Source: Deltaproteobacteria bacterium RIFCSPHIGHO2_02_FULL_44_16 (GTDB lineage Bacteria > UBA10199 > 2-02-FULL-44-16). Taken from it: a stretch of DNA of 52,179 bases. The position numbers and the translations under genes were made by a program. The stretch lies in NCBI GenBank assembly GCA_001798185.1, contig MGRM01000012.1, positions 1 to 52,179 of the forward strand, read 5' to 3'. Position 1 is the first letter of the stretch, and each line of letters starts with the position of its first letter. Shown piece after piece: positions 1-52,179 of this stretch. The notes below the pieces were generated by a model. That model was not told the DNA's origin. It searched no databases and was given only the letters and a program-made list of their open reading frames with translations.

Positions 1-123
1 CATCGCAAGAAAAACTTCGGGATGAAAGATTTTTATGCATCTCGTTCTATCAAGAAAGAAACAAATAGGTTTTTAGAGGTGCCCTATAATCATCGGCAGA
101 TATCACAAATTGTTGTTTTTTAA
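1..123 (+). CDS. 3' end of an unrecognised gene (truncated by window edge)
   Basis: An open frame enters from the left edge and runs 40 codons to a TAA at 121-123, only 9 bases before the convergent stop of the lipid II flippase gene. The visible tail is basic and soluble-looking (HRKKNFGMKDFYASRS near its beginning). I recognise no family from so short a piece. It is reported because its end fits tightly against the neighbouring gene and the composition is protein-like. It could still be a chance open frame. Confidence 0.4.
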   Translation, partial: HRKKNFGMKDFYASRSIKKETNRFLEVPYNHRQISQIVVF

Positions 124-132
124 ATACGTGAC

Positions 133-1683
133 TCAAACATGCATCTTTTGCTTTCTCCTGATAATCGCCATAAGTGCTGAAAACTCTTCGGGATGAATGA
201 GTTTGGCAGCGACAAAAAATACTCCCATTCCAACAAGAATAAAGAGGATTAAAGAAATACCGTAAGGCGTTCCGAAAAATTTCTCTCCGAGAAGAAGCAC
301 ACTTCCCATGATGAAAGAAGCGAGCAACGTTTTCCCAAGAGATGAAAGTAATTTCCTCCCTCCAATAAGTCCCATCTTGCGACGAAAAAGATAAAGCAGA
401 AGAAAGAAATTAAAAGCGCTCGAAATCGCAAGCGCAGCTGCGAGACCTACATGCGCAAAAGTTTTCATCAACCATAGTGCCGCAAGTGCATTGACGGCAA
501 CCGCAAATACCGAAACCACGACCGGAGTTTTCGCATCTTTTAATGCAAAAAAACCTCCGGCAATATTTCGTACGGCTGAAAGAAATGGAATCTTGATGGC
601 GAAAAAGAGTAATGCCGCAGCAGTGGCTTTGGTCGCAGTCACATCAAAAACTCCGCGCTCAAAAAGAAGAGCCACAATCGGTTCAGCCAAGATATAGAGA
701 CCAACCGAAGCTGGAATCGTAATCAAAAAAGTCAGACGCAATCCATAGTTCATCGTCTCGACAAATGCCTCTCGATCCTGATCAACCGCATGATCTGAAA
801 GTGTAGGCAAGATGGCAGTCGCAAGAGCAAGGCCAAAAACACCGAGCGGAAACTCGGCCACACGATCTGCATACCAAAGATAAGAGACACTTCCTTCTGG
901 AAGATAGGATGCAAATCGCGTAATGACCAAGACATTGATTTGATAGACAGCAGCCCCAATAGCCGAAGGAATCATCAGCAACAAGAGACCTTTCAGCGCT
1001 GGATGGCGAAGACGAACATCAAAGCGCGGGAGCATTCCTTCTTTTCGAAGTGAAGGAATCTGCATTGCAAGTTGCAATACACCTCCCAGGAGAACTCCAA
1101 CAGCAACCCCGACAACAGGAAGATCAAAAAAATGACGAAGTAAGAGTGCGCCAAAAATGATTCCGACATTGAGCACAATAGGAGAAGCTGAGGTAGCAAC
1201 AAAACGTTTGAGTGAATTAAGAACTCCCATAGCAAGAGCAACGAGACTAATAAAAAAAATGTAGGGGAACATGAGACGGGTAAGGTAGACCGTCAGCGTA
1301 AATGTTTGCGGATCGTCAGAAAATCCGCGAGCAATGAGCTGGACGATCCACGGTGCAAAGAGAATTCCAAAAATGACAAGAAGGGTGAGAAAAAGAGTTA
1401 AGACCGAAAAAACGACCGATGCTGCCTCTCTTCCACTCTCTCGCGATTTGCGAAGCCACTCGGTATAAATCGGAACAAAAGCAACCGTGAGGGACCCTTC
1501 TGCAACAAGGCGCCGAAGAAGATTTGGAATGCGAAAAGCGACATAAAACGCATCGGCCATCGCCGTTGCTCCAAAAGCATACGCCAAAACACTGTCACGA
1601 AGAAGGCCGAGAATACGACTCAGAAGGGTGAAAAAACCGATGATCCCGGTTCGCCGGCTAATATGACTCATAACTTCCTTCAT
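133..1683 (-). CDS. murJ: Lipid II flippase MurJ (MviN family)
   Basis: Inner-membrane MOP-superfamily flippase that moves lipid-linked peptidoglycan precursor across the cytoplasmic membrane. The 516-residue product has the usual length and about 14 hydrophobic segments. The N-terminus is diagnostic (GFFTLLSRILGLLRDSVLAY, then the AMADAFYVAFRIPNLLRRL region and GSLTVAFVPIY). An AAGGAG lies about 11 nt before the chosen ATG; a second ATG four codons on is also possible. It is divergent from rpsT across 73 bp, an arrangement common for murJ and rpsT in proteobacteria. The 3' end nearly meets the gene fragment at the window edge. Confidence 0.97.
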   Translation of the reverse strand: MKEVMSHISRRTGIIGFFTLLSRILGLLRDSVLAYAFGATAMADAFYVAFRIPNLLRRLVAEGSLTVAFVPIYTEWLRKSRESGREAASVVFSVLTLFLTLLVIFGILFAPWIVQLIARGFSDDPQTFTLTVYLTRLMFPYIFFISLVALAMGVLNSLKRFVATSASPIVLNVGIIFGALLLRHFFDLPVVGVAVGVLLGGVLQLAMQIPSLRKEGMLPRFDVRLRHPALKGLLLLMIPSAIGAAVYQINVLVITRFASYLPEGSVSYLWYADRVAEFPLGVFGLALATAILPTLSDHAVDQDREAFVETMNYGLRLTFLITIPASVGLYILAEPIVALLFERGVFDVTATKATAAALLFFAIKIPFLSAVRNIAGGFFALKDAKTPVVVSVFAVAVNALAALWLMKTFAHVGLAAALAISSAFNFFLLLYLFRRKMGLIGGRKLLSSLGKTLLASFIMGSVLLLGEKFFGTPYGISLILFILVGMGVFFVAAKLIHPEEFSALMAIIRRKQKMHV

Positions 1684-1756
1684 ATTGACAACATCTCCTT
1701 ATGCATGGTAGCAGCCACGCTTCACTTTAGAACTTTAGACGAAATTGGAGCTTCGC

Positions 1757-2044
1757 ATGGCAGACGAAAAAGCACAAAAAGAAAAAAGTAAACTGGGCAA
1801 AGGTCGCCATCTTTCAGCGATCAAACGAAGTCGCCAAAATGAGCAGCGTCGTCTCCGCAATAAAGGAGCAAGGACGCGTTTGCGCACCGCCATGAAAGAA
1901 CTCCGACAACACCCCACCAAAGAACTTTTGAAAAAAGTTATTCCACTGGTCGATAAAGCTGCTTCCACGAAATTAATCCATCACCGAACAGCCGCGCGTA
2001 TCGTTTCTCGTTTGACACAGCTTGTTCAAAAGATACCAGCATAA
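1757..2044 (+). CDS. rpsT: 30S ribosomal protein S20
   Basis: Primary 16S rRNA-binding protein of the small subunit. The 95-residue product is very basic and has the S20 pattern: a Lys-rich start, then SAIKRSRQNEQRRLRNKGAR, then a helical C-terminal half with AASTKLIHHRTAARIVSRL. The start is the ATG at 1757 because GGAG at 1747-1750 sits six bases upstream. A TTG four codons earlier overlaps that ribosome binding site and is unlikely. Monocistronic-looking; the transcript would end in the inverted repeat just downstream, facing holA. Confidence 0.96.
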   Translation: MADEKAQKEKSKLGKGRHLSAIKRSRQNEQRRLRNKGARTRLRTAMKELRQHPTKELLKKVIPLVDKAASTKLIHHRTAARIVSRLTQLVQKIPA

Positions 2045-2077
2045 TAGAGCATATCTGCAAAATCTTATTTCCTCTAT

Positions 2078-2146
2078 GTCATCCCTGCGAAGGCAGGGAT
2101 CCAGTGTTTTCAATGTTTTCTGGATTCCCGCTTTCGCGGGAATGAC
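2078..2146. repeat. REP-like inverted repeat (GTCATCCCTGCG ... CGCGGGAATGAC)
   Basis: Two imperfect palindromic arms: GTCATCCCTGCGAAGGCAGG at 2078-2097 with GGATCCAG, and CTGGATTCCCGCTTTCGCGG from 2120, ending AATGAC at 2146. The arms pair with each other and each also folds on itself. This is a very widespread bacterial intergenic repeat type. It separates the convergent rpsT and holA genes and probably serves as a bidirectional terminator or mRNA-stabilising hairpin. Confidence 0.85.
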
Positions 2147-2149
2147 ATT

Positions 2150-3139
2150 CTAGACAATTTTCAAAAGAAGATTTTCGAGAAGAAGATGACGAGGAATTCT
2201 GCTCGACTTCAGTTCTCGATCGGTTTCCGACAGAGAGCGAAAGCTTTGTCGAAGTTCCTTTTCCGAAAAAATACGTGATTGTTGAAGATAATTTTTCGCA
2301 AAAAATGGATGCACACTTAAATAACGCGCAATATCTGATTCTGAAGGAAGCCGACCATCCACCTCTTTCGCTTTCAACAGAAGTCTCATGTGTCGAGTGA
2401 GCATTGCCAGAATCCCGACAGGAGCTTCGCCATGCTCCAGAAGATTTTTTAAAATACCGATCGCTTTGGCGCGATCGCGCTGTCCAACGGCATCGGTAAA
2501 TTCAAAAATAGTTCGCTGGGCTGTCTCTGCAATCGCAACTTCCACATCCGGCAGTTCAATGAGCTTGCGATCTCCAACATAGAGAATCAATCGCTCAACC
2601 GCATCTGCAATTTGTCCCATGTCAACGCCGACCAGATCAGCCAGATATCGCGCTGCTTCCTGGGATATTCGTTTTTCGTGACGCCTTACTTCAAGCGAAA
2701 TCCAGGGCGGAACTTGATTCGCATAGAGCGGTTTACATTCCACCATGACCCCATGTTTTTTGAAACCGGTCATCAACTTCGAACGACCATCGAGTTTCGT
2801 CGCCACAAGAATTAAGGTCGCACTTTGCACCGGATGCTCAGCGTAGGCTGCAAGTCTCTCTTGAACTCCCTTTTTTAATTTTTCCGCAACACGAATAAGC
2901 ACCGTCGGTCTTCCTCCCAACAGTGACATCGTGGAAAGCGTATCGATAACTTCATCCCCTGTTTTGATTTCATTCCCATTGTAACGATGCGTAGAAGTAC
3001 CGTCCGAGGCATTCGCTTGAAGGGCCTGAAGAAGCAGTGCAGATGCTCGCTCTGCCATAAAGGATTCTTCTCCGACAATGGCATAGAGCGGTCGAAAGTT
3101 TTTTGTTGCAAGCTCAGAGGCAAGTTCTTGAACATTCAT
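2150..3139 (-). CDS. holA: DNA polymerase III delta subunit HolA
   Basis: Clamp-loader delta subunit, which opens the beta sliding clamp. The 329-residue product matches the family in length and layout: an N-terminal AAA-like fold (RPLYAIVGEESFMAERA), a central VSLEVRRHEKRISQEAARYL/DLVGVDMGQI region, and a C-terminal helical collar (EHGEAPVGILAMLTRHMRLL, then HPFFAKNYLQQ). Its ATG overlaps the leuS stop as ATGA, so translation is probably coupled to leuS. It is the last gene of the unknown-leuS-holA unit, and transcription ends against the REP-like repeat next to rpsT. Confidence 0.95.
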   Translation of the reverse strand: MNVQELASELATKNFRPLYAIVGEESFMAERASALLLQALQANASDGTSTHRYNGNEIKTGDEVIDTLSTMSLLGGRPTVLIRVAEKLKKGVQERLAAYAEHPVQSATLILVATKLDGRSKLMTGFKKHGVMVECKPLYANQVPPWISLEVRRHEKRISQEAARYLADLVGVDMGQIADAVERLILYVGDRKLIELPDVEVAIAETAQRTIFEFTDAVGQRDRAKAIGILKNLLEHGEAPVGILAMLTRHMRLLLKAKEVDGRLPSESDIARYLSVHPFFAKNYLQQSRIFSEKELRQSFRSLSETDRELKSSRIPRHLLLENLLLKIV

Positions 3140-5565
3140 ACGTCGGTCACGATATTCATTAATTTTTTTGGAATATAAATAACTCGTTTTGGATTTTCTT
3201 TGATGTAGGGACTTACTTTTTCTGAGGCAAAGGCCATTGCTTTCACGTGATCTTCATCGGCATCGGCTGGAACGCGAATACGATCCCGCAGTTTTCCATT
3301 CACCTGAATGATAATTTGGATTTCATCTGTCAGAAGCGCCTCTTCATCATAGGTTGGCCAGGGAACCTGCATGAGAAACTCTTTTTTTCCAAAACGTTGC
3401 CAAATTTCATCACACATATGCGGCGCAAAAGGAGAAAGGAGAAGAAGAAGCGTTTCAACTGCTTCCGGTGAAACTTCATCTAAAGGATACTTGGTAAGCA
3501 CGTGCACATATTCCATAAGCGCGGCGATGGCAGTATTCAAATGCCACCGTTCAATATCGTGTGTCACACGTTTAATAGTTTTATGTTGCCACTGCGTCAG
3601 CTCTTTATGAATGATCTCTTTGGGTCTTTTCTCTCTCCACTCATGCACAAAACGCCACACCTTTTGAAGAAAACGATAAGAACCTTCAATGCCCGCATCA
3701 CTCCACTCCAGATCTTTTTCAGGAGGCGCTGCAAAAAGCGTGAAGAGCCGACAGGTATCAGCTCCATAACGTTGAATCATCTCATCAGGATCCACAATAT
3801 TTCCCCGAGACTTGCTCATTTTTGTTCCGCCCAGAAGAACCATCCCTTGCGTTAAAAGATTAGTGACGGGCTCATCGAGTTTGAAATATCCAAGATCACG
3901 AAGAACTTTTGTAAAATAACGAACATAGATCAGGTGCATCACAGCATGCTCCACGCCACCTATATAATGATCGACCGGAAGCCAGTAGTGAACTTTATTT
4001 GTCTCAAAGGGACCTTGATTACAATGAGGTGACGTGTACCGAAAAAGATACCAGGACGACTCGACAAAAGTATCCATGGTATCGGTCTCTCGTTTTGCAG
4101 GCTGAGAACATTTTGGACAAATGGTTTTTACAAAGGATTCGACACGTTCAAGAGGCGAACCTCCTTTGCCACTGAAAATCACCTCTTTGGGAAGCGTGAC
4201 CGGAAGATCTTTTTCTGGAACCGCAATCGCGCCACACTCAGAACAATGAATAATCGGAATCGGTGTTCCCCAATATCGTTGCCGTGAAACGCCCCAATCG
4301 CGAATCTTGAAATGGGTCTTTGGTCCACCAAACCCGATACTTTGGAGATGAGCGGTGATATGATCCATCGCATCCGAAGAGAAAAGTCCGGAAAATTCTC
4401 CTGAATGATGAAGAATCCCTTCTCCTGTATATGCTTCTTTCATTTTCGATATACTCAACTCCCGCTCTTTGGGTTGAATCACGATCTTCAGAGGAAGATT
4501 ATATTTTTTTGCAAATTCGAAGTCCCGCTGATCATGCGCAGGAACGGCCATGACAGCGCCTGTCCCATATTCCATGAGCACAAAATTCGCGACATAGATC
4601 GGAATCTCTTCACCTGTCACCGGATGCAAACAGTAAGCGCCTGTGAAGATACCATTTTTTTCATACGTATCTTCAAGACGTGCTTGATGATCGATCTTTG
4701 CGGAAGCCTCTTGAAAGGCTTTCACCTCTTTTTCATACTTTGTTCCTTCAATAAGATCGGCAAGAAGAGGATGTTCAGGCGCAAGACTTAAAAAAGTCAC
4801 TCCAAAAAGCGTGTCAGGACGAGTGGTAAAAACAGAAAGACGAAGATGTTTTTCTTTCACCGCAAAATCAACACGAGCTCCTTTACTTTTTCCAATCCAT
4901 TCTCTTTGCATATTACGCACGCGTTCAGGCCACCCCTGAAGTTTTTCGAGGTCCTCGAGTAATTCTTCCGCATAATCGGTCAATCGAAAATACCACTGCG
5001 TCATCGATTTCTGTTCAACTCGCGCATCGCATTGCCAGCAGAATCCAGCAACCACTTGCTCATTTGCCAAAACAGTTTGACAGCCAGGACACCAATTCAC
5101 TGTAGAGGTTTTTTGATACGCCCATCCCTTTTCAAACATTTTCAAAAAAAGAAGTTGTTCCCAGCGATAATATTCAGGATCACACGTTGCAAATTCACGA
5201 CGCCAATCATACGAAAATCCGAGCGCTTTCAGTTGCGACCGCATGTACGCGATATTGTCATAGGTCCAACTTGCCGGAGGAATGCCACGTTTGATCGCCG
5301 CATTTTCTGCAGGGAGACCAAAAGCATCCCAGCCCATGGGATGGAGAACTGCCTTTCCTTTCATTCGATAATAACGAGACGCCACATCGCCGATGGAATA
5401 GTTGCGAACATGCCCCATGTGGATTCTGCCAGAAGGATAGGGAAGCATTTCAACGACATAAAACTTTTCCTGTTTCTTGTTTTCATTGACTTCAAACAGG
5501 CGAGCCTCTTCCCATGTTTTTTGCCACTTTGGCTCAATGATTTCAGGATGATATTTCTCGGTCAT
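3136..5565 (-). CDS. leuS: Leucyl-tRNA synthetase
   Basis: Class Ia synthetase that charges tRNA-Leu, cytoplasmic. The 809-residue product is of typical bacterial length. Visible motifs: HMGH at residues 49-52, CPGC (159-162) with CWQC (176-179) as a zinc-knuckle-like pair, the CP1 editing insertion (about 225-415) with TTRPDTLFG and YGTGAVMAVPAHDQRD, and KMSKS at 582-586. An anticodon-binding domain follows, and the C-terminal domain ends with IQVNGKLRDRI. It is followed with a 4-nt ATGA overlap by holA and preceded 52 nt upstream by a small unknown gene. No terminator is visible in that gap, so the cobalamin riboswitch further upstream may also affect leuS. Confidence 0.98.
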   Translation of the reverse strand: MTEKYHPEIIEPKWQKTWEEARLFEVNENKKQEKFYVVEMLPYPSGRIHMGHVRNYSIGDVASRYYRMKGKAVLHPMGWDAFGLPAENAAIKRGIPPASWTYDNIAYMRSQLKALGFSYDWRREFATCDPEYYRWEQLLFLKMFEKGWAYQKTSTVNWCPGCQTVLANEQVVAGFCWQCDARVEQKSMTQWYFRLTDYAEELLEDLEKLQGWPERVRNMQREWIGKSKGARVDFAVKEKHLRLSVFTTRPDTLFGVTFLSLAPEHPLLADLIEGTKYEKEVKAFQEASAKIDHQARLEDTYEKNGIFTGAYCLHPVTGEEIPIYVANFVLMEYGTGAVMAVPAHDQRDFEFAKKYNLPLKIVIQPKERELSISKMKEAYTGEGILHHSGEFSGLFSSDAMDHITAHLQSIGFGGPKTHFKIRDWGVSRQRYWGTPIPIIHCSECGAIAVPEKDLPVTLPKEVIFSGKGGSPLERVESFVKTICPKCSQPAKRETDTMDTFVESSWYLFRYTSPHCNQGPFETNKVHYWLPVDHYIGGVEHAVMHLIYVRYFTKVLRDLGYFKLDEPVTNLLTQGMVLLGGTKMSKSRGNIVDPDEMIQRYGADTCRLFTLFAAPPEKDLEWSDAGIEGSYRFLQKVWRFVHEWREKRPKEIIHKELTQWQHKTIKRVTHDIERWHLNTAIAALMEYVHVLTKYPLDEVSPEAVETLLLLLSPFAPHMCDEIWQRFGKKEFLMQVPWPTYDEEALLTDEIQIIIQVNGKLRDRIRVPADADEDHVKAMAFASEKVSPYIKENPKRVIYIPKKLMNIVTDV

Positions 5566-5617
5566 AAGACAATATCTTTAAAATTCGTCCTGATGAAATG
5601 CAAGTTCGTTCATGCTT

Positions 5618-5980
5618 TCAATGAGAGAGGTTTCGGAGATCTCCTCCAATAAGCAAATAGAGTTGAAAAGCATCGGGATGATCAATATGAAGCAAACCTT
5701 CCCGAAGTGCGCTTCCCCCTTGCTGAGTGTAACAAGTAAGATCAGCGCAATTTTCCATGAGCATGAAGTGAGCGCTTTCATAATTGCTCATCGCTTCAAT
5801 GAGAAAACCATTGGCCTGATAATATTGAGCTCGCGCTATAAACGTATTCGTAATCAGAGAACAGGAATCAGTTTGATGACAAAGCTCATAGGCTGTTTCA
5901 AAACTTCCTTTTTCTGCTGCTGTCAGCGCCCTATGATACATATCAATTTTTTGTGAACTTGAAATACGTGAAACTGCCAT
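5618..5980 (-). CDS. Small helical protein of unknown function, downstream of a cobalamin riboswitch
   Basis: The product is 120 residues and mostly helical, with a TPR-like stretch (YHRALTAAEKGSFETAYELC, then ARAQYYQANGFLIEAMSNYE). It has several cysteines and no signal peptide or membrane segment. The start at 5980 is chosen because AGGAGG lies five bases upstream; an in-frame start 22 codons earlier would fall inside the leader hairpin. It is the first gene after the minus-strand B12 riboswitch and its expression platform, and leuS follows 52 nt later. I do not recognise the family. The position suggests expression that falls when cobalamin is plentiful, but the sequence gives no direct link to cobalamin chemistry. 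Confidence 0.75.
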   Translation of the reverse strand: MAVSRISSSQKIDMYHRALTAAEKGSFETAYELCHQTDSCSLITNTFIARAQYYQANGFLIEAMSNYESAHFMLMENCADLTCYTQQGGSALREGLLHIDHPDAFQLYLLIGGDLRNLSH

Positions 5981-6053
5981 GACAACCTCCTCGGTTGTCG
6001 CGACAAAAATGGTGGGGAAATAAAAAGAGACAAGCTCTTCCACCACGTCGCGA
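5981..6053 (-). promoter_or_regulatory. Probable expression platform: two abutting hairpins, one presenting the SD in its loop
   Basis: Read on the minus strand, TCGCGAC plus TGGTGG (6053-6047 and 6045-6040) can pair with CCACCA and GTCGCGA (6015-6010 and 6004-5998). A second stem GACAACC/GGTTGTC (5999-5993 with 5987-5981) follows directly and holds GAGGA, the core of the Shine-Dalgarno, in its five-base loop just before the ATG. The two helices share two bases. This looks like a translational on/off device for the riboswitch upstream. Pairing is seen by eye; no energies were calculated. Confidence 0.5.
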
Positions 6054-6065
6054 GTGGATAAAAAA

Positions 6066-6232
6066 CGCTCTGAGCAGGTTTCCTGACTTGAAGAATTCCT
6101 CCCCCGTTGCTCGCCTTCCCGCTGAAAGATCAGCAGTGACTCTTTATCGCAACAAGGAATTTCTTCTCACAGTGGCGCGTCCGTGTCGGATTTTCACCGA
6201 CTTCCCTCTCTCCCACAATGGGATCACTCAAG
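6066..6232 (-). promoter_or_regulatory. Cobalamin (B12) riboswitch
   Basis: On the minus strand the conserved blocks of the adenosylcobalamin-type aptamer occur in order. They are GGGAAGTCGGTGAAAATCCG then ACACGG (6206-6181), GCCACTGTGA (6176-6167), GTCACTG and GGGAAGGCG in the middle, and the B12 box GTCAGGAAACCTGCTC (from about 6087 down to 6072). Spacing matches the family. The 5' limit is approximate. It lies 85 nt upstream of the small unknown gene, which heads the leuS-holA unit. It points away from the PhnD-like gene, so it should not control that gene. Confidence 0.93.
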
Positions 6233-6284
6233 AGAAAATTCACTTAGCTATTCAGAATCTTGTCGTCAAGTTCCAAAAAAGAAC

Positions 6285-6313
6285 TTGTTCGTAAACGCAA
6301 ACTCTCCTATGCC
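6285..6313 (+). promoter_or_regulatory. Weak candidate promoter of the PhnD-like gene
   Basis: TTGTTC at 6285-6290 and TATGCC at 6308-6313 are separated by 17 bases, and the -10-like box ends six bases before the ATG at 6320. The gene lacks a visible ribosome binding site, which would fit a leaderless transcript. The -10 match is poor, so this is tentative. Confidence 0.25.
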
Positions 6314-6319
6314 AATAAC

Positions 6320-7090
6320 ATGAAGCGGATTTTCTTTTTTCTTTTCCTTTCTCTGTTCCTCTTTTCGATTTCTGGTGAAACAAAGGAAATCAAAATGCTC
6401 TTTTGGTACCCCGGAGAAGCTGGAACTCCACAAGAAGCGAAACCTGTTTTAGACCTTTTCTTTCACTATCTTTCCAAAAAATTAACCTCAGATCAGGTGA
6501 CAGGGGTGTACATCAATACGGTTAATGATGGCATTGTCTCCATTAAACGTGAACTTCCTGATATTGCGATTGTCAGTTATCCAACCTGGGTGACCTACAA
6601 AAATCGCATGGCAGGAGCAGAACCTTGGCTTTCAGCGCTCCCCTTTCCTCATGGAAAATCGACGGAAGTTTATACGTTAGTGGGAAACCAATCGACACTC
6701 GTTGCTGGAGCTACAGTGTATAGCGACGAAACCTTAACCTCTGAATTTATTCAACATTATCTTTTCCCTTCGCTCAAAAATAAAATAAAAATACAAAAAA
6801 CTCCTGACACCTTCAACTCTCTCAAACGGATTGGTCAAAAAGAGATAAAGGCATACATCCTCTTAAACCCTCTTGAAGTAAGAACCCTTGAGCACCTCAA
6901 AACACCGTGGAGTCAGAATCTTCACAAGATTCAAACGTCTCAACCAATTCCTACAGCGCGTGTGATTCTTTTTTCACCAGACCTTCCTCAAAAAAATCGT
7001 CTTCAAAAAATTCTCGTGGAGATGCAGCGAGATCCTGCAGCAAAAGAAATCTTAGAAGAGATGCGACTTGTAGGTTTCTCTTTTCCTTAA
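6320..7090 (+). CDS. PhnD/SsuA-type periplasmic substrate-binding protein
   Basis: The 256-residue product has a clear signal peptide (MKRIFFFLFLSLFLFSISGE). A periplasmic binding fold of the phosphate/phosphonate type follows: an N-terminal lobe with WYPGEAGTPQEAKPVLDLFF, a hinge segment LPDIAIVSYPTWV, and a C-terminal region RDPAAKEILEEMRLVGF as in PhnD-like proteins. No ABC permease or ATPase lies nearby, so the ligand is open. The start at 6320 is preferred over an upstream in-frame ATG because it begins the signal peptide directly. It is transcribed away from the cobalamin riboswitch. Its strand is clear; transport of phosphonate itself is not shown. Confidence 0.8.
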   Translation: MKRIFFFLFLSLFLFSISGETKEIKMLFWYPGEAGTPQEAKPVLDLFFHYLSKKLTSDQVTGVYINTVNDGIVSIKRELPDIAIVSYPTWVTYKNRMAGAEPWLSALPFPHGKSTEVYTLVGNQSTLVAGATVYSDETLTSEFIQHYLFPSLKNKIKIQKTPDTFNSLKRIGQKEIKAYILLNPLEVRTLEHLKTPWSQNLHKIQTSQPIPTARVILFSPDLPQKNRLQKILVEMQRDPAAKEILEEMRLVGFSFP

Positions 7091-7091
7091 A

Positions 7092-7230
7092 AAAACATTG
7101 AAGATGGTTCTCTCGCTTTCGTCGGCTCGCTCAGACGCCGCTCGCCACCGGCGTTTAGTCGTCGTTTTATTCGAAGGCTTCTGAGCACGACTCCTGCACA
7201 AGCCGCTCGAGAATCAATCTTCAATGTTTT
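7092..7230. repeat. Long inverted-repeat element 1 (about 139 bp)
   Basis: The ends AAAACATTGAAGATGGTTCT (7092-7111) and CAATCTTCAATGTTTT (7215-7230) are inverted copies, extended inward by CTCG/CGAG. The interior is GC-richer than its surroundings. It fills part of the 308-bp gap between the PhnD-like gene and the convergent ROK kinase. It has no coding content I can support, and is probably a non-autonomous mobile or hairpin element acting as a gene-end structure. Confidence 0.75.
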
Positions 7231-7270
7231 ATTCAGTAGATCTCTTGCGTAACCCTGGGTGACACTCGTT

Positions 7271-7344
7271 GTCATTGCGAGCCCGAAGGGCGTGGCAATC
7301 TCCTCTGTTTACTCGGGAGATCGCCACGCTTCGCTCGCGATGAC
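7271..7344. repeat. REP-like repeat, GTCATTGCGAG ... CGCGATGAC family
   Basis: The arms are GTCATTGCGAGCCCGAAGGG (7271-7290) with GTGGCAATCTC, and GAGATCGCCACGCTTCGCTC followed by GCGATGAC ending at 7344. They form a long hairpin. Related copies lie at 35290-35380 and, more distantly, 37215-37280. It is an intergenic spacer between convergent genes and probably stops or stabilises transcripts from both sides. The remaining bases to 7398 hold nothing I can identify. Confidence 0.85.
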
Positions 7345-7398
7345 ATCCAAGTGTATCTCTTTGAAAACAAAAACTTTATAGGCTTGATTCTATTGAGG

Positions 7399-8304
7399 TT
7401 ATGCAAGAAGTCTAGTTATTAAAACTGAAGAGGCGGCTCCAATCACACCGCCGTTATTTCCGAGTTCTGATTTTTGAAGGACAAGTTGTTTTGCATTTTC
7501 TGCATAGGCTCTCGACACCATTTCCTTTTTTGCAGCATCAAAAAAATAATCCCAGCCCCCTAAAATACCGCCGGCGATAATGATGCGTGTTACTCCCAAA
7601 ACACTGATAAGCGAATGAATGCCCATGCCGAGATAACGTCCAAATTCTTCCCAGAGCTTGAGCGCCACTTTGTCTCCTTTTTCTGCAAGAAGAGCCATAT
7701 TTTCAGGTGTCAGATTTTTTTCTCCGGAGAGATGTCGAAAAGCATGGCTCGCCGCATACAGTTCCCAACAACCTCGACTCCCACAATGACAAGGAGGACC
7801 ATCGGGCTCAATCACCATATGTCCCACCTCGCCGGCAAAACCACGATCTCCACGAAAAAGTTTCCCCTCAAGCACCAGACCGCAACCGATGCCAGACCCA
7901 AGAGTAAGCATAATAAAATTGCGGCATGCTCTACCTGCACCAAAGCGCTGCTCTCCCAGAGCAAACATATTGGCATCGTTATCAAGAGTTATGGGACATT
8001 GAATTTTCTCTGACAAGAGTCGCTTGATCGGAATATCTCTCCACGTAGGAAAATGAGGAGATTGAAAGACAATCCCTTGTTCGGAATTCACAATGCCAGG
8101 AACGCCAATGCCAACACCTTCAAGGTCACTGCTTGTTTCAGCAAGAAGTACCTGCACTTCTGTAGTGATAAAATTGACAATCGATGAAACATCTTTGTGA
8201 ATCAAACTTTGTTTGCGTATCTTCTCGACAGTGCCATCTGAAGTCACCAAGCCTACAGATAATGTCGTTCCTCCAAGATCAATACCAATTGCTCTTTTCT
8301 TCAT
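7399..8304 (-). CDS. ROK-family sugar kinase (glucokinase-like)
   Basis: Cytoplasmic ATP-dependent hexokinase of the ROK family, 301 residues. It shows the phosphate-binding IGIDLGGTT at the N-terminus, the catalytic region PITLDNDANMFALGE, the substrate/zinc signature GHMVIEPDG with PPCHCGSRGCWE (H..CxCGxxGCxE), and the adenosine motif IIIAGGI. The start at 8304 (MKKRAIGID) is the family start. A longer open frame of 46 extra codons upstream runs through an inverted-repeat element and is not believed. The specific sugar cannot be read from sequence; glucose is the usual guess. Its downstream neighbour is a repeat facing the PhnD-like gene. Confidence 0.93.
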   Translation of the reverse strand: MKKRAIGIDLGGTTLSVGLVTSDGTVEKIRKQSLIHKDVSSIVNFITTEVQVLLAETSSDLEGVGIGVPGIVNSEQGIVFQSPHFPTWRDIPIKRLLSEKIQCPITLDNDANMFALGEQRFGAGRACRNFIMLTLGSGIGCGLVLEGKLFRGDRGFAGEVGHMVIEPDGPPCHCGSRGCWELYAASHAFRHLSGEKNLTPENMALLAEKGDKVALKLWEEFGRYLGMGIHSLISVLGVTRIIIAGGILGGWDYFFDAAKKEMVSRAYAENAKQLVLQKSELGNNGGVIGAASSVLITRLLA

Positions 8305-8314
8305 GCACTCTTTC

Positions 8315-8464
8315 TTGAAAACGGCCGTAGGAGGCGATTGTTGAGCGGCGTCTTCAGACGCTGGAAACGAAGCCTCAATACACAGCAGGCTGAAGCGCAG
8401 GCAAAAATCCGGCGTCTGAGGATTTTTGCCGTAGTGAGACAACGCCTCTGAGAGACGTTTTCAA
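8315..8464. repeat. Long inverted-repeat element 2 (about 150 bp, TTGAAAAC ends)
   Basis: The end TTGAAAACGGCCGTAGGAGG (8315-8334) pairs with CCTCTGAGAGACGTTTTCAA (8445-8464). Internal hairpins also occur: GCAAAAATCC/GGATTTTTGC and GCGTCTTCAGACGC. It fills the whole gap between the YIP1 gene stop (8467) and the ROK kinase start (8304), both on the minus strand, so it lies inside a possible transcript. It creates a false N-terminal extension of the kinase frame. Confidence 0.8.
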
Positions 8465-8466
8465 CA

Positions 8467-9123
8467 CTAACGTACAAATGTAAAACCAACAATAGCTACT
8501 ATCATTCCAATAACTCCAAGAAACAGACAACAGATCAGCATCGGTAAGAGAAAGACGGCCATGACGCTTTTCCCTGTGGTTGTTTCATGGACTTCTTTAA
8601 TCCCAATGATGTGCAAAACGGTCATCCAGATCCACGCAATAACACTTCCCCCTAAAGGAATAGCGCCGAACACAGAAGGGAGTGAAGAATAACAGACCAC
8701 GCGAAAGGTATCGATATAGGTTCGTTTCGCACCCCCCACAATCATCAGAAAAAGATGGATGAGTGCGGCGGTCACAAAAGGAGCGAGTGCCCCTGAAATG
8801 GGAATCGTAAGACTGTACACTTCCGTTGGAAAAGAAGGCAGAGCGATATCAAACCTTGAAGCAAATCGACTCATAAGTCCTAGACTTGAAATGTGAAATC
8901 CCAATTGCCATGCAATCGTCATGAACATCGCCAGAAAAGAAAGAATGAACGCATAGAGCCAAGGACGTAAAATCCCACGTCCTTCGCGAACATGTATAAA
9001 AAATGTGGTGGGATCTGTAAGAGAAGTTTTCACTACCATCCAAAAGGCATGAAACCAATCATTCGGCTTTTCTTCTTCCCACTCAAGATGCGGCATTATT
9101 GGAGAAGTCTCTCTTTCGTCCAT
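8467..9123 (-). CDS. YIP1-family membrane protein
   Basis: The 218-residue product has an acidic cytoplasmic N-terminus. A WMVVKTSLTDPTTFFIHVRE block follows, typical of bacterial YIP1-domain proteins just before the first membrane segment. About five hydrophobic helices come next, including GGAKRTYIDTFRVVCYSSLP in the conserved central loop. The function of bacterial YIP1 proteins is not established. It is divergent from prmA over 70 bp and lies upstream of the ROK kinase, separated by an inverted-repeat element. Confidence 0.8.
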   Translation of the reverse strand: MDERETSPIMPHLEWEEEKPNDWFHAFWMVVKTSLTDPTTFFIHVREGRGILRPWLYAFILSFLAMFMTIAWQLGFHISSLGLMSRFASRFDIALPSFPTEVYSLTIPISGALAPFVTAALIHLFLMIVGGAKRTYIDTFRVVCYSSLPSVFGAIPLGGSVIAWIWMTVLHIIGIKEVHETTTGKSVMAVFLLPMLICCLFLGVIGMIVAIVGFTFVR

Positions 9124-9156
9124 GATGAACTCCTTTCAGAAATCAAGCGAAGCTTG

Positions 9157-9184
9157 TTGCACCAAAAGAAGGGCGTATGATAAT
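9157..9184 (+). promoter_or_regulatory. Candidate promoter of prmA
   Basis: TTGCAC (9157-9162) and GATAAT (9179-9184) are spaced by 16 bases. The -10 box ends nine bases before the prmA ATG, and no Shine-Dalgarno is visible between them, so the mRNA may be leaderless or nearly so. The call is by eye. Confidence 0.4.
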
Positions 9185-9193
9185 TACTCCCAA

Positions 9194-10069
9194 ATGAAAA
9201 AGCAATCATGGTATACAGTGACGGCTGAAGTAGAACCGAATGCGGCTGAGTTCGCTTCACTTCTTTTTTTCGAACATGGGGCGTCGGGAATTTTGGAAGA
9301 AGAAAAAGAAAAGAAATGTTATCTCAAAGCCTCTTTTGACGGAACACGTTTTTCTCTCTCTGAGCTCCAGTCATTCCTTGAAACAAAATTAAAACTTATT
9401 TCTTGTGTCGAGGAATATTTTGATCCTCAACAAGAAGATTGGAAACAACATTTTCCTCCTCACGAAATCGTTCCCGGTATCGTCGTCATTCCTTCGTGGG
9501 AGAAGACGATCAAACTCGATCCTGGAATGGCATTTGGAACTGGGCTTCATGAGACAACGAAGTTGTGCGCTCAAGCGCTTTTTGATCTTTCGAAAAATGC
9601 TGGTTTAGAAAAGTTCGCAACCGGCGCAGTCCTGGATGTTGGGTGTGGAAGCGGAATCTTAACCTTGATTGCAAATCGTCTCGGATTTTCACCGTTAAGT
9701 GTCGTTGAAATTGATCCTGTTGCTTTAGAGATCGCACAACACAACTTTGAAAAGAATAATCTCAACAACGTTCATTCTTTTTCAGACTTGGGAAGCGTCG
9801 AAGGAACTTTTTCTGTCATTGTCGCAAATATTCTTTTAGTGACTTTATTGATGATGAAAGAAGAGCTTGTAAAATATTTGGCTCCTGGAGGCTCTCTGAT
9901 TCTTTCTGGCGTGACAAAAGATCAAGTCGATGAATTGAAAGCAGGATTTTTATCACTAAAAGTAATCAATGAAACTTTTAAAGGAGAGTGGGCTGCTCTT
10001 GTGTTTGCAAAGGAGCCAAAAGGTGTCGGGCATTTTTCTGGTCATGGGGTTAGACCAGAAAGTGCCTGA
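9194..10069 (+). CDS. prmA: Ribosomal protein L11 methyltransferase
   Basis: SAM-dependent lysine/N-terminal trimethylase of ribosomal protein L11, 291 residues. An N-terminal substrate-recognition domain is followed by the linker GMAFGTGLHETT (about 111-122), SAM motif I LDVGCGSGILTL (about 147-158), VVEIDPVALEIA, and VIVANILL at the NPPY-like position. The start is the ATG at 9194, which matches the family N-terminus (SWYTVTAEVEPNAAE). An upstream in-frame ATG would add 24 unlikely residues and overlap the divergent gene. The last roughly 17 codons, after FAKE, are read from a REP double-hairpin element, so the native C-terminus seems to have been replaced. rsmE follows. Confidence 0.95.
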   Translation: MKKQSWYTVTAEVEPNAAEFASLLFFEHGASGILEEEKEKKCYLKASFDGTRFSLSELQSFLETKLKLISCVEEYFDPQQEDWKQHFPPHEIVPGIVVIPSWEKTIKLDPGMAFGTGLHETTKLCAQALFDLSKNAGLEKFATGAVLDVGCGSGILTLIANRLGFSPLSVVEIDPVALEIAQHNFEKNNLNNVHSFSDLGSVEGTFSVIVANILLVTLLMMKEELVKYLAPGGSLILSGVTKDQVDELKAGFLSLKVINETFKGEWAALVFAKEPKGVGHFSGHGVRPESA

Positions 10070-10162
10070 CACTTCTTTTGGCGATGGTCTCGAATCAAAA
10101 GAAGTGCCAGACACTTTTTTGCACCAACATCGTGCCAAAAAGATGTCAGGCACCTTTTGATT
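10016..10162. repeat. Double-hairpin REP element, copy A
   Basis: Two tandem hairpins. The first, about 10016-10081, begins CCAAAAGGTGTCGGGCATTT and its inverted arm ends CACTTCTTTTGG. The second, about 10093-10162, begins AATCAAAAGAAGTGCCAGAC and ends AGGCACCTTTTGATT. The GTGCCAGACAC and GTGTCAGGCAC cores are the signature of REPs mobilised by RAYT (TnpA-REP) proteins. The second hairpin is nearly identical to one at 33358-33423. The element overlaps the last codons of prmA and ends 50 bp before rsmE. Confidence 0.88.
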
Positions 10163-10211
10163 CGCATAACAGCAAATGTTTTGAAATTGTTTCTGCACTG
10201 AAAGGTTCAAT

Positions 10212-10949
10212 ATGCCGCAATTTTTTATCGAAAAAGATGTTGTTGTCGGCGAAAACATTCATCTCGAAGGGCCTGATGCAAAACATATTGCTTCTGTTTT
10301 ACGCCTTCATGAAGGAGAAAAGCTTCTCCTTTCATCAGGGAATGGTCGTTCCTATATGTCTGAATTGATCAACGTTACACCGCGTCATATTGAAGCTAAA
10401 ATTCTTTTTGAACGACCTTATCGTGACAAGCAAAAAAGCCCAACATTAGCGCAAGCCATTATTCAATATGAGAAAACCGAATGGATTTTTCAAAAAGCAG
10501 TTGAGTTGGGAGTCCCTACCATTCTTCCTTTTAGCTCCTCTCGCTCGGTGAGTCGTATGGTCGAAGGAATTCAAGAAAAAAAATTACAACGCTGGAATCA
10601 CATTGCCCGAGAAGCTGCAAAACAATCTGGGCTCCCCTTTCTTCCGAGCATTGAAGCGCCACTTTCCTTTGATCAACTTCTGAAAAAATTTTCTTCCTTT
10701 CACACCATTCTCTTTTTTTGGGAGGGAGAAGAAAAAAACGATTTTTCTTCTCTTGCATTACATCAATTCAAGCACCCTGTTTTGATGGTCATTGGTCCCG
10801 AGGGAGGATTTTCATCTGAAGAAGCACGCCGTGCACGTGATGCTGGCGCAACTTCCTTAAGCCTTGGTCCCCAAATCTTACGCGTCGAAACCGCCGCCAT
10901 CACTGCTCTTTCTGTTTGCCAATATACACTTGGAAATCTTTCACTCTAA
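10212..10949 (+). CDS. rsmE: 16S rRNA (uracil-1498-N3)-methyltransferase RsmE
   Basis: SPOUT-class enzyme that methylates U1498 of 16S rRNA, 245 residues. An N-terminal PUA-like part (MPQFFIEKDVV, then DAKHIASVLRLHEGEKL) precedes the knotted SAM-binding domain, with VELGVPTILPFSSSRSV, VIGPEGGFSSEEARRARDAG and LGPQILRVETAAITALS. AAAGG sits six bases before the ATG. It follows prmA with a REP double hairpin between them; prmA-rsmE is a common bacterial pair. It ends 15 bp from the convergent coiled-coil gene. Confidence 0.96.
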   Translation: MPQFFIEKDVVVGENIHLEGPDAKHIASVLRLHEGEKLLLSSGNGRSYMSELINVTPRHIEAKILFERPYRDKQKSPTLAQAIIQYEKTEWIFQKAVELGVPTILPFSSSRSVSRMVEGIQEKKLQRWNHIAREAAKQSGLPFLPSIEAPLSFDQLLKKFSSFHTILFFWEGEEKNDFSSLALHQFKHPVLMVIGPEGGFSSEEARRARDAGATSLSLGPQILRVETAAITALSVCQYTLGNLSL

Positions 10950-10964
10950 TCATTGGGACTGGAT

Positions 10965-11570
10965 TTATGGTTTGGAAACCGCGGCTTTCAAAAAAATAAT
11001 ATCTTCATCGTGTTGATCAAGTTTTTCGATAAGAGGATCAAGCTTTGTTGATACTTCTCTAATGTCTTTTTTTAATTCATTTTTCAGAGCCTGCATATCT
11101 CCTTTTAAATCATCTTTGAGGGTTCGTATATCTGTCTGAACCCCCTCTCGCAGAATTTGTATATCCTTTTTAACTTCATTTCGAAGAGACTGCATATCTG
11201 TTTTCAACTCTGTTCTGAGATCACCCATGTCGATTTTCAAGTTTCCAATGTCTGTTTTGAATTCATTTTTCAAGTTGCTGATATCTGTTTTAAGTTCGTC
11301 CTTGGTTGCTCGAAGTGCTTGATGTGTAAATGCGATTTCCTTTTTTAATTCAACATAGTTCGATTTCAATTCTACATAATGTGATTCCGTCTTTTGCTCT
11401 AAACTCTCAAGTTTCTGCTCGACACGATCCTGTCGCACATTTAATACTGACAGTCCTTCAGCAACAGCGCGAAATTCGCCTTTCAAATCTTCAATCAGAA
11501 TCGACGTAAATCTTTGTTCTTCAACAAGTGATGGTGTGTCAGTCTGTTTTGATTTTGTTTTCTTTGACAT
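10965..11570 (-). CDS. Hendecad-repeat coiled-coil protein of unknown function
   Basis: The 201-residue soluble product is almost entirely coiled coil. After a basic, disordered N-terminus the central half consists of 11-residue repeats of the form xELKTDIxxLK: DELKTDISNLK, NEFKTDIGNLK, a 7-residue step, TELKTDMQSLR, NEVKKDIQILR, EGVQTDIRTLK, DDLKGDMQALK, NELKKDIREVS. The C-terminus (LDPLIEKLDQHDEDIIFLK) resembles small bacterial DUF-type coiled coils. There is no signal peptide or enzyme motif. The start at 11570 (MSKKTKSK) is chosen as the compact version; another ATG lies 11 codons upstream. Function unknown. Confidence 0.75.
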   Translation of the reverse strand: MSKKTKSKQTDTPSLVEEQRFTSILIEDLKGEFRAVAEGLSVLNVRQDRVEQKLESLEQKTESHYVELKSNYVELKKEIAFTHQALRATKDELKTDISNLKNEFKTDIGNLKIDMGDLRTELKTDMQSLRNEVKKDIQILREGVQTDIRTLKDDLKGDMQALKNELKKDIREVSTKLDPLIEKLDQHDEDIIFLKAAVSKP

Positions 11571-11707
11571 GCTGATGTTCTTTCTGGCGCAGCGTTCTTT
11601 CAACTAGCAAGGAATCGAAAAAAAATGCAAGAAGCTTCGAAGAGATCACGTCTTCACCCCCGCGCGAGTGAATAGACATTCAAAAAAACCTATGATAAAG
11701 GCTCTTT

Positions 11708-13225
11708 ATGGCTGAGGAATTTGATCGCACAGATCTTCTCGATATCGATGAAGGAACTCCGACATCGTTCGAAGAAGCGCCACCCAAACGCGAAATAAAA
11801 TCGACACCAAGACCACGACCTCAGTCCATCGCTCCCTTAAAAGATCGCTTTGTCGCTGCTTTTATCGATGGCTATCTTTTCCTTCTTTTCTATTTTATTT
11901 TGGGAGCTCTTTATCGAGGCATTGCTATGGGAACTGCGTTTGGTCCCATTCCGGTGTGGGGTTTTCATGGCATCTTACTTCACTCTCTTTTCTTGCTGTT
12001 GACTCTTCTGGGCTATGTTCTTTTTGAAGGTGTTCTTTTGACCACGCCGGGAAAATGGCTCTGTCGGTTGCGCGTTCAACATCTGAGCGGAGGAGTTCCG
12101 CCATTTCGAGCAATTTTTCTTCGAAATCTTTTACGTCCGCTCGATCTTCTTCTCATCCCTCTTTTTTTTGGGGTTGTCCTTCTTGAAAAAATGTCGTGGC
12201 ATCAACGCTTCGGTGATCTCGCTGCACAAACAGTGGTCATCCAACTTGCCCAAGATCCAAGAGTTCTCGTGCAACATCCTCACTCTGCGTCAGCGTCTGG
12301 AAGAACTGGAGCCTTTCTTTTTGATTTTCTTCTCTTTGGCGCTTTTGCTTTTGGCTACAGTCTCCTTCTCAGTCCCGAAGCTCCCCTGACAAGTCAGTTT
12401 CTTCTCTTGCTCGGACCTCTTCTCGCGCTTCTTTTTTTCATGCTTCCGTTGTGGCTTTCACATAGTTCTCCGGGAAAATGGCTTTTTGGATATATCGTCA
12501 CGCATGAAGATGGAAGTCGCATAAACCTGGCAAGCGCTTTCACGCGCACGCTCTATCTCCTCATCGACTTTAATCCCTTTGGTCTTCTGTGTCTGCTGAT
12601 CTCCCCTCGTCACCAACGCTTTGGGGATACAGCAGCATCCACGATGATTGTGGTTGATAAAAGAAAACTCCGTGGTCTTATTGGCCTTGTAGTCATGCTG
12701 GTGCTCTCTGGGGTGATTGTTTTGACCGGCCAAGAAAATCGAGACAATTTTTTAAGTCCGAGTTTTCGTATCAACTTTCTTCCTTCCCTTGATCTGACCA
12801 AAGAACAGGGCATTCAACGTCAACGACAAAACCAATCCTTAAGCGTTATGCGCATTCAAAATGTCCGCTTTTATGAAGGCTCGCCTCATTCGCCTCAGCG
12901 CACGTCGGCAAATTTTTATCCAGGCGAAATCATTTATCTTGTCTTTGAAGTGGACGGATATGCGCTTGAAGAAAATCAAGTCTGGCTCAAGGAAGATGTC
13001 ACCATTCGTTATCCAGATGCTTCAGTTGCTCTTAAACTCGAGGAGATTATCGATTTTCACAAACCGATTGAAAAAGCAGAGCCGATTGAATTTTCAAATA
13101 AACTCGTGCTTCCAAAAACGGCGCCGCCGGGAAGATATACCGTGACGATTGCGATTCGTGACGTGCTTTCAAAACGAAAACTCACGCAACAGCGATTTTT
13201 TTATGTCATTGTGTTGAATGAGTAA
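11708..13225 (+). CDS. Double RDD-domain membrane protein with C-terminal extracytoplasmic domain
   Basis: 505 residues. A proline-rich acidic cytoplasmic N-terminus (1-45) precedes the first RDD domain (about 46-180: LKDRFVAAFIDGYLFLLFYF, TTPGKWLCRLRV, HQRFGDLAAQTVV). A second RDD-like domain follows (about 200-325: RTGAFLFDFLLF, SSPGKWLFGYIV, HQRFGDTAASTMIVVDK). A further membrane helix (about 330-347) leads to a beta-rich domain ending LPKTAPPGRYTVTIAIRDVL, like Ig/macroglobulin folds. RDD proteins are poorly characterised; some act in ion or osmolyte handling. Stand-alone start with weak AAAGG six bases upstream. Its 3' end overlaps the convergent mrdA by 20 bp. Confidence 0.85.
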   Translation: MAEEFDRTDLLDIDEGTPTSFEEAPPKREIKSTPRPRPQSIAPLKDRFVAAFIDGYLFLLFYFILGALYRGIAMGTAFGPIPVWGFHGILLHSLFLLLTLLGYVLFEGVLLTTPGKWLCRLRVQHLSGGVPPFRAIFLRNLLRPLDLLLIPLFFGVVLLEKMSWHQRFGDLAAQTVVIQLAQDPRVLVQHPHSASASGRTGAFLFDFLLFGAFAFGYSLLLSPEAPLTSQFLLLLGPLLALLFFMLPLWLSHSSPGKWLFGYIVTHEDGSRINLASAFTRTLYLLIDFNPFGLLCLLISPRHQRFGDTAASTMIVVDKRKLRGLIGLVVMLVLSGVIVLTGQENRDNFLSPSFRINFLPSLDLTKEQGIQRQRQNQSLSVMRIQNVRFYEGSPHSPQRTSANFYPGEIIYLVFEVDGYALEENQVWLKEDVTIRYPDASVALKLEEIIDFHKPIEKAEPIEFSNKLVLPKTAPPGRYTVTIAIRDVLSKRKLTQQRFFYVIVLNE

Positions 13226-15077
13226 TGTCAGCGTAACGTTGCATGAGCTCACCCGCAATAGGTGCAGCAGCGCTTGATCCAAAACCGCCATGTTCCACAA
13301 TCACCGCAATAGCGACTTCCGGCTTTTCAGTGGGAGAAAATCCGACAAACCAAGCATGATCACGGCAACTCTCACCTTTACATGACCCCGCCGCTTCAAG
13401 CCGGATAACTTGTGCTGTTCCCGTTTTCCCTCCCATACTTGCTTTGTGCGAGCGAAGACGTCCGGCGGTGCCACCAACTTCCTCAACAACTCCCACTAAG
13501 GCATCACGTATCTCCTTTAAAATTTCCGGAGAAAGATCGAGTTTTTTGACCTCATTCTTTTCGCTTTCAAAAGATTCTTCTCGACCATCAGGATAATGCA
13601 CTGAGAGAAGAAGATGAGGAGAAACTATTTTCCCTCCATTCACAACGCGAGCCATCATCATAGCGCTTTGGAGCGGAGTCACGAGATCATACCCTTGGCC
13701 GACCGCAATTGAGAGCGTTTCCCCTTCCTGCCAGGGAACGCCGATGCGTTCTTCTTTCCATGCTGCTGTCGGAATAAGTCCACTTCGTTCATCGGAAATT
13801 TCAATGCCGGTAGGAGTTCCATATCCTAAAAGTTTTGCAAATTTTGCAATACGATCCACTCCAAGTCGAAGTCCTACGCGATAATAATAGACATCACACG
13901 ATTGAACGAGAGAACGATGAAGATTCACCGCGCCGTGTCCTGATCGATGCCAACAATGATAATCTCTTCCTCCAAAACGAAATGCGCCAGGACAAAAAAT
14001 TGTCTCCTCAGATTTTATAACTTCTTCACTTCGAGCAGCGAGCGCGGTCACAATCTTATACGTCGATGCCGGAGGATAAGCGCCCTGAATGGGACGATTG
14101 AGAAGCGGCTTTGAAGGATCAAAAGAGAGCTCTTGCCAATAACGACTCCCTTCACGACTTGCTAATGTATTGAGATCGTACGAAGGAGAACTATAGAGCA
14201 AAAGGACTTCCCCTGTCTCCACCTTCACCATCACCGCCGCGCCACGACGACCCGCAAATGAGCTTGCAGCAAGACCTTGAAGGTCGCGATCCACCGTCAA
14301 GCGTATATTGGCGCCGGGAAGAGCTGTTCGATGTTCAAGCTGTTGCGCAATACCGGCATAATCGACCTCTCGACCAATCGCGTTCACGACACGTTGTTCA
14401 TATCCATCCTGTCCGCGAAGAAAAAGATCCCATGTCTCTTCCACACCGCGCATGCCAACGTTATCTCCTTTGACATATCGTCCTGGATATTTTTTTTCAT
14501 ATGCTTCAAGACGCTTTTGATCAATTTCTCGCACGTATCCTAAAAGATGAGAGGCCGCAAAACCGTATGGATACAAACGTTCATAACGCATCTGAACTTC
14601 GACACCGCGCAAATCAAAGAGATGTCGTTCATCATACCAAGGCTCATGTCGCGCTCTGATCATCGAGACTTCTTCGCGCGTGACATCTTGCTTCATCGTT
14701 AAAGATTGATAACGTGGTTGATTCAATCTTTTTGTCCAAATCGTTTCTACTTCATGCAGAGGAAGATTCAGAAGCGAGGCAAGACTTTGTAATGTTTTTT
14801 TGGGATTCAACACATATTGCGGAATCACCACAACATCAAAAACAGGTCGATTCTCGACTAAAACATTTCCTCGTCGATCAAAAATAACGCCGCGCGGAGT
14901 TTCAATGGTCATTTCTTTAATACTGTTTTCAGTCGAAAAGAGACGATAAAATTCACCCCGAAGAACTTGAAGATAATAAAGTCGCGCAAGCACCAGAAGA
15001 AAAAAGAGAGCAATCACGCCGATGACATACGGAAAACGATGTTCAATATCTTGAGTATATTCGTGCGCCAGTTGCAT
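13206..15077 (-). CDS. mrdA: Penicillin-binding protein 2 (peptidoglycan transpeptidase)
   Basis: Class B PBP for rod-shaped wall elongation, anchored in the inner membrane with a periplasmic catalytic domain; 623 residues. One N-terminal helix (about 17-36) is followed by the dimerisation domain with ETPRGVIFDRRGNVLVENRP. The transpeptidase has the catalytic STYK at 338-341 (Ser338), SCD at 393-395 and KTG at 551-553. A CPGAFRFGGRDYHCWH segment (362-377) resembles the metal-binding loop of PBP2. It is the last gene of mreB-mreC-mreD-mrdA, one base after mreD; rodA is not in the window. Its stop lies inside the end of the convergent double-RDD gene. Confidence 0.97.
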   Translation of the reverse strand: MQLAHEYTQDIEHRFPYVIGVIALFFLLVLARLYYLQVLRGEFYRLFSTENSIKEMTIETPRGVIFDRRGNVLVENRPVFDVVVIPQYVLNPKKTLQSLASLLNLPLHEVETIWTKRLNQPRYQSLTMKQDVTREEVSMIRARHEPWYDERHLFDLRGVEVQMRYERLYPYGFAASHLLGYVREIDQKRLEAYEKKYPGRYVKGDNVGMRGVEETWDLFLRGQDGYEQRVVNAIGREVDYAGIAQQLEHRTALPGANIRLTVDRDLQGLAASSFAGRRGAAVMVKVETGEVLLLYSSPSYDLNTLASREGSRYWQELSFDPSKPLLNRPIQGAYPPASTYKIVTALAARSEEVIKSEETIFCPGAFRFGGRDYHCWHRSGHGAVNLHRSLVQSCDVYYYRVGLRLGVDRIAKFAKLLGYGTPTGIEISDERSGLIPTAAWKEERIGVPWQEGETLSIAVGQGYDLVTPLQSAMMMARVVNGGKIVSPHLLLSVHYPDGREESFESEKNEVKKLDLSPEILKEIRDALVGVVEEVGGTAGRLRSHKASMGGKTGTAQVIRLEAAGSCKGESCRDHAWFVGFSPTEKPEVAIAVIVEHGGFGSSAAAPIAGELMQRYADITHSTQ

Positions 15078-15078
15078 G

Positions 15079-15600
15079 TTATTTCATCACCAATGCGCGC
15101 GATCTCCGCAGTTTCTCTAAACTGAGCTTTCCATACCATTTCAGAAACGGAATAAAGAAAAGCGCAAGCAGAGCATCGCAAAGTGCCTGAGGGAGAGCCC
15201 CTGCAAGCCACGCCGTAAAGACAGAAACTTTATGCGTCCACAACAAAAGGAGAAAACCGGAAATACATTTATCGCCAAAACTCATAAGAGCTGCCCAAAA
15301 AAATCTTCCAATGCCTGCATGAAATGAAATTTGAGAAATGATGGCGCGCATGGCTGCATAAAGAGCGCTATACGAAAGAATACTCATTCCAAAAGGAGCG
15401 ACAGAGACAGCATCGGTCAGTGCTCCTAACAAAATGACGATCGGGAGCGCATATTTCGTCGGTTCTGTAAACGCCAAGGTAATGATCGCCATCAGCATGA
15501 AATCAAAACGGACTGACGGATATGGAAAAGAAGCAAAAAAAGTTCCTTGCAATGCAAGGGCAACAATACCGTAGAAAAGATAGAGCAAAAAAAATCTCAC
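15079..15600 (-). CDS. mreD: Rod-shape-determining protein MreD
   Basis: Integral membrane component of the elongasome, 173 residues with about five hydrophobic helices. Family-typical patches are SVRFDFMLMAIITLAF near the N-terminus, LLGALTDAVSVAPFGMSIL (the conserved G.l.D..s..pfG pattern) and a basic C-terminus. Its start overlaps the mreC stop by 4 nt and it ends one base before mrdA, so the operon is translationally tight. Confidence 0.92.
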   Translation of the reverse strand: MRFFLLYLFYGIVALALQGTFFASFPYPSVRFDFMLMAIITLAFTEPTKYALPIVILLGALTDAVSVAPFGMSILSYSALYAAMRAIISQISFHAGIGRFFWAALMSFGDKCISGFLLLLWTHKVSVFTAWLAGALPQALCDALLALFFIPFLKWYGKLSLEKLRRSRALVMK

Positions 15601-16442
15601 TTCATTTCCTCCAAAACGTGAACTCGTTGCAAAACAAGAACCTCTTGCACTTCTGCAAAATTTTCAAAGGGGACAATATCTGCTTTTCGAAAAATTCCTA
15701 AAGAAGAAGTTTCAAGATGAGTGATTGTTCCTACAGGAAGTCCCTCGGGGAAAACGCCGTCAAATCCGGAAGTCACCACGACATCCCCTTCTTGAATATC
15801 GCTTTTATTTCCCAAATACTCCATACGCGTTAAGGAAGAGCCTCGCATGAGTTCCGGACGATACGAACCACCCACAAGAAGGGCACGCTCACGCGAACGC
15901 TGAATGAGAACATCCACAGCGCTATTCGAATCATCAAGAAGAAGAACGACGGCATTTTGAGATGAAACTTTTGCAATGCGTCCCAAAAGACCACGCGCTC
16001 CAAGAACGGGCATGAGAATGTCGACTCCATCTTTTAATCCACGATCTATCGTCATACTTTTAAATTCTCCTCGAGGATCATTGGAAATAACCTTTGCAAA
16101 AAGCGATGGTGTTGATGTTTGTTCGTGATAATTCAGAAGCGCCTTCAACCGTTGGTTTTCAAGCTTGAGCTCCTCTTGGAGCACAAGTTGACCTTGCAGC
16201 GTTTGCACAAATTTCAGGAGATCTTGATTTTCTTTTTCCACGTCCACAAGAGAAATATATTCATTCCACACCCGAACCATGCTTGTTTGAAACGCGTTGA
16301 GAAAACGAGAAGGTGGCTCTACCAAATTCCATAAAGCTCGCTCATACCACGGAGCACGACGAGCATTATATTTTGCGAGCGAAAGAAAAATAAGGAGAAG
16401 AAGTGCAGGAATCGTATATGTGAGGAGACGAAGTTTTTTCAT
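15597..16442 (-). CDS. mreC: Rod-shape-determining protein MreC
   Basis: Bitopic periplasmic scaffold of the elongation machinery that contacts PBP2; 281 residues. An N-terminal membrane helix (about 8-24) is followed by a coiled-coil segment (about 65-110: VDVEKENQDLLKFVQTLQGQ and LKLENQRLKALL). The beta-barrel domains contain AKVISNDPRGEFKSMTIDRG, LLLDDSNSAVDVLIQRSRER and DVVVTSGFDGVFPEGLPVG, all hallmark MreC strings. It lies 27 nt after mreB and overlaps mreD by 4 nt. Confidence 0.96.
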   Translation of the reverse strand: MKKLRLLTYTIPALLLLIFLSLAKYNARRAPWYERALWNLVEPPSRFLNAFQTSMVRVWNEYISLVDVEKENQDLLKFVQTLQGQLVLQEELKLENQRLKALLNYHEQTSTPSLFAKVISNDPRGEFKSMTIDRGLKDGVDILMPVLGARGLLGRIAKVSSQNAVVLLLDDSNSAVDVLIQRSRERALLVGGSYRPELMRGSSLTRMEYLGNKSDIQEGDVVVTSGFDGVFPEGLPVGTITHLETSSLGIFRKADIVPFENFAEVQEVLVLQRVHVLEEMK

Positions 16443-16469
16443 CGCACCAGAGACTCTTTCAGCAACTCC

Positions 16470-17504
<1,035 letters not shown>

Positions 17505-17581
17505 TCATTCACTCCGTTAAAAAGGCTTCTAAATAGTTTTTCGTAAATATCAAAGCGCCTTGAGGAGATCAACAAAAATTA

Positions 17582-17610
17582 TTGATTTATTTGGCTTATT
17601 TCACTATCAA
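17582..17610 (+). promoter_or_regulatory. Candidate promoter of the SurA_N-type gene
   Basis: TTGATT (17582-17587) and TATCAA (17605-17610) are spaced by 17 bases, with the -10 box ending seven bases before the ATG at 17618. No ribosome binding site is present, consistent with a leaderless mRNA. The -10 match is moderate. Confidence 0.35.
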
Positions 17611-17617
17611 AACGCCG

Positions 17618-18625
17618 ATGCTTGATCTTCTTCGCAAACATGCCTCTTCGTGGGTCATCAAAGTAACGCTCGGTGCCATTATCCTCACCTTTGTTCTCTT
17701 TTTTGGTTACGCCGGGCTCCAAAACTTTGGTTTGAGTGAAGATAAACCGGCTGCCATGGTGAATAATATTCCTATTCCGGAAAGTCTGTATCGTTTCTAT
17801 ACGGAACGGAATTTAGAATCGCTCAAACAATCTTTTTCAAATCAGGCCGTTCCCGATTTTGCAAAAAAATTCGCAGAATCAAATGCTCTACGTCAACTCA
17901 TGTTTCGCACATTAGCACTTCAGGAAGCAGATCGACTCGGTGTTTTTATTCCTGATGCAGAACTCGCAGATTATATTGTCAACACGCAGAAAACTCAGCA
18001 AGGATCTTTTGATCCCATTTTTTATCGACATCAATATCTTCCGTTCTTTTCACAACGTTATGGTTTTCAATATGAAACCGTGGTCAGAGATGATCTGCGA
18101 CTTGCCCTGACGCAAAAACTTTTTGAGCATGCAAAGCTTTCGCTTTATTCTTCTGAAGCATACAATTCTTTCCAAAACGAACAGTGGACATTTGAAATGG
18201 TTGAACTCAGCGTTCCAACACTCCTTGAGAAAAAATTGGTGACGAACGAGTCTGAAGTCGAAGCCATAGCGAAACTTTTTTTGACTCAGGATAAAAAACA
18301 AAAATGGGAAGATCTCATTCGTCACTATCAACTTACGATAAAAAAAATAGGACCTGTTTCTTTGACAGAGCGTCACCAAATCCCAACAACGTTTTCTTTT
18401 GAAGATCAACAACGTCTTTTTGCTCTGAGGAAAGAGAAACCCCTCCTTGAAAAACCGATTGTGAAGGAGAAAACTTTCTGCGTCGCGCGTCTTGTCCATC
18501 GAGAAATGAAAGTACCAACAAAAAACATCAAATCCCCAGCGACACCGGATGTCGATTTTTTTGAACAATGGATCTCGCAAAAACTTGCGACTGCTGAAGT
18601 CCGTTCCTTTGTAGACACGAAGTGA
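17618..18625 (+). CDS. SurA_N/PpiD-like membrane-anchored chaperone-type protein
   Basis: 335 residues. The N-terminus MLDLLRKHASSWVIKVTLGA and the following hydrophobic segment (about 13-33) are typical of PpiD/SurA_N_3 proteins, which anchor in the inner membrane with a periplasmic chaperone domain. Helical segments include AAMVNNIPIPESLYRFYTER and DPIFYRHQYLPFFSQRYGFQ. No convincing parvulin PPIase domain follows, and the protein is about half the length of PpiD. The start at 17618 gives the canonical N-terminus; an upstream in-frame start would add 12 residues before the anchor. The stop overlaps the next gene's GTG by 4 nt. Confidence 0.8.
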   Translation: MLDLLRKHASSWVIKVTLGAIILTFVLFFGYAGLQNFGLSEDKPAAMVNNIPIPESLYRFYTERNLESLKQSFSNQAVPDFAKKFAESNALRQLMFRTLALQEADRLGVFIPDAELADYIVNTQKTQQGSFDPIFYRHQYLPFFSQRYGFQYETVVRDDLRLALTQKLFEHAKLSLYSSEAYNSFQNEQWTFEMVELSVPTLLEKKLVTNESEVEAIAKLFLTQDKKQKWEDLIRHYQLTIKKIGPVSLTERHQIPTTFSFEDQQRLFALRKEKPLLEKPIVKEKTFCVARLVHREMKVPTKNIKSPATPDVDFFEQWISQKLATAEVRSFVDTK

Positions 18626-20001
18626 TTTATATGTTGCCATATCTGCAAGCTCTCCTCGAAGCAGGCGCGCAGGTTTATGAAGTCGGAGGAGCAGTACGAG
18701 ATCGACTTCTCAATCGAACTCGTGATGATCATGACTATTTAGTAAGACTTCTTGAAATCGAACAGATCACCAAAATATTGCAGCGCTTTGGAAAAGTGCA
18801 GCTTGTAGGTCAATCTTTCGGTGTGATCAAATTTACCCCCAAGGAAGATCGCGCAGCGATCGATTTCGTCCTTCCACGACAAGAATATTCAACTGGAGTT
18901 GGTCATCGTGATTTTGAAGTCTCCTTTGATCCTTCCCTTCCACTCGAAGAAGATTTAGGTCGACGCGATTTCACCATCAATGCCATGGCTCAGGATATCA
19001 AGACCGGACACATCATCGATCCCTTTCACGGAAAAGAGGACCTGGAGCACAAGCTCCTTCGTATCGTTTTTCCAAAAGCTTTTGAAGAAGATCCACTTCG
19101 CATGCTTCGAGCCATCCAATTTGCGGCGCGCTTTGATTTTGAAATCGAGCCAGCGACAAAAGAATCGATCAGAACGAATGCAAAACTTATCAGCACTATT
19201 TCTGCGGAGCGGGTGATCGACGAAATCCGTAAACTGATGAAAGCGCCAAAACCCTCTCGTGGATTTTATCTCATGAAGGAGACCGACCTTCTCCGTTACG
19301 TCTTTCCTGATCTTGCAATCCTCATCGATTTAAAACAAGACAAACAACCGGGCGATGATGTCTTTGCTCATACCATGCGAGTTCTCGATGCAGCTCGAAA
19401 TGATCCAGAACTTTTGGAACCAGGTGAAATCAATTTAATGTTCGCTGCTCTTTTTCACGATGTGGGGAAAGCAAAAACAGAGCGCTATCATGAGGCTTCT
19501 CAGCGAACAGTTTTTTTTGGTCATCAAATTGTTTCAGCTCGTATGGCGCGAAAATGGATGAGGGAGATGAAAGTAGAAACCATTGGCGTTGATCCATCTC
19601 TTGTCTGCAAACTTGTCGAACAACACATGTTTGAAACAAAAGCTCATTTTACCGAACGAGCAATTCGACGATTCATTGCAAAGATTGGAAAAGATATTAT
19701 CTTAAAACTTCTCGATTTACGATTTGCAGATAATCGCGGTGGAAAATATCCGCAAGGCGTCAAAGGAGTGCTTCGTCTGAAAAAGCGCATTCAAGAAGAG
19801 CTCGCAAAAAAACCTCCTTTTGGCGCAAAAGACCTTACGGTCAATGGTCACGATCTGATGGAGCTTGGCATTCCTGCTGGCCCACTCCTTGGAAACATCA
19901 TTACCCACCTCGTCGAGATGGTCCTTGATCATCCTGAAAAAAATCAGAAGGACCTGCTTCTCGAAGAAGTAAAAAGAATCACTCATGAAAAACATCCTTG
20001 A
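18622..20001 (+). CDS. cca: CCA-adding tRNA nucleotidyltransferase with HD domain
   Basis: Class II nucleotidyltransferase that repairs or adds the CCA end of tRNA; about 459 residues. The head has VGGAVRDRLLNRTRDDHDYL (metal ligands DHD), RRDFTINAMAQDI and the helical EEDPLRMLRAIQFAARFDFE neck. A C-terminal HD phosphohydrolase domain (ALFHDVGKAKTERY) follows, as in gammaproteobacterial Cca. A poly(A) polymerase cannot be fully excluded, but the HD domain favours Cca. The start could be GTG 18622, overlapping the previous stop, or ATG 18631. It overlaps the coaE frame by 17 nt. Confidence 0.88.
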   Translation: MIYMLPYLQALLEAGAQVYEVGGAVRDRLLNRTRDDHDYLVRLLEIEQITKILQRFGKVQLVGQSFGVIKFTPKEDRAAIDFVLPRQEYSTGVGHRDFEVSFDPSLPLEEDLGRRDFTINAMAQDIKTGHIIDPFHGKEDLEHKLLRIVFPKAFEEDPLRMLRAIQFAARFDFEIEPATKESIRTNAKLISTISAERVIDEIRKLMKAPKPSRGFYLMKETDLLRYVFPDLAILIDLKQDKQPGDDVFAHTMRVLDAARNDPELLEPGEINLMFAALFHDVGKAKTERYHEASQRTVFFGHQIVSARMARKWMREMKVETIGVDPSLVCKLVEQHMFETKAHFTERAIRRFIAKIGKDIILKLLDLRFADNRGGKYPQGVKGVLRLKKRIQEELAKKPPFGAKDLTVNGHDLMELGIPAGPLLGNIITHLVEMVLDHPEKNQKDLLLEEVKRITHEKHP

Positions 20002-20803
20002 AAAACTTTTCTTCTGGCGGCGATGGCGAAAGCGCAAAGAAGACGAATGGACCGTGGACGATTTTGTAGCTTCTGTTGAAGAAGTGATGAAACAACAGGA
20101 ATTTGAAAATCCTGCCATTCGTGAACTTCATCAAAAACTTGGAGCTCCATTTGAGAAAAGAATGAAAAAAATTGGGCTTACCGGAAATTTTGGAACTGGA
20201 AAGTCAACAGCGGCCTCAATGTTTGAAGAGATGGGAGCGAAGCTTCTCGATGCTGATAAGATAGTTCATGACATCACTCTTCCCCAAACCCCGGCATGGA
20301 AAGAGATCGTTGATTTTTTTGGGAATGACATTCTTCTGTCTGATCATTCTCTTGATCGCAAAAAACTCGCTACTCTCATTTTTCATGATGAAACAAAACA
20401 AAGAAAACTCGAAGAGATCATTCATCCCAAAGTAAAAGAAGAAATTTCCAAACAACTCATCACTTTGGAAAAAATGGGGGCATCCTTTTGTGTGATTGAG
20501 ATTCCACTTCTTTATGAAACAAACATGGAATCGATGTTTGATCTCATTGTCGTAGTTCACACTCCCCAAGAGATAGCCATCTCACGCGCATGTAAAAAAC
20601 ATGGCTGTTCTCAGGAAGAAGCGCAGCTTCGCTGGAAAGCGCAAATGCCGATCGAAGAAAAAGTGAAGCGAGCTGATATCGTGATTGAGAACACAGGAAG
20701 TCTTGAAGAAACACGAGTACAAGTCGAACGCCTCTATCGCGCTTGGGAAAAAGGAGATTTTTCGAAAACCGTTAGATTGTCTCGACTACACAAGTGCACT
20801 TAA
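19985..20803 (+). CDS. coaE: Dephospho-CoA kinase with N-terminal extension
   Basis: Last step of coenzyme A synthesis (3'-phosphorylation of dephospho-CoA). The kinase core starts at residue 60 (MKKIGLTGNFGTGKST, a P-loop) and continues with LLDADKIVHD, IHPKVKEEI and EIPLLYETNMESMFDLIVVV, all CoaE signatures. The first 59 residues are a basic then acidic helical stretch not normal for CoaE. They are kept because the frame is open, looks coding and starts within the end of cca. The alternative is an internal start at 20162 with 160 nt of leader. The 3' end overlaps the convergent ATPase by 18 bp. Confidence 0.9.
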   Translation: MKNILEKLFFWRRWRKRKEDEWTVDDFVASVEEVMKQQEFENPAIRELHQKLGAPFEKRMKKIGLTGNFGTGKSTAASMFEEMGAKLLDADKIVHDITLPQTPAWKEIVDFFGNDILLSDHSLDRKKLATLIFHDETKQRKLEEIIHPKVKEEISKQLITLEKMGASFCVIEIPLLYETNMESMFDLIVVVHTPQEIAISRACKKHGCSQEEAQLRWKAQMPIEEKVKRADIVIENTGSLEETRVQVERLYRAWEKGDFSKTVRLSRLHKCT

Positions 20804-21955
20804 AAAAGTTGTCGCCGGCATCACGCGCACGCCATCTTTCAACACATCCTCCTTGGTTTCGAGCACGACCTGATACAAAAAAGGCGTCCGAAGGCGATCG
20901 CCAAAATAGCGAAGATGCGGCGAAACCGCAGTATCACTCAATTTTGCCTCAACCGCAAACCACGGTTGGCGATTGAAGGTCACCACAAAATCAACCTCTC
21001 GCTTTTGTGCATCGCGCAGATAAAAAAGTTCAACTGCATAACCTTCGGTGTCTTCCAAAAAATGACAGAACTTGAGCAAGTGAGATGCGATCAGATTTTC
21101 AAATCGACCCCCCGGATCGCTCACCAGCGACCAATCCCACAGATAAGGTTTCGCTTCCTTCTTCAAACCTCGAACGGTTTTATTTGTAAACGGTCGAAGA
21201 CGAAACATAAAATAGAGTCGTTCAAGAATATCCATCCAGTGGTTGATGGCCTTGTGGCTGACTTCAAGATCTTCGCGCAAGGCATTCAGCGAAAGTTTCG
21301 ATCCCACTCGAAACGGCAGAAGGTCGGCAGCAATCTGCATCGACGAGAGATCGCGAATATTTTCTAAATCGCGGACATCCTCGCGAAAAAACAAATCCAA
21401 CCGTTCTTTTTGCCAACGCCGATGTTCCTTTTTCGATCCCGAAAACAGTGGTTCAGGGAAACCACTGAAGCAAAGGAGATCTGCTAAATCACTCCGTGAA
21501 GAAGATTTTGAAAACACGAGTTTTTTCCCAGGAGTGATTGAAGGGATGATCGACAAAAGTTCGTTGATGCTCAAAGGATGCAGTCGATAATGATGATATC
21601 GCCCCTGCAATGAATCACCACCGCGCCGATAAATATCCATGCGAGCGCTTCCGGTGACAAGGAAGTTCAGATGATCACGATGTTTATCAAATTCTCCTTT
21701 GAGCCACCCTTTCCATTTTCGATACTTGTGAAGTTCGTCAAAAACAATCGTCGCTTTTTCAGCAGGCCATTCAGCTCGCAATATCTTTTTTCGATCATCA
21801 CGGTTATCCCAGAGAAGATAGATGCCTTCTTCCTTCGTCTTGAGGATTTTTTTTGCGAGTGTCGTTTTTCCAACTTGGCGTGGACCAGCGACAAAAACCA
21901 TCTTTTTAGAGAGGTCTTCTTCTATAAATGACTGGAGGAGGCGCTTAGAATGCAT
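20786..21955 (-). CDS. AAA+ ATPase with DUF4143 domain
   Basis: 389 residues. Walker A GPRQVGKTTLAK, Walker B TIVFDELHKY and a sensor FLVTGSARMDIYRRGGDSLQ make up the N-terminal AAA domain. The C-terminal DUF4143 part includes SHKAINHWMDILERLYFMFR and the nuclease-like YLRDAQKREVDFVV (about 315-330), followed by FAVEAKLSD. This family is common, often horizontally acquired, with no defined role. The start at 21955 gives MHSKRLLQ; GAGG lies 13 bases upstream and a TTG six codons earlier is the alternative. It sits downstream of pnp on the same strand, separated by A/T-rich palindromes. Confidence 0.88.
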   Translation of the reverse strand: MHSKRLLQSFIEEDLSKKMVFVAGPRQVGKTTLAKKILKTKEEGIYLLWDNRDDRKKILRAEWPAEKATIVFDELHKYRKWKGWLKGEFDKHRDHLNFLVTGSARMDIYRRGGDSLQGRYHHYRLHPLSINELLSIIPSITPGKKLVFSKSSSRSDLADLLCFSGFPEPLFSGSKKEHRRWQKERLDLFFREDVRDLENIRDLSSMQIAADLLPFRVGSKLSLNALREDLEVSHKAINHWMDILERLYFMFRLRPFTNKTVRGLKKEAKPYLWDWSLVSDPGGRFENLIASHLLKFCHFLEDTEGYAVELFYLRDAQKREVDFVVTFNRQPWFAVEAKLSDTAVSPHLRYFGDRLRTPFLYQVVLETKEDVLKDGVRVMPATTFLSALV

Positions 21956-21962
21956 GTGAGAA

Positions 21963-22014
21963 TTTTGCCTCAAGGCAAAAAAAATATCAATCTTTTTTTC
22001 CTTAAGGAAAAAAA
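21963..22014 (-). terminator. Two A/T-flanked palindromes after pnp (possible terminators)
   Basis: A perfect 22-bp palindrome, TTTTTTTCC-TTAA-GGAAAAAAA, lies at 21993-22014. A tight stem TTTTGCCT/AGGCAAAA with two bases between its arms lies at 21963-21980. Both have T runs on either strand. They fall in the 71-bp gap between the pnp stop and the ATPase start. They may end pnp transcription, but their GC content is low, so this is tentative. The second also touches the ATPase leader. Confidence 0.4.
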
Positions 22015-22026
22015 ATTAAAACCATA

Positions 22027-24138
22027 TTATACGGATTCCACTTCTCCCTCATGCCCAAAAGCATCTTTGCGCGAGAGACGAATCTTTCCGCTCTTCTCAT
22101 CGATTTCGATCACCTTCACGACAACTTCATCACCTTCTTTGAGAATATCTTCGACTTTATTGACGCGCGTGGAATCCATCTGCGAAATATGAATGAGGCC
22201 ATCGGTCCCGGGAATCACTTCTACAAAAGCGCCAAAATCAACTGTCTTTTGAACTCGGCCCAAATAATATTTGCCGACTTCAGGAGTGAGCGTGTAACGT
22301 TTCACCAATTGTACTGCACGCTTACCTTGTTCTTGATCCACCGCAGCAATAAGAACGGTGCCGTCATCATCCACGCTCACCGTAGCGCCTGTCTCTTCAC
22401 AAATCATACGAATGGTTTTTCCACCTGGCCCAATAAGACTCCCAATCTTCTCTCGTGGGATCATCAATCGCGTTAACTTTGGCGCATAAGGAGAAAGATC
22501 TGCACGAGGCGCCGAAAGCGTTTCCTCCATCTTCTCCAGAATCAACATGCGCGCTTGAAGCGCCTGAGAAAGGGCTTGTTCAAGAAGTTCTTTTGTAATC
22601 CCCTTGATTTTCATATCCATCTGAAGAGCAGTGATCCCTTTTTGCGTTCCGGTCACTTTAAAGTCCATGTCACCAAGGTGATCTTCATCACCGAGAATAT
22701 CTGTCAGAATAGCTGTCTGATTCCCCTCTTTGATAAGCCCCATGGCGACCCCTGCAACAGGAGCAGTAATCGGAACTCCAGCATCCATCAGAGCAAGTGT
22801 CGAACCACACACGGTCGCCATCGATGATGAACCATTTGATTCAAGAACTTCAGAAACAACTCGAATTGTATAAGGAAAAATTTCTTCAGAAGGAAGAACT
22901 CGAGACATGGCTCGTTCAGCTAATGCTCCATGACCAATTTCTCGTCGTCCTGGACTTCGAATAAATTTCACCTCTCCGACACTAAAGGGAGGGAAATTAT
23001 AATGAAGCATAAAGCGTTTTTCATATTCGCCTTCAATACTATCAATAATCTGCTGATCTTCTTTTGTTCCTAAGGTCGCAACTGCCAGCGCTTGTGTTTC
23101 TCCTCGCGTAAAAAGCGCTGAACCATGAGTTCGTGGTAACAAACCTACCTCAGATGAAATCGCTCGAACATCTTGCAATCCACGACCGTCAATACGTTTA
23201 TGTTTTGAAAGGATCATCGAACGAACAAATGTTTTCTTCACTTCAGAATAAATATTTTTTACTTTTTCTGTGATGGCTCCATCATCATCTACAGGAACAA
23301 GTGTCGCCACCAGATCGCTCTTTAAAAGATCAAGCGCTGCATAGCGTTCCTGCTTCACCGGAATCGTCACCGCTCGTTCCAATTTCCCTTGTAAAAACTC
23401 TTCTACTTTCATCTCGAGGTCTTTTTCTTGCACTGGAGGAACAACTTCGAGTTTCTTTGGTTTTACTTTTCTGACGAGTTCCTCTTGAAGAGCAATAAGC
23501 GGTTGCATGTGTTCATGCGCAAAAATAATAGCGGCAATCATATCTGCTTCGCTCACCTGACTTGCTCCTCCTTCAACCATCACCACCGCATCTTTTGTCC
23601 CCGCCACAATAATATCGAGATCAGCTATTTCATCTTCTGCTGGAGTCGGATTTACGATCAGTTTTCCATTCACGCGACCGACCCGAACACCGGCAATGGG
23701 GCCGAGAAAAGGGGCATTCGAAATTGAAAGTGCAGCAGAGGCCCCAATCATGGACATGACATCAGCATCATTTTGTTCATCAACAGAGAGAACCGTCGCT
23801 AAAACTTGGGTCTCCTGATAAAATCCATCTGGGAAAAGTGGTCGAATGGGTCGATCGATAAAGCGACTCGTCAATGTAGCATGCTCAGAAGGTCGACCTT
23901 CGCGCTTAAAAAAACCGCCTGGAATTTTTCCTGCAGCAAATGTTTTTTCGATGAAATCGACAGAAAGAGGAAGAAAACTTTTATTCAGAGATTCTTCATT
24001 TTTCACCGTTGCAGTTACCAAAACAACTGAATCTCCATAATGAACCGTCACCGCACCACCAGCTTGTCTTGCAAGTTTTCCGGTTTCAAGACGTAGTTTA
24101 CGTCCACCAATTTCTGTTTCTACAATGTAATGTGTCAT
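22027..24138 (-). CDS. pnp: Polyribonucleotide nucleotidyltransferase (PNPase)
   Basis: 3'-5' phosphorolytic exoribonuclease of the degradosome, 703 residues. Two RNase PH-like domains are visible (KIPGGFFKREGRPSEHATLT; then FPPFSVGEVKFIRSPGRREI and ESNGSSSMATVCGSTLALMD with SMATVC), then a KH domain (IGSLIGPGGKTIRMICEETG) and an S1 domain (GRVQKTVDFGAFVEVIPGTD). AAAGGAG five bases before ATG 24138 fixes the start; 11 further upstream codons are not used. It follows rpsO, as in most bacteria, with a 146-bp inverted-repeat element in the leader. Confidence 0.98.
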   Translation of the reverse strand: MTHYIVETEIGGRKLRLETGKLARQAGGAVTVHYGDSVVLVTATVKNEESLNKSFLPLSVDFIEKTFAAGKIPGGFFKREGRPSEHATLTSRFIDRPIRPLFPDGFYQETQVLATVLSVDEQNDADVMSMIGASAALSISNAPFLGPIAGVRVGRVNGKLIVNPTPAEDEIADLDIIVAGTKDAVVMVEGGASQVSEADMIAAIIFAHEHMQPLIALQEELVRKVKPKKLEVVPPVQEKDLEMKVEEFLQGKLERAVTIPVKQERYAALDLLKSDLVATLVPVDDDGAITEKVKNIYSEVKKTFVRSMILSKHKRIDGRGLQDVRAISSEVGLLPRTHGSALFTRGETQALAVATLGTKEDQQIIDSIEGEYEKRFMLHYNFPPFSVGEVKFIRSPGRREIGHGALAERAMSRVLPSEEIFPYTIRVVSEVLESNGSSSMATVCGSTLALMDAGVPITAPVAGVAMGLIKEGNQTAILTDILGDEDHLGDMDFKVTGTQKGITALQMDMKIKGITKELLEQALSQALQARMLILEKMEETLSAPRADLSPYAPKLTRLMIPREKIGSLIGPGGKTIRMICEETGATVSVDDDGTVLIAAVDQEQGKRAVQLVKRYTLTPEVGKYYLGRVQKTVDFGAFVEVIPGTDGLIHISQMDSTRVNKVEDILKEGDEVVVKVIEIDEKSGKIRLSRKDAFGHEGEVESV

Positions 24139-24166
24139 TTTTTCTCCTTTATCTTTTGAGTGTTTC

Positions 24167-24312
24167 TTCAAACTGTCGAGGATTTTCTCGCAGGGGGCCT
24201 TTGAGGGAGGCGCATCTATGCTCTATGAAAAAATGCGCCGACGGAAACAGAGGCTGCGAGGAGCATAACCGAGCAGCCGTACCCCGAGAGAAAATGCGAT
24301 GACAGTTTGAAA
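24167..24312. repeat. Long inverted-repeat element 3 (about 146 bp), in the pnp leader
   Basis: The end TTCAAACTGTCGAGGATTTT (24167-24186) followed by CTCG pairs imperfectly with AAAATGCGATGACAGTTTGAA (end at 24312) preceded by CGAGAG. The interior is GC-rich. It occupies the 281-bp rpsO-pnp gap, which otherwise shows only A/T-rich sequence. In a transcript it would form a long stem about 30 nt upstream of the pnp start. It resembles elements 2 and 4 in its TTGAAA-type ends. Confidence 0.75.
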
Positions 24313-24419
24313 ACGACATTGTTTAACAATATTTTTGTGGAGTTAAAGAAAGGAGTGATAACTTAAAACAAATCTTGTGGCACAAGACTCCATCTAAATT
24401 ATCAGTCTCTCTTCTTCTC

Positions 24420-24689
24420 CTATTTTCGTAAATTCAACGTCTCAAGAAGCTTTTTGTATTGTTCTGGCTCAGTTCGTTTCACATAAGCTAAAAGTTTACG
24501 TCGCCGACCAACGAGCTTCAGGAGTCCCTGACGACTGGTAAAATCTTTTGAATGTTTATCGAAATGTTGATTGAGCTGTTCAATACGAGCGGTTAAAAGC
24601 GCGATTTGCACATCCGCCGAACCGGTATCGGATGTGTGATCCTGAAATTTACCAATCACTTCCTGTTTTTGTTTTGCTGCAAGAACCAT
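24420..24689 (-). CDS. rpsO: 30S ribosomal protein S15
   Basis: Primary 16S rRNA-binding protein, 89 residues, exactly the usual length when started at 24689 (MVLAAKQKQEVIGKF). Signature strings are HTSDTGSADVQIALLTARIE, HSKDFTSRQGLLKLVGRRRK and LLAYVKRTEPEQYKKL. GGAG lies 11 bases upstream of this ATG; an ATG seven codons earlier has no ribosome binding site. It lies between the DHH phosphoesterase and pnp, where truB or ribF often intervenes in other bacteria. Confidence 0.97.
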   Translation of the reverse strand: MVLAAKQKQEVIGKFQDHTSDTGSADVQIALLTARIEQLNQHFDKHSKDFTSRQGLLKLVGRRRKLLAYVKRTEPEQYKKLLETLNLRK

Positions 24690-24740
24690 AAGTGCTCGTG
24701 CTCCTAACATGGGGTTTATTTGCTTGTAAAGGAGAAAAAA

Positions 24741-25703
24741 CTATCTCTTTTTTTGCTTTATTTGAGCCTTTATCTGCGCTCGCGCAGCTTCAATGGGGCC
24801 TTCTATGGTACATCCAGCCGCATGAAGATGTCCGCCTCCATGAAAATGTCTGGCAATTGCCGCGACATCGAATTCTTTTTTTGATCGTAAGCTAACTTTG
24901 ACACGTCCATCTGGAAGTTCACGAAAAAGAGCGGCAATTTCGATCCCCTTCAGAGAACGAGGAATATTTCCAAATTCTTCTGACAGTTCAGCAGTAGCTC
25001 CGGTGTTTTTAAACATGGCTTGCGTCACGGTCATGGAAGCGTATTCAAGGTCCACATCGATATCAAGTGTCTGAAGTGATTGTGCAAGAAGAGCAAATCG
25101 CTCGTGTGGATAATTTTGTTCAAGTTCCGTTGCAACTGCCGAAGGGTCAACTCCACACGCAACTAAATCTGCAGCATGACGCAATACTCGTTCTGACGTA
25201 TTCGAGTAACAAAAAAAACCGGTATCAACGACAAGTGTCGTATAAAGATAAAGTGCAAGTTGCTGATCGAGTTTGACGTTCATTTTTTTAAAAAGTCCGA
25301 TTAAGATCTCACCGGTTGCACAAGCCTCTGCATCGACAACAGAAGCATCTGCTTTGATCTCTTTGAGAATATGATGATCAATACAAATAAGCTTCGCATT
25401 GCCAATAATTTTTTCAAAGGCCTCTCCCACGCGATCGGGTTGAGCGACATCAACCATAATAGCCGTATCAAACAAAGCTCCTTGTGGAAGCTTTTGAACA
25501 ATGCGGTGACTCTCTGGCAAAAAAGTTAAATTAAAAGGAACCACATCGCGATTAAAGAAGGTGACGTTCTTCCCCATTCGTTCAAGCGCAACCCCAAGCG
25601 CTAACTGAGAACCAATGGCATCTCCATCGGGATTATAATGTGAGCCAACAAGAACGTTCTTTGATTGACATAAGAGTTCAATAACGTCGTTCGTCCCCTT
25701 CAT
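24741..25703 (-). CDS. nrnA: DHH/DHHA1 phosphoesterase (NrnA-type oligoribonuclease)
   Basis: Cytoplasmic Mn-dependent phosphoesterase that degrades nanoRNA and/or pAp or cyclic dinucleotide products; 320 residues. DHH motifs are in order: HYNPDGDAIGSQLAL, IMVDVAQPDR, ICIDHH, TLVVDTGFFCYSNTS. The DHHA1 domain has VKVSLRSKKEFDVAAIARHF and GGGHLHAAGCTI. The start is ATG 25703, four bases after the rbfA stop with GGAG nine bases upstream; a longer frame overlapping rbfA is rejected. Position after rbfA is the standard place for nrnA-like genes. The exact substrate is not decided by sequence. Confidence 0.92.
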   Translation of the reverse strand: MKGTNDVIELLCQSKNVLVGSHYNPDGDAIGSQLALGVALERMGKNVTFFNRDVVPFNLTFLPESHRIVQKLPQGALFDTAIMVDVAQPDRVGEAFEKIIGNAKLICIDHHILKEIKADASVVDAEACATGEILIGLFKKMNVKLDQQLALYLYTTLVVDTGFFCYSNTSERVLRHAADLVACGVDPSAVATELEQNYPHERFALLAQSLQTLDIDVDLEYASMTVTQAMFKNTGATAELSEEFGNIPRSLKGIEIAALFRELPDGRVKVSLRSKKEFDVAAIARHFHGGGHLHAAGCTIEGPIEAARAQIKAQIKQKKR

Positions 25704-25707
25704 CTGT

Positions 25708-26073
25708 TTAAACTCCTTCGGCAGCATCCAAGAGGTGATGAACGCGCTCTTCTTGTGCAAGGATGTCATCAAAAAATATTTCTACTTCGGGAACGAATTT
25801 TAATTTTACGGAATTGTTAATAAGATGCTTTAGAAAACCAGAGGCATTTTTGAGTCCACTTTCAATTTCATCGCGACGATGTTGCTGCTCCTGCAGAACA
25901 TAAAAATAAATCCGCACAATGCGAAGATCTTTCGTCATCTTCACGCGTGTAATTCGAACTCCATCAATGCGCGGGTCACTCAGTTCATATTGACACGCCG
26001 TTGTCACAACATGAAAGACTTGTTCTGCGACACGCTCAGCTCGATCAAATGGAAGTTGTTTTGATTGTTTCAC
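25708..26073 (-). CDS. rbfA: 30S ribosome-binding factor A
   Basis: Late 30S maturation factor with a KH-like fold, 121 residues. Visible features are FDRAERVAEQVFHVVTTACQ, ELSDPRIDGVRITRVKMTKD, the beta strand VRIYFYVL and FLKHLINNSVKLKFVPEVEI, followed by FFDDILAQEERVHHLL. It is tightly placed seven nt after infB and just before nrnA in the rimP-nusA-infB operon. Confidence 0.96.
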   Translation of the reverse strand: MKQSKQLPFDRAERVAEQVFHVVTTACQYELSDPRIDGVRITRVKMTKDLRIVRIYFYVLQEQQHRRDEIESGLKNASGFLKHLINNSVKLKFVPEVEIFFDDILAQEERVHHLLDAAEGV

Positions 26074-26080
26074 GTTTTTT

Positions 26081-28420
26081 TTACAAAGAAGCTGCTTTCT
26101 TCTCGATCACATAAGCTTCGATGATATCCCCGACTTTAATATCGTTAAAATTTTCAATGCCAATACCACACTCATATCCTTCAGTGACTTCACGAGCATC
26201 ATCTTTAAATCGTTTGAGCGAAGAAATTTTTCCTTCATAGACAACAACCTGATCGCGCAGAAGCCGTACAAGTGCGTTACGAGTGATTTTTCCGCTCGTC
26301 ACATAACATCCCGCAATTTGACCCACCTTGGTAATTTTGAAAACCTCGCGCACCTCAATGGTTCCGAGTGATTTTTCAGACTCTTCAGGCGCCAAAAGAC
26401 CTTCCATGGCCTTACGAATGTCATCAATCATTTCATAGATAATGCGATAGGAGCGAATTTCGACCCGTTCTCGCTCTGCTGCTGCTTTTGCTTTGCTATC
26501 AGGCTTGACATTAAAACCGAGCACAATCGCATTGGAAGCAGAAGCCAACATGACATCATTTTCGGTGATCCCGCCAACACCTTTATGGAGCACTTTCACT
26601 TTCACGATGTCTGTTTGGAGTTTTAAAAGGGAATCGGCAACTGCTTCAGCACTGCCGTGAACATCAGCTTTGATGACAAGAACAAGTTCTTTTGTCTCTC
26701 CAGCAGCGAGTTCCCGCTGTAAGTCTTCAAGCGATGTGGTGGAGAGATCACCACTGGATTTCTTTCTCTCTTTTACTTCGCGTACATCAATAATCTGTCT
26801 CGCCTCTTTTTCTCCGAGAACACCTACAAACTCATCTCCTGCATCAGGGACTGAAGAAAGACCCTGAATTTCAACCGGCTGAGAAGGGAGAGCTTCTTTC
26901 ATGACTTTTCCCGTGGCATCGGTCATCGCACGAATTTTTCCATAAGCAAAACCGCAGACAATGAAGTCTCCAACTCTCAATGTCCCTTCTTGCACAATAA
27001 GGGTTGCAACAGGTCCGCGACCTTTATCAAGTCGGGCTTCAACAACCACACCTTTTGGACGAATCGTTGGATCTGCTTTTAATTCTAACACTTCTGCTTG
27101 AAGCAAAATCATCTCCAAAAGTTTCTCGACTCCTTCTTTGGTTTTTGCAGATGTTGGAATGCAGATCACATCCCCGCCCCATTCTTCTGGAACAAGTTCG
27201 TGTTCTGTAAGCGCTTGCTTCACGCGTTCAGGCTGTGCTCCTGGCTTATCAATTTTATTGATCGCGACAATAATCGGAACCTCTGCGGCTTTTGCATGAT
27301 GAATCGCTTCAACCGTTTGCGGCATGATTCCATCATCTGCGGCAACAACCAGAACCACAATATCAGTTACTTTTGCGCCGCGAGCTCGCATGCTGGTAAA
27401 GGCTTCATGGCCTGGTGTATCTAAAAAGGTGAGTTTCCCTTTAGGAATGGAAACTTCGTAGGCGCCAATGTGCTGTGTAATCCCGCCTGCTTCCCCTTCT
27501 ACAACATTTGTTTTCCGAATGGCATCAAGGAGCGATGTTTTTCCATGATCGACATGTCCCATGACCGTCACCACTGGCGCACGAGGTTTTATATTTTCTT
27601 GTAAAATCTTCTCAAGTGGCAACGTCAGAAGGTCTTCTTCTTTTAACGCTGTCTGCTCGATTTTATACCCCAATTCTTCTGCAATCATAGAAGCGACTTC
27701 AAATTCGATTCGCTGATTCACGGTCACCATAATGCCTAAATCCACGAGACGTTTCATCAATTCCGAAACCTTTTTCCCTGTTGCTTGTGAAAGTTCTGAA
27801 ACTGACATGGCTTCTGCAATACGAATTACTTTTTTAATCGCTTTTGGTTCTGTAATTTCTGTTTTCTTAAATCCCTTACGCGTTGATTTTTTTCGACGAG
27901 CGATGGGTTGAAAAACACGCTCAACGGAAGGAGCTGTTTCCACCACTTCTTCGGGAACGACGACAGCCTCCTCTACAACTTCAGAAGATGGATCTTCTTC
28001 AACCACATTAATGGTCGCATACTGTTTTAGACCGCCAGCACGAAGAATATTTTCCATTTCCAGCTCATCACGACTTCGACGACGCTTCGGTCCTCGCTGC
28101 AACTTTTCTTTCCAATCTTCGCGCGTTGCATCTGTCGAAACTAAATTGATGTGACCAACAAGACCAATCTTTGGTTCCCCTGTTTTAGCTGGAGTTGACG
28201 AAGGAGTCGTTGTTGCACGCTGTTCTGGTGAAGAAAGAGCGGAAGCAGACGAAACTACGGTTTGTTCTTGTTTTGGAACTGAAGTCGTTTCAGCGCTTTG
28301 TTCTGCCTCAGATGGCGGAGGAAGAGCAGATGCTCGACGGCGAATAAGCGTTGGCTTTAATCGCTTTTCTACCACTTCTGTTTTTACATCATGTGTTTCT
28401 TTTTCACTATTTGTGGTCAT
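26081..28420 (-). CDS. infB: Translation initiation factor IF-2
   Basis: GTPase that loads initiator tRNA, 779 residues. A low-complexity N-terminal region rich in Pro/Ser/Glu/Val (1-190) is followed by an IF2_N domain ([20 protein letters not shown]). The G domain has [18 protein letters not shown] (G1), [14 protein letters not shown] (G2), [16 protein letters not shown] (G3), NKIDKPGAQ (G4), and the later domains end with [23 protein letters not shown] 28420 has GAGGG upstream and lies 14 nt inside the end of nusA. No ylxR gene separates the two. Confidence 0.97.
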
Positions 28421-29822
28421 GCACACCCTCTTCTGCTTCTTTTATTTCTTCTTCATTTTTTTCTTCCTGCATATTTTCAAGTTCTTGTTTCTTCAAAGCT
28501 TCTTCCTGCGCCTTTTGCTTTGCTTCGCGGTCCTCTTGTTCAATAATTTTTGCGATCAATATATTTGTCGACTTGCCTTCCTTCACCGCATTCATCGCAT
28601 TTTTATGCATAAGTCGAAGCTGTTCTTCTCCAAGGCCAGGTACTTTTAAAAAGTCTTCCACGGAAGATTTCGCAATGTCTTCAAAGCTTCGATAGGAATG
28701 CGAATAAAGAACAAGAGCTGTTCCCTCTTCAATACCAAAAATTTCAACCAAGACACGGCGCGCTCTCTTTGCAACCTGTTCAATTTTTGTTTCACTATAA
28801 ACATCAATATTCCAACCTGTCAAAAGAGCGGCAAGACGAACATTTTGTCCACGACGACCGATCGCAAGAGAAAGCTGATCATCAGGAACCACAACTTCCA
28901 TCACCTTTTCATGTTCACGAATAATAACTTTGGAAACTTCAGCAGGTGCAATCGCATTACAAACAAAACGAGCTGGGTCTTCGTCCCAGTTAACGATATC
29001 AATCTTTTCACCTTTCAGTTCTCCGACAACGCTTTGCACGCGCGATCCTTTAATTCCAACACACGCTCCAACCGGATCGACATCATGATCGCGAGAGTAA
29101 ACAGCAATTTTGGAACGCACACCTGGTTCTCGCGCAACGGCTCGAATTTCGACAATCGCTTCCGAGATTTCGGGAACTTCAACGGCGAAAAGTTCACGGA
29201 CAAAATTAGGATCGCGTCGTGACAAGATCAGCACAGGACCACGACCTTCGCGATCGGCGCGAACAAAAAGTCCTTGGATCCGCTCTCCTGTACGATAATG
29301 TTCACTTGAAACCTGCTCCGTGCGAGGAATCACTGCTTCTGTACGGCCCAGATCAATCACCATGTCGCCTCGCTCAAAGCGACGCACGATACCGGTGATA
29401 ATTTCTCCAATACGTCCCTTAAATTCTTCATAGACAATAGAACGTTCTGCTTCACGAACTTTTTGAATGATCACCTGCTTCGCTGTTTGCGCTGCAATGC
29501 GACCAAACATACTGGGATCCATCTTGACTCCGAGACTATCTCCGACCTGCGCATCAGGATCGAGCTTATGTGCTTCAGGAATTGTCATCTCGATGTTGTC
29601 ATCCGTAATCGTTTCAACCACGGTTTTAAATTGAAAGAGTTCAATCTCTCCTGTTTCATCATTGTATTGAGCCTCAAGCTCTCCTAAATGACCCCACTTT
29701 TTGCGAGCCGCAGTCAAAAAAGCTGACTCAATAGCCTGAACCAAATATTCCTTCGGAATACTTTTATCACGACTGACCATTTCGAGGACTCTTCCTAGAT
29801 CTTGAAACATTCCCTGCGCCAT
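28407..29822 (-). CDS. nusA: Transcription termination/antitermination factor NusA
   Basis: RNA polymerase-binding factor for pausing, termination and antitermination; 471 residues. The N-terminal domain (DLGRVLEMVSRDKSIPKEYL) is followed by S1 (GEIITGIVRRFERGDMVIDL), KH1 and KH2 (KIAVYSRDHDVDPVGACVGI, LSLAIGRRGQNVRLAALLTG). One C-terminal helix-hairpin-helix unit (SSVEDFLKVPGLGEEQLRLM) and an acidic, Glu/Lys-rich tail of about 40 residues complete it. The start is ATG 29822 with AAGGAG upstream; 17 extra in-frame codons come from the adjacent repeat. It lies between rimP and infB. Confidence 0.97.
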   Translation of the reverse strand: MAQGMFQDLGRVLEMVSRDKSIPKEYLVQAIESAFLTAARKKWGHLGELEAQYNDETGEIELFQFKTVVETITDDNIEMTIPEAHKLDPDAQVGDSLGVKMDPSMFGRIAAQTAKQVIIQKVREAERSIVYEEFKGRIGEIITGIVRRFERGDMVIDLGRTEAVIPRTEQVSSEHYRTGERIQGLFVRADREGRGPVLILSRRDPNFVRELFAVEVPEISEAIVEIRAVAREPGVRSKIAVYSRDHDVDPVGACVGIKGSRVQSVVGELKGEKIDIVNWDEDPARFVCNAIAPAEVSKVIIREHEKVMEVVVPDDQLSLAIGRRGQNVRLAALLTGWNIDVYSETKIEQVAKRARRVLVEIFGIEEGTALVLYSHSYRSFEDIAKSSVEDFLKVPGLGEEQLRLMHKNAMNAVKEGKSTNILIAKIIEQEDREAKQKAQEEALKKQELENMQEEKNEEEIKEAEEGVHDHK

Positions 29823-29843
29823 ACTCTCTCCTTTTACAGTTCG

Positions 29844-29953
29844 TTGAAAAAGTTCCATCTGCTGCGTTGGCATCGTCAGCGCTCCTTGCAGCGTACCTTC
29901 AAGTACGCTTCAGTCGGCTTCCTCTGCCTGCCTTGCATCTGGGCCTTTTTGAA
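29844..29953. repeat. Long inverted-repeat element 4 (about 110 bp) between rimP and nusA
   Basis: TTGAAAAAGTTCCATCTGC (29844-29862) pairs with GCATCTGGGCCTTTTTGAA (29935-29953). Inside is the hairpin GCGTAC-CTTCAA-GTACGC (29891-29908). This sequence type (CATCTGCTGCGTTGGCATCG, then GTACCTTCAAGTACGC) is familiar to me from intergenic regions of many Deltaproteobacteria. It fills most of the 151-bp gap between rimP and nusA inside the operon. Confidence 0.85.
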
Positions 29954-29973
29954 CAGCCTGATTTCAATTATAT

Positions 29974-30453
29974 TTAATGTTTTCCTCCAAAAGTCACTTC
30001 TCCAATGAGACGTGCTCGGTGCAATGATTGATGAGGAATGCAGTATTCTTTCTCATCAATTTCCATATAAATATTCCCATTTTCAAATCTTTTCAGAATT
30101 CCTTTGTAATGACTTCGTCCTTCAAGAGGATATTTTGTTTTCAGTCGAATATTCGATCCCACAAATCGACAAAAATCTTCTTCCGTGCGAAGTGGACGGT
30201 CAATGCCAGGAGAAGAAACCTCTAACGTATATGTCCGATCTATCATTCCTTCGACATCGATAGCGCTTCCAAGAACTCTCGAAGCTTCTTGACAATGATC
30301 GATGGTGACGCCCCCTTCTGGTTTATCGATATAGAGACGCAAAATCCATCTTCCGTATTCTTGCAAAAACTCTCGCTCCACAAGATGAAGCCCAAGTTGG
30401 CCTAAAATCGGAGTAATGATCTCTTCAATTCGCTGTAATAATGATTCATACAT
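29974..30453 (-). CDS. rimP: Ribosome maturation factor RimP
   Basis: 30S assembly factor, 159 residues when started at MYESLLQR (30453). Family strings are GQLGLHLVEREFLQEYGRW, RLYIDKPEGGVTIDHCQEAS, TYTLEVSSPGIDRPLRTEED and a C-terminal SH3-like part. The longer open frame begins inside a terminator hairpin and is rejected. No Shine-Dalgarno is visible; the ATG is 11 bases after the terminator's T run. It heads the rimP-nusA-infB-rbfA-nrnA-rpsO-pnp set. Confidence 0.94.
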   Translation of the reverse strand: MYESLLQRIEEIITPILGQLGLHLVEREFLQEYGRWILRLYIDKPEGGVTIDHCQEASRVLGSAIDVEGMIDRTYTLEVSSPGIDRPLRTEEDFCRFVGSNIRLKTKYPLEGRSHYKGILKRFENGNIYMEIDEKEYCIPHQSLHRARLIGEVTFGGKH

Positions 30454-30464
30454 AAATAGGGGTG

Positions 30465-30491
30465 AAAAAAAAGTGGGCCACCGGCCCACTT
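30465..30491 (-). terminator. Strong intrinsic terminator directly upstream of rimP
   Basis: On the minus strand, AAGTGGGCC-GGT-GGCCCACTT (30491-30471), followed by a T8 run (30472-30465, the first two Ts closing the stem). A 7-bp GC-rich stem with A/U extension and uninterrupted U tract is a textbook intrinsic terminator. It would end the leucine-dehydrogenase-like transcript. Because it stops only 11 bases before the rimP ATG, it could also act as an attenuator for the nusA operon. Confidence 0.9.
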
Positions 30492-30559
30492 CTCAGATAC
30501 TCTCCATTCACGAAAGCTTTTTCCACCTATAGAAAAAACGCAGCTTTGGCAAGCTTTTC

Positions 30560-31630
30560 TTAACTCAATGGATTTTTTGCTTTGCGCGCATCGGCAAGTT
30601 TCATTTCCACCAAACGGTCAGCCGCAATGGCGGTCGTTATATTATTTTCTTTAGCAATATCAAAAACTTGAGATAATGTTTGATAAACAGCTTTAACTCT
30701 TTCACGACACTCTTTTTCATCATAACCCTGAATCTCTTGAAACACGCTGATCAGTCCTCCTGCATTAATGACATAATCAGGAGCATAAAGAATGCCACGT
30801 TTTTTCAAGACCTCGGCATGTTCACGTCGTTCGAGCTGATTATTTGCCCCCCCTGCAATCACCCGACATTTGAGGCGCGGAATGGTTTTATCATTCAGAA
30901 TACTTCCGAGGGCACAGGGAGCGAAAACATCACAGTCCAAATCATAAATAGAGCTGTCATCGACCGCTTCAAGAGCAATCTCGTTTTCAAGTCGACGAAT
31001 TTTTTCAAGATCAATATCTGACACAAGTACTCGTGCACCCTCAGCGACCAAAAGTTTTGCAAGTTTTGCTCCGACAGCGCCGACACCTTGAATTGCAATA
31101 ACTCTTCCTGAAAGATTATTATTACCAAATGTTTTTTCAAGCGAAGCCTTGATCCCCTGAAAAACTCCAAGAGCCGTATAAGGAGAAGGATCCCCGCTTC
31201 CACCTTCGTTTTTCCCAGTTCCGACCACATACTTTGTCTGGGTATGGATCACATTGACATCTTCAACATTAATGCCGACATCTTCTGCGGTGATATAACG
31301 CCCCCCCAAGGTATGAACAAAACGACCAAAAGCTTCAAAAAGTTCAGGACTCTTATCTTTTTTGGGATCTGCAATAATAACTGCCTTTCCACCACCAAGT
31401 TCAAGGCCTGTTACGGCAGCTTTATAGGTCATGCCTCGTGAAAGTCGGAGAACATCACGCAAAGCATCGTTTTCAGTTTCATAAGGCCACATACGAACAC
31501 CGCCAAGAGCTGGCCCAAGAAGCGTGCTATGAATTGCAATGATCGCTTTCAGGCCAGACTGTTTGTCCTGACAAAACACAACTTGTTCATGATCGTGTTC
31601 ACTCATTCGCTGCAGGACATCAGTTTCCAT
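30560..31630 (-). CDS. Glu/Leu/Phe/Val dehydrogenase, leucine dehydrogenase-like
   Basis: NAD-dependent oxidative deaminase of branched-chain amino acids (or a close relative), 356 residues. Substrate-side motif GPALGGVRMWPYETENDALR, catalytic-lysine region AVTGLELGGGKAVIIADPKK and AEDVGINVEDVN come first. The Rossmann domain has AIQGVGAVGAKLAKLLVAEG and later PDYVINAGGLISVFQEI. Length and these strings match leucine/valine dehydrogenases better than the longer glutamate enzymes. GAGGAG seven bases before ATG 31630 sets the start. Single gene; the strong terminator before rimP ends it. Confidence 0.92.
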   Translation of the reverse strand: METDVLQRMSEHDHEQVVFCQDKQSGLKAIIAIHSTLLGPALGGVRMWPYETENDALRDVLRLSRGMTYKAAVTGLELGGGKAVIIADPKKDKSPELFEAFGRFVHTLGGRYITAEDVGINVEDVNVIHTQTKYVVGTGKNEGGSGDPSPYTALGVFQGIKASLEKTFGNNNLSGRVIAIQGVGAVGAKLAKLLVAEGARVLVSDIDLEKIRRLENEIALEAVDDSSIYDLDCDVFAPCALGSILNDKTIPRLKCRVIAGGANNQLERREHAEVLKKRGILYAPDYVINAGGLISVFQEIQGYDEKECRERVKAVYQTLSQVFDIAKENNITTAIAADRLVEMKLADARKAKNPLS

Positions 31631-31766
31631 TTCAATTCTCCTCGACGCAACAGAGACCATTTCTTTGTTGTTTGCATGCATCATCGATACCACCATGTAC
31701 CCCCCTTGTAAAAATGAACATGGTCGCGGACGCTATGTGGAGCACTGCATTTTGTCAATTATCTTC

Positions 31767-32492
31767 CTAGAGGAAACCAGGAGAGGGAGTGTCGAGAGAA
31801 AGAAAATCTGCGGCATTGTCATCGGTATCAATTCCATCACGACGTGACAAACTTTGATCAGCACTCACATCTTCTGCAGGAGTTCCTTCAAAACAGATTT
31901 CTCCATTTGAAGCCGCAAGAGGAAGTGGAGAACCATAACCGACAGCATCAAGAAGCGCTCCTTGATCATCAAGAAGTTGAAGACATTCAGGACCATTTTG
32001 TGGATCAAAATTGTCGATATAATCTTCATTCTCAACATACGTTTGATTTTCGGTTCCTGTTTTCGCGTCAGCAATCACAAAAAGACCATTGTCTCGCAAA
32101 TGCATATCCAATGGAATTTTGATGGTATCCGTCACAGTTCCGCCGTCTCCATTGATAAAGAGAATTTGATAATCACTCACATCTGTCCCAGGGGTTCCAA
32201 AAAGTTCGACAAAAAGTTTTCCATCACCATCAGCGCCTGTGAGATCGTAAAGAAATTCATGAATCACCAAAAATGATGGTCGAATACGCGTTATATTTTC
32301 TGTTGATGTTTGCGAGGAAGAGCCTTCGGAATTCGTTGCGCTTGATTCTTCTGTATCGTCTAAGGCATCATCATTTACTCCAAGAACATCTGAACTCGCC
32401 GCTGGTTCGTCATTCTTTTTCACACTCGGCGGAGTAAGTGAAACACCGCAAGCGAGAAAAAAGAAAAGCGTGCTCGTCATCAAGATTTTCAT
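31767..32492 (-). CDS. Lipoprotein with lamin-tail (LTD) domain
   Basis: 241 residues. Signal peptide MKILMTSTLFFFLACG with lipobox LAC, then an acidic Ser/Thr-rich linker (about 25-75). An LTD-type immunoglobulin-like domain follows: LVIHEFLYDLTGADGDGKLF, VELFGTPGTDVSDYQILFIN, then LRDNGLFVIADAK, LLDDQGALLDAVGYG and SLSRRDGIDTDDNAADFLS, LDTPSPGFL. LTDs in bacteria are extracellular and often accompany phosphodiesterase or metallo-beta-lactamase domains. Its ATG overlaps the upstream TolC-like gene's stop as ATGA, with GGAG upstream, so the two are translationally coupled. Binding partner unknown. Confidence 0.85.
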   Translation of the reverse strand: MKILMTSTLFFFLACGVSLTPPSVKKNDEPAASSDVLGVNDDALDDTEESSATNSEGSSSQTSTENITRIRPSFLVIHEFLYDLTGADGDGKLFVELFGTPGTDVSDYQILFINGDGGTVTDTIKIPLDMHLRDNGLFVIADAKTGTENQTYVENEDYIDNFDPQNGPECLQLLDDQGALLDAVGYGSPLPLAASNGEICFEGTPAEDVSADQSLSRRDGIDTDDNAADFLSLDTPSPGFL

Positions 32493-33091
32493 GGTTTCTC
32501 CAATTGGCGTCGATACCAACCGCCTGTAAAAGCATCGATGTGCGCTATTGATTCCTCAATCTGCAGTTGCAAAAAAGAGATCTTTTTTATCTCTTTTGAG
32601 ATTTGCGCATCATTCAACTCCATCAAAAATTTTTGTCGTTTATAAAAATGGGTATTCACTTCTTTGAGAAGACCATAACGCTCTTCAGCAAGTTTTCGTG
32701 TTTCAGCAGAAATCTGAAGTTGATCTCGTGAAAAGAGAAGTTCCTGAAGATTCCAAATCGCGCGTATTCCATAGTTTTCGCGCGCAGCTGCCTTTTGTGC
32801 ATAGGTCGACTCATCTGGACCAACCGTTACTCCAGCACTCCCCACGTAGATTGAATCTTCAACATCGACATGAATATCGTTGAGACGATTGTGACCGTAT
32901 TCCAATTGCAAGCGCGGAAGAAGCGCTGAAAGAAGAATGCGTTTTTTCCAAGATCCAATTTCATCAGGAGCAAGATGCGCGTACGCAAGCGCTGCATCCT
33001 GAACAGCAACAATATCGGGTTCCTCTGCGGCATCGAGGGGAACAGAAAAAAGGAAAAGGAGATGAAAAAGAAAAACAAAAAACAATTTCAT
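32489..33091 (-). CDS. TolC-like exported helical protein (short form)
   Basis: 200 residues with an N-terminal signal peptide (MKLFFVFLFHLLFLFSVPLD, then AAEEPDI). The mature part reads like half a TolC protomer: SWKKRILLSALLPRLQLEYG (outer-membrane strand style), RAIWNLQELLFSRDQLQI, then a long helix SAETRKLAEERYGLLKEVNT followed by HFYKRQKFLMEL and a final IDAFTGGWYRRQL. Similar half-length proteins occur in myxobacterial and other delta-type genomes without assigned function. It is translationally coupled to the lamin-tail lipoprotein downstream. It is too short to form a normal TolC trimer subunit. Confidence 0.7.
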   Translation of the reverse strand: MKLFFVFLFHLLFLFSVPLDAAEEPDIVAVQDAALAYAHLAPDEIGSWKKRILLSALLPRLQLEYGHNRLNDIHVDVEDSIYVGSAGVTVGPDESTYAQKAAARENYGIRAIWNLQELLFSRDQLQISAETRKLAEERYGLLKEVNTHFYKRQKFLMELNDAQISKEIKKISFLQLQIEESIAHIDAFTGGWYRRQLEKP

Positions 33092-33266
33092 TCTTTTGTG
33101 AAAAGCAAAACTTATGCCAGAAAAAGCAACAGATTTTCAGAGGCGATGAAAATGAAAGTGTAGTGGTTACGTACAAGATGATAAAAAACGCTCCACTTTG
33201 TGAAGACCCCTGCGTTGAATTTCAAGAATTTTTCACGGCACTTTCTTTGCAATAGAAATAACGCAT

Positions 33267-34343
33267 ATGAAGCAGACCAAAAGGAGCCTGACGAATTTCT
33301 GGCATGATGTTGTGCCAGAAAGCGTCTGGCTCTTTCTTTTGGTCTGCAATCGATTCGCCAAAAGAAGTGCCAGACACTTTTTTGCACAAAACCCGTGCCA
33401 AAAAGATGTCAGGCACCTTTTGGCTCTCATCATTTTCTTCTTCGCCGCTTGTGGACCATCCGTATCAGTCCCATCGTCAACACCAGATACAAGCATATCC
33501 GCACACACTCAAACGAAAGAGTTGCTTCTTCGCATGATCGTCATTGATGTTGGACAAGGCGATGCCATCGTTCTGATCACACCACAAAAAGAGGCGATTC
33601 TCATTGATAGCGGAAATACACTTCTGGGAGGAACTCGAGTTTTAAATGTTCTGCATCAAGAAGAGATTCAATTACTGAGCCGCATTCTTGTCACTCACTA
33701 TCATGAAGATCATATCGGCGGAATTGCTGAGATTGTACGCCAGTATCAACCAAGCGATGGCTATTTCGATCGGGGGAGGGATGATCTCCCCATAACTGCT
33801 TCTTATAAAACTTATGAAAACATCGCCAAAGAGAAACGAACAGCTCTGGTCTCAGGAGATCAATTTACTTTCGGCGAAAGTTCATTTCATGTTTTTGTTG
33901 AAGAAACAGACAGCGATGATGAAAATAGTCGAAGCCTGACATTTCTCGTCACCATCGGCGATCATCGGCTCTTCTTAAGTGGAGACATTACAGGCGGAGG
34001 GGGAAATCCACCGTTTCAAACCCTTGATCTTGAAACAGCATTAGGATCTGAAATTGGCGATATCGATATTCTCAAAGTAGCGCATCACGGAAGTCATACG
34101 AGTACTAACACCGATTTTCTCGCTCACACCACCCCTGAGATTGCACTTATCTCGGTCGGAAATGACAATGAATATTTTCACCCACACCCATCTGTCATTG
34201 ATCGACTCATTGCTTCAGGCATAGAAGTGTATCAAACAGAAAAAGGATTTGCGGATCGCTCTGATGTGCACATTGCCAACGGAAATATCGTGATCGATTT
34301 TTTTCAACACGATTACGAAATTTCAATACAAAAATCTGAATGA
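33267..34343 (+). CDS. ComEC-like metallo-beta-lactamase lipoprotein, signal peptide interrupted by a REP element
   Basis: 358 residues as read. The catalytic part (about 75-345) is the competence-type metallo-beta-lactamase domain: VIDVGQGDAIVLI, LIDSG, VTHYHEDHIGG (HxHxDH), RLFLSGDI, VAHHGSHTSTN and ISVGNDNEYFHPHPSV. These resemble the C-terminal domain of ComEC, a nuclease-type hydrolase. The lipobox FAAC lies at residue 59-62, abnormally far from the start, because codons 3 to 52 derive from a 150-bp REP double hairpin. Removing it gives MKPLIIFFFAACG. No ribosome binding site is visible. Whether the present gene is exported or expressed is uncertain. Confidence 0.82.
   Translation: MKQTKRSLTNFWHDVVPESVWLFLLVCNRFAKRSARHFFAQNPCQKDVRHLLALIIFFFAACGPSVSVPSSTPDTSISAHTQTKELLLRMIVIDVGQGDAIVLITPQKEAILIDSGNTLLGGTRVLNVLHQEEIQLLSRILVTHYHEDHIGGIAEIVRQYQPSDGYFDRGRDDLPITASYKTYENIAKEKRTALVSGDQFTFGESSFHVFVEETDSDDENSRSLTFLVTIGDHRLFLSGDITGGGGNPPFQTLDLETALGSEIGDIDILKVAHHGSHTSTNTDFLAHTTPEIALISVGNDNEYFHPHPSVIDRLIASGIEVYQTEKGFADRSDVHIANGNIVIDFFQHDYEISIQKSE
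33274..33423. repeat. Double-hairpin REP element, copy B (in-frame insertion)
   Basis: Hairpin one (33274-33345) has arms AGACCAAAAGGAGCCTGACG and CGTCTGGCTCTTTCTTTTGG plus TCT. Hairpin two (33358-33423) starts CCAAAAGAAGTGCCAGACAC and ends GTCAGGCACCTTTTGG. The second is nearly identical to 10093-10162. Total length 150 bp, a multiple of three, inserted between codon 2 and the hydrophobic core of a lipoprotein signal peptide. Confidence 0.88.
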
Positions 34344-34351
34344 AAAACCCA

Positions 34352-34387
34352 TTGAGCTCTGAAATGCTTCATTATATAGAGCATTTC
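34352..34387 (+). promoter_or_regulatory. purC promoter, probably leaderless, with overlapping inverted repeat
   Basis: TTGAGC (34352-34357), a 17-base spacer, then TATAGA (34375-34380). The expected transcription start is within a few bases of the ATG at 34390, and no Shine-Dalgarno exists. GAAATGCT (34361-34368) and AGCATTTC (34380-34387) form an 8-bp inverted repeat flanking the -10 box. It could be an operator (purine control is a guess) or a hairpin. Confidence 0.5.
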
Positions 34388-34389
34388 TT

Positions 34390-35265
34390 ATGACAGCGAT
34401 TCATGAAACCAACCTTTCAGACCTTCAACCTCCAAAACGGGGAAAAGTCCGTGACATCTATGATCTCGGGAACGAGCTCTTGATTATCGCCACAGATCGC
34501 ATTTCAGCCTACGATGTCATTCTTCCGACTCCGATTCCAGGCAAGGGAGAGGTGCTGACGCAGATGTCGCGCTTCTGGTTTGAACGTACAAAAAATATTG
34601 TCTCAAATCATCTTTCAACTACTCCCCTTTTAAATGTTATCACGAACGCAAAAGAACGTGAGCAGTTGGAAAAGCGATCGATGATCGTAAAAAAAGCGAA
34701 GCCCCTTCCCGTGGAAGCAGTTGTTCGAGGCTACATCACAGGATCAGGGTGGCGCGAATATCAGAAAAGGGGATCAACGTCCGGCGTCAAACTTCCTGCG
34801 GGATTAAAAGAATCAGCGAAATTACCAGAAGCTCTTTTCACTCCATCAACCAAAGCGGAAATGGGGAAGCATGATGAAAATATCTCTTTTGATGAAGTGA
34901 AAAATTTGATTGGAAGTGAACTCGCAGAAAAAGTGAAAGAAGTCAGTCTTCGTGTCTACACCACCTGTGCAAAATATGCTCTTGAACGAGGAATCATTAT
35001 TGCTGATACAAAATTCGAATTCGGTATTTACAATAACGAATTGATGATCATTGATGAATTGTTAACACCAGACTCATCGCGCTTCTGGCCAAAAGATCAA
35101 TACAAAATTGGAACGGCGCAGCCGAGTTTTGATAAACAGTTTGTGCGCGATTATCTCGACACGCTCACCTGGAATAAACAACCACCAGGGCCAAAACTTC
35201 CTGAAGCAATCGTTCAGAAAACGCAGCAAAAATATCGTGAAGCGTTAGATCGACTCACAAAATGA
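34390..35265 (+). CDS. purC: SAICAR synthetase (phosphoribosylaminoimidazole-succinocarboxamide synthase)
   Basis: Purine synthesis enzyme that joins CAIR with aspartate using ATP; 291 residues, the longer PurC form. Motifs: [20 protein letters not shown] at the nucleotide loop, [38 protein letters not shown] and [20 protein letters not shown] (as MIIDELL). No other pur gene is near. The promoter lies immediately upstream; a REP-like repeat separates it from the prenyl synthase pair. Confidence 0.97.
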
Positions 35266-35289
35266 GCCCTCTGAAAAAACCATGGAGAA

Positions 35290-35380
35290 GTCATTGCGAG
35301 GAGCATAGCGACGAAGCAATCCCCTGCAAACAGTGTTTTCGGGAGATCGCCACGTCGGCCTTTGGCCTCCTCGCGATGAC
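35290..35380. repeat. REP-like repeat, GTCATTGCGAG ... CGCGATGAC family
   Basis: The arms are GTCATTGCGAGGAGCATAGC (from 35290) and GGCCTCCTCGCGATGAC (ending 35380), with GGGAGATCGCCACG inside, as in the copy at 7271-7344. It lies between purC and the HpnD-like gene on the same strand, making a likely terminator hairpin. It produces a false 26-codon extension of the downstream frame. Confidence 0.85.
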
Positions 35381-35410
35381 ATTACTTGGACATTTCTCAG
35401 AGGTTTTAAA

Positions 35411-36277
35411 ATGATGCCGATGGATCCACAAGCATATTGTCATGATGTGTGTAAAAAAAGTGGTTCCAATTTTCTCTACACTCTCCCCTTTCTGCAACAA
35501 AAAGATCAACGTCGAGCGCTTGAAGCTTTTTACGCTTTTTGTGCGAGTGTCGATGCGAGTGTCGATGAGGCCAAAGACAAAACCACAGCACGAGCAGAAC
35601 TCAGCTTTTGGCGAATGGAAGTCGATCGAATGTATGTCAGTACACCACAGCATCCTATTGGACTGGCGCTTACTCCCTATCTTCGCCGTTATGCGATCCC
35701 CCAACAATACCTGATGGATATTGTGAATGGATGCGAAATGGATCTTGAAAAAAACGAGTATGCCACGTTCGCTGAGCTTGAACTCTATTGTTACCGGGTG
35801 GCTTCATGTGTGGGACTTGTCTGTATTCGCATTTTTGGGATTGAACCGACAAAACACCATGAAGAGATCGCCATCGCTTTTGGGAAAGCACTTCAGCTCA
35901 CCAACATTCTTCGAGATGTGGTCGAAGATCTCGATCGTCAACGAATCTATCTTCCACAGGAAGATTTTCACCACTTTCACGTCAGCATAGAAGATTTTCA
36001 ACAGCGTCGAAATTCCAAGGCCATTTGCATGCTTCTCAGTCATGAAATGAAACGCGCTCGTCATTTTTTTCGCCTGGCGTTTGAAAATATTCCGGATGAT
36101 AAAATGGAAAGGGGGAAATGGTTTCCAGCTATGCTCATGGCACGAGCCTATGAAGGGATTCTCCACACACTTGAAAAAAATCCGACGATCATCTATCAAC
36201 GAAAAGTTCGACTTTCAACCTGGAGAAAAGGCATTATTATCCTGCGCACATGGATCGAAAACTTCAAAGGATTTTAA
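35411..36277 (+). CDS. HpnD-like presqualene diphosphate / phytoene synthase family enzyme
   Basis: Head-to-head prenyl condensing enzyme, 288 residues. The first Asp-rich motif is in YAFCASVDASVDEAKD (DxxxD) and the second in LTNILRDVVEDLDRQRIYLP (DxxxD). The beginning YCHDVCKKSGSNFLYTLPFL resembles HpnD, which makes presqualene diphosphate from two farnesyl diphosphates. Phytoene synthase is the main alternative. AGAGG seven bases before ATG 35411 sets the start. It overlaps the next, related gene by 28 nt. Confidence 0.88.
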   Translation: MMPMDPQAYCHDVCKKSGSNFLYTLPFLQQKDQRRALEAFYAFCASVDASVDEAKDKTTARAELSFWRMEVDRMYVSTPQHPIGLALTPYLRRYAIPQQYLMDIVNGCEMDLEKNEYATFAELELYCYRVASCVGLVCIRIFGIEPTKHHEEIAIAFGKALQLTNILRDVVEDLDRQRIYLPQEDFHHFHVSIEDFQQRRNSKAICMLLSHEMKRARHFFRLAFENIPDDKMERGKWFPAMLMARAYEGILHTLEKNPTIIYQRKVRLSTWRKGIIILRTWIENFKGF

Positions 36278-37194
36278 AAAACGTTTCGCGCTCTTTTTAT
36301 TTGAGCCTTCTTCTTCTCCCGGAGCCCCTACAAAAAACTCTCGGTCTTGCTTTTCTTTTTTGTAAAGCCGCAGATACGATTGCTGATACCGACATTATTC
36401 CGGTAGAAAAGCGTCTCTCGGTCCTTCACACTTATCGCGATGTGTTTTTGCGGGGCCTGCCGTTTCATGGCGAAGTGAATCTCTTCTATCGTGGTGGTTC
36501 TGTTGCTGAGCGCGAGCTCCTGCATGCTATTCCGGACCTTTTTATAACCCTCGACGCATTGCCACTTGAAGACCAACGTCATATCCGATGGCTTCTTCCA
36601 GAATTAACGCAAGGAATGATTCTGGACCTCACTTTTTTCACTAATCAGCATCAAATGAGAGCTCTCCCCACAGCAGAAACGCTTGATCGTTACACGTATG
36701 CAGTTGCAGGTTGTGTCGGAATATTTTGGACCCGTATTCTTAAAGCTCATTACCCATTTGCAGCAACCTGGACTCATGAAGTTGAAGAGATCGGCGAACA
36801 ATTTGGCAAAGGACTTCAGATGGTGAATGTGCTCCGCGATCTTCCACACGATCTGGAACAAGGTCGTTGCTATCTTCCGGAAGATGCGCTCACGCAAAAT
36901 GGAATTGCACCTCGTGATCTTATTGATGTCAATCTCAGACCAAAAATGAAATCATTTCTCGCATCCTATATCGCACAAACACACGACATGCTTCGCGCTG
37001 GTGTTCGTTATGTTGCATTTCTCCCCTCTCAGGAACGACGACTCCGTGCAGCAGTCCTCCTTCCGATGAGACTTGGTCATCAAACGCTCGATCAATTGAC
37101 GGCATCTTCAAATTGGCCCGACACAGATCACGTAATGAAAGTTCCGCGGTGGAAGGTGTATACAACTTTGTTTCAAACCTTACTTTTTTCTTAA
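36250..37194 (+). CDS. Squalene synthase-like enzyme (FDFT/HpnC-type)
   Basis: 314 residues, a second member of the squalene/phytoene synthase superfamily. The beginning KNVSRSFYLSLLLLPEPLQK resembles true squalene synthases. The Asp motifs are in FCKAADTIADTD and VNVLRDLPHDLEQGRCYLP. It starts within the end of the HpnD-like gene, so the two enzymes are probably made together. It may convert presqualene diphosphate onward, but the reductase HpnE and a squalene-hopene cyclase are not in the window. No ribosome binding site is visible, consistent with coupling. Confidence 0.85.
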   Translation: MDRKLQRILKNVSRSFYLSLLLLPEPLQKTLGLAFLFCKAADTIADTDIIPVEKRLSVLHTYRDVFLRGLPFHGEVNLFYRGGSVAERELLHAIPDLFITLDALPLEDQRHIRWLLPELTQGMILDLTFFTNQHQMRALPTAETLDRYTYAVAGCVGIFWTRILKAHYPFAATWTHEVEEIGEQFGKGLQMVNVLRDLPHDLEQGRCYLPEDALTQNGIAPRDLIDVNLRPKMKSFLASYIAQTHDMLRAGVRYVAFLPSQERRLRAAVLLPMRLGHQTLDQLTASSNWPDTDHVMKVPRWKVYTTLFQTLLFS

Positions 37195-37214
37195 GGTGCA
37201 AAATCATTCTTGTT

Positions 37215-37280
37215 GTCATTCTGAGCAGAGCGAAGAATCTCCAGTGATCACGGGAGATCCTTCACTTCGTTCAGGATGAC
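37215..37280. repeat. REP-like hairpin (GTCATTCTGAG ... CAGGATGAC)
   Basis: The arms GTCATTCTGAGCAGAGCGAA and TTCACTTCGTTCAGGATGAC enclose GAATCTCC/GGGAGATC. It is a common intergenic repeat related to the other two GTCATT copies. It separates convergent genes and probably terminates both. Confidence 0.8.
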
Positions 37281-37314
37281 AAACGGGTTATAAAATCAAT
37301 TTTGCAAACAGACC

Positions 37315-38439
37315 CTAATCAGGGCGAGGTTCTGGTGTCCTTGCTTTAAGCTGGAGAATGAGTTGAGAGTAGAAAGTTCTTTGGGCCTCGGACATTGCAT
37401 TGCAAATACGTTGAAGAGCCGCTGCTTGTTCATCATTTTTGGTGAAATGCTGACAGAGATAGAGCGCTTCAACATAACGCTTTGATGCAAGCAGTTGTGT
37501 AATGGCATCTTGAAAATAGGGGTCCGGCACTTCACCCATGTCACGCACCAGATTTCCCATTTTTGTATAATTGGGGGAAAGAGAATTGGATTCGAGCTTC
37601 AAAGCATGACGCGCAAACTTTTTGACAAGAGCTGTTGCACGACCATAGAGTTCGTCTTCATTAATCCCTTGATACATACTAGCCTCAATTCTCGCATCGA
37701 ATTCCGCAAACGCCATCTCTTCCAAAATATCTGCAGGGATTTGTGCAAGATCAGCTTTGATCTTTGGCACTTGCAATCCAAAAAGCTTTCCTCTGATGGC
37801 ATCAACAAATTGGAGAGCTTTATCGAGAGAAGAAATATCTCGTGTAAGTGTAAGATCGTACTGCTCAAGCGTGTCGAACACATGACGAATATCGTCTCTT
37901 TCAGCAGATCGAAGATCTAAACCTTGGAGGGCGTCAATTGCTTCTTCAAATGTCATGAATTTTATTTCAGAACACAAAAAGGAAACTCCTGGAAATTCCT
38001 TGAAAGGGATCATCGATCCATCACGATACTCCATCACGAGATCAGAGGAAGAAGAACAAACGAAAGCATTCAAAGCCCCCTTCTCAAGTGCAGTCGCCTT
38101 TCTCAAAAAATCATCCAACTCTTTCACACTCACAACAATTCGAATATCTTGAGCATTCGTCTCTCGAAAAGCCTGTTCTGGTGGACAAGTATATCGAAGA
38201 GCACGAGCACGCAAAGCGTCAACTTCATTGGTGACGTTAACCGGTGCCGCGATGAGTTTATCAAGAGAAATTGAGGATAAGTAACTCTGGAGATCAGAAG
38301 CATCAAAAATGCCGTCTGGAACCGGATCTATAAGTGGATCGAAAGAAAGAAGCGGTTCTTCGCATAAAGGGGTCGCAGAAAGATCAGCGTCATAAAAGAC
38401 CGTTATACCGGCATTCGGATTGATTATAATGCGAACCAT
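37315..38439 (-). CDS. Protein of unknown function (374 residues)
   Basis: Soluble, mixed helical protein without signal peptide. An N-terminal beta-rich part (MVRIIINPNAGITVFYDADL) leads into helical segments (DALRARALRYTCPPEQAFRE; DIRIVVSVKELDDFLRKATA) and a C-terminal helical bundle with TPR-like QLLASKRYVEALYLCQHFTK. I recognise no family. ATG 38439 is preferred: GGGGGA lies five bases upstream. The longer reading (to 38514) would run into the -10 box of the divergent lipoprotein gene. A REP hairpin follows. Confidence 0.75.
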   Translation of the reverse strand: MVRIIINPNAGITVFYDADLSATPLCEEPLLSFDPLIDPVPDGIFDASDLQSYLSSISLDKLIAAPVNVTNEVDALRARALRYTCPPEQAFRETNAQDIRIVVSVKELDDFLRKATALEKGALNAFVCSSSSDLVMEYRDGSMIPFKEFPGVSFLCSEIKFMTFEEAIDALQGLDLRSAERDDIRHVFDTLEQYDLTLTRDISSLDKALQFVDAIRGKLFGLQVPKIKADLAQIPADILEEMAFAEFDARIEASMYQGINEDELYGRATALVKKFARHALKLESNSLSPNYTKMGNLVRDMGEVPDPYFQDAITQLLASKRYVEALYLCQHFTKNDEQAAALQRICNAMSEAQRTFYSQLILQLKARTPEPRPD

Positions 38440-38494
38440 CGATGTCCCCCATCCCTTCTTACTGTCATTATCGAAAAAATGAAGGAAAAGTTGC

Positions 38495-38524
38495 TTGCCT
38501 TCTTGAATGACCATTCTCTATAAT
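38495..38524 (+). promoter_or_regulatory. Promoter of the Gly-rich lipoprotein gene, probably leaderless
   Basis: TTGCCT (38495-38500), an 18-base spacer and a perfect TATAAT (38519-38524). The ATG is at 38531, six bases after the -10 box, where transcription would start. No Shine-Dalgarno fits between them. Confidence 0.6.
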
Positions 38525-38530
38525 ACCCCT

Positions 38531-40993
38531 ATGTCTTTTTTGCGATCTTTTTGTATTTTGCTCATTTTTTTAGCTTTTGGTTGTGACAGTCAACCGGAAG
38601 CTACCTCATCAATTGAAACAGTTCCTCAACTCAATGTCAGCGCTGATGAGGAACGTATTGTCACAACCACAGAGATACAAAGCCTTTCGGATATTACAAT
38701 TAAAGGAAAACTTCTCTTTCAACTCCCGGATGATCCTGAAATCAAAGAGGTAAAAATCACGGCGAAGAGCGGGAATATTAAAGTTGATGGTTTTATCGGC
38801 TTTACACCCCGAAAAACTCAACAGTCCCGTTTTTTTGAAAAGATGATACATCTTATTTTTCGGAATGAAGCGATAGCTCAACCTGCTGCAGTCTCGCAAC
38901 CTTACTATAGAAATATTCTCGATGTCGCAAAACTCGTCTCCGGTCGCTCGATCACGCTCATTGCCACGAATGGAAATATTGAACTTACGGCGTTAGCGAA
39001 GATTGTAGCAGAAGATGGGCCTCCAGCTCCGCTCAGTGAAATACCGGTTGGTCTTTTTCAGGATATCGATTTTTCAACCGGAATCCCGCTTCGCGAGGGA
39101 GGAAGCATTTCTCTCTTTGCGCCCGGCGGTTACATTCTCTTTTTTGGAGAACCGCACCTACAACTTGGGAATGGTGCAGACGGCGTCCATATTCGTCTTG
39201 ATGACAGCGGTTTGTCAGGCCAAGGACGAAATCTTCTCCTGGTTGCAATGGATGGAAGCAAGGCAGGTCAGTTGAAACTGAATTCAAGAGAGCTGCGATT
39301 TTCCGGAGTGACAGAACCGGCGATCAAAATTGAAGGTGGAAAAGGTGGCAAAGGGGGAGACATTTTCTGCTCGATTCAAAATGAACATGAAATCGAAAGC
39401 TTTGCCGCTTTACGCCTTGTCGCGGGGCGTGGAGGCGAAGGGAGTGTTGAAGCGGGAGACGGTGGCAATATCACCTGTGATATAAGCGATAAACCGGTCA
39501 ATAAATTGGGTGAGCCGACAACTCTTATTTCAGCTGCAGCAGGTGATGGTGGAAATCTCAAGGCACCTGACCAAATCCCGCATCTTGTTCATTTACCTGG
39601 TCAACAACCATTTCCAACAGCTTCCTATTATCGTGTTTCACGCGCAGGTCATGGGGGTATTGCCTTGGTTACTGGTTTTTCAGGAAGAGATGGAAAGGAT
39701 GATGCTTCAGCGACTACGACAGAAAAAGCAGGAGCAAAATCAGGAGATGTTGATATAAGTTATGGTGATGGAGGCAATGTCGTTGATCCGAGCTTTATCT
39801 TTCCTCCTTCTCAAGTTCGAGCCGGCGACGGTGGCATAAGCGCGATCCAGCGACAAGGAATGACACAAATTTCAGGTCTTGGAAATGCAGGCAAAGGTGG
39901 AAGTGGATGTCATGCCGGTGGCGATTTTCCGGAAGGAGGTAATGGAGGAAATGGCGGAAAACTCAATATCACCGCAGGGAAAGGTGGAAACTGTCCTATT
40001 GCAGGTTGCACGCCAGGAAATGGCGGTCATGTTTATCAAAATCTTATTTATAATCCTGTTAAAGCCGGAAAAGGTGGAGATGGAACGCCACCGGGTAATG
40101 GCGGCGTAAGCGAGACAAAATCTTACGGAGCTGGAGGAGCTGGCACAAATGGCGAACCTTCGAATTCTTCCGCCCTTGTAAGAGGTCAAGATGGTGAATT
40201 AAAAGATCCAGATCCGATTCCACAACAAGATGGTGACAATGGAACTGCCTGTCCTCAACAAGGGTCAACCGGACCAGTAACACCTCCGGCGCTCTGTAAA
40301 GATCGATATGCCGGGGCGCCGGATACTATGTTTCAATATGATGCCCAATGTCGCCCCTGTGATACAAATCAAAGCCTCTGGAATAGACACCCCAATTGTG
40401 CTCCGTCATGTGCTATCAGATGTGCTCCGGTTTCGATTCCGCATAATGATTATAGTCTCTGCAGACTCTGTCCAACGCGAAGGTCAGGAGTTTGCACTGG
40501 AACATTTGATTACTGGGTTGGCCTTCCCGGTTGCCCAGCATGGACAGAAACAGCGACCACAAAAGATCAAGTGGTGCTCACGATCAACGGGACCCCACGT
40601 TCTTTTGACCGGACGACGACAAGCATACGTGAGGACAATCCTCAGGCAAACACCGTAAGACTCACCATAGATGTCTCAAGTGTCGATTCTCTGGGACAAC
40701 CAACAAGCTCACACATTGTAACCGATTATGACTGCAACACCCGGCGATGGGATCGAAATGATGGTCAGTCAGGAACGACAAACCTTGACTGCCCAAGCCC
40801 TGCCCTTACGGCTCTCTTTTGTGTGCGAGATCCTGCGCCTGGAAGCACCAATTATGTTCTGATTGCCAGAGATGGAACAAGGCAGGTGGCAGGTTCCGGA
40901 AATTATACATGGGAATACGAGTGTAGAAACTGCGGTGGCCCGCCAAAGGGAAGCTGCCGTTGTCTTGGCAATGGAACGGTTGATTGTCCTTAA
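38531..40993 (+). CDS. Large Gly-rich, Cys-rich surface lipoprotein
   Basis: 820 residues. Signal peptide MSFLRSFCILLIFLAFGCDS (lipobox FGC after AF) is followed by a beta-strand-rich N-terminal third (IKEVKITAKSGNIKVDGFIG; SITLIATNGNIELTALAKI). A long region rich in short glycine loops comes next (GGKGGKGGDIF, GRGGEGSVEAGDGGNITC, GNGGNGGKLNITAGKGG), suggestive of a parallel beta-helix with Gly turns. The C-terminal 230 residues are Cys-rich (YDAQCRPCDTNQ, PSCAIRCAPVS, CRLCPTRRSGVC, CNCGGPPKGSCRC-like end). Likely exposed on the outer membrane. No enzyme motif. It is divergent from an unknown gene and convergent with the TPR gene. Confidence 0.85.
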   Translation: MSFLRSFCILLIFLAFGCDSQPEATSSIETVPQLNVSADEERIVTTTEIQSLSDITIKGKLLFQLPDDPEIKEVKITAKSGNIKVDGFIGFTPRKTQQSRFFEKMIHLIFRNEAIAQPAAVSQPYYRNILDVAKLVSGRSITLIATNGNIELTALAKIVAEDGPPAPLSEIPVGLFQDIDFSTGIPLREGGSISLFAPGGYILFFGEPHLQLGNGADGVHIRLDDSGLSGQGRNLLLVAMDGSKAGQLKLNSRELRFSGVTEPAIKIEGGKGGKGGDIFCSIQNEHEIESFAALRLVAGRGGEGSVEAGDGGNITCDISDKPVNKLGEPTTLISAAAGDGGNLKAPDQIPHLVHLPGQQPFPTASYYRVSRAGHGGIALVTGFSGRDGKDDASATTTEKAGAKSGDVDISYGDGGNVVDPSFIFPPSQVRAGDGGISAIQRQGMTQISGLGNAGKGGSGCHAGGDFPEGGNGGNGGKLNITAGKGGNCPIAGCTPGNGGHVYQNLIYNPVKAGKGGDGTPPGNGGVSETKSYGAGGAGTNGEPSNSSALVRGQDGELKDPDPIPQQDGDNGTACPQQGSTGPVTPPALCKDRYAGAPDTMFQYDAQCRPCDTNQSLWNRHPNCAPSCAIRCAPVSIPHNDYSLCRLCPTRRSGVCTGTFDYWVGLPGCPAWTETATTKDQVVLTINGTPRSFDRTTTSIREDNPQANTVRLTIDVSSVDSLGQPTSSHIVTDYDCNTRRWDRNDGQSGTTNLDCPSPALTALFCVRDPAPGSTNYVLIARDGTRQVAGSGNYTWEYECRNCGGPPKGSCRCLGNGTVDCP

Positions 40994-41012
40994 ACATCAA
41001 TTTTCAATCTCT

Positions 41013-42944
41013 TTATCGAACCCTCTCTTGGAGCTTTTGAAGGACCGCCGTGAAAAGAACATCATAACGAGTATTGGTTCCAATATAGTCTCGAAGAATC
41101 GGAGCCATCTGCGTCATCGCTGATTTAAGTTCAACTGATCTTCGTTGTAATTCAATTCGTTCCAGACCTTTGCTGACAACAATATGCTGATGAACCTTGT
41201 TTGTACGATCATAGCGAAGGAAAATGAATTCCCCGTTTTTCGTCGTCCGAAATCGGAGAAACATCTTTGTTTTTTTATCGTAAGCCTCGACATAGAAAAC
41301 AATCGTATATGCTGGATCTTCGCTATGTCGAATCAGAGCTTCATATTTTTGAAATGCTCTTCTCGCTTCAAAATATTTTCCCTGCTTTTCATAAAGTTCA
41401 CCAAGTGCCAGAGGAACCTCAAATGGCACAGCACCAAGCTCAAGAGCTTTCTCATACGCATCGATTGCGCTCTGGACATTTCCTTGGCTCGCTTCAGCGC
41501 TTCCAAGAATGAGGTAAGCCTGTTGTGTTGTAGGATCGAGTGCAATCGCTTTTGTTGCTGATGTCGACGCTTCAAGATATTTCCTTTGCTCATGAGAGTG
41601 ATTCGCCAATGCAACATGAGCCTCGACAAAGCTCGGATCCCCCTTCACAATCTCCTGATACAGCCGCTGCGCACCTTCAATGCCAGCTGATTCCAGAATA
41701 CGCGCCGCAACATACAGCGTAAGAAAAGAGAGAGGCGTTGTGGACATCGTTTGAGTTATACTTCTTGCCAGCTCATCTTGTGATATTTGCCGAGCTTCAT
41801 ATTCACGCGCAGACCGTAAAAAAAAGAGGATGGCATTGAGATCATCATCGTCCAAAGGTTTTTTCGCTGCTACCCGTTTCGCGATATAACGAAACACAAC
41901 ATTCATCAACGTCAGCTGATGACGAACCTTGTTCATACGAAGCACCTCATGACGGTAACTCTTTGGCCGAATCACCGCATAATTCATTTTCTTTTTTTCG
42001 AATTCTTCCACCAAACTTCCTGTATCACTAAAATGAGCTGCTCCAAACACAAAGGGAAGTATTCCATCTTCTGGTATCTGAAGACGTTGTAATCGTTCCA
42101 CTACCTCATCGTTACGTTGCAGCAATTGTAAAAGCACTGCTTCATCATAGAACTGATCCAGGCGCAATTGCTGCGTTTCGGCAACAAAACCTTCCTTTTC
42201 GATGCCATGCAGATGAATATCAGCATGTTGACATTTGAACATGTGTGCGAACAATGTCTTCCGTGCAAGCTCCCTCCTGCTCATGTCAGGATCGATCATG
42301 CAAAGAGCGCCATCAACAATATCGACGAATTCAGCATTTCCAACTTGCGCATAATGCAAAGAAAAGTCTGTTCCAAATTCGATTCCTTCTTTCGCATAAT
42401 GACGAAGACCTTGCTGATAATTTCGATTCGACTCCTTGAGATGTTCTTCTTGCACAGCCCGAGAATCATGAATATCAATACGTCCAAGATAGACAGGTCC
42501 CTTTCCAAAGCGCTGCGCACGAATAACATCGGCCGCTGGAATATATTTCCCCAAAAGTTTTTTGACGAGAGGTGTGTTATTGAGTGGTTTTCCTTTCAAA
42601 CCAGGAAAACGATTGATTTCCAGTCCGCGTGCTATTTTCTGTGCATACTCGAGTTCACTTCGAACAAAATGGATACGATCTTTTGCCTCCTGAGAAAGTT
42701 GCTGGGAAAAATGATCGCTGTCGAGGCGTTGAAAGAGAGGTAGAAGACTTTTAACGTTTTGAAGATCAACATAAACTGACTCATAATCCCCGTCACGAAG
42801 AGAACATTGCGAATAAAGAGAAGCAAAAGCCTCAAGTTCACTCTTTCGCTTCGCCTGTAAAAACGGAGTGACGTCATCCAGAGCCTTGCCAAAGGTCCCT
42901 GCTTCAACATATCCAAGAATTTTTCCGTCAATGGTAAATGACAT
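41013..42944 (-). CDS. TPR-repeat protein of unknown function
   Basis: 643 residues, soluble, no signal peptide. Residues 1-200 are helical with no known motif. A central part (about 190-320) has EGIEFGTDFSLHYAQVG and LPFVFGAAHFSDTGSLVEEF, faintly like the TraB/ChaN-type fold. The C-terminal half contains TPR units (VEAHVALANHSHEQRKYLEA; AYLILGSAEASQGNVQSAID; PLALGELYEKQGKYFEARRA). It ends in a region with KTKMFLRFRTTKNGEFIFLR. Such proteins usually serve as scaffolds. It lies convergent with the Gly-rich lipoprotein and downstream of the FAD oxidoreductase on the same strand, 67 bp away. Confidence 0.75.
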   Translation of the reverse strand: MSFTIDGKILGYVEAGTFGKALDDVTPFLQAKRKSELEAFASLYSQCSLRDGDYESVYVDLQNVKSLLPLFQRLDSDHFSQQLSQEAKDRIHFVRSELEYAQKIARGLEINRFPGLKGKPLNNTPLVKKLLGKYIPAADVIRAQRFGKGPVYLGRIDIHDSRAVQEEHLKESNRNYQQGLRHYAKEGIEFGTDFSLHYAQVGNAEFVDIVDGALCMIDPDMSRRELARKTLFAHMFKCQHADIHLHGIEKEGFVAETQQLRLDQFYDEAVLLQLLQRNDEVVERLQRLQIPEDGILPFVFGAAHFSDTGSLVEEFEKKKMNYAVIRPKSYRHEVLRMNKVRHQLTLMNVVFRYIAKRVAAKKPLDDDDLNAILFFLRSAREYEARQISQDELARSITQTMSTTPLSFLTLYVAARILESAGIEGAQRLYQEIVKGDPSFVEAHVALANHSHEQRKYLEASTSATKAIALDPTTQQAYLILGSAEASQGNVQSAIDAYEKALELGAVPFEVPLALGELYEKQGKYFEARRAFQKYEALIRHSEDPAYTIVFYVEAYDKKTKMFLRFRTTKNGEFIFLRYDRTNKVHQHIVVSKGLERIELQRRSVELKSAMTQMAPILRDYIGTNTRYDVLFTAVLQKLQERVR

Positions 42945-43011
42945 AAGCTGCTCCGAATATCATTCTTTTCGGATACAACGCAAAAAAGTTGTTCTTGTTT
43001 ATGAGCGCTTC

Positions 43012-44274
43012 TTACGACAAGCGATCAAGTGGTGGATGGGATTTCATCCACTCCTGATAATTGCCATCATATCCAACTTCTTTTTGACGGGCTTTGATAC
43101 GTGCATCAAGTTTTTGGAAACTCTCCGCAGAAAGTGATGGGGTCTGTTCAAGCTGACTGACATAGCTCGCAACTTCTTTACTGTGTTTTCGTGAAACCGC
43201 GATATTCCCTTTTCCAGTCACCACATTTCCAAGTCCATACACTGATGATGCCGTATCGAGTTGAGGAGGATCAGAATTTCGCCATACATAAAGCTCACCT
43301 TTGCTCGGAACACCAGGAATCGGCTCTGGAATACTTCCAATCGAACTGACCGTTATTTTTGAGAAAACATCAAACTCACTTCCAGGAATATCAATCAGTT
43401 TTCCGTTTTCAGTTTTCGTTCGAAGAAAACGGATCCCAGCCAGTCGATCTCCTTCAACAAGTTTTTCTATCGGTCGAGCATTTCCTTCAACATTGAAAAA
43501 ATATTTTTTCATCGCACGATTCAGTAAGACGCCGCGCGTCTTTTCTGTTTTTTGTTTTTCTTCATCAGTCGCGTTCTCAGGATAAGCAACGAGTGGCATC
43601 TCCGCAAGCGAGCGACGGTAAAAAAGAGTGCATGGTTTTATATCGAGTGCTTCAAAGGTAAGTTCCTTCTCTTGCAACACCGTATCTGCACCACGTCGTT
43701 CAAGTGTATTGATATCGACATCGATTCCACGCTTCCTAAGTGCACGATATATATTTTCAAGCATCAGCACTTTAACCACGTCAATCGAAGCGAGACCACC
43801 ACCGATCACAATGCCCCCTTCTGCAATTTCACATTGTGGTCCGTGATAATCTTTTTCGGGAGCATGATTAAACCAATACATAAAAGGATTTTGGTAGTAA
43901 AATCCCTTGCCGACGTAATCATCAATCCCTTCAAGGCCGAGCGGCCGATCGCGCCAAGCGCCATTCGCAAGAATAACGCTGTTAAATCCCCAAGTGTTCA
44001 GATCTTCAAAAGAGATATCGCGTCCAATGCGTGTGCAAGGAACAAGTTGCACGAGAGGATGTTGATACGCGTCATCAATACGTTGAAACTCCGCGATACG
44101 CATTTTATCGTGCCATCGTGGGAGACCCTCTTCGATCTTTCCATAAGGACGATCATTCTGATCAAACACAACGACGCCGATTCCTTTTTCAGCCAATATT
44201 TTTGCAGCTTCCGAACCGGCAACTGCCCCACCAATCACCGCAACCACATGCGGTGGAAATTTTTGCTCATTCAT
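43012..44274 (-). CDS. FAD/NAD(P)-dependent oxidoreductase, FprA/GltD-like
   Basis: 420 residues, cytoplasmic flavoprotein. N-terminal FAD-binding VVAVIGGAVAGSEAAKILAE, then FDQNDRPYGKIEEGLPRWHD as in ferredoxin-NADP reductases of the adrenodoxin type. The second nucleotide site is GGIVIGGGLASIDVVKVLML, and near the end VYGLGNVVTGKGNIAVSRKH holds the GD/GN-type flavin contact. A partner ferredoxin is not encoded nearby. The substrate is not evident; electron transfer to or from NADPH is the usual role. ATG 44274 starts the family N-terminus. Confidence 0.85.
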   Translation of the reverse strand: MNEQKFPPHVVAVIGGAVAGSEAAKILAEKGIGVVVFDQNDRPYGKIEEGLPRWHDKMRIAEFQRIDDAYQHPLVQLVPCTRIGRDISFEDLNTWGFNSVILANGAWRDRPLGLEGIDDYVGKGFYYQNPFMYWFNHAPEKDYHGPQCEIAEGGIVIGGGLASIDVVKVLMLENIYRALRKRGIDVDINTLERRGADTVLQEKELTFEALDIKPCTLFYRRSLAEMPLVAYPENATDEEKQKTEKTRGVLLNRAMKKYFFNVEGNARPIEKLVEGDRLAGIRFLRTKTENGKLIDIPGSEFDVFSKITVSSIGSIPEPIPGVPSKGELYVWRNSDPPQLDTASSVYGLGNVVTGKGNIAVSRKHSKEVASYVSQLEQTPSLSAESFQKLDARIKARQKEVGYDGNYQEWMKSHPPLDRLS

Positions 44275-44356
44275 CTCTATCTCCCTAAAAGCGGGTACTA
44301 TTCATGAATTCAGTAATAACAGTCAAGTCTAACCGACAAGTCGATCTCACCTTTTC

Positions 44357-44385
44357 TTGATCTTGGCATCACAACCCTCTACACT
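44357..44385 (+). promoter_or_regulatory. Candidate promoter of the HExxH protein gene
   Basis: TTGATC (44357-44362), a 17-base spacer and TACACT (44380-44385) lie about 68 bases before the ATG at 44454, which has AAGGAGGAG just upstream. This gives a conventional leader, unlike the leaderless candidates elsewhere in the window. Confidence 0.4.
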
Positions 44386-44453
44386 CTGCGCAAAGCAGGA
44401 AATATGAGTTGCAACATATAACTGCACAACAGATTGTTTAAGGAGGAGATGTT

Positions 44454-45803
44454 ATGAAATGCGTTCAGGTTGTCACCGAAGCACTGCAGCTTCCAATGGG
44501 TGAGACGAGGAAAATCACTGAACAAGAGGGGCGGAAGATCGAAAGAGCCTGCAAAACAACAAGCCCAGGTGAGATCGCAGATGCACTCGCACTCCTCAAC
44601 CAAGGCAGGGTCGTGGTCGCTCCGTCATTGAGAACATTCCGGAGCATGTTCTTTCAAGCCTACTTTGCTCAACCAGAACAGGTTTTTGAGTTCTCCTTTC
44701 CCAACGCTGATCGAGAGACAAAGTCAGAATTCGATCGCATTGTTGACTTCGCAAACGACAATCATCTTCCGTTCAAAAATGTGGCTGATCTTCTCCACCA
44801 GCAAAAGTATCGGGTATATTCAAACTCAGATAAAATGTTTCTCCTGAATTTCTATATCGTTCTTCTGGATGCACTTCGGAACAAGCGTATGCCTGAGGAA
44901 TACTGCCAAGGCGAAACATCGTTTCTTCCCAGCGTTATGAAGGGGATTGAAACAGGAGCCTTCAATTTTGAGAGCGGAGTCCCCTCTTCCGATCCAAACA
45001 TCGGTGAAGTTGGAAAAGCTGTTTATGCATATCAGGAGGACGCCTTTTATGCATTGAATCAAAAACTTGACATTACGAACCTCTTTCATCGGTCCAGACT
45101 CGTCCATGAGGCATTTCATGCCTATCAAGACATCATCTGCTGGAAAGGGACGATCGTTGAGAATGAAGAGAACGCGAAGATCACCGAGAGCATATATGTA
45201 TTGGTCTCACTCGGTATTGTCGATAACTCGGAACTGAGCAAGGCAACACTATCGAACCTTTTGCACAGCCTTCCGAAAGGCTATACGGAAAACGAGATGA
45301 AGGCCGCCTATTTCTCTCTGATCAAAGAGAGTGATGAGAAGAACGCTGCACAGCAGCGGTTGCGTGAGCTGATCTACACTACACTCGGTCGACATGAATA
45401 TCAGAGGGCCAGAGCAAAAGCTGTAACACAAGCAAATGGGCGTCTCCAAAAACTGGAGAAGGCTCAACAGGTTGCATTCATTGAAATGATATTGAATCAG
45501 ATACAGGGGATCATCGCGATTGACCCCCTCTCACAAGCTGACGCTGACCGGACGACAAAAGACTTTCGAGAGAAGCTTCTCAACTATAAGTGGAATATGG
45601 CGAGAAAGGTTGTTTACCTATCTTTCAAGGCTGGCCTCACGAATGCTCCAGAGGACAAAGCGCTCGCTAGCGAGTTTGCAAAATGGGCAAAAGAATATTT
45701 TGAGGAACATCCTCAAAGCCGATATACAATAACCATCGATGACGGTGTGAATGGTTTCAAAAAGTGCACTTGGACATTGAATCAAAGTAGAGATGACGAG
45801 TGA
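44454..45803 (+). CDS. Putative zinc metallopeptidase-like protein (HExxH), unknown function
   Basis: 449 residues, no signal peptide. SRLVHEAFHAYQDIICW contains HEAFH at residues 218-222, a zincin HExxH motif in a helix, and ITESIYVLVSLG offers a Glu at about 245 as a possible third ligand. The rest is helical (FRSMFFQAYFAQPEQVFEF; LRELIYTTLGRHEYQRARAK), with no other recognised domain. The start has a very strong AAGGAGGAG. Its stop lies 44 nt before the RCC1 lipoprotein gene's start, so the two may share a transcript. Enzymatic activity is inference from one motif. Confidence 0.7.
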   Translation: MKCVQVVTEALQLPMGETRKITEQEGRKIERACKTTSPGEIADALALLNQGRVVVAPSLRTFRSMFFQAYFAQPEQVFEFSFPNADRETKSEFDRIVDFANDNHLPFKNVADLLHQQKYRVYSNSDKMFLLNFYIVLLDALRNKRMPEEYCQGETSFLPSVMKGIETGAFNFESGVPSSDPNIGEVGKAVYAYQEDAFYALNQKLDITNLFHRSRLVHEAFHAYQDIICWKGTIVENEENAKITESIYVLVSLGIVDNSELSKATLSNLLHSLPKGYTENEMKAAYFSLIKESDEKNAAQQRLRELIYTTLGRHEYQRARAKAVTQANGRLQKLEKAQQVAFIEMILNQIQGIIAIDPLSQADADRTTKDFREKLLNYKWNMARKVVYLSFKAGLTNAPEDKALASEFAKWAKEYFEEHPQSRYTITIDDGVNGFKKCTWTLNQSRDDE

Positions 45804-45849
45804 TGTGTGGTATGCATCTTTTCCACGTCAAGAGAAAGAGAGAGTGATT

Positions 45850-48444
45850 ATGGTTCACGTTCTTATCATTTTTTTGAGCGTACTTCTTTTTGGATTCTAT
45901 GGTTGTGATAATGAAGGAAGCAGTAACAATGCACCTCCTCCAGATCCTTCCCTGAGCTGTATTTTAGGACAATCTGAAACTCGAAGTTGTGGTCTCAATG
46001 ATCGCGGCCAACAAACACGATCATGTGTGAATGGTTTTTTCGATGTTTTTGGAGCATGCACCGATCCCGATCTCTGTAAAGATGGCCTGACGCTGACAGT
46101 GTCGTGTGGTCTGAATAACCGTGGCCAGCAAACAGGAACCTGTGTGACAGGGAATTTTGGAGCTTTCAGTACCTGTACGGATCCGGATATCTGTAGAGAT
46201 GGAATGACCGAAACACAAAATTGTGGTTTTGGAAATGTTGGTCAGCAAACACGAGCCTGTGCAAGTGGCCAATGGCAAGCCTTTGGAGCATGTCAAACAC
46301 AACCGCAGATAGAGCAGGTTGCCGCAGGGGGGCACCGAACCTGTGTTCGCCTGAATAACGGAACTGTGCAATGTGCTGGAGAAACGATTCTTTCACAAAA
46401 GTTTCTGGGAACAACAAATACAAGTTCATTCACGGAGATCCCCGGCATTGCGACAGCTCTTACTCTTGCGGTAAGAGGTTTTCATGTCTGTGTTGTTTTG
46501 GAAAATGGTCGTCTGAATTGTTGGGGAGAGAATGCTTCTGGCCAGCTTGGGAATGGAACAAATATTCGTTCCACAACTCCTGTCGAAGTTTCAAATATTA
46601 CGACTGCAACAAGCGTTGTTGTGGGGAACTCCCACAGTTGCGCCCTTTTAAGGGATCGTACGATTCGATGTTGGGGGTATAACGGTCGTGGTCATCTTGG
46701 CAATGGAAATAGAAATAATTCGGACATTCCCGTTTCAGTTACCGGTATTACAAATGCAGTATCGCTTTTTGCCGGCGATAATCATACCTGCGCTCTGCTT
46801 TCAAGCGGACTTGTTCAATGTTGGGGAAGTGGAACCAATTCTGAATTAGGGAATGGAAATACAACTGATTCTGATCGACCTGTAAATGTGAGTGGGATCA
46901 CCAATGCCGTTGCTTTATCTCTTGGGAGTAGTGAATCTCATACGTGTGTAGTGCTCGCGAATAATTCCGTAAGGTGTTGGGGATATAATGGATCTGCTCA
47001 ACTTGGAGATGGAACGGGGAATGATTCAGCAGTTCCCGTTCCTGTCTCCGGACTCAGTTCCGAAACGATTCGCAGTGTAGTCGTTGGTTCGGAGTTTACA
47101 TGCGTTCTCTTTACTGCAGGCAGGGTGCAATGTTGGGGCGAGAATGAATATGGCCAGTTAGGCATTGGATCAACACAACTCTTGCGGTCTCCGCAATTTG
47201 TGGATGGTATTTCTACCGGAACAGGTTTGGCCGCAGGTGATAAACATGCGTGCGCTCTCATCGCAGACCATACTCTTCGATGTTGGGGATATAACCAGCT
47301 TGGCCAACTTGGAAATGGGCGTCCTTTAGCAGCAAGCGTACCTCTTCAAGTGTCAGGCATCGGTGTTACACATATTGCTGCAGGCAGTAATCATGCCTGT
47401 TCTTTTGGGAGTAGTCGTATCGTCAATTGTTGGGGATATAATTCTTATGGCCAACTTGGAAATGGCAGAAGTGGGACTGCTGAGGAGTGGTCAACAACGC
47501 CGGTTGACACTACAGGTCAATTGAGTGGGACACTTTTTCTCAAAGCACAAAAAGAGTATACATGTGTTCTTCTGACCACAGGTCAAATACAGTGCTGGGG
47601 AAGAAATGATGCAGGACAGCTCGGGAACGGGACAGCTCAATCTTCGACGGTTCCTCGGGCAGTGAGCGCCATTTCGACTGCAAGTAACATTGCTCTTGGA
47701 GAAAGCCATGCATGTGCTCTGCTTGCCAACGGTACGGTCCAATGTTGGGGACTCAATTTTGATGGTCAAATCGGTGACGGATCTCGCAACACTGTTCGTT
47801 TGACGCCGGTATTTGTCACGAATCTGACGAGCGTCGGTGACATTGCGGCGGGAGCAGCCCATAGTTGTGCCGTTCTTGTAAATGGCGGTGTTCGTTGTTG
47901 GGGTCGTAACAACGAAGGCCAACTTGGAGATATGACAACAACAAGTTCAACAACACCGGTTGTTGTCGCCGGGCTTCCGACGGCCGGAGGCATAAATGCT
48001 ATTGAGATCGAAGCAGGAGGAAATCATACGTGTGCTGTGTTATCAGATCGAACGCTTCGATGTTGGGGTGAAAATGGTCTCAACGGGTTTTTGGGAAATG
48101 GAACGATCACCAATTCTTCAATTCCGGCGGCAGTTCCAGGAATTACTGATGTTAAAATTGTTGCTGTTGGTGTCAGTCATAATTGTGTTCTTACATCTGG
48201 AGATCTTTTCCAATGTTGGGGAAGCAATCTCTTTGGGCAACTTGGAAATAGTACAAGTGGTTTCAGTTTAACTCCCATTACCATTTCAAGTGTTCAAAAT
48301 ATTCAGACAATCGCAGTCGGTGAAAATAATACGTGTATTACCCGCAGCAATGGTTCTCTCTTTTGTTGGGGGGAGAATCATGATGGCGAGCTTGGTGATG
48401 GGAGACCGATCTTTCATGTTTCTCCAACCGAAGTTCGTTTTTAA
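45850..48444 (+). CDS. RCC1-repeat lipoprotein with Cys-repeat N-terminus
   Basis: 864 residues. Signal peptide MVHVLIIFLSVLLFGFYGCD (lipobox YGC). Three cysteine-rich repeats of about 40 residues follow (RSCGLNDRGQQTRSCVNGFF; SCGLNNRGQQTGTC; NCGFGNVGQQTRAC), a style seen in myxobacterial surface proteins. Fourteen RCC1 repeats come next, each with HTCALL..G.VQCWG.N..GQLGNG, enough for two seven-bladed propellers. Nearly every blade carries a Cys pair, which fits an oxidising, extracytoplasmic location. The ligand is unknown. The chosen ATG begins the signal peptide directly; an upstream in-frame start overlaps the previous gene. Confidence 0.9.
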   Translation: MVHVLIIFLSVLLFGFYGCDNEGSSNNAPPPDPSLSCILGQSETRSCGLNDRGQQTRSCVNGFFDVFGACTDPDLCKDGLTLTVSCGLNNRGQQTGTCVTGNFGAFSTCTDPDICRDGMTETQNCGFGNVGQQTRACASGQWQAFGACQTQPQIEQVAAGGHRTCVRLNNGTVQCAGETILSQKFLGTTNTSSFTEIPGIATALTLAVRGFHVCVVLENGRLNCWGENASGQLGNGTNIRSTTPVEVSNITTATSVVVGNSHSCALLRDRTIRCWGYNGRGHLGNGNRNNSDIPVSVTGITNAVSLFAGDNHTCALLSSGLVQCWGSGTNSELGNGNTTDSDRPVNVSGITNAVALSLGSSESHTCVVLANNSVRCWGYNGSAQLGDGTGNDSAVPVPVSGLSSETIRSVVVGSEFTCVLFTAGRVQCWGENEYGQLGIGSTQLLRSPQFVDGISTGTGLAAGDKHACALIADHTLRCWGYNQLGQLGNGRPLAASVPLQVSGIGVTHIAAGSNHACSFGSSRIVNCWGYNSYGQLGNGRSGTAEEWSTTPVDTTGQLSGTLFLKAQKEYTCVLLTTGQIQCWGRNDAGQLGNGTAQSSTVPRAVSAISTASNIALGESHACALLANGTVQCWGLNFDGQIGDGSRNTVRLTPVFVTNLTSVGDIAAGAAHSCAVLVNGGVRCWGRNNEGQLGDMTTTSSTTPVVVAGLPTAGGINAIEIEAGGNHTCAVLSDRTLRCWGENGLNGFLGNGTITNSSIPAAVPGITDVKIVAVGVSHNCVLTSGDLFQCWGSNLFGQLGNSTSGFSLTPITISSVQNIQTIAVGENNTCITRSNGSLFCWGENHDGELGDGRPIFHVSPTEVRF

Positions 48445-48501
48445 GTTCGAAGGGAGTAAACGGGGGGATGAAAGAATTGAGATTGACTCAAAATTACTTT
48501 T

Positions 48502-48517
48502 GGTATTTATAAATACC
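48502..48517. promoter_or_regulatory. Perfect 16-bp palindrome before a lipoprotein gene
   Basis: GGTATTTATAAATACC is a perfect palindrome one base before the ATG at 48519. TTGACT at 48483-48488 could be a -35 box, with the palindrome covering the -10 region. It could be an operator or a small hairpin over the start. No Shine-Dalgarno is visible. Confidence 0.4.
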
Positions 48518-48518
48518 C

Positions 48519-49190
48519 ATGATAACAAAAAGAACAAAACAAATATTGTTGCTCACTCTGCCAATTTTCATTGTTGCATGCGATCAATCTTTAACTTCTG
48601 AAAATGGGAAAAGAAACGCAACGCTCGACGAATCGCCGCAATCAACTTTACATATCAGTGAAATATTGAGCAATCCCGAAGCGTATCTGGATAAAGCAGT
48701 TACGACAAAGGCCCTCATGAGTTTTAGGATTTATTCTGTTACAATCGAACGAGGCGGCCACGTTATGAATGGCCTTACGAACCCAGACACAGCATATCAT
48801 TATCTCTTTTTGACAGATACTTCGCAGCACTCCATGGAGCTTGGAACCGAAAACCTATACGAAGGAACAGCGGACTTTCGGTCTTATGATCCTCAAGGAA
48901 AAGGGATGGGGATGATAAAAGATAGTACGCCGTTAATCTGCACTGACATCACAGCTCTTGAAAGAAACTCCATCTATGTGGCAAAACGAGAATGTCCGCC
49001 TTTCGGTATCGATGCGCAGTACTCGAGCTTGAGTGAAGCCAATTCAACCGCTCCTCGTGAATCAGGCGTTATCGGTCATGTTTATGATGTAAAAGGAGTG
49101 GTCAAAAAGTTTGAAACAAAACATCCAAAGCTCGGTTCGTATTATATTGATATAACCGAAATTGTTCGTTCAAGTGCAGACTCCCTCTAA
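48519..49190 (+). CDS. Lipoprotein of unknown function
   Basis: 223 residues. The basic n-region and hydrophobic core MITKRTKQILLLTLPIFIVA end in a lipobox VAC. The mature part is mixed alpha/beta (ISEILSNPEAYLDKAVTTKA; then YHYLFLTDTSQHSMELGTEN) and ends VYDVKGVVKKFETKHPKLGS before a final strand. The LDKAV/VKGVVKKF layout is loosely like OB-fold (bOB/DUF4131-type) periplasmic proteins, but I do not assign a family. It overlaps the convergent VWA gene by 4 bp. The start lies one base after a perfect palindrome. Confidence 0.75.
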   Translation: MITKRTKQILLLTLPIFIVACDQSLTSENGKRNATLDESPQSTLHISEILSNPEAYLDKAVTTKALMSFRIYSVTIERGGHVMNGLTNPDTAYHYLFLTDTSQHSMELGTENLYEGTADFRSYDPQGKGMGMIKDSTPLICTDITALERNSIYVAKRECPPFGIDAQYSSLSEANSTAPRESGVIGHVYDVKGVVKKFETKHPKLGSYYIDITEIVRSSADSL

Positions 49191-51397
49191 ACCATTCTTA
49201 CCCTTCTCCGCCTGTAATAAAGAATGAGTCCTGTAAAGATGACTGCGATCAGGTTCATTCCCATTCCGATGGAGAAACCCTCTCCGGGAGTTGTAATCGT
49301 TGCCATTCCCTCAAAGGCGATGCCAACATTAAATCCAAAGTGGACCCGAAAAAGTTTTGCTGCCACGTCCCATATAAAATAAACAGGCAGTCCCAGGAGA
49401 ACTGCACAGCTATAACTTGCTTGCGCCCAGTGCAGATTGAGCGCAACCCAGGGGATTTGTAAAATTCCCCACCAGAGACTCACTCGATCAGAGCGACCTG
49501 AGAGAAGAAGACCTCCTCCCACAATTCCCAACACAGACATAATTACAAAAATAGCATAGAGAAAAATTTGCAAAAATGCCGTGGGGATCAACTGAACAAG
49601 ATAATTTCCAAAACCAAGGCCGACAACACCTCCAACAATCTGATACCATCCTAAAGATTTTCCCAAAGAAGAAATCGAACTTCTTTTTTTCCAAAGCAGG
49701 ACTCCGGAAATCAGCAGGCTTATGAAAAGAAGAAGAGCGCTCACCATCACGAAATTTTTCAGTGGAATTTTTTGAGCATCTTCAGTTGATGATAATGTTA
49801 ATTTCTCTTCTTCCGGCATTGGAGGTGGTGAAACATCTTGCATGACAATTCCTGACACAGCTCCCTCGGGCTGCCTCAGAGCGATGCCCAATGAATATTG
49901 CAGACTCCCACGACAAGATTCCGTCTTGGTCTGAATATAAACGGATTGGGGAGAGGAAAAAGAAGTTGTTTCAAGAACCCCGGGCTGCGCCTGAGGAACT
50001 TTGGGAATAATTTCTCCCAATTCTCCTAATATTTCTACTTTAGCATCACATAGCTCGGATTTAAGAGCGGTGACAACAACTTTGAGACTTGCTCCTTGCG
50101 TTACCTGTACCTTGAAATAATCCATGGGGTCCTGAATGGAGAGAGAGTTTTTCTCATAGAGACCTGGAGTAATGGGGAGTGCAGCGCTTGCAGTATTCCC
50201 GGCATCGTAATCCGTATTCGCATCTCCATTACTCTGAACTTGCACCACAAATTCATGATCGCGATGCATATCACCGACAAGACTTCCCACTAAAAGATAA
50301 AATGTGTTTGGATTATCCCCGGCAATATTTACCTGCTTGCTGGAATCGGATCCCGAAACCCTATCACTCTTCAATGACATTAATTCTGTTTGAGAACTAT
50401 CCACCAAAGCAAGATGAAACGCCTCCGTATTACAGAAGCTGCTGCTACTGTCTTCCTGACTTTGTTCTCCTGCAATAATCAAACATTTCTTCACCGGCGT
50501 GAGATGGAGTTGAACCTGCTGCGAGGGATAAAGAGTCAGCTTAAAGTGATCGATGTATCCTTTTCGTTGATGATGATCCAGACGATAGCGCTTGTTTGGT
50601 TCAATGGAAACCGCAGTTGCAATACTGTCACCTCCACGAATCCGATTATCGCTCTCCTGTTTTTGAATCAAAAAACTTTGTTGGGTGAGTTTTGTCAATT
50701 CCTGTTGCAACACAAGGCCACTGCGCGCATCCGTATACGATCCTCCAAATTGTTGAGCCAAAGCCTCAAGCTGTTTTCTGGCAACATCATCAACATTGAA
50801 GCCGACCGTAAAAATCTTGAACTTGTAGCCCTTATTGAGCAAATCCCGAGCGACAGCGACGGCATCTCCGCCACATGTTTCTTCTCCGTCGCTTACGAGG
50901 ATAATAGTATGTTCGCGCTCTTTAAAAGCAGAAAAATCATTTTCAACCTGCTGGAGAGAATAAGCAATCGGGGTCCATCCCATGGGCTGCATGAGTTGCA
51001 CGGTGGTAGAAATTTGCGACGCCTTTCCTGCTCCAAGAGGAACAATTAATTCCGTATCGCGACAACTTTCAACCCTATTGGCCTTGTCAATTCGATGAGC
51101 GTAGACTCTCAGTCCCACCTCTGCTTCTGATGGAAGACCAGCCACTGCATGAGCAATCGCTTTTTTTGCCCAATCAATTTTCTTTTGACCTTCCAGCATC
51201 TCCGCCATGCTTCCCGAAGAATCGAGAATAAAGAGCAGATCTGGTTTCGTCTGACCGGGAAGTGTTTGAGGGGGAAGAGTCGTTAACGATTGTGATGCTG
51301 CTGGAGGAACTTGAATGTTTTGTCCCACTGCAGGAGGAGAAAAAGAAATAACCAAAAGAAAAAGAAAAATGAGACGCAAAGAAACAAAAGGAATCAT
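49187..51397 (-). CDS. VWA-domain protein with C-terminal multi-helix membrane domain
   Basis: 736 residues. An N-terminal signal segment (MIPFVSLRLIFLFLLVISFS) precedes a von Willebrand factor A domain (about 50-235). Its MIDAS is intact: LFILDSSGSM (Asp59, Ser61, Ser63), GWTPIAYSL (Thr) and LVSDGEE (Asp). An extracytoplasmic beta-rich middle (about 250-540) has FKLTLYPSQQVQLHLTPVKK and PMDYFKVQVTQGASLKVVV, like prepeptidase C-terminal folds. About six membrane helices (from about 570) end in YYRRRRVRM. Function unknown; a metal-dependent adhesion or assembly role is typical of VWA proteins. Confidence 0.88.
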   Translation of the reverse strand: MIPFVSLRLIFLFLLVISFSPPAVGQNIQVPPAASQSLTTLPPQTLPGQTKPDLLFILDSSGSMAEMLEGQKKIDWAKKAIAHAVAGLPSEAEVGLRVYAHRIDKANRVESCRDTELIVPLGAGKASQISTTVQLMQPMGWTPIAYSLQQVENDFSAFKEREHTIILVSDGEETCGGDAVAVARDLLNKGYKFKIFTVGFNVDDVARKQLEALAQQFGGSYTDARSGLVLQQELTKLTQQSFLIQKQESDNRIRGGDSIATAVSIEPNKRYRLDHHQRKGYIDHFKLTLYPSQQVQLHLTPVKKCLIIAGEQSQEDSSSSFCNTEAFHLALVDSSQTELMSLKSDRVSGSDSSKQVNIAGDNPNTFYLLVGSLVGDMHRDHEFVVQVQSNGDANTDYDAGNTASAALPITPGLYEKNSLSIQDPMDYFKVQVTQGASLKVVVTALKSELCDAKVEILGELGEIIPKVPQAQPGVLETTSFSSPQSVYIQTKTESCRGSLQYSLGIALRQPEGAVSGIVMQDVSPPPMPEEEKLTLSSTEDAQKIPLKNFVMVSALLLFISLLISGVLLWKKRSSISSLGKSLGWYQIVGGVVGLGFGNYLVQLIPTAFLQIFLYAIFVIMSVLGIVGGGLLLSGRSDRVSLWWGILQIPWVALNLHWAQASYSCAVLLGLPVYFIWDVAAKLFRVHFGFNVGIAFEGMATITTPGEGFSIGMGMNLIAVIFTGLILYYRRRRVRMV

Positions 51398-51437
51398 CGC
51401 TCCCCCTTTTTATGAATACTACAAGTCGACCGCTCAC

Positions 51438-52179
51438 CTATTCAATGACGCATGATTGAAGATTCCCTGCTCTTCCTGTCCGGAAGGCAGGATCGTCGAT
51501 CGTTAAAAATTCGTTTGGAAAACGAGGACCACTTGAAATAACAGCCAGGAGTTGCGTGTTGACACTTGGAACATAGATACAAATATTGTTTCCAGACTGA
51601 CGATAAATTCCATGGTAGTCATTATTGGTGTTCTGATTCACCTGAAGACTGACAAAGGCATATCCCGGTTGCGGACGACCAAATGTCGGACTGCCATTTG
51701 CAGCATCAACCGCAGCAAATTCAATCTTCGGCTGCTGATCATAGACGATCTCTCTTCCATTCGTAATAATATTGATGAGAGGACATCCGTAACGGGCTTG
51801 CAGCGGAGTTTGATCTAAAGTGTGACCAATAGCGCCACATTCAATAGTCACGACCTGTTGTCCAGCAATGTCGCGAACCGTACGAAATCCCGCAAGCATC
51901 CCGAGTTTCACAACGACTTCCGTGCTCAACTCGTCAAACGGATCTGGAATTCCATCACCTGTGGTATCGAAAGAAATGACATTGGGGTTTTTAAGTCGAA
52001 TCTGACCATTTTCAATGGCATAGGTCCCATTCCCCATAAACGTTGCATTCTGGCCTATGGTATCAAGGGTATACGTTGCAAAACTCCCATTTCCGTCAAA
52101 GTGCAGCTCGCTCGTTGCTCCCAAAGAATTGCAACTGTATACAGACGCGGTAACATTGACCGACCCACCAAAGCCATCG
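51438..52179 (-). CDS. Exported-type beta-rich protein, 5' end beyond the window
   Basis: The frame is open to the right edge, so the start is missing; 246 codons are visible. The sequence is beta-rich and Asn/Gly/Thr-rich (SELHFDGNGSFATYTLDTIG; GNGTYAIENGQIRLKNP) and includes a calcium-loop-like DTTGDGIPDPFDE. It has four cysteines, fitting an exported protein. A TTG at 52124 is only an internal codon in this reading. It lies 40 bp upstream of the VWA gene on the same strand and may share its transcript. Family not recognised. Confidence 0.7.
   Translation of the reverse strand, partial: DGFGGSVNVTASVYSCNSLGATSELHFDGNGSFATYTLDTIGQNATFMGNGTYAIENGQIRLKNPNVISFDTTGDGIPDPFDELSTEVVVKLGMLAGFRTVRDIAGQQVVTIECGAIGHTLDQTPLQARYGCPLINIITNGREIVYDQQPKIEFAAVDAANGSPTFGRPQPGYAFVSLQVNQNTNNDYHGIYRQSGNNICIYVPSVNTQLLAVISSGPRFPNEFLTIDDPAFRTGRAGNLQSCVIE

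Follow-up and report, generated by a model that had tools for sequence, protein, structure and literature searches.

A cobalamin riboswitch apparently re-targeted from btuB to a lineage-specific small gene

Riboswitches are reliable pointers to function. Which function, then, is indicated by a cobalamin riboswitch in front of a small gene that, according to profile searches, falls outside the known B12 functional classes (transport, synthesis, cobalt and B12-independent isozymes)? This question is raised by a locus on the minus strand of the window, the whole stretch of 52,179 nt of DNA from Deltaproteobacteria bacterium RIFCSPHIGHO2_02_FULL_44_16 that was analysed here. With moderate confidence, we propose that the riboswitch is intact and probably working, that it has lost btuB as its target, and that its present target is a gene for a 120-aa TPR-like protein, which would be controlled by a translational OFF switch. 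The aptamer, the hairpin-forming sequences, the gene content and the synteny on which this proposal builds can be read directly from the DNA.

The initial annotation claimed a cobalamin riboswitch on the minus strand, and this was confirmed by cmscan. The aptamer (6246–6056) matched RF00174 over the full model (positions 1–189) with 90.3 bits, far above the curated gathering score of 31.5 bits (E = 4e-21). The annotated span, 5618–6232, covers the aptamer and the small gene, except for ~14 nt at the start of the former. RF00174 was the only Rfam family in the 52-kb window, and the aptamer was the only copy of RF00174 in the genome, a metagenome-assembled genome (MAG) of 1.98 Mb in 29 contigs that is 97.5% complete. 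Among the relatives, 53 of 60 carried RF00174, most of them in a single copy, and the window aptamer had the highest score in its order (90.3 versus 58.6–79.7 bits).

The order includes seven other carriers (G002–G008), and in each of them a btuB-like TonB receptor gene starts directly 3' of the riboswitch. The receptor of G003, for instance, matched the TonB B12 receptor model TIGR01779 at 1.6e-55, yet remained under the cut-off of that model. Across the class, btuB was found within the downstream stretch read at 18 of 28 riboswitch loci, where several of the loci without btuB were read for ≤1.5 kb only. The riboswitches of G010 (L041), G015 (L046) and G020 (L049) lead into large lipoproteins, and btuB was not found in the 2.1 kb downstream of the first nor in the about 5 kb downstream of each of the other two. 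In the window genome, a domain search of the MAG did not find any TonB Plug domain, whereas seven of the eight relatives tested had one to three each. The only tested relative without Plug, G001, belongs to the family of the window genome; it also lacks B12-binding domains and the riboswitch. The ancestral target btuB thus appears to have been lost from the window genome. Since the MAG is 97.5% complete, it is possible that btuB resides in the missing part.

The genome has nevertheless kept the B12-dependent methionine synthase MetH and a two-piece methylmalonyl-CoA mutase, while CbiC, a marker of corrin-ring synthesis, was found neither in this genome nor in 13 relatives. Hence, the B12 of this organism most likely comes from outside. 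By this gene content, B12 is used by the cell but probably not synthesised in it, and the standard outer-membrane receptor is missing. The sole Peripla_BP_2 protein of the genome has 325 aa and no evident signal peptide, and within the stretch read its gene is located away from any transporter gene. Candidates for BtuC were rejected, as the FecCD-like matches were weak and part of a two-gene cluster resembling a metal ABC-3 permease. In G003, a DUF6580 membrane protein (L034:7219-7743) follows btuB and two lipoproteins in the same gene cluster, and a DUF6580 protein is retained elsewhere in the window genome (G000:C28:5794-6324, L155), without btuB. Because of this retention, and because no strong BtuC was found in the family of this genome, DUF6580 may be regarded as a candidate for B12 transport across the inner membrane. 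The idea that DUF6580 is a relative of a structurally known B12 transporter was dropped, as it had no PDB match and no supporting paper was found.

The aptamer is followed by a P13/L13 hairpin, UCCAC-UCGCGACGUG-GUGGA (6058–6039; short form CCAC-UCGCGAC-GUGG, 6057–6043), assigned from its position, complementarity and covariation. Its loop CGCG can form 4 bp with L5 (ACGCG), as judged by sequence complementarity only. L13 is offset from the aptamer end by 3 nt, versus 4–25 nt in nearly all relatives (the computed offset for G006 refers to an earlier CGCGTA). Most relatives have U/ACCCG as their L5, and their platform hairpin, 4–25 nt past the aptamer, has a loop CGnGGA and the Shine-Dalgarno sequence inside or beside its 3' strand. 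The published L5 consensus is UCCCG, which forms functional pairs with C-G-G in L13 of the metE switch of P. megaterium (PMC10653944), so that the n of the CGnGGA loop would read as a bulge. G018 has the same L5 as the window and a near-identical P13/L13 hairpin. More generally, the three relatives with N-CGCG in L5 all have CGCG in L13, against a C at that place in 4 of 17 others, a covariation within the class with Fisher p = 0.031 (window genome excluded). The CGAGGA loop of the core Shine-Dalgarno hairpin described below was also considered as L13. Although it matches the class motif CGnGGA, it was rejected because its third base would face a G of L5 in this genome, and because the upstream CGCG hairpin fits both position and pairing.

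Two further hairpins can form on the minus strand. The anti-sequester hairpin (6052–5999; predicted −20.1 kcal/mol) occupies L13 together with the 3' strand of P13, and therefore excludes P13. The sequester hairpin (6006–5974; predicted −17.2 kcal/mol in its extended form) would close over the start of the small gene, with both its Shine-Dalgarno sequence (GAGGAGG) and its AUG. The core of this hairpin, GACAACC-GAGGA-GGUUGUC (5999–5981; predicted −9.7 kcal/mol), is predicted in both states, which counts against the proposed switch. The predicted cost of opening the Shine-Dalgarno sequence and AUG rose by 8.6 kcal/mol, from 8.4 kcal/mol without P13 to 17.0 kcal/mol with P13 enforced. Shuffled spacers gave a rise of only 0.4 ± 1.3 kcal/mol, and 0 of 400 reached 8.6 kcal/mol (two sets of 400); this margin of about six standard deviations is weakened by the design of the test after the fold was seen, and co-transcriptional folding is ignored in the calculation.

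What we infer from these sequences is that the RNA switches and in which direction, together with the part played by the protein and the ends of the transcript. Binding of cobalamin would dock L5 on L13 and thereby stabilise P13, whose formation is predicted to cost 2.3–5.3 kcal/mol, to be paid by the kissing loop and the ligand. P13 would disrupt the anti-sequester hairpin, and the freed 3' arm of the latter would extend the hairpin that buries the Shine-Dalgarno sequence and AUG of the small gene, such that translation stops. When cobalamin is absent, the anti-sequester hairpin would form and the start site would open more easily. Synthesis of the small protein would therefore be expected under B12 scarcity, in a cell that depends on B12 from outside.

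The small gene, the presumed regulated gene, runs from an ATG at 5980 to a stop ending at 5618, with its Shine-Dalgarno sequence 5 nt upstream. Its codon score of 11.6 bits over 120 codons exceeded that of every non-coding 120-codon window (maximum 10.9); relative to coding windows, it was above the 5th percentile (3.8) but below the 25th (15.9). Hence, the small gene probably encodes a protein, with a score that is low for coding sequence. A point against the proposed reading is an in-frame GTG at 6046, which has no Shine-Dalgarno sequence in front of it but would extend the ORF through the platform (6046–5981), and this extension scores as coding.

The initial annotation described an unrecognised 120-residue helical protein, and this description holds: no Pfam, NCBIfam, PHROGs, PADLOC or PDB match exceeded its cut-off, and AlphaFold2 predicted six helices from the single sequence (five models, with a pLDDT of 80 in the best one and 42.5–67.7 in the rest). 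Foldseek returned mostly TPR or designed TPR proteins, with a best E of 0.056, a TM of about 0.3 and no match with E < 0.001. The possible likeness to TPR proteins (SycD/PcrH, HOP TPR2A and others) would consist of a predicted stack of helical hairpins over about 120 residues. At this level of structural similarity (E about 0.06), and with sequence matches to TPR family profiles under the cut-off (in Pfam, PF17004 SRP_TPR_like came closest, with 14.2 bits versus a cut-off of 35), we call the protein TPR-like, while its membership of the TPR family is not established. No homologue was accepted in 60 relatives, where a single match of 24% identity (E = 0.0045) was rejected. Likewise, none was found in 46 genomes of the class, nor in GTDB r220 contigs, viral contigs, plasmids and phages; the GTDB r220 and viral scans require exact stretches of 8 residues, which distant relatives would escape. 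The small gene is thus known from one genome.

Further downstream on the minus strand, leuS (5565–3136; leucyl-tRNA synthetase, TIGR00396, 1085 bits) follows the small gene after 52 nt and overlaps by 4 nt with holA (3139–2150; DNA polymerase III delta subunit, TIGR01128, 269 bits). The linkage of leuS and holA, usually followed by rpsT, is conserved in the relatives, and none of the leuS loci read in these relatives had a riboswitch or the small gene before leuS. On the other side, a divergent gene for a PhnD-like substrate-binding protein (6320–7090, plus strand; PF12974, 32 bits) lies outside the riboswitch transcript. A homologue occurs on the leuS contig in G001 and G004–G009, at a distance of about 0.2–11 kb, which makes it an old neighbour of leuS in the class. 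Beyond the PhnD-like gene there is a ROK kinase, a feature in common with G001. Since leuS–holA is conserved and the PhnD-like gene is found near leuS in relatives, the riboswitch and the small gene occupy a variable spot with an old neighbour on either side. An assembly chimera is unlikely, as it would take two joins to produce a single contig with long-standing neighbours on both sides. Elsewhere in the window, two adjacent ORFs at 35333–37194 resemble squalene/phytoene synthases (HpnC/HpnD-like), judging from sequence alone.

Several other explanations of this locus deserve attention. The initial annotation considered a tRNA synthetase operon under B12 control, in which the riboswitch would govern the small gene, leuS and holA, so that leucyl-tRNA charging and replication respond to B12. 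The three genes are indeed on the same strand, and leuS has no good Shine-Dalgarno sequence at the usual distance. Moreover, the claim that no terminator precedes leuS is borne out, as no terminator-like site was found on the minus strand in the 52-nt gap. A promoter consensus scan found nothing in this gap either, although its yield for the region (4 versus 7.2 expected by chance) makes it little informative. Co-transcription of the small gene and leuS is therefore possible. Yet, leuS–holA was never behind a riboswitch in the relatives read, and none of the papers searched connects a cobalamin riboswitch with leucyl-tRNA synthetase. Furthermore, what the platform is predicted to control is the start of translation at 5980, so that B12 could affect leuS only through polarity or coupling. 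The operon reading is not supported by these results, and we regard it as very unlikely. Most likely, leuS merely shares a transcript with the small gene and is probably an incidental neighbour; B12 control of leuS is unlikely. The leuS–holA pair, downstream on the same strand, would start independently, and any effect of B12 on it would be indirect.

Alternatively, the riboswitch might be a relic of a btuB operon that has moved or been lost, with a small ORF that is unregulated or spurious. In favour of a relic are the missing btuB, the lack of homologues of the small ORF and the insertion of the locus between genes that have long been neighbours. It is at odds with the best aptamer score of the order, with a P13/L13 hairpin and a sequester hairpin over the ORF start that are intact beyond chance, and with a codon score above all non-coding windows. 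We therefore consider a relic unlikely. The same applies to an orphan riboswitch, another option of the initial annotation, because aptamer, kissing-loop partner and the hairpin sequestering the next start codon are all intact. One might also suppose an ON switch, in which P13 and the repressing hairpin are mutually exclusive, as in the cobT riboswitch of A. halodurans. The 3' strand of P13 does take part in the anti-sequester hairpin as well, which is the topology of an activating switch (PMC10653944). However, the alternative hairpin lacks a U-run after its outer stem, and the start site in our model became less accessible, not more, upon formation of P13. An ON switch thus seems highly improbable.

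Re-targeting of the riboswitch to a lineage-specific gene is the best reading of the sequence. It would make the locus a clear case of a riboswitch that has lost its ancestral target and has apparently acquired another. Moreover, the aptamer is intact and the platform looks tailored to an orphan gene, in a genome that needs B12 yet lacks the standard outer-membrane importer; this yields a concrete candidate for a new B12-related protein. A new B12-related factor had been suggested before, and the fit of the platform to the small gene supports this suggestion in part. Speculatively, the protein could be a new B12-scarcity factor, made only at low cobalamin, that helps a TonB-less B12 auxotroph to obtain or spare the cofactor, although we would give this specific role a rather small chance.

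How does this locus compare with known systems? With the E. coli btuB type of translational OFF switch (RF00174) it has the aptamer, the L5–L13 kissing loop, P13 and an RBS hairpin in common, but its downstream gene encodes an orphan TPR-like protein instead of BtuB. The layout agrees with the published logic of E. coli btuB, where P13 is stabilised by the kissing loop and formation of the RBS hairpin is thereby favoured (summarised in PMC10653944). In the relatives examined, P13 overlaps the Shine-Dalgarno sequence, whereas in the window they are about 40 nt apart, with the anti-sequester hairpin in between. This arrangement resembles the metE platform of P. megaterium, where P13 likewise shares its 3' strand with an anti-structure that it excludes, so that formation of P13 releases a repressing hairpin (PMC10653944). 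The repressing hairpin of metE is a transcription terminator, however, while that of the window buries the Shine-Dalgarno sequence and AUG. The window platform is predicted to combine the metE logic with an RBS hairpin of the E. coli btuB type. The locus may also be likened to the ppe2 riboswitch of M. tuberculosis, where B12 controls a gene of uncertain function via translation of a short upstream ORF (PMC11260477). In ppe2, this upstream ORF is coupled by a stop/start overlap (PMC11260477), whereas the small gene in the window spans 120 codons and is separated from leuS by 52 nt.
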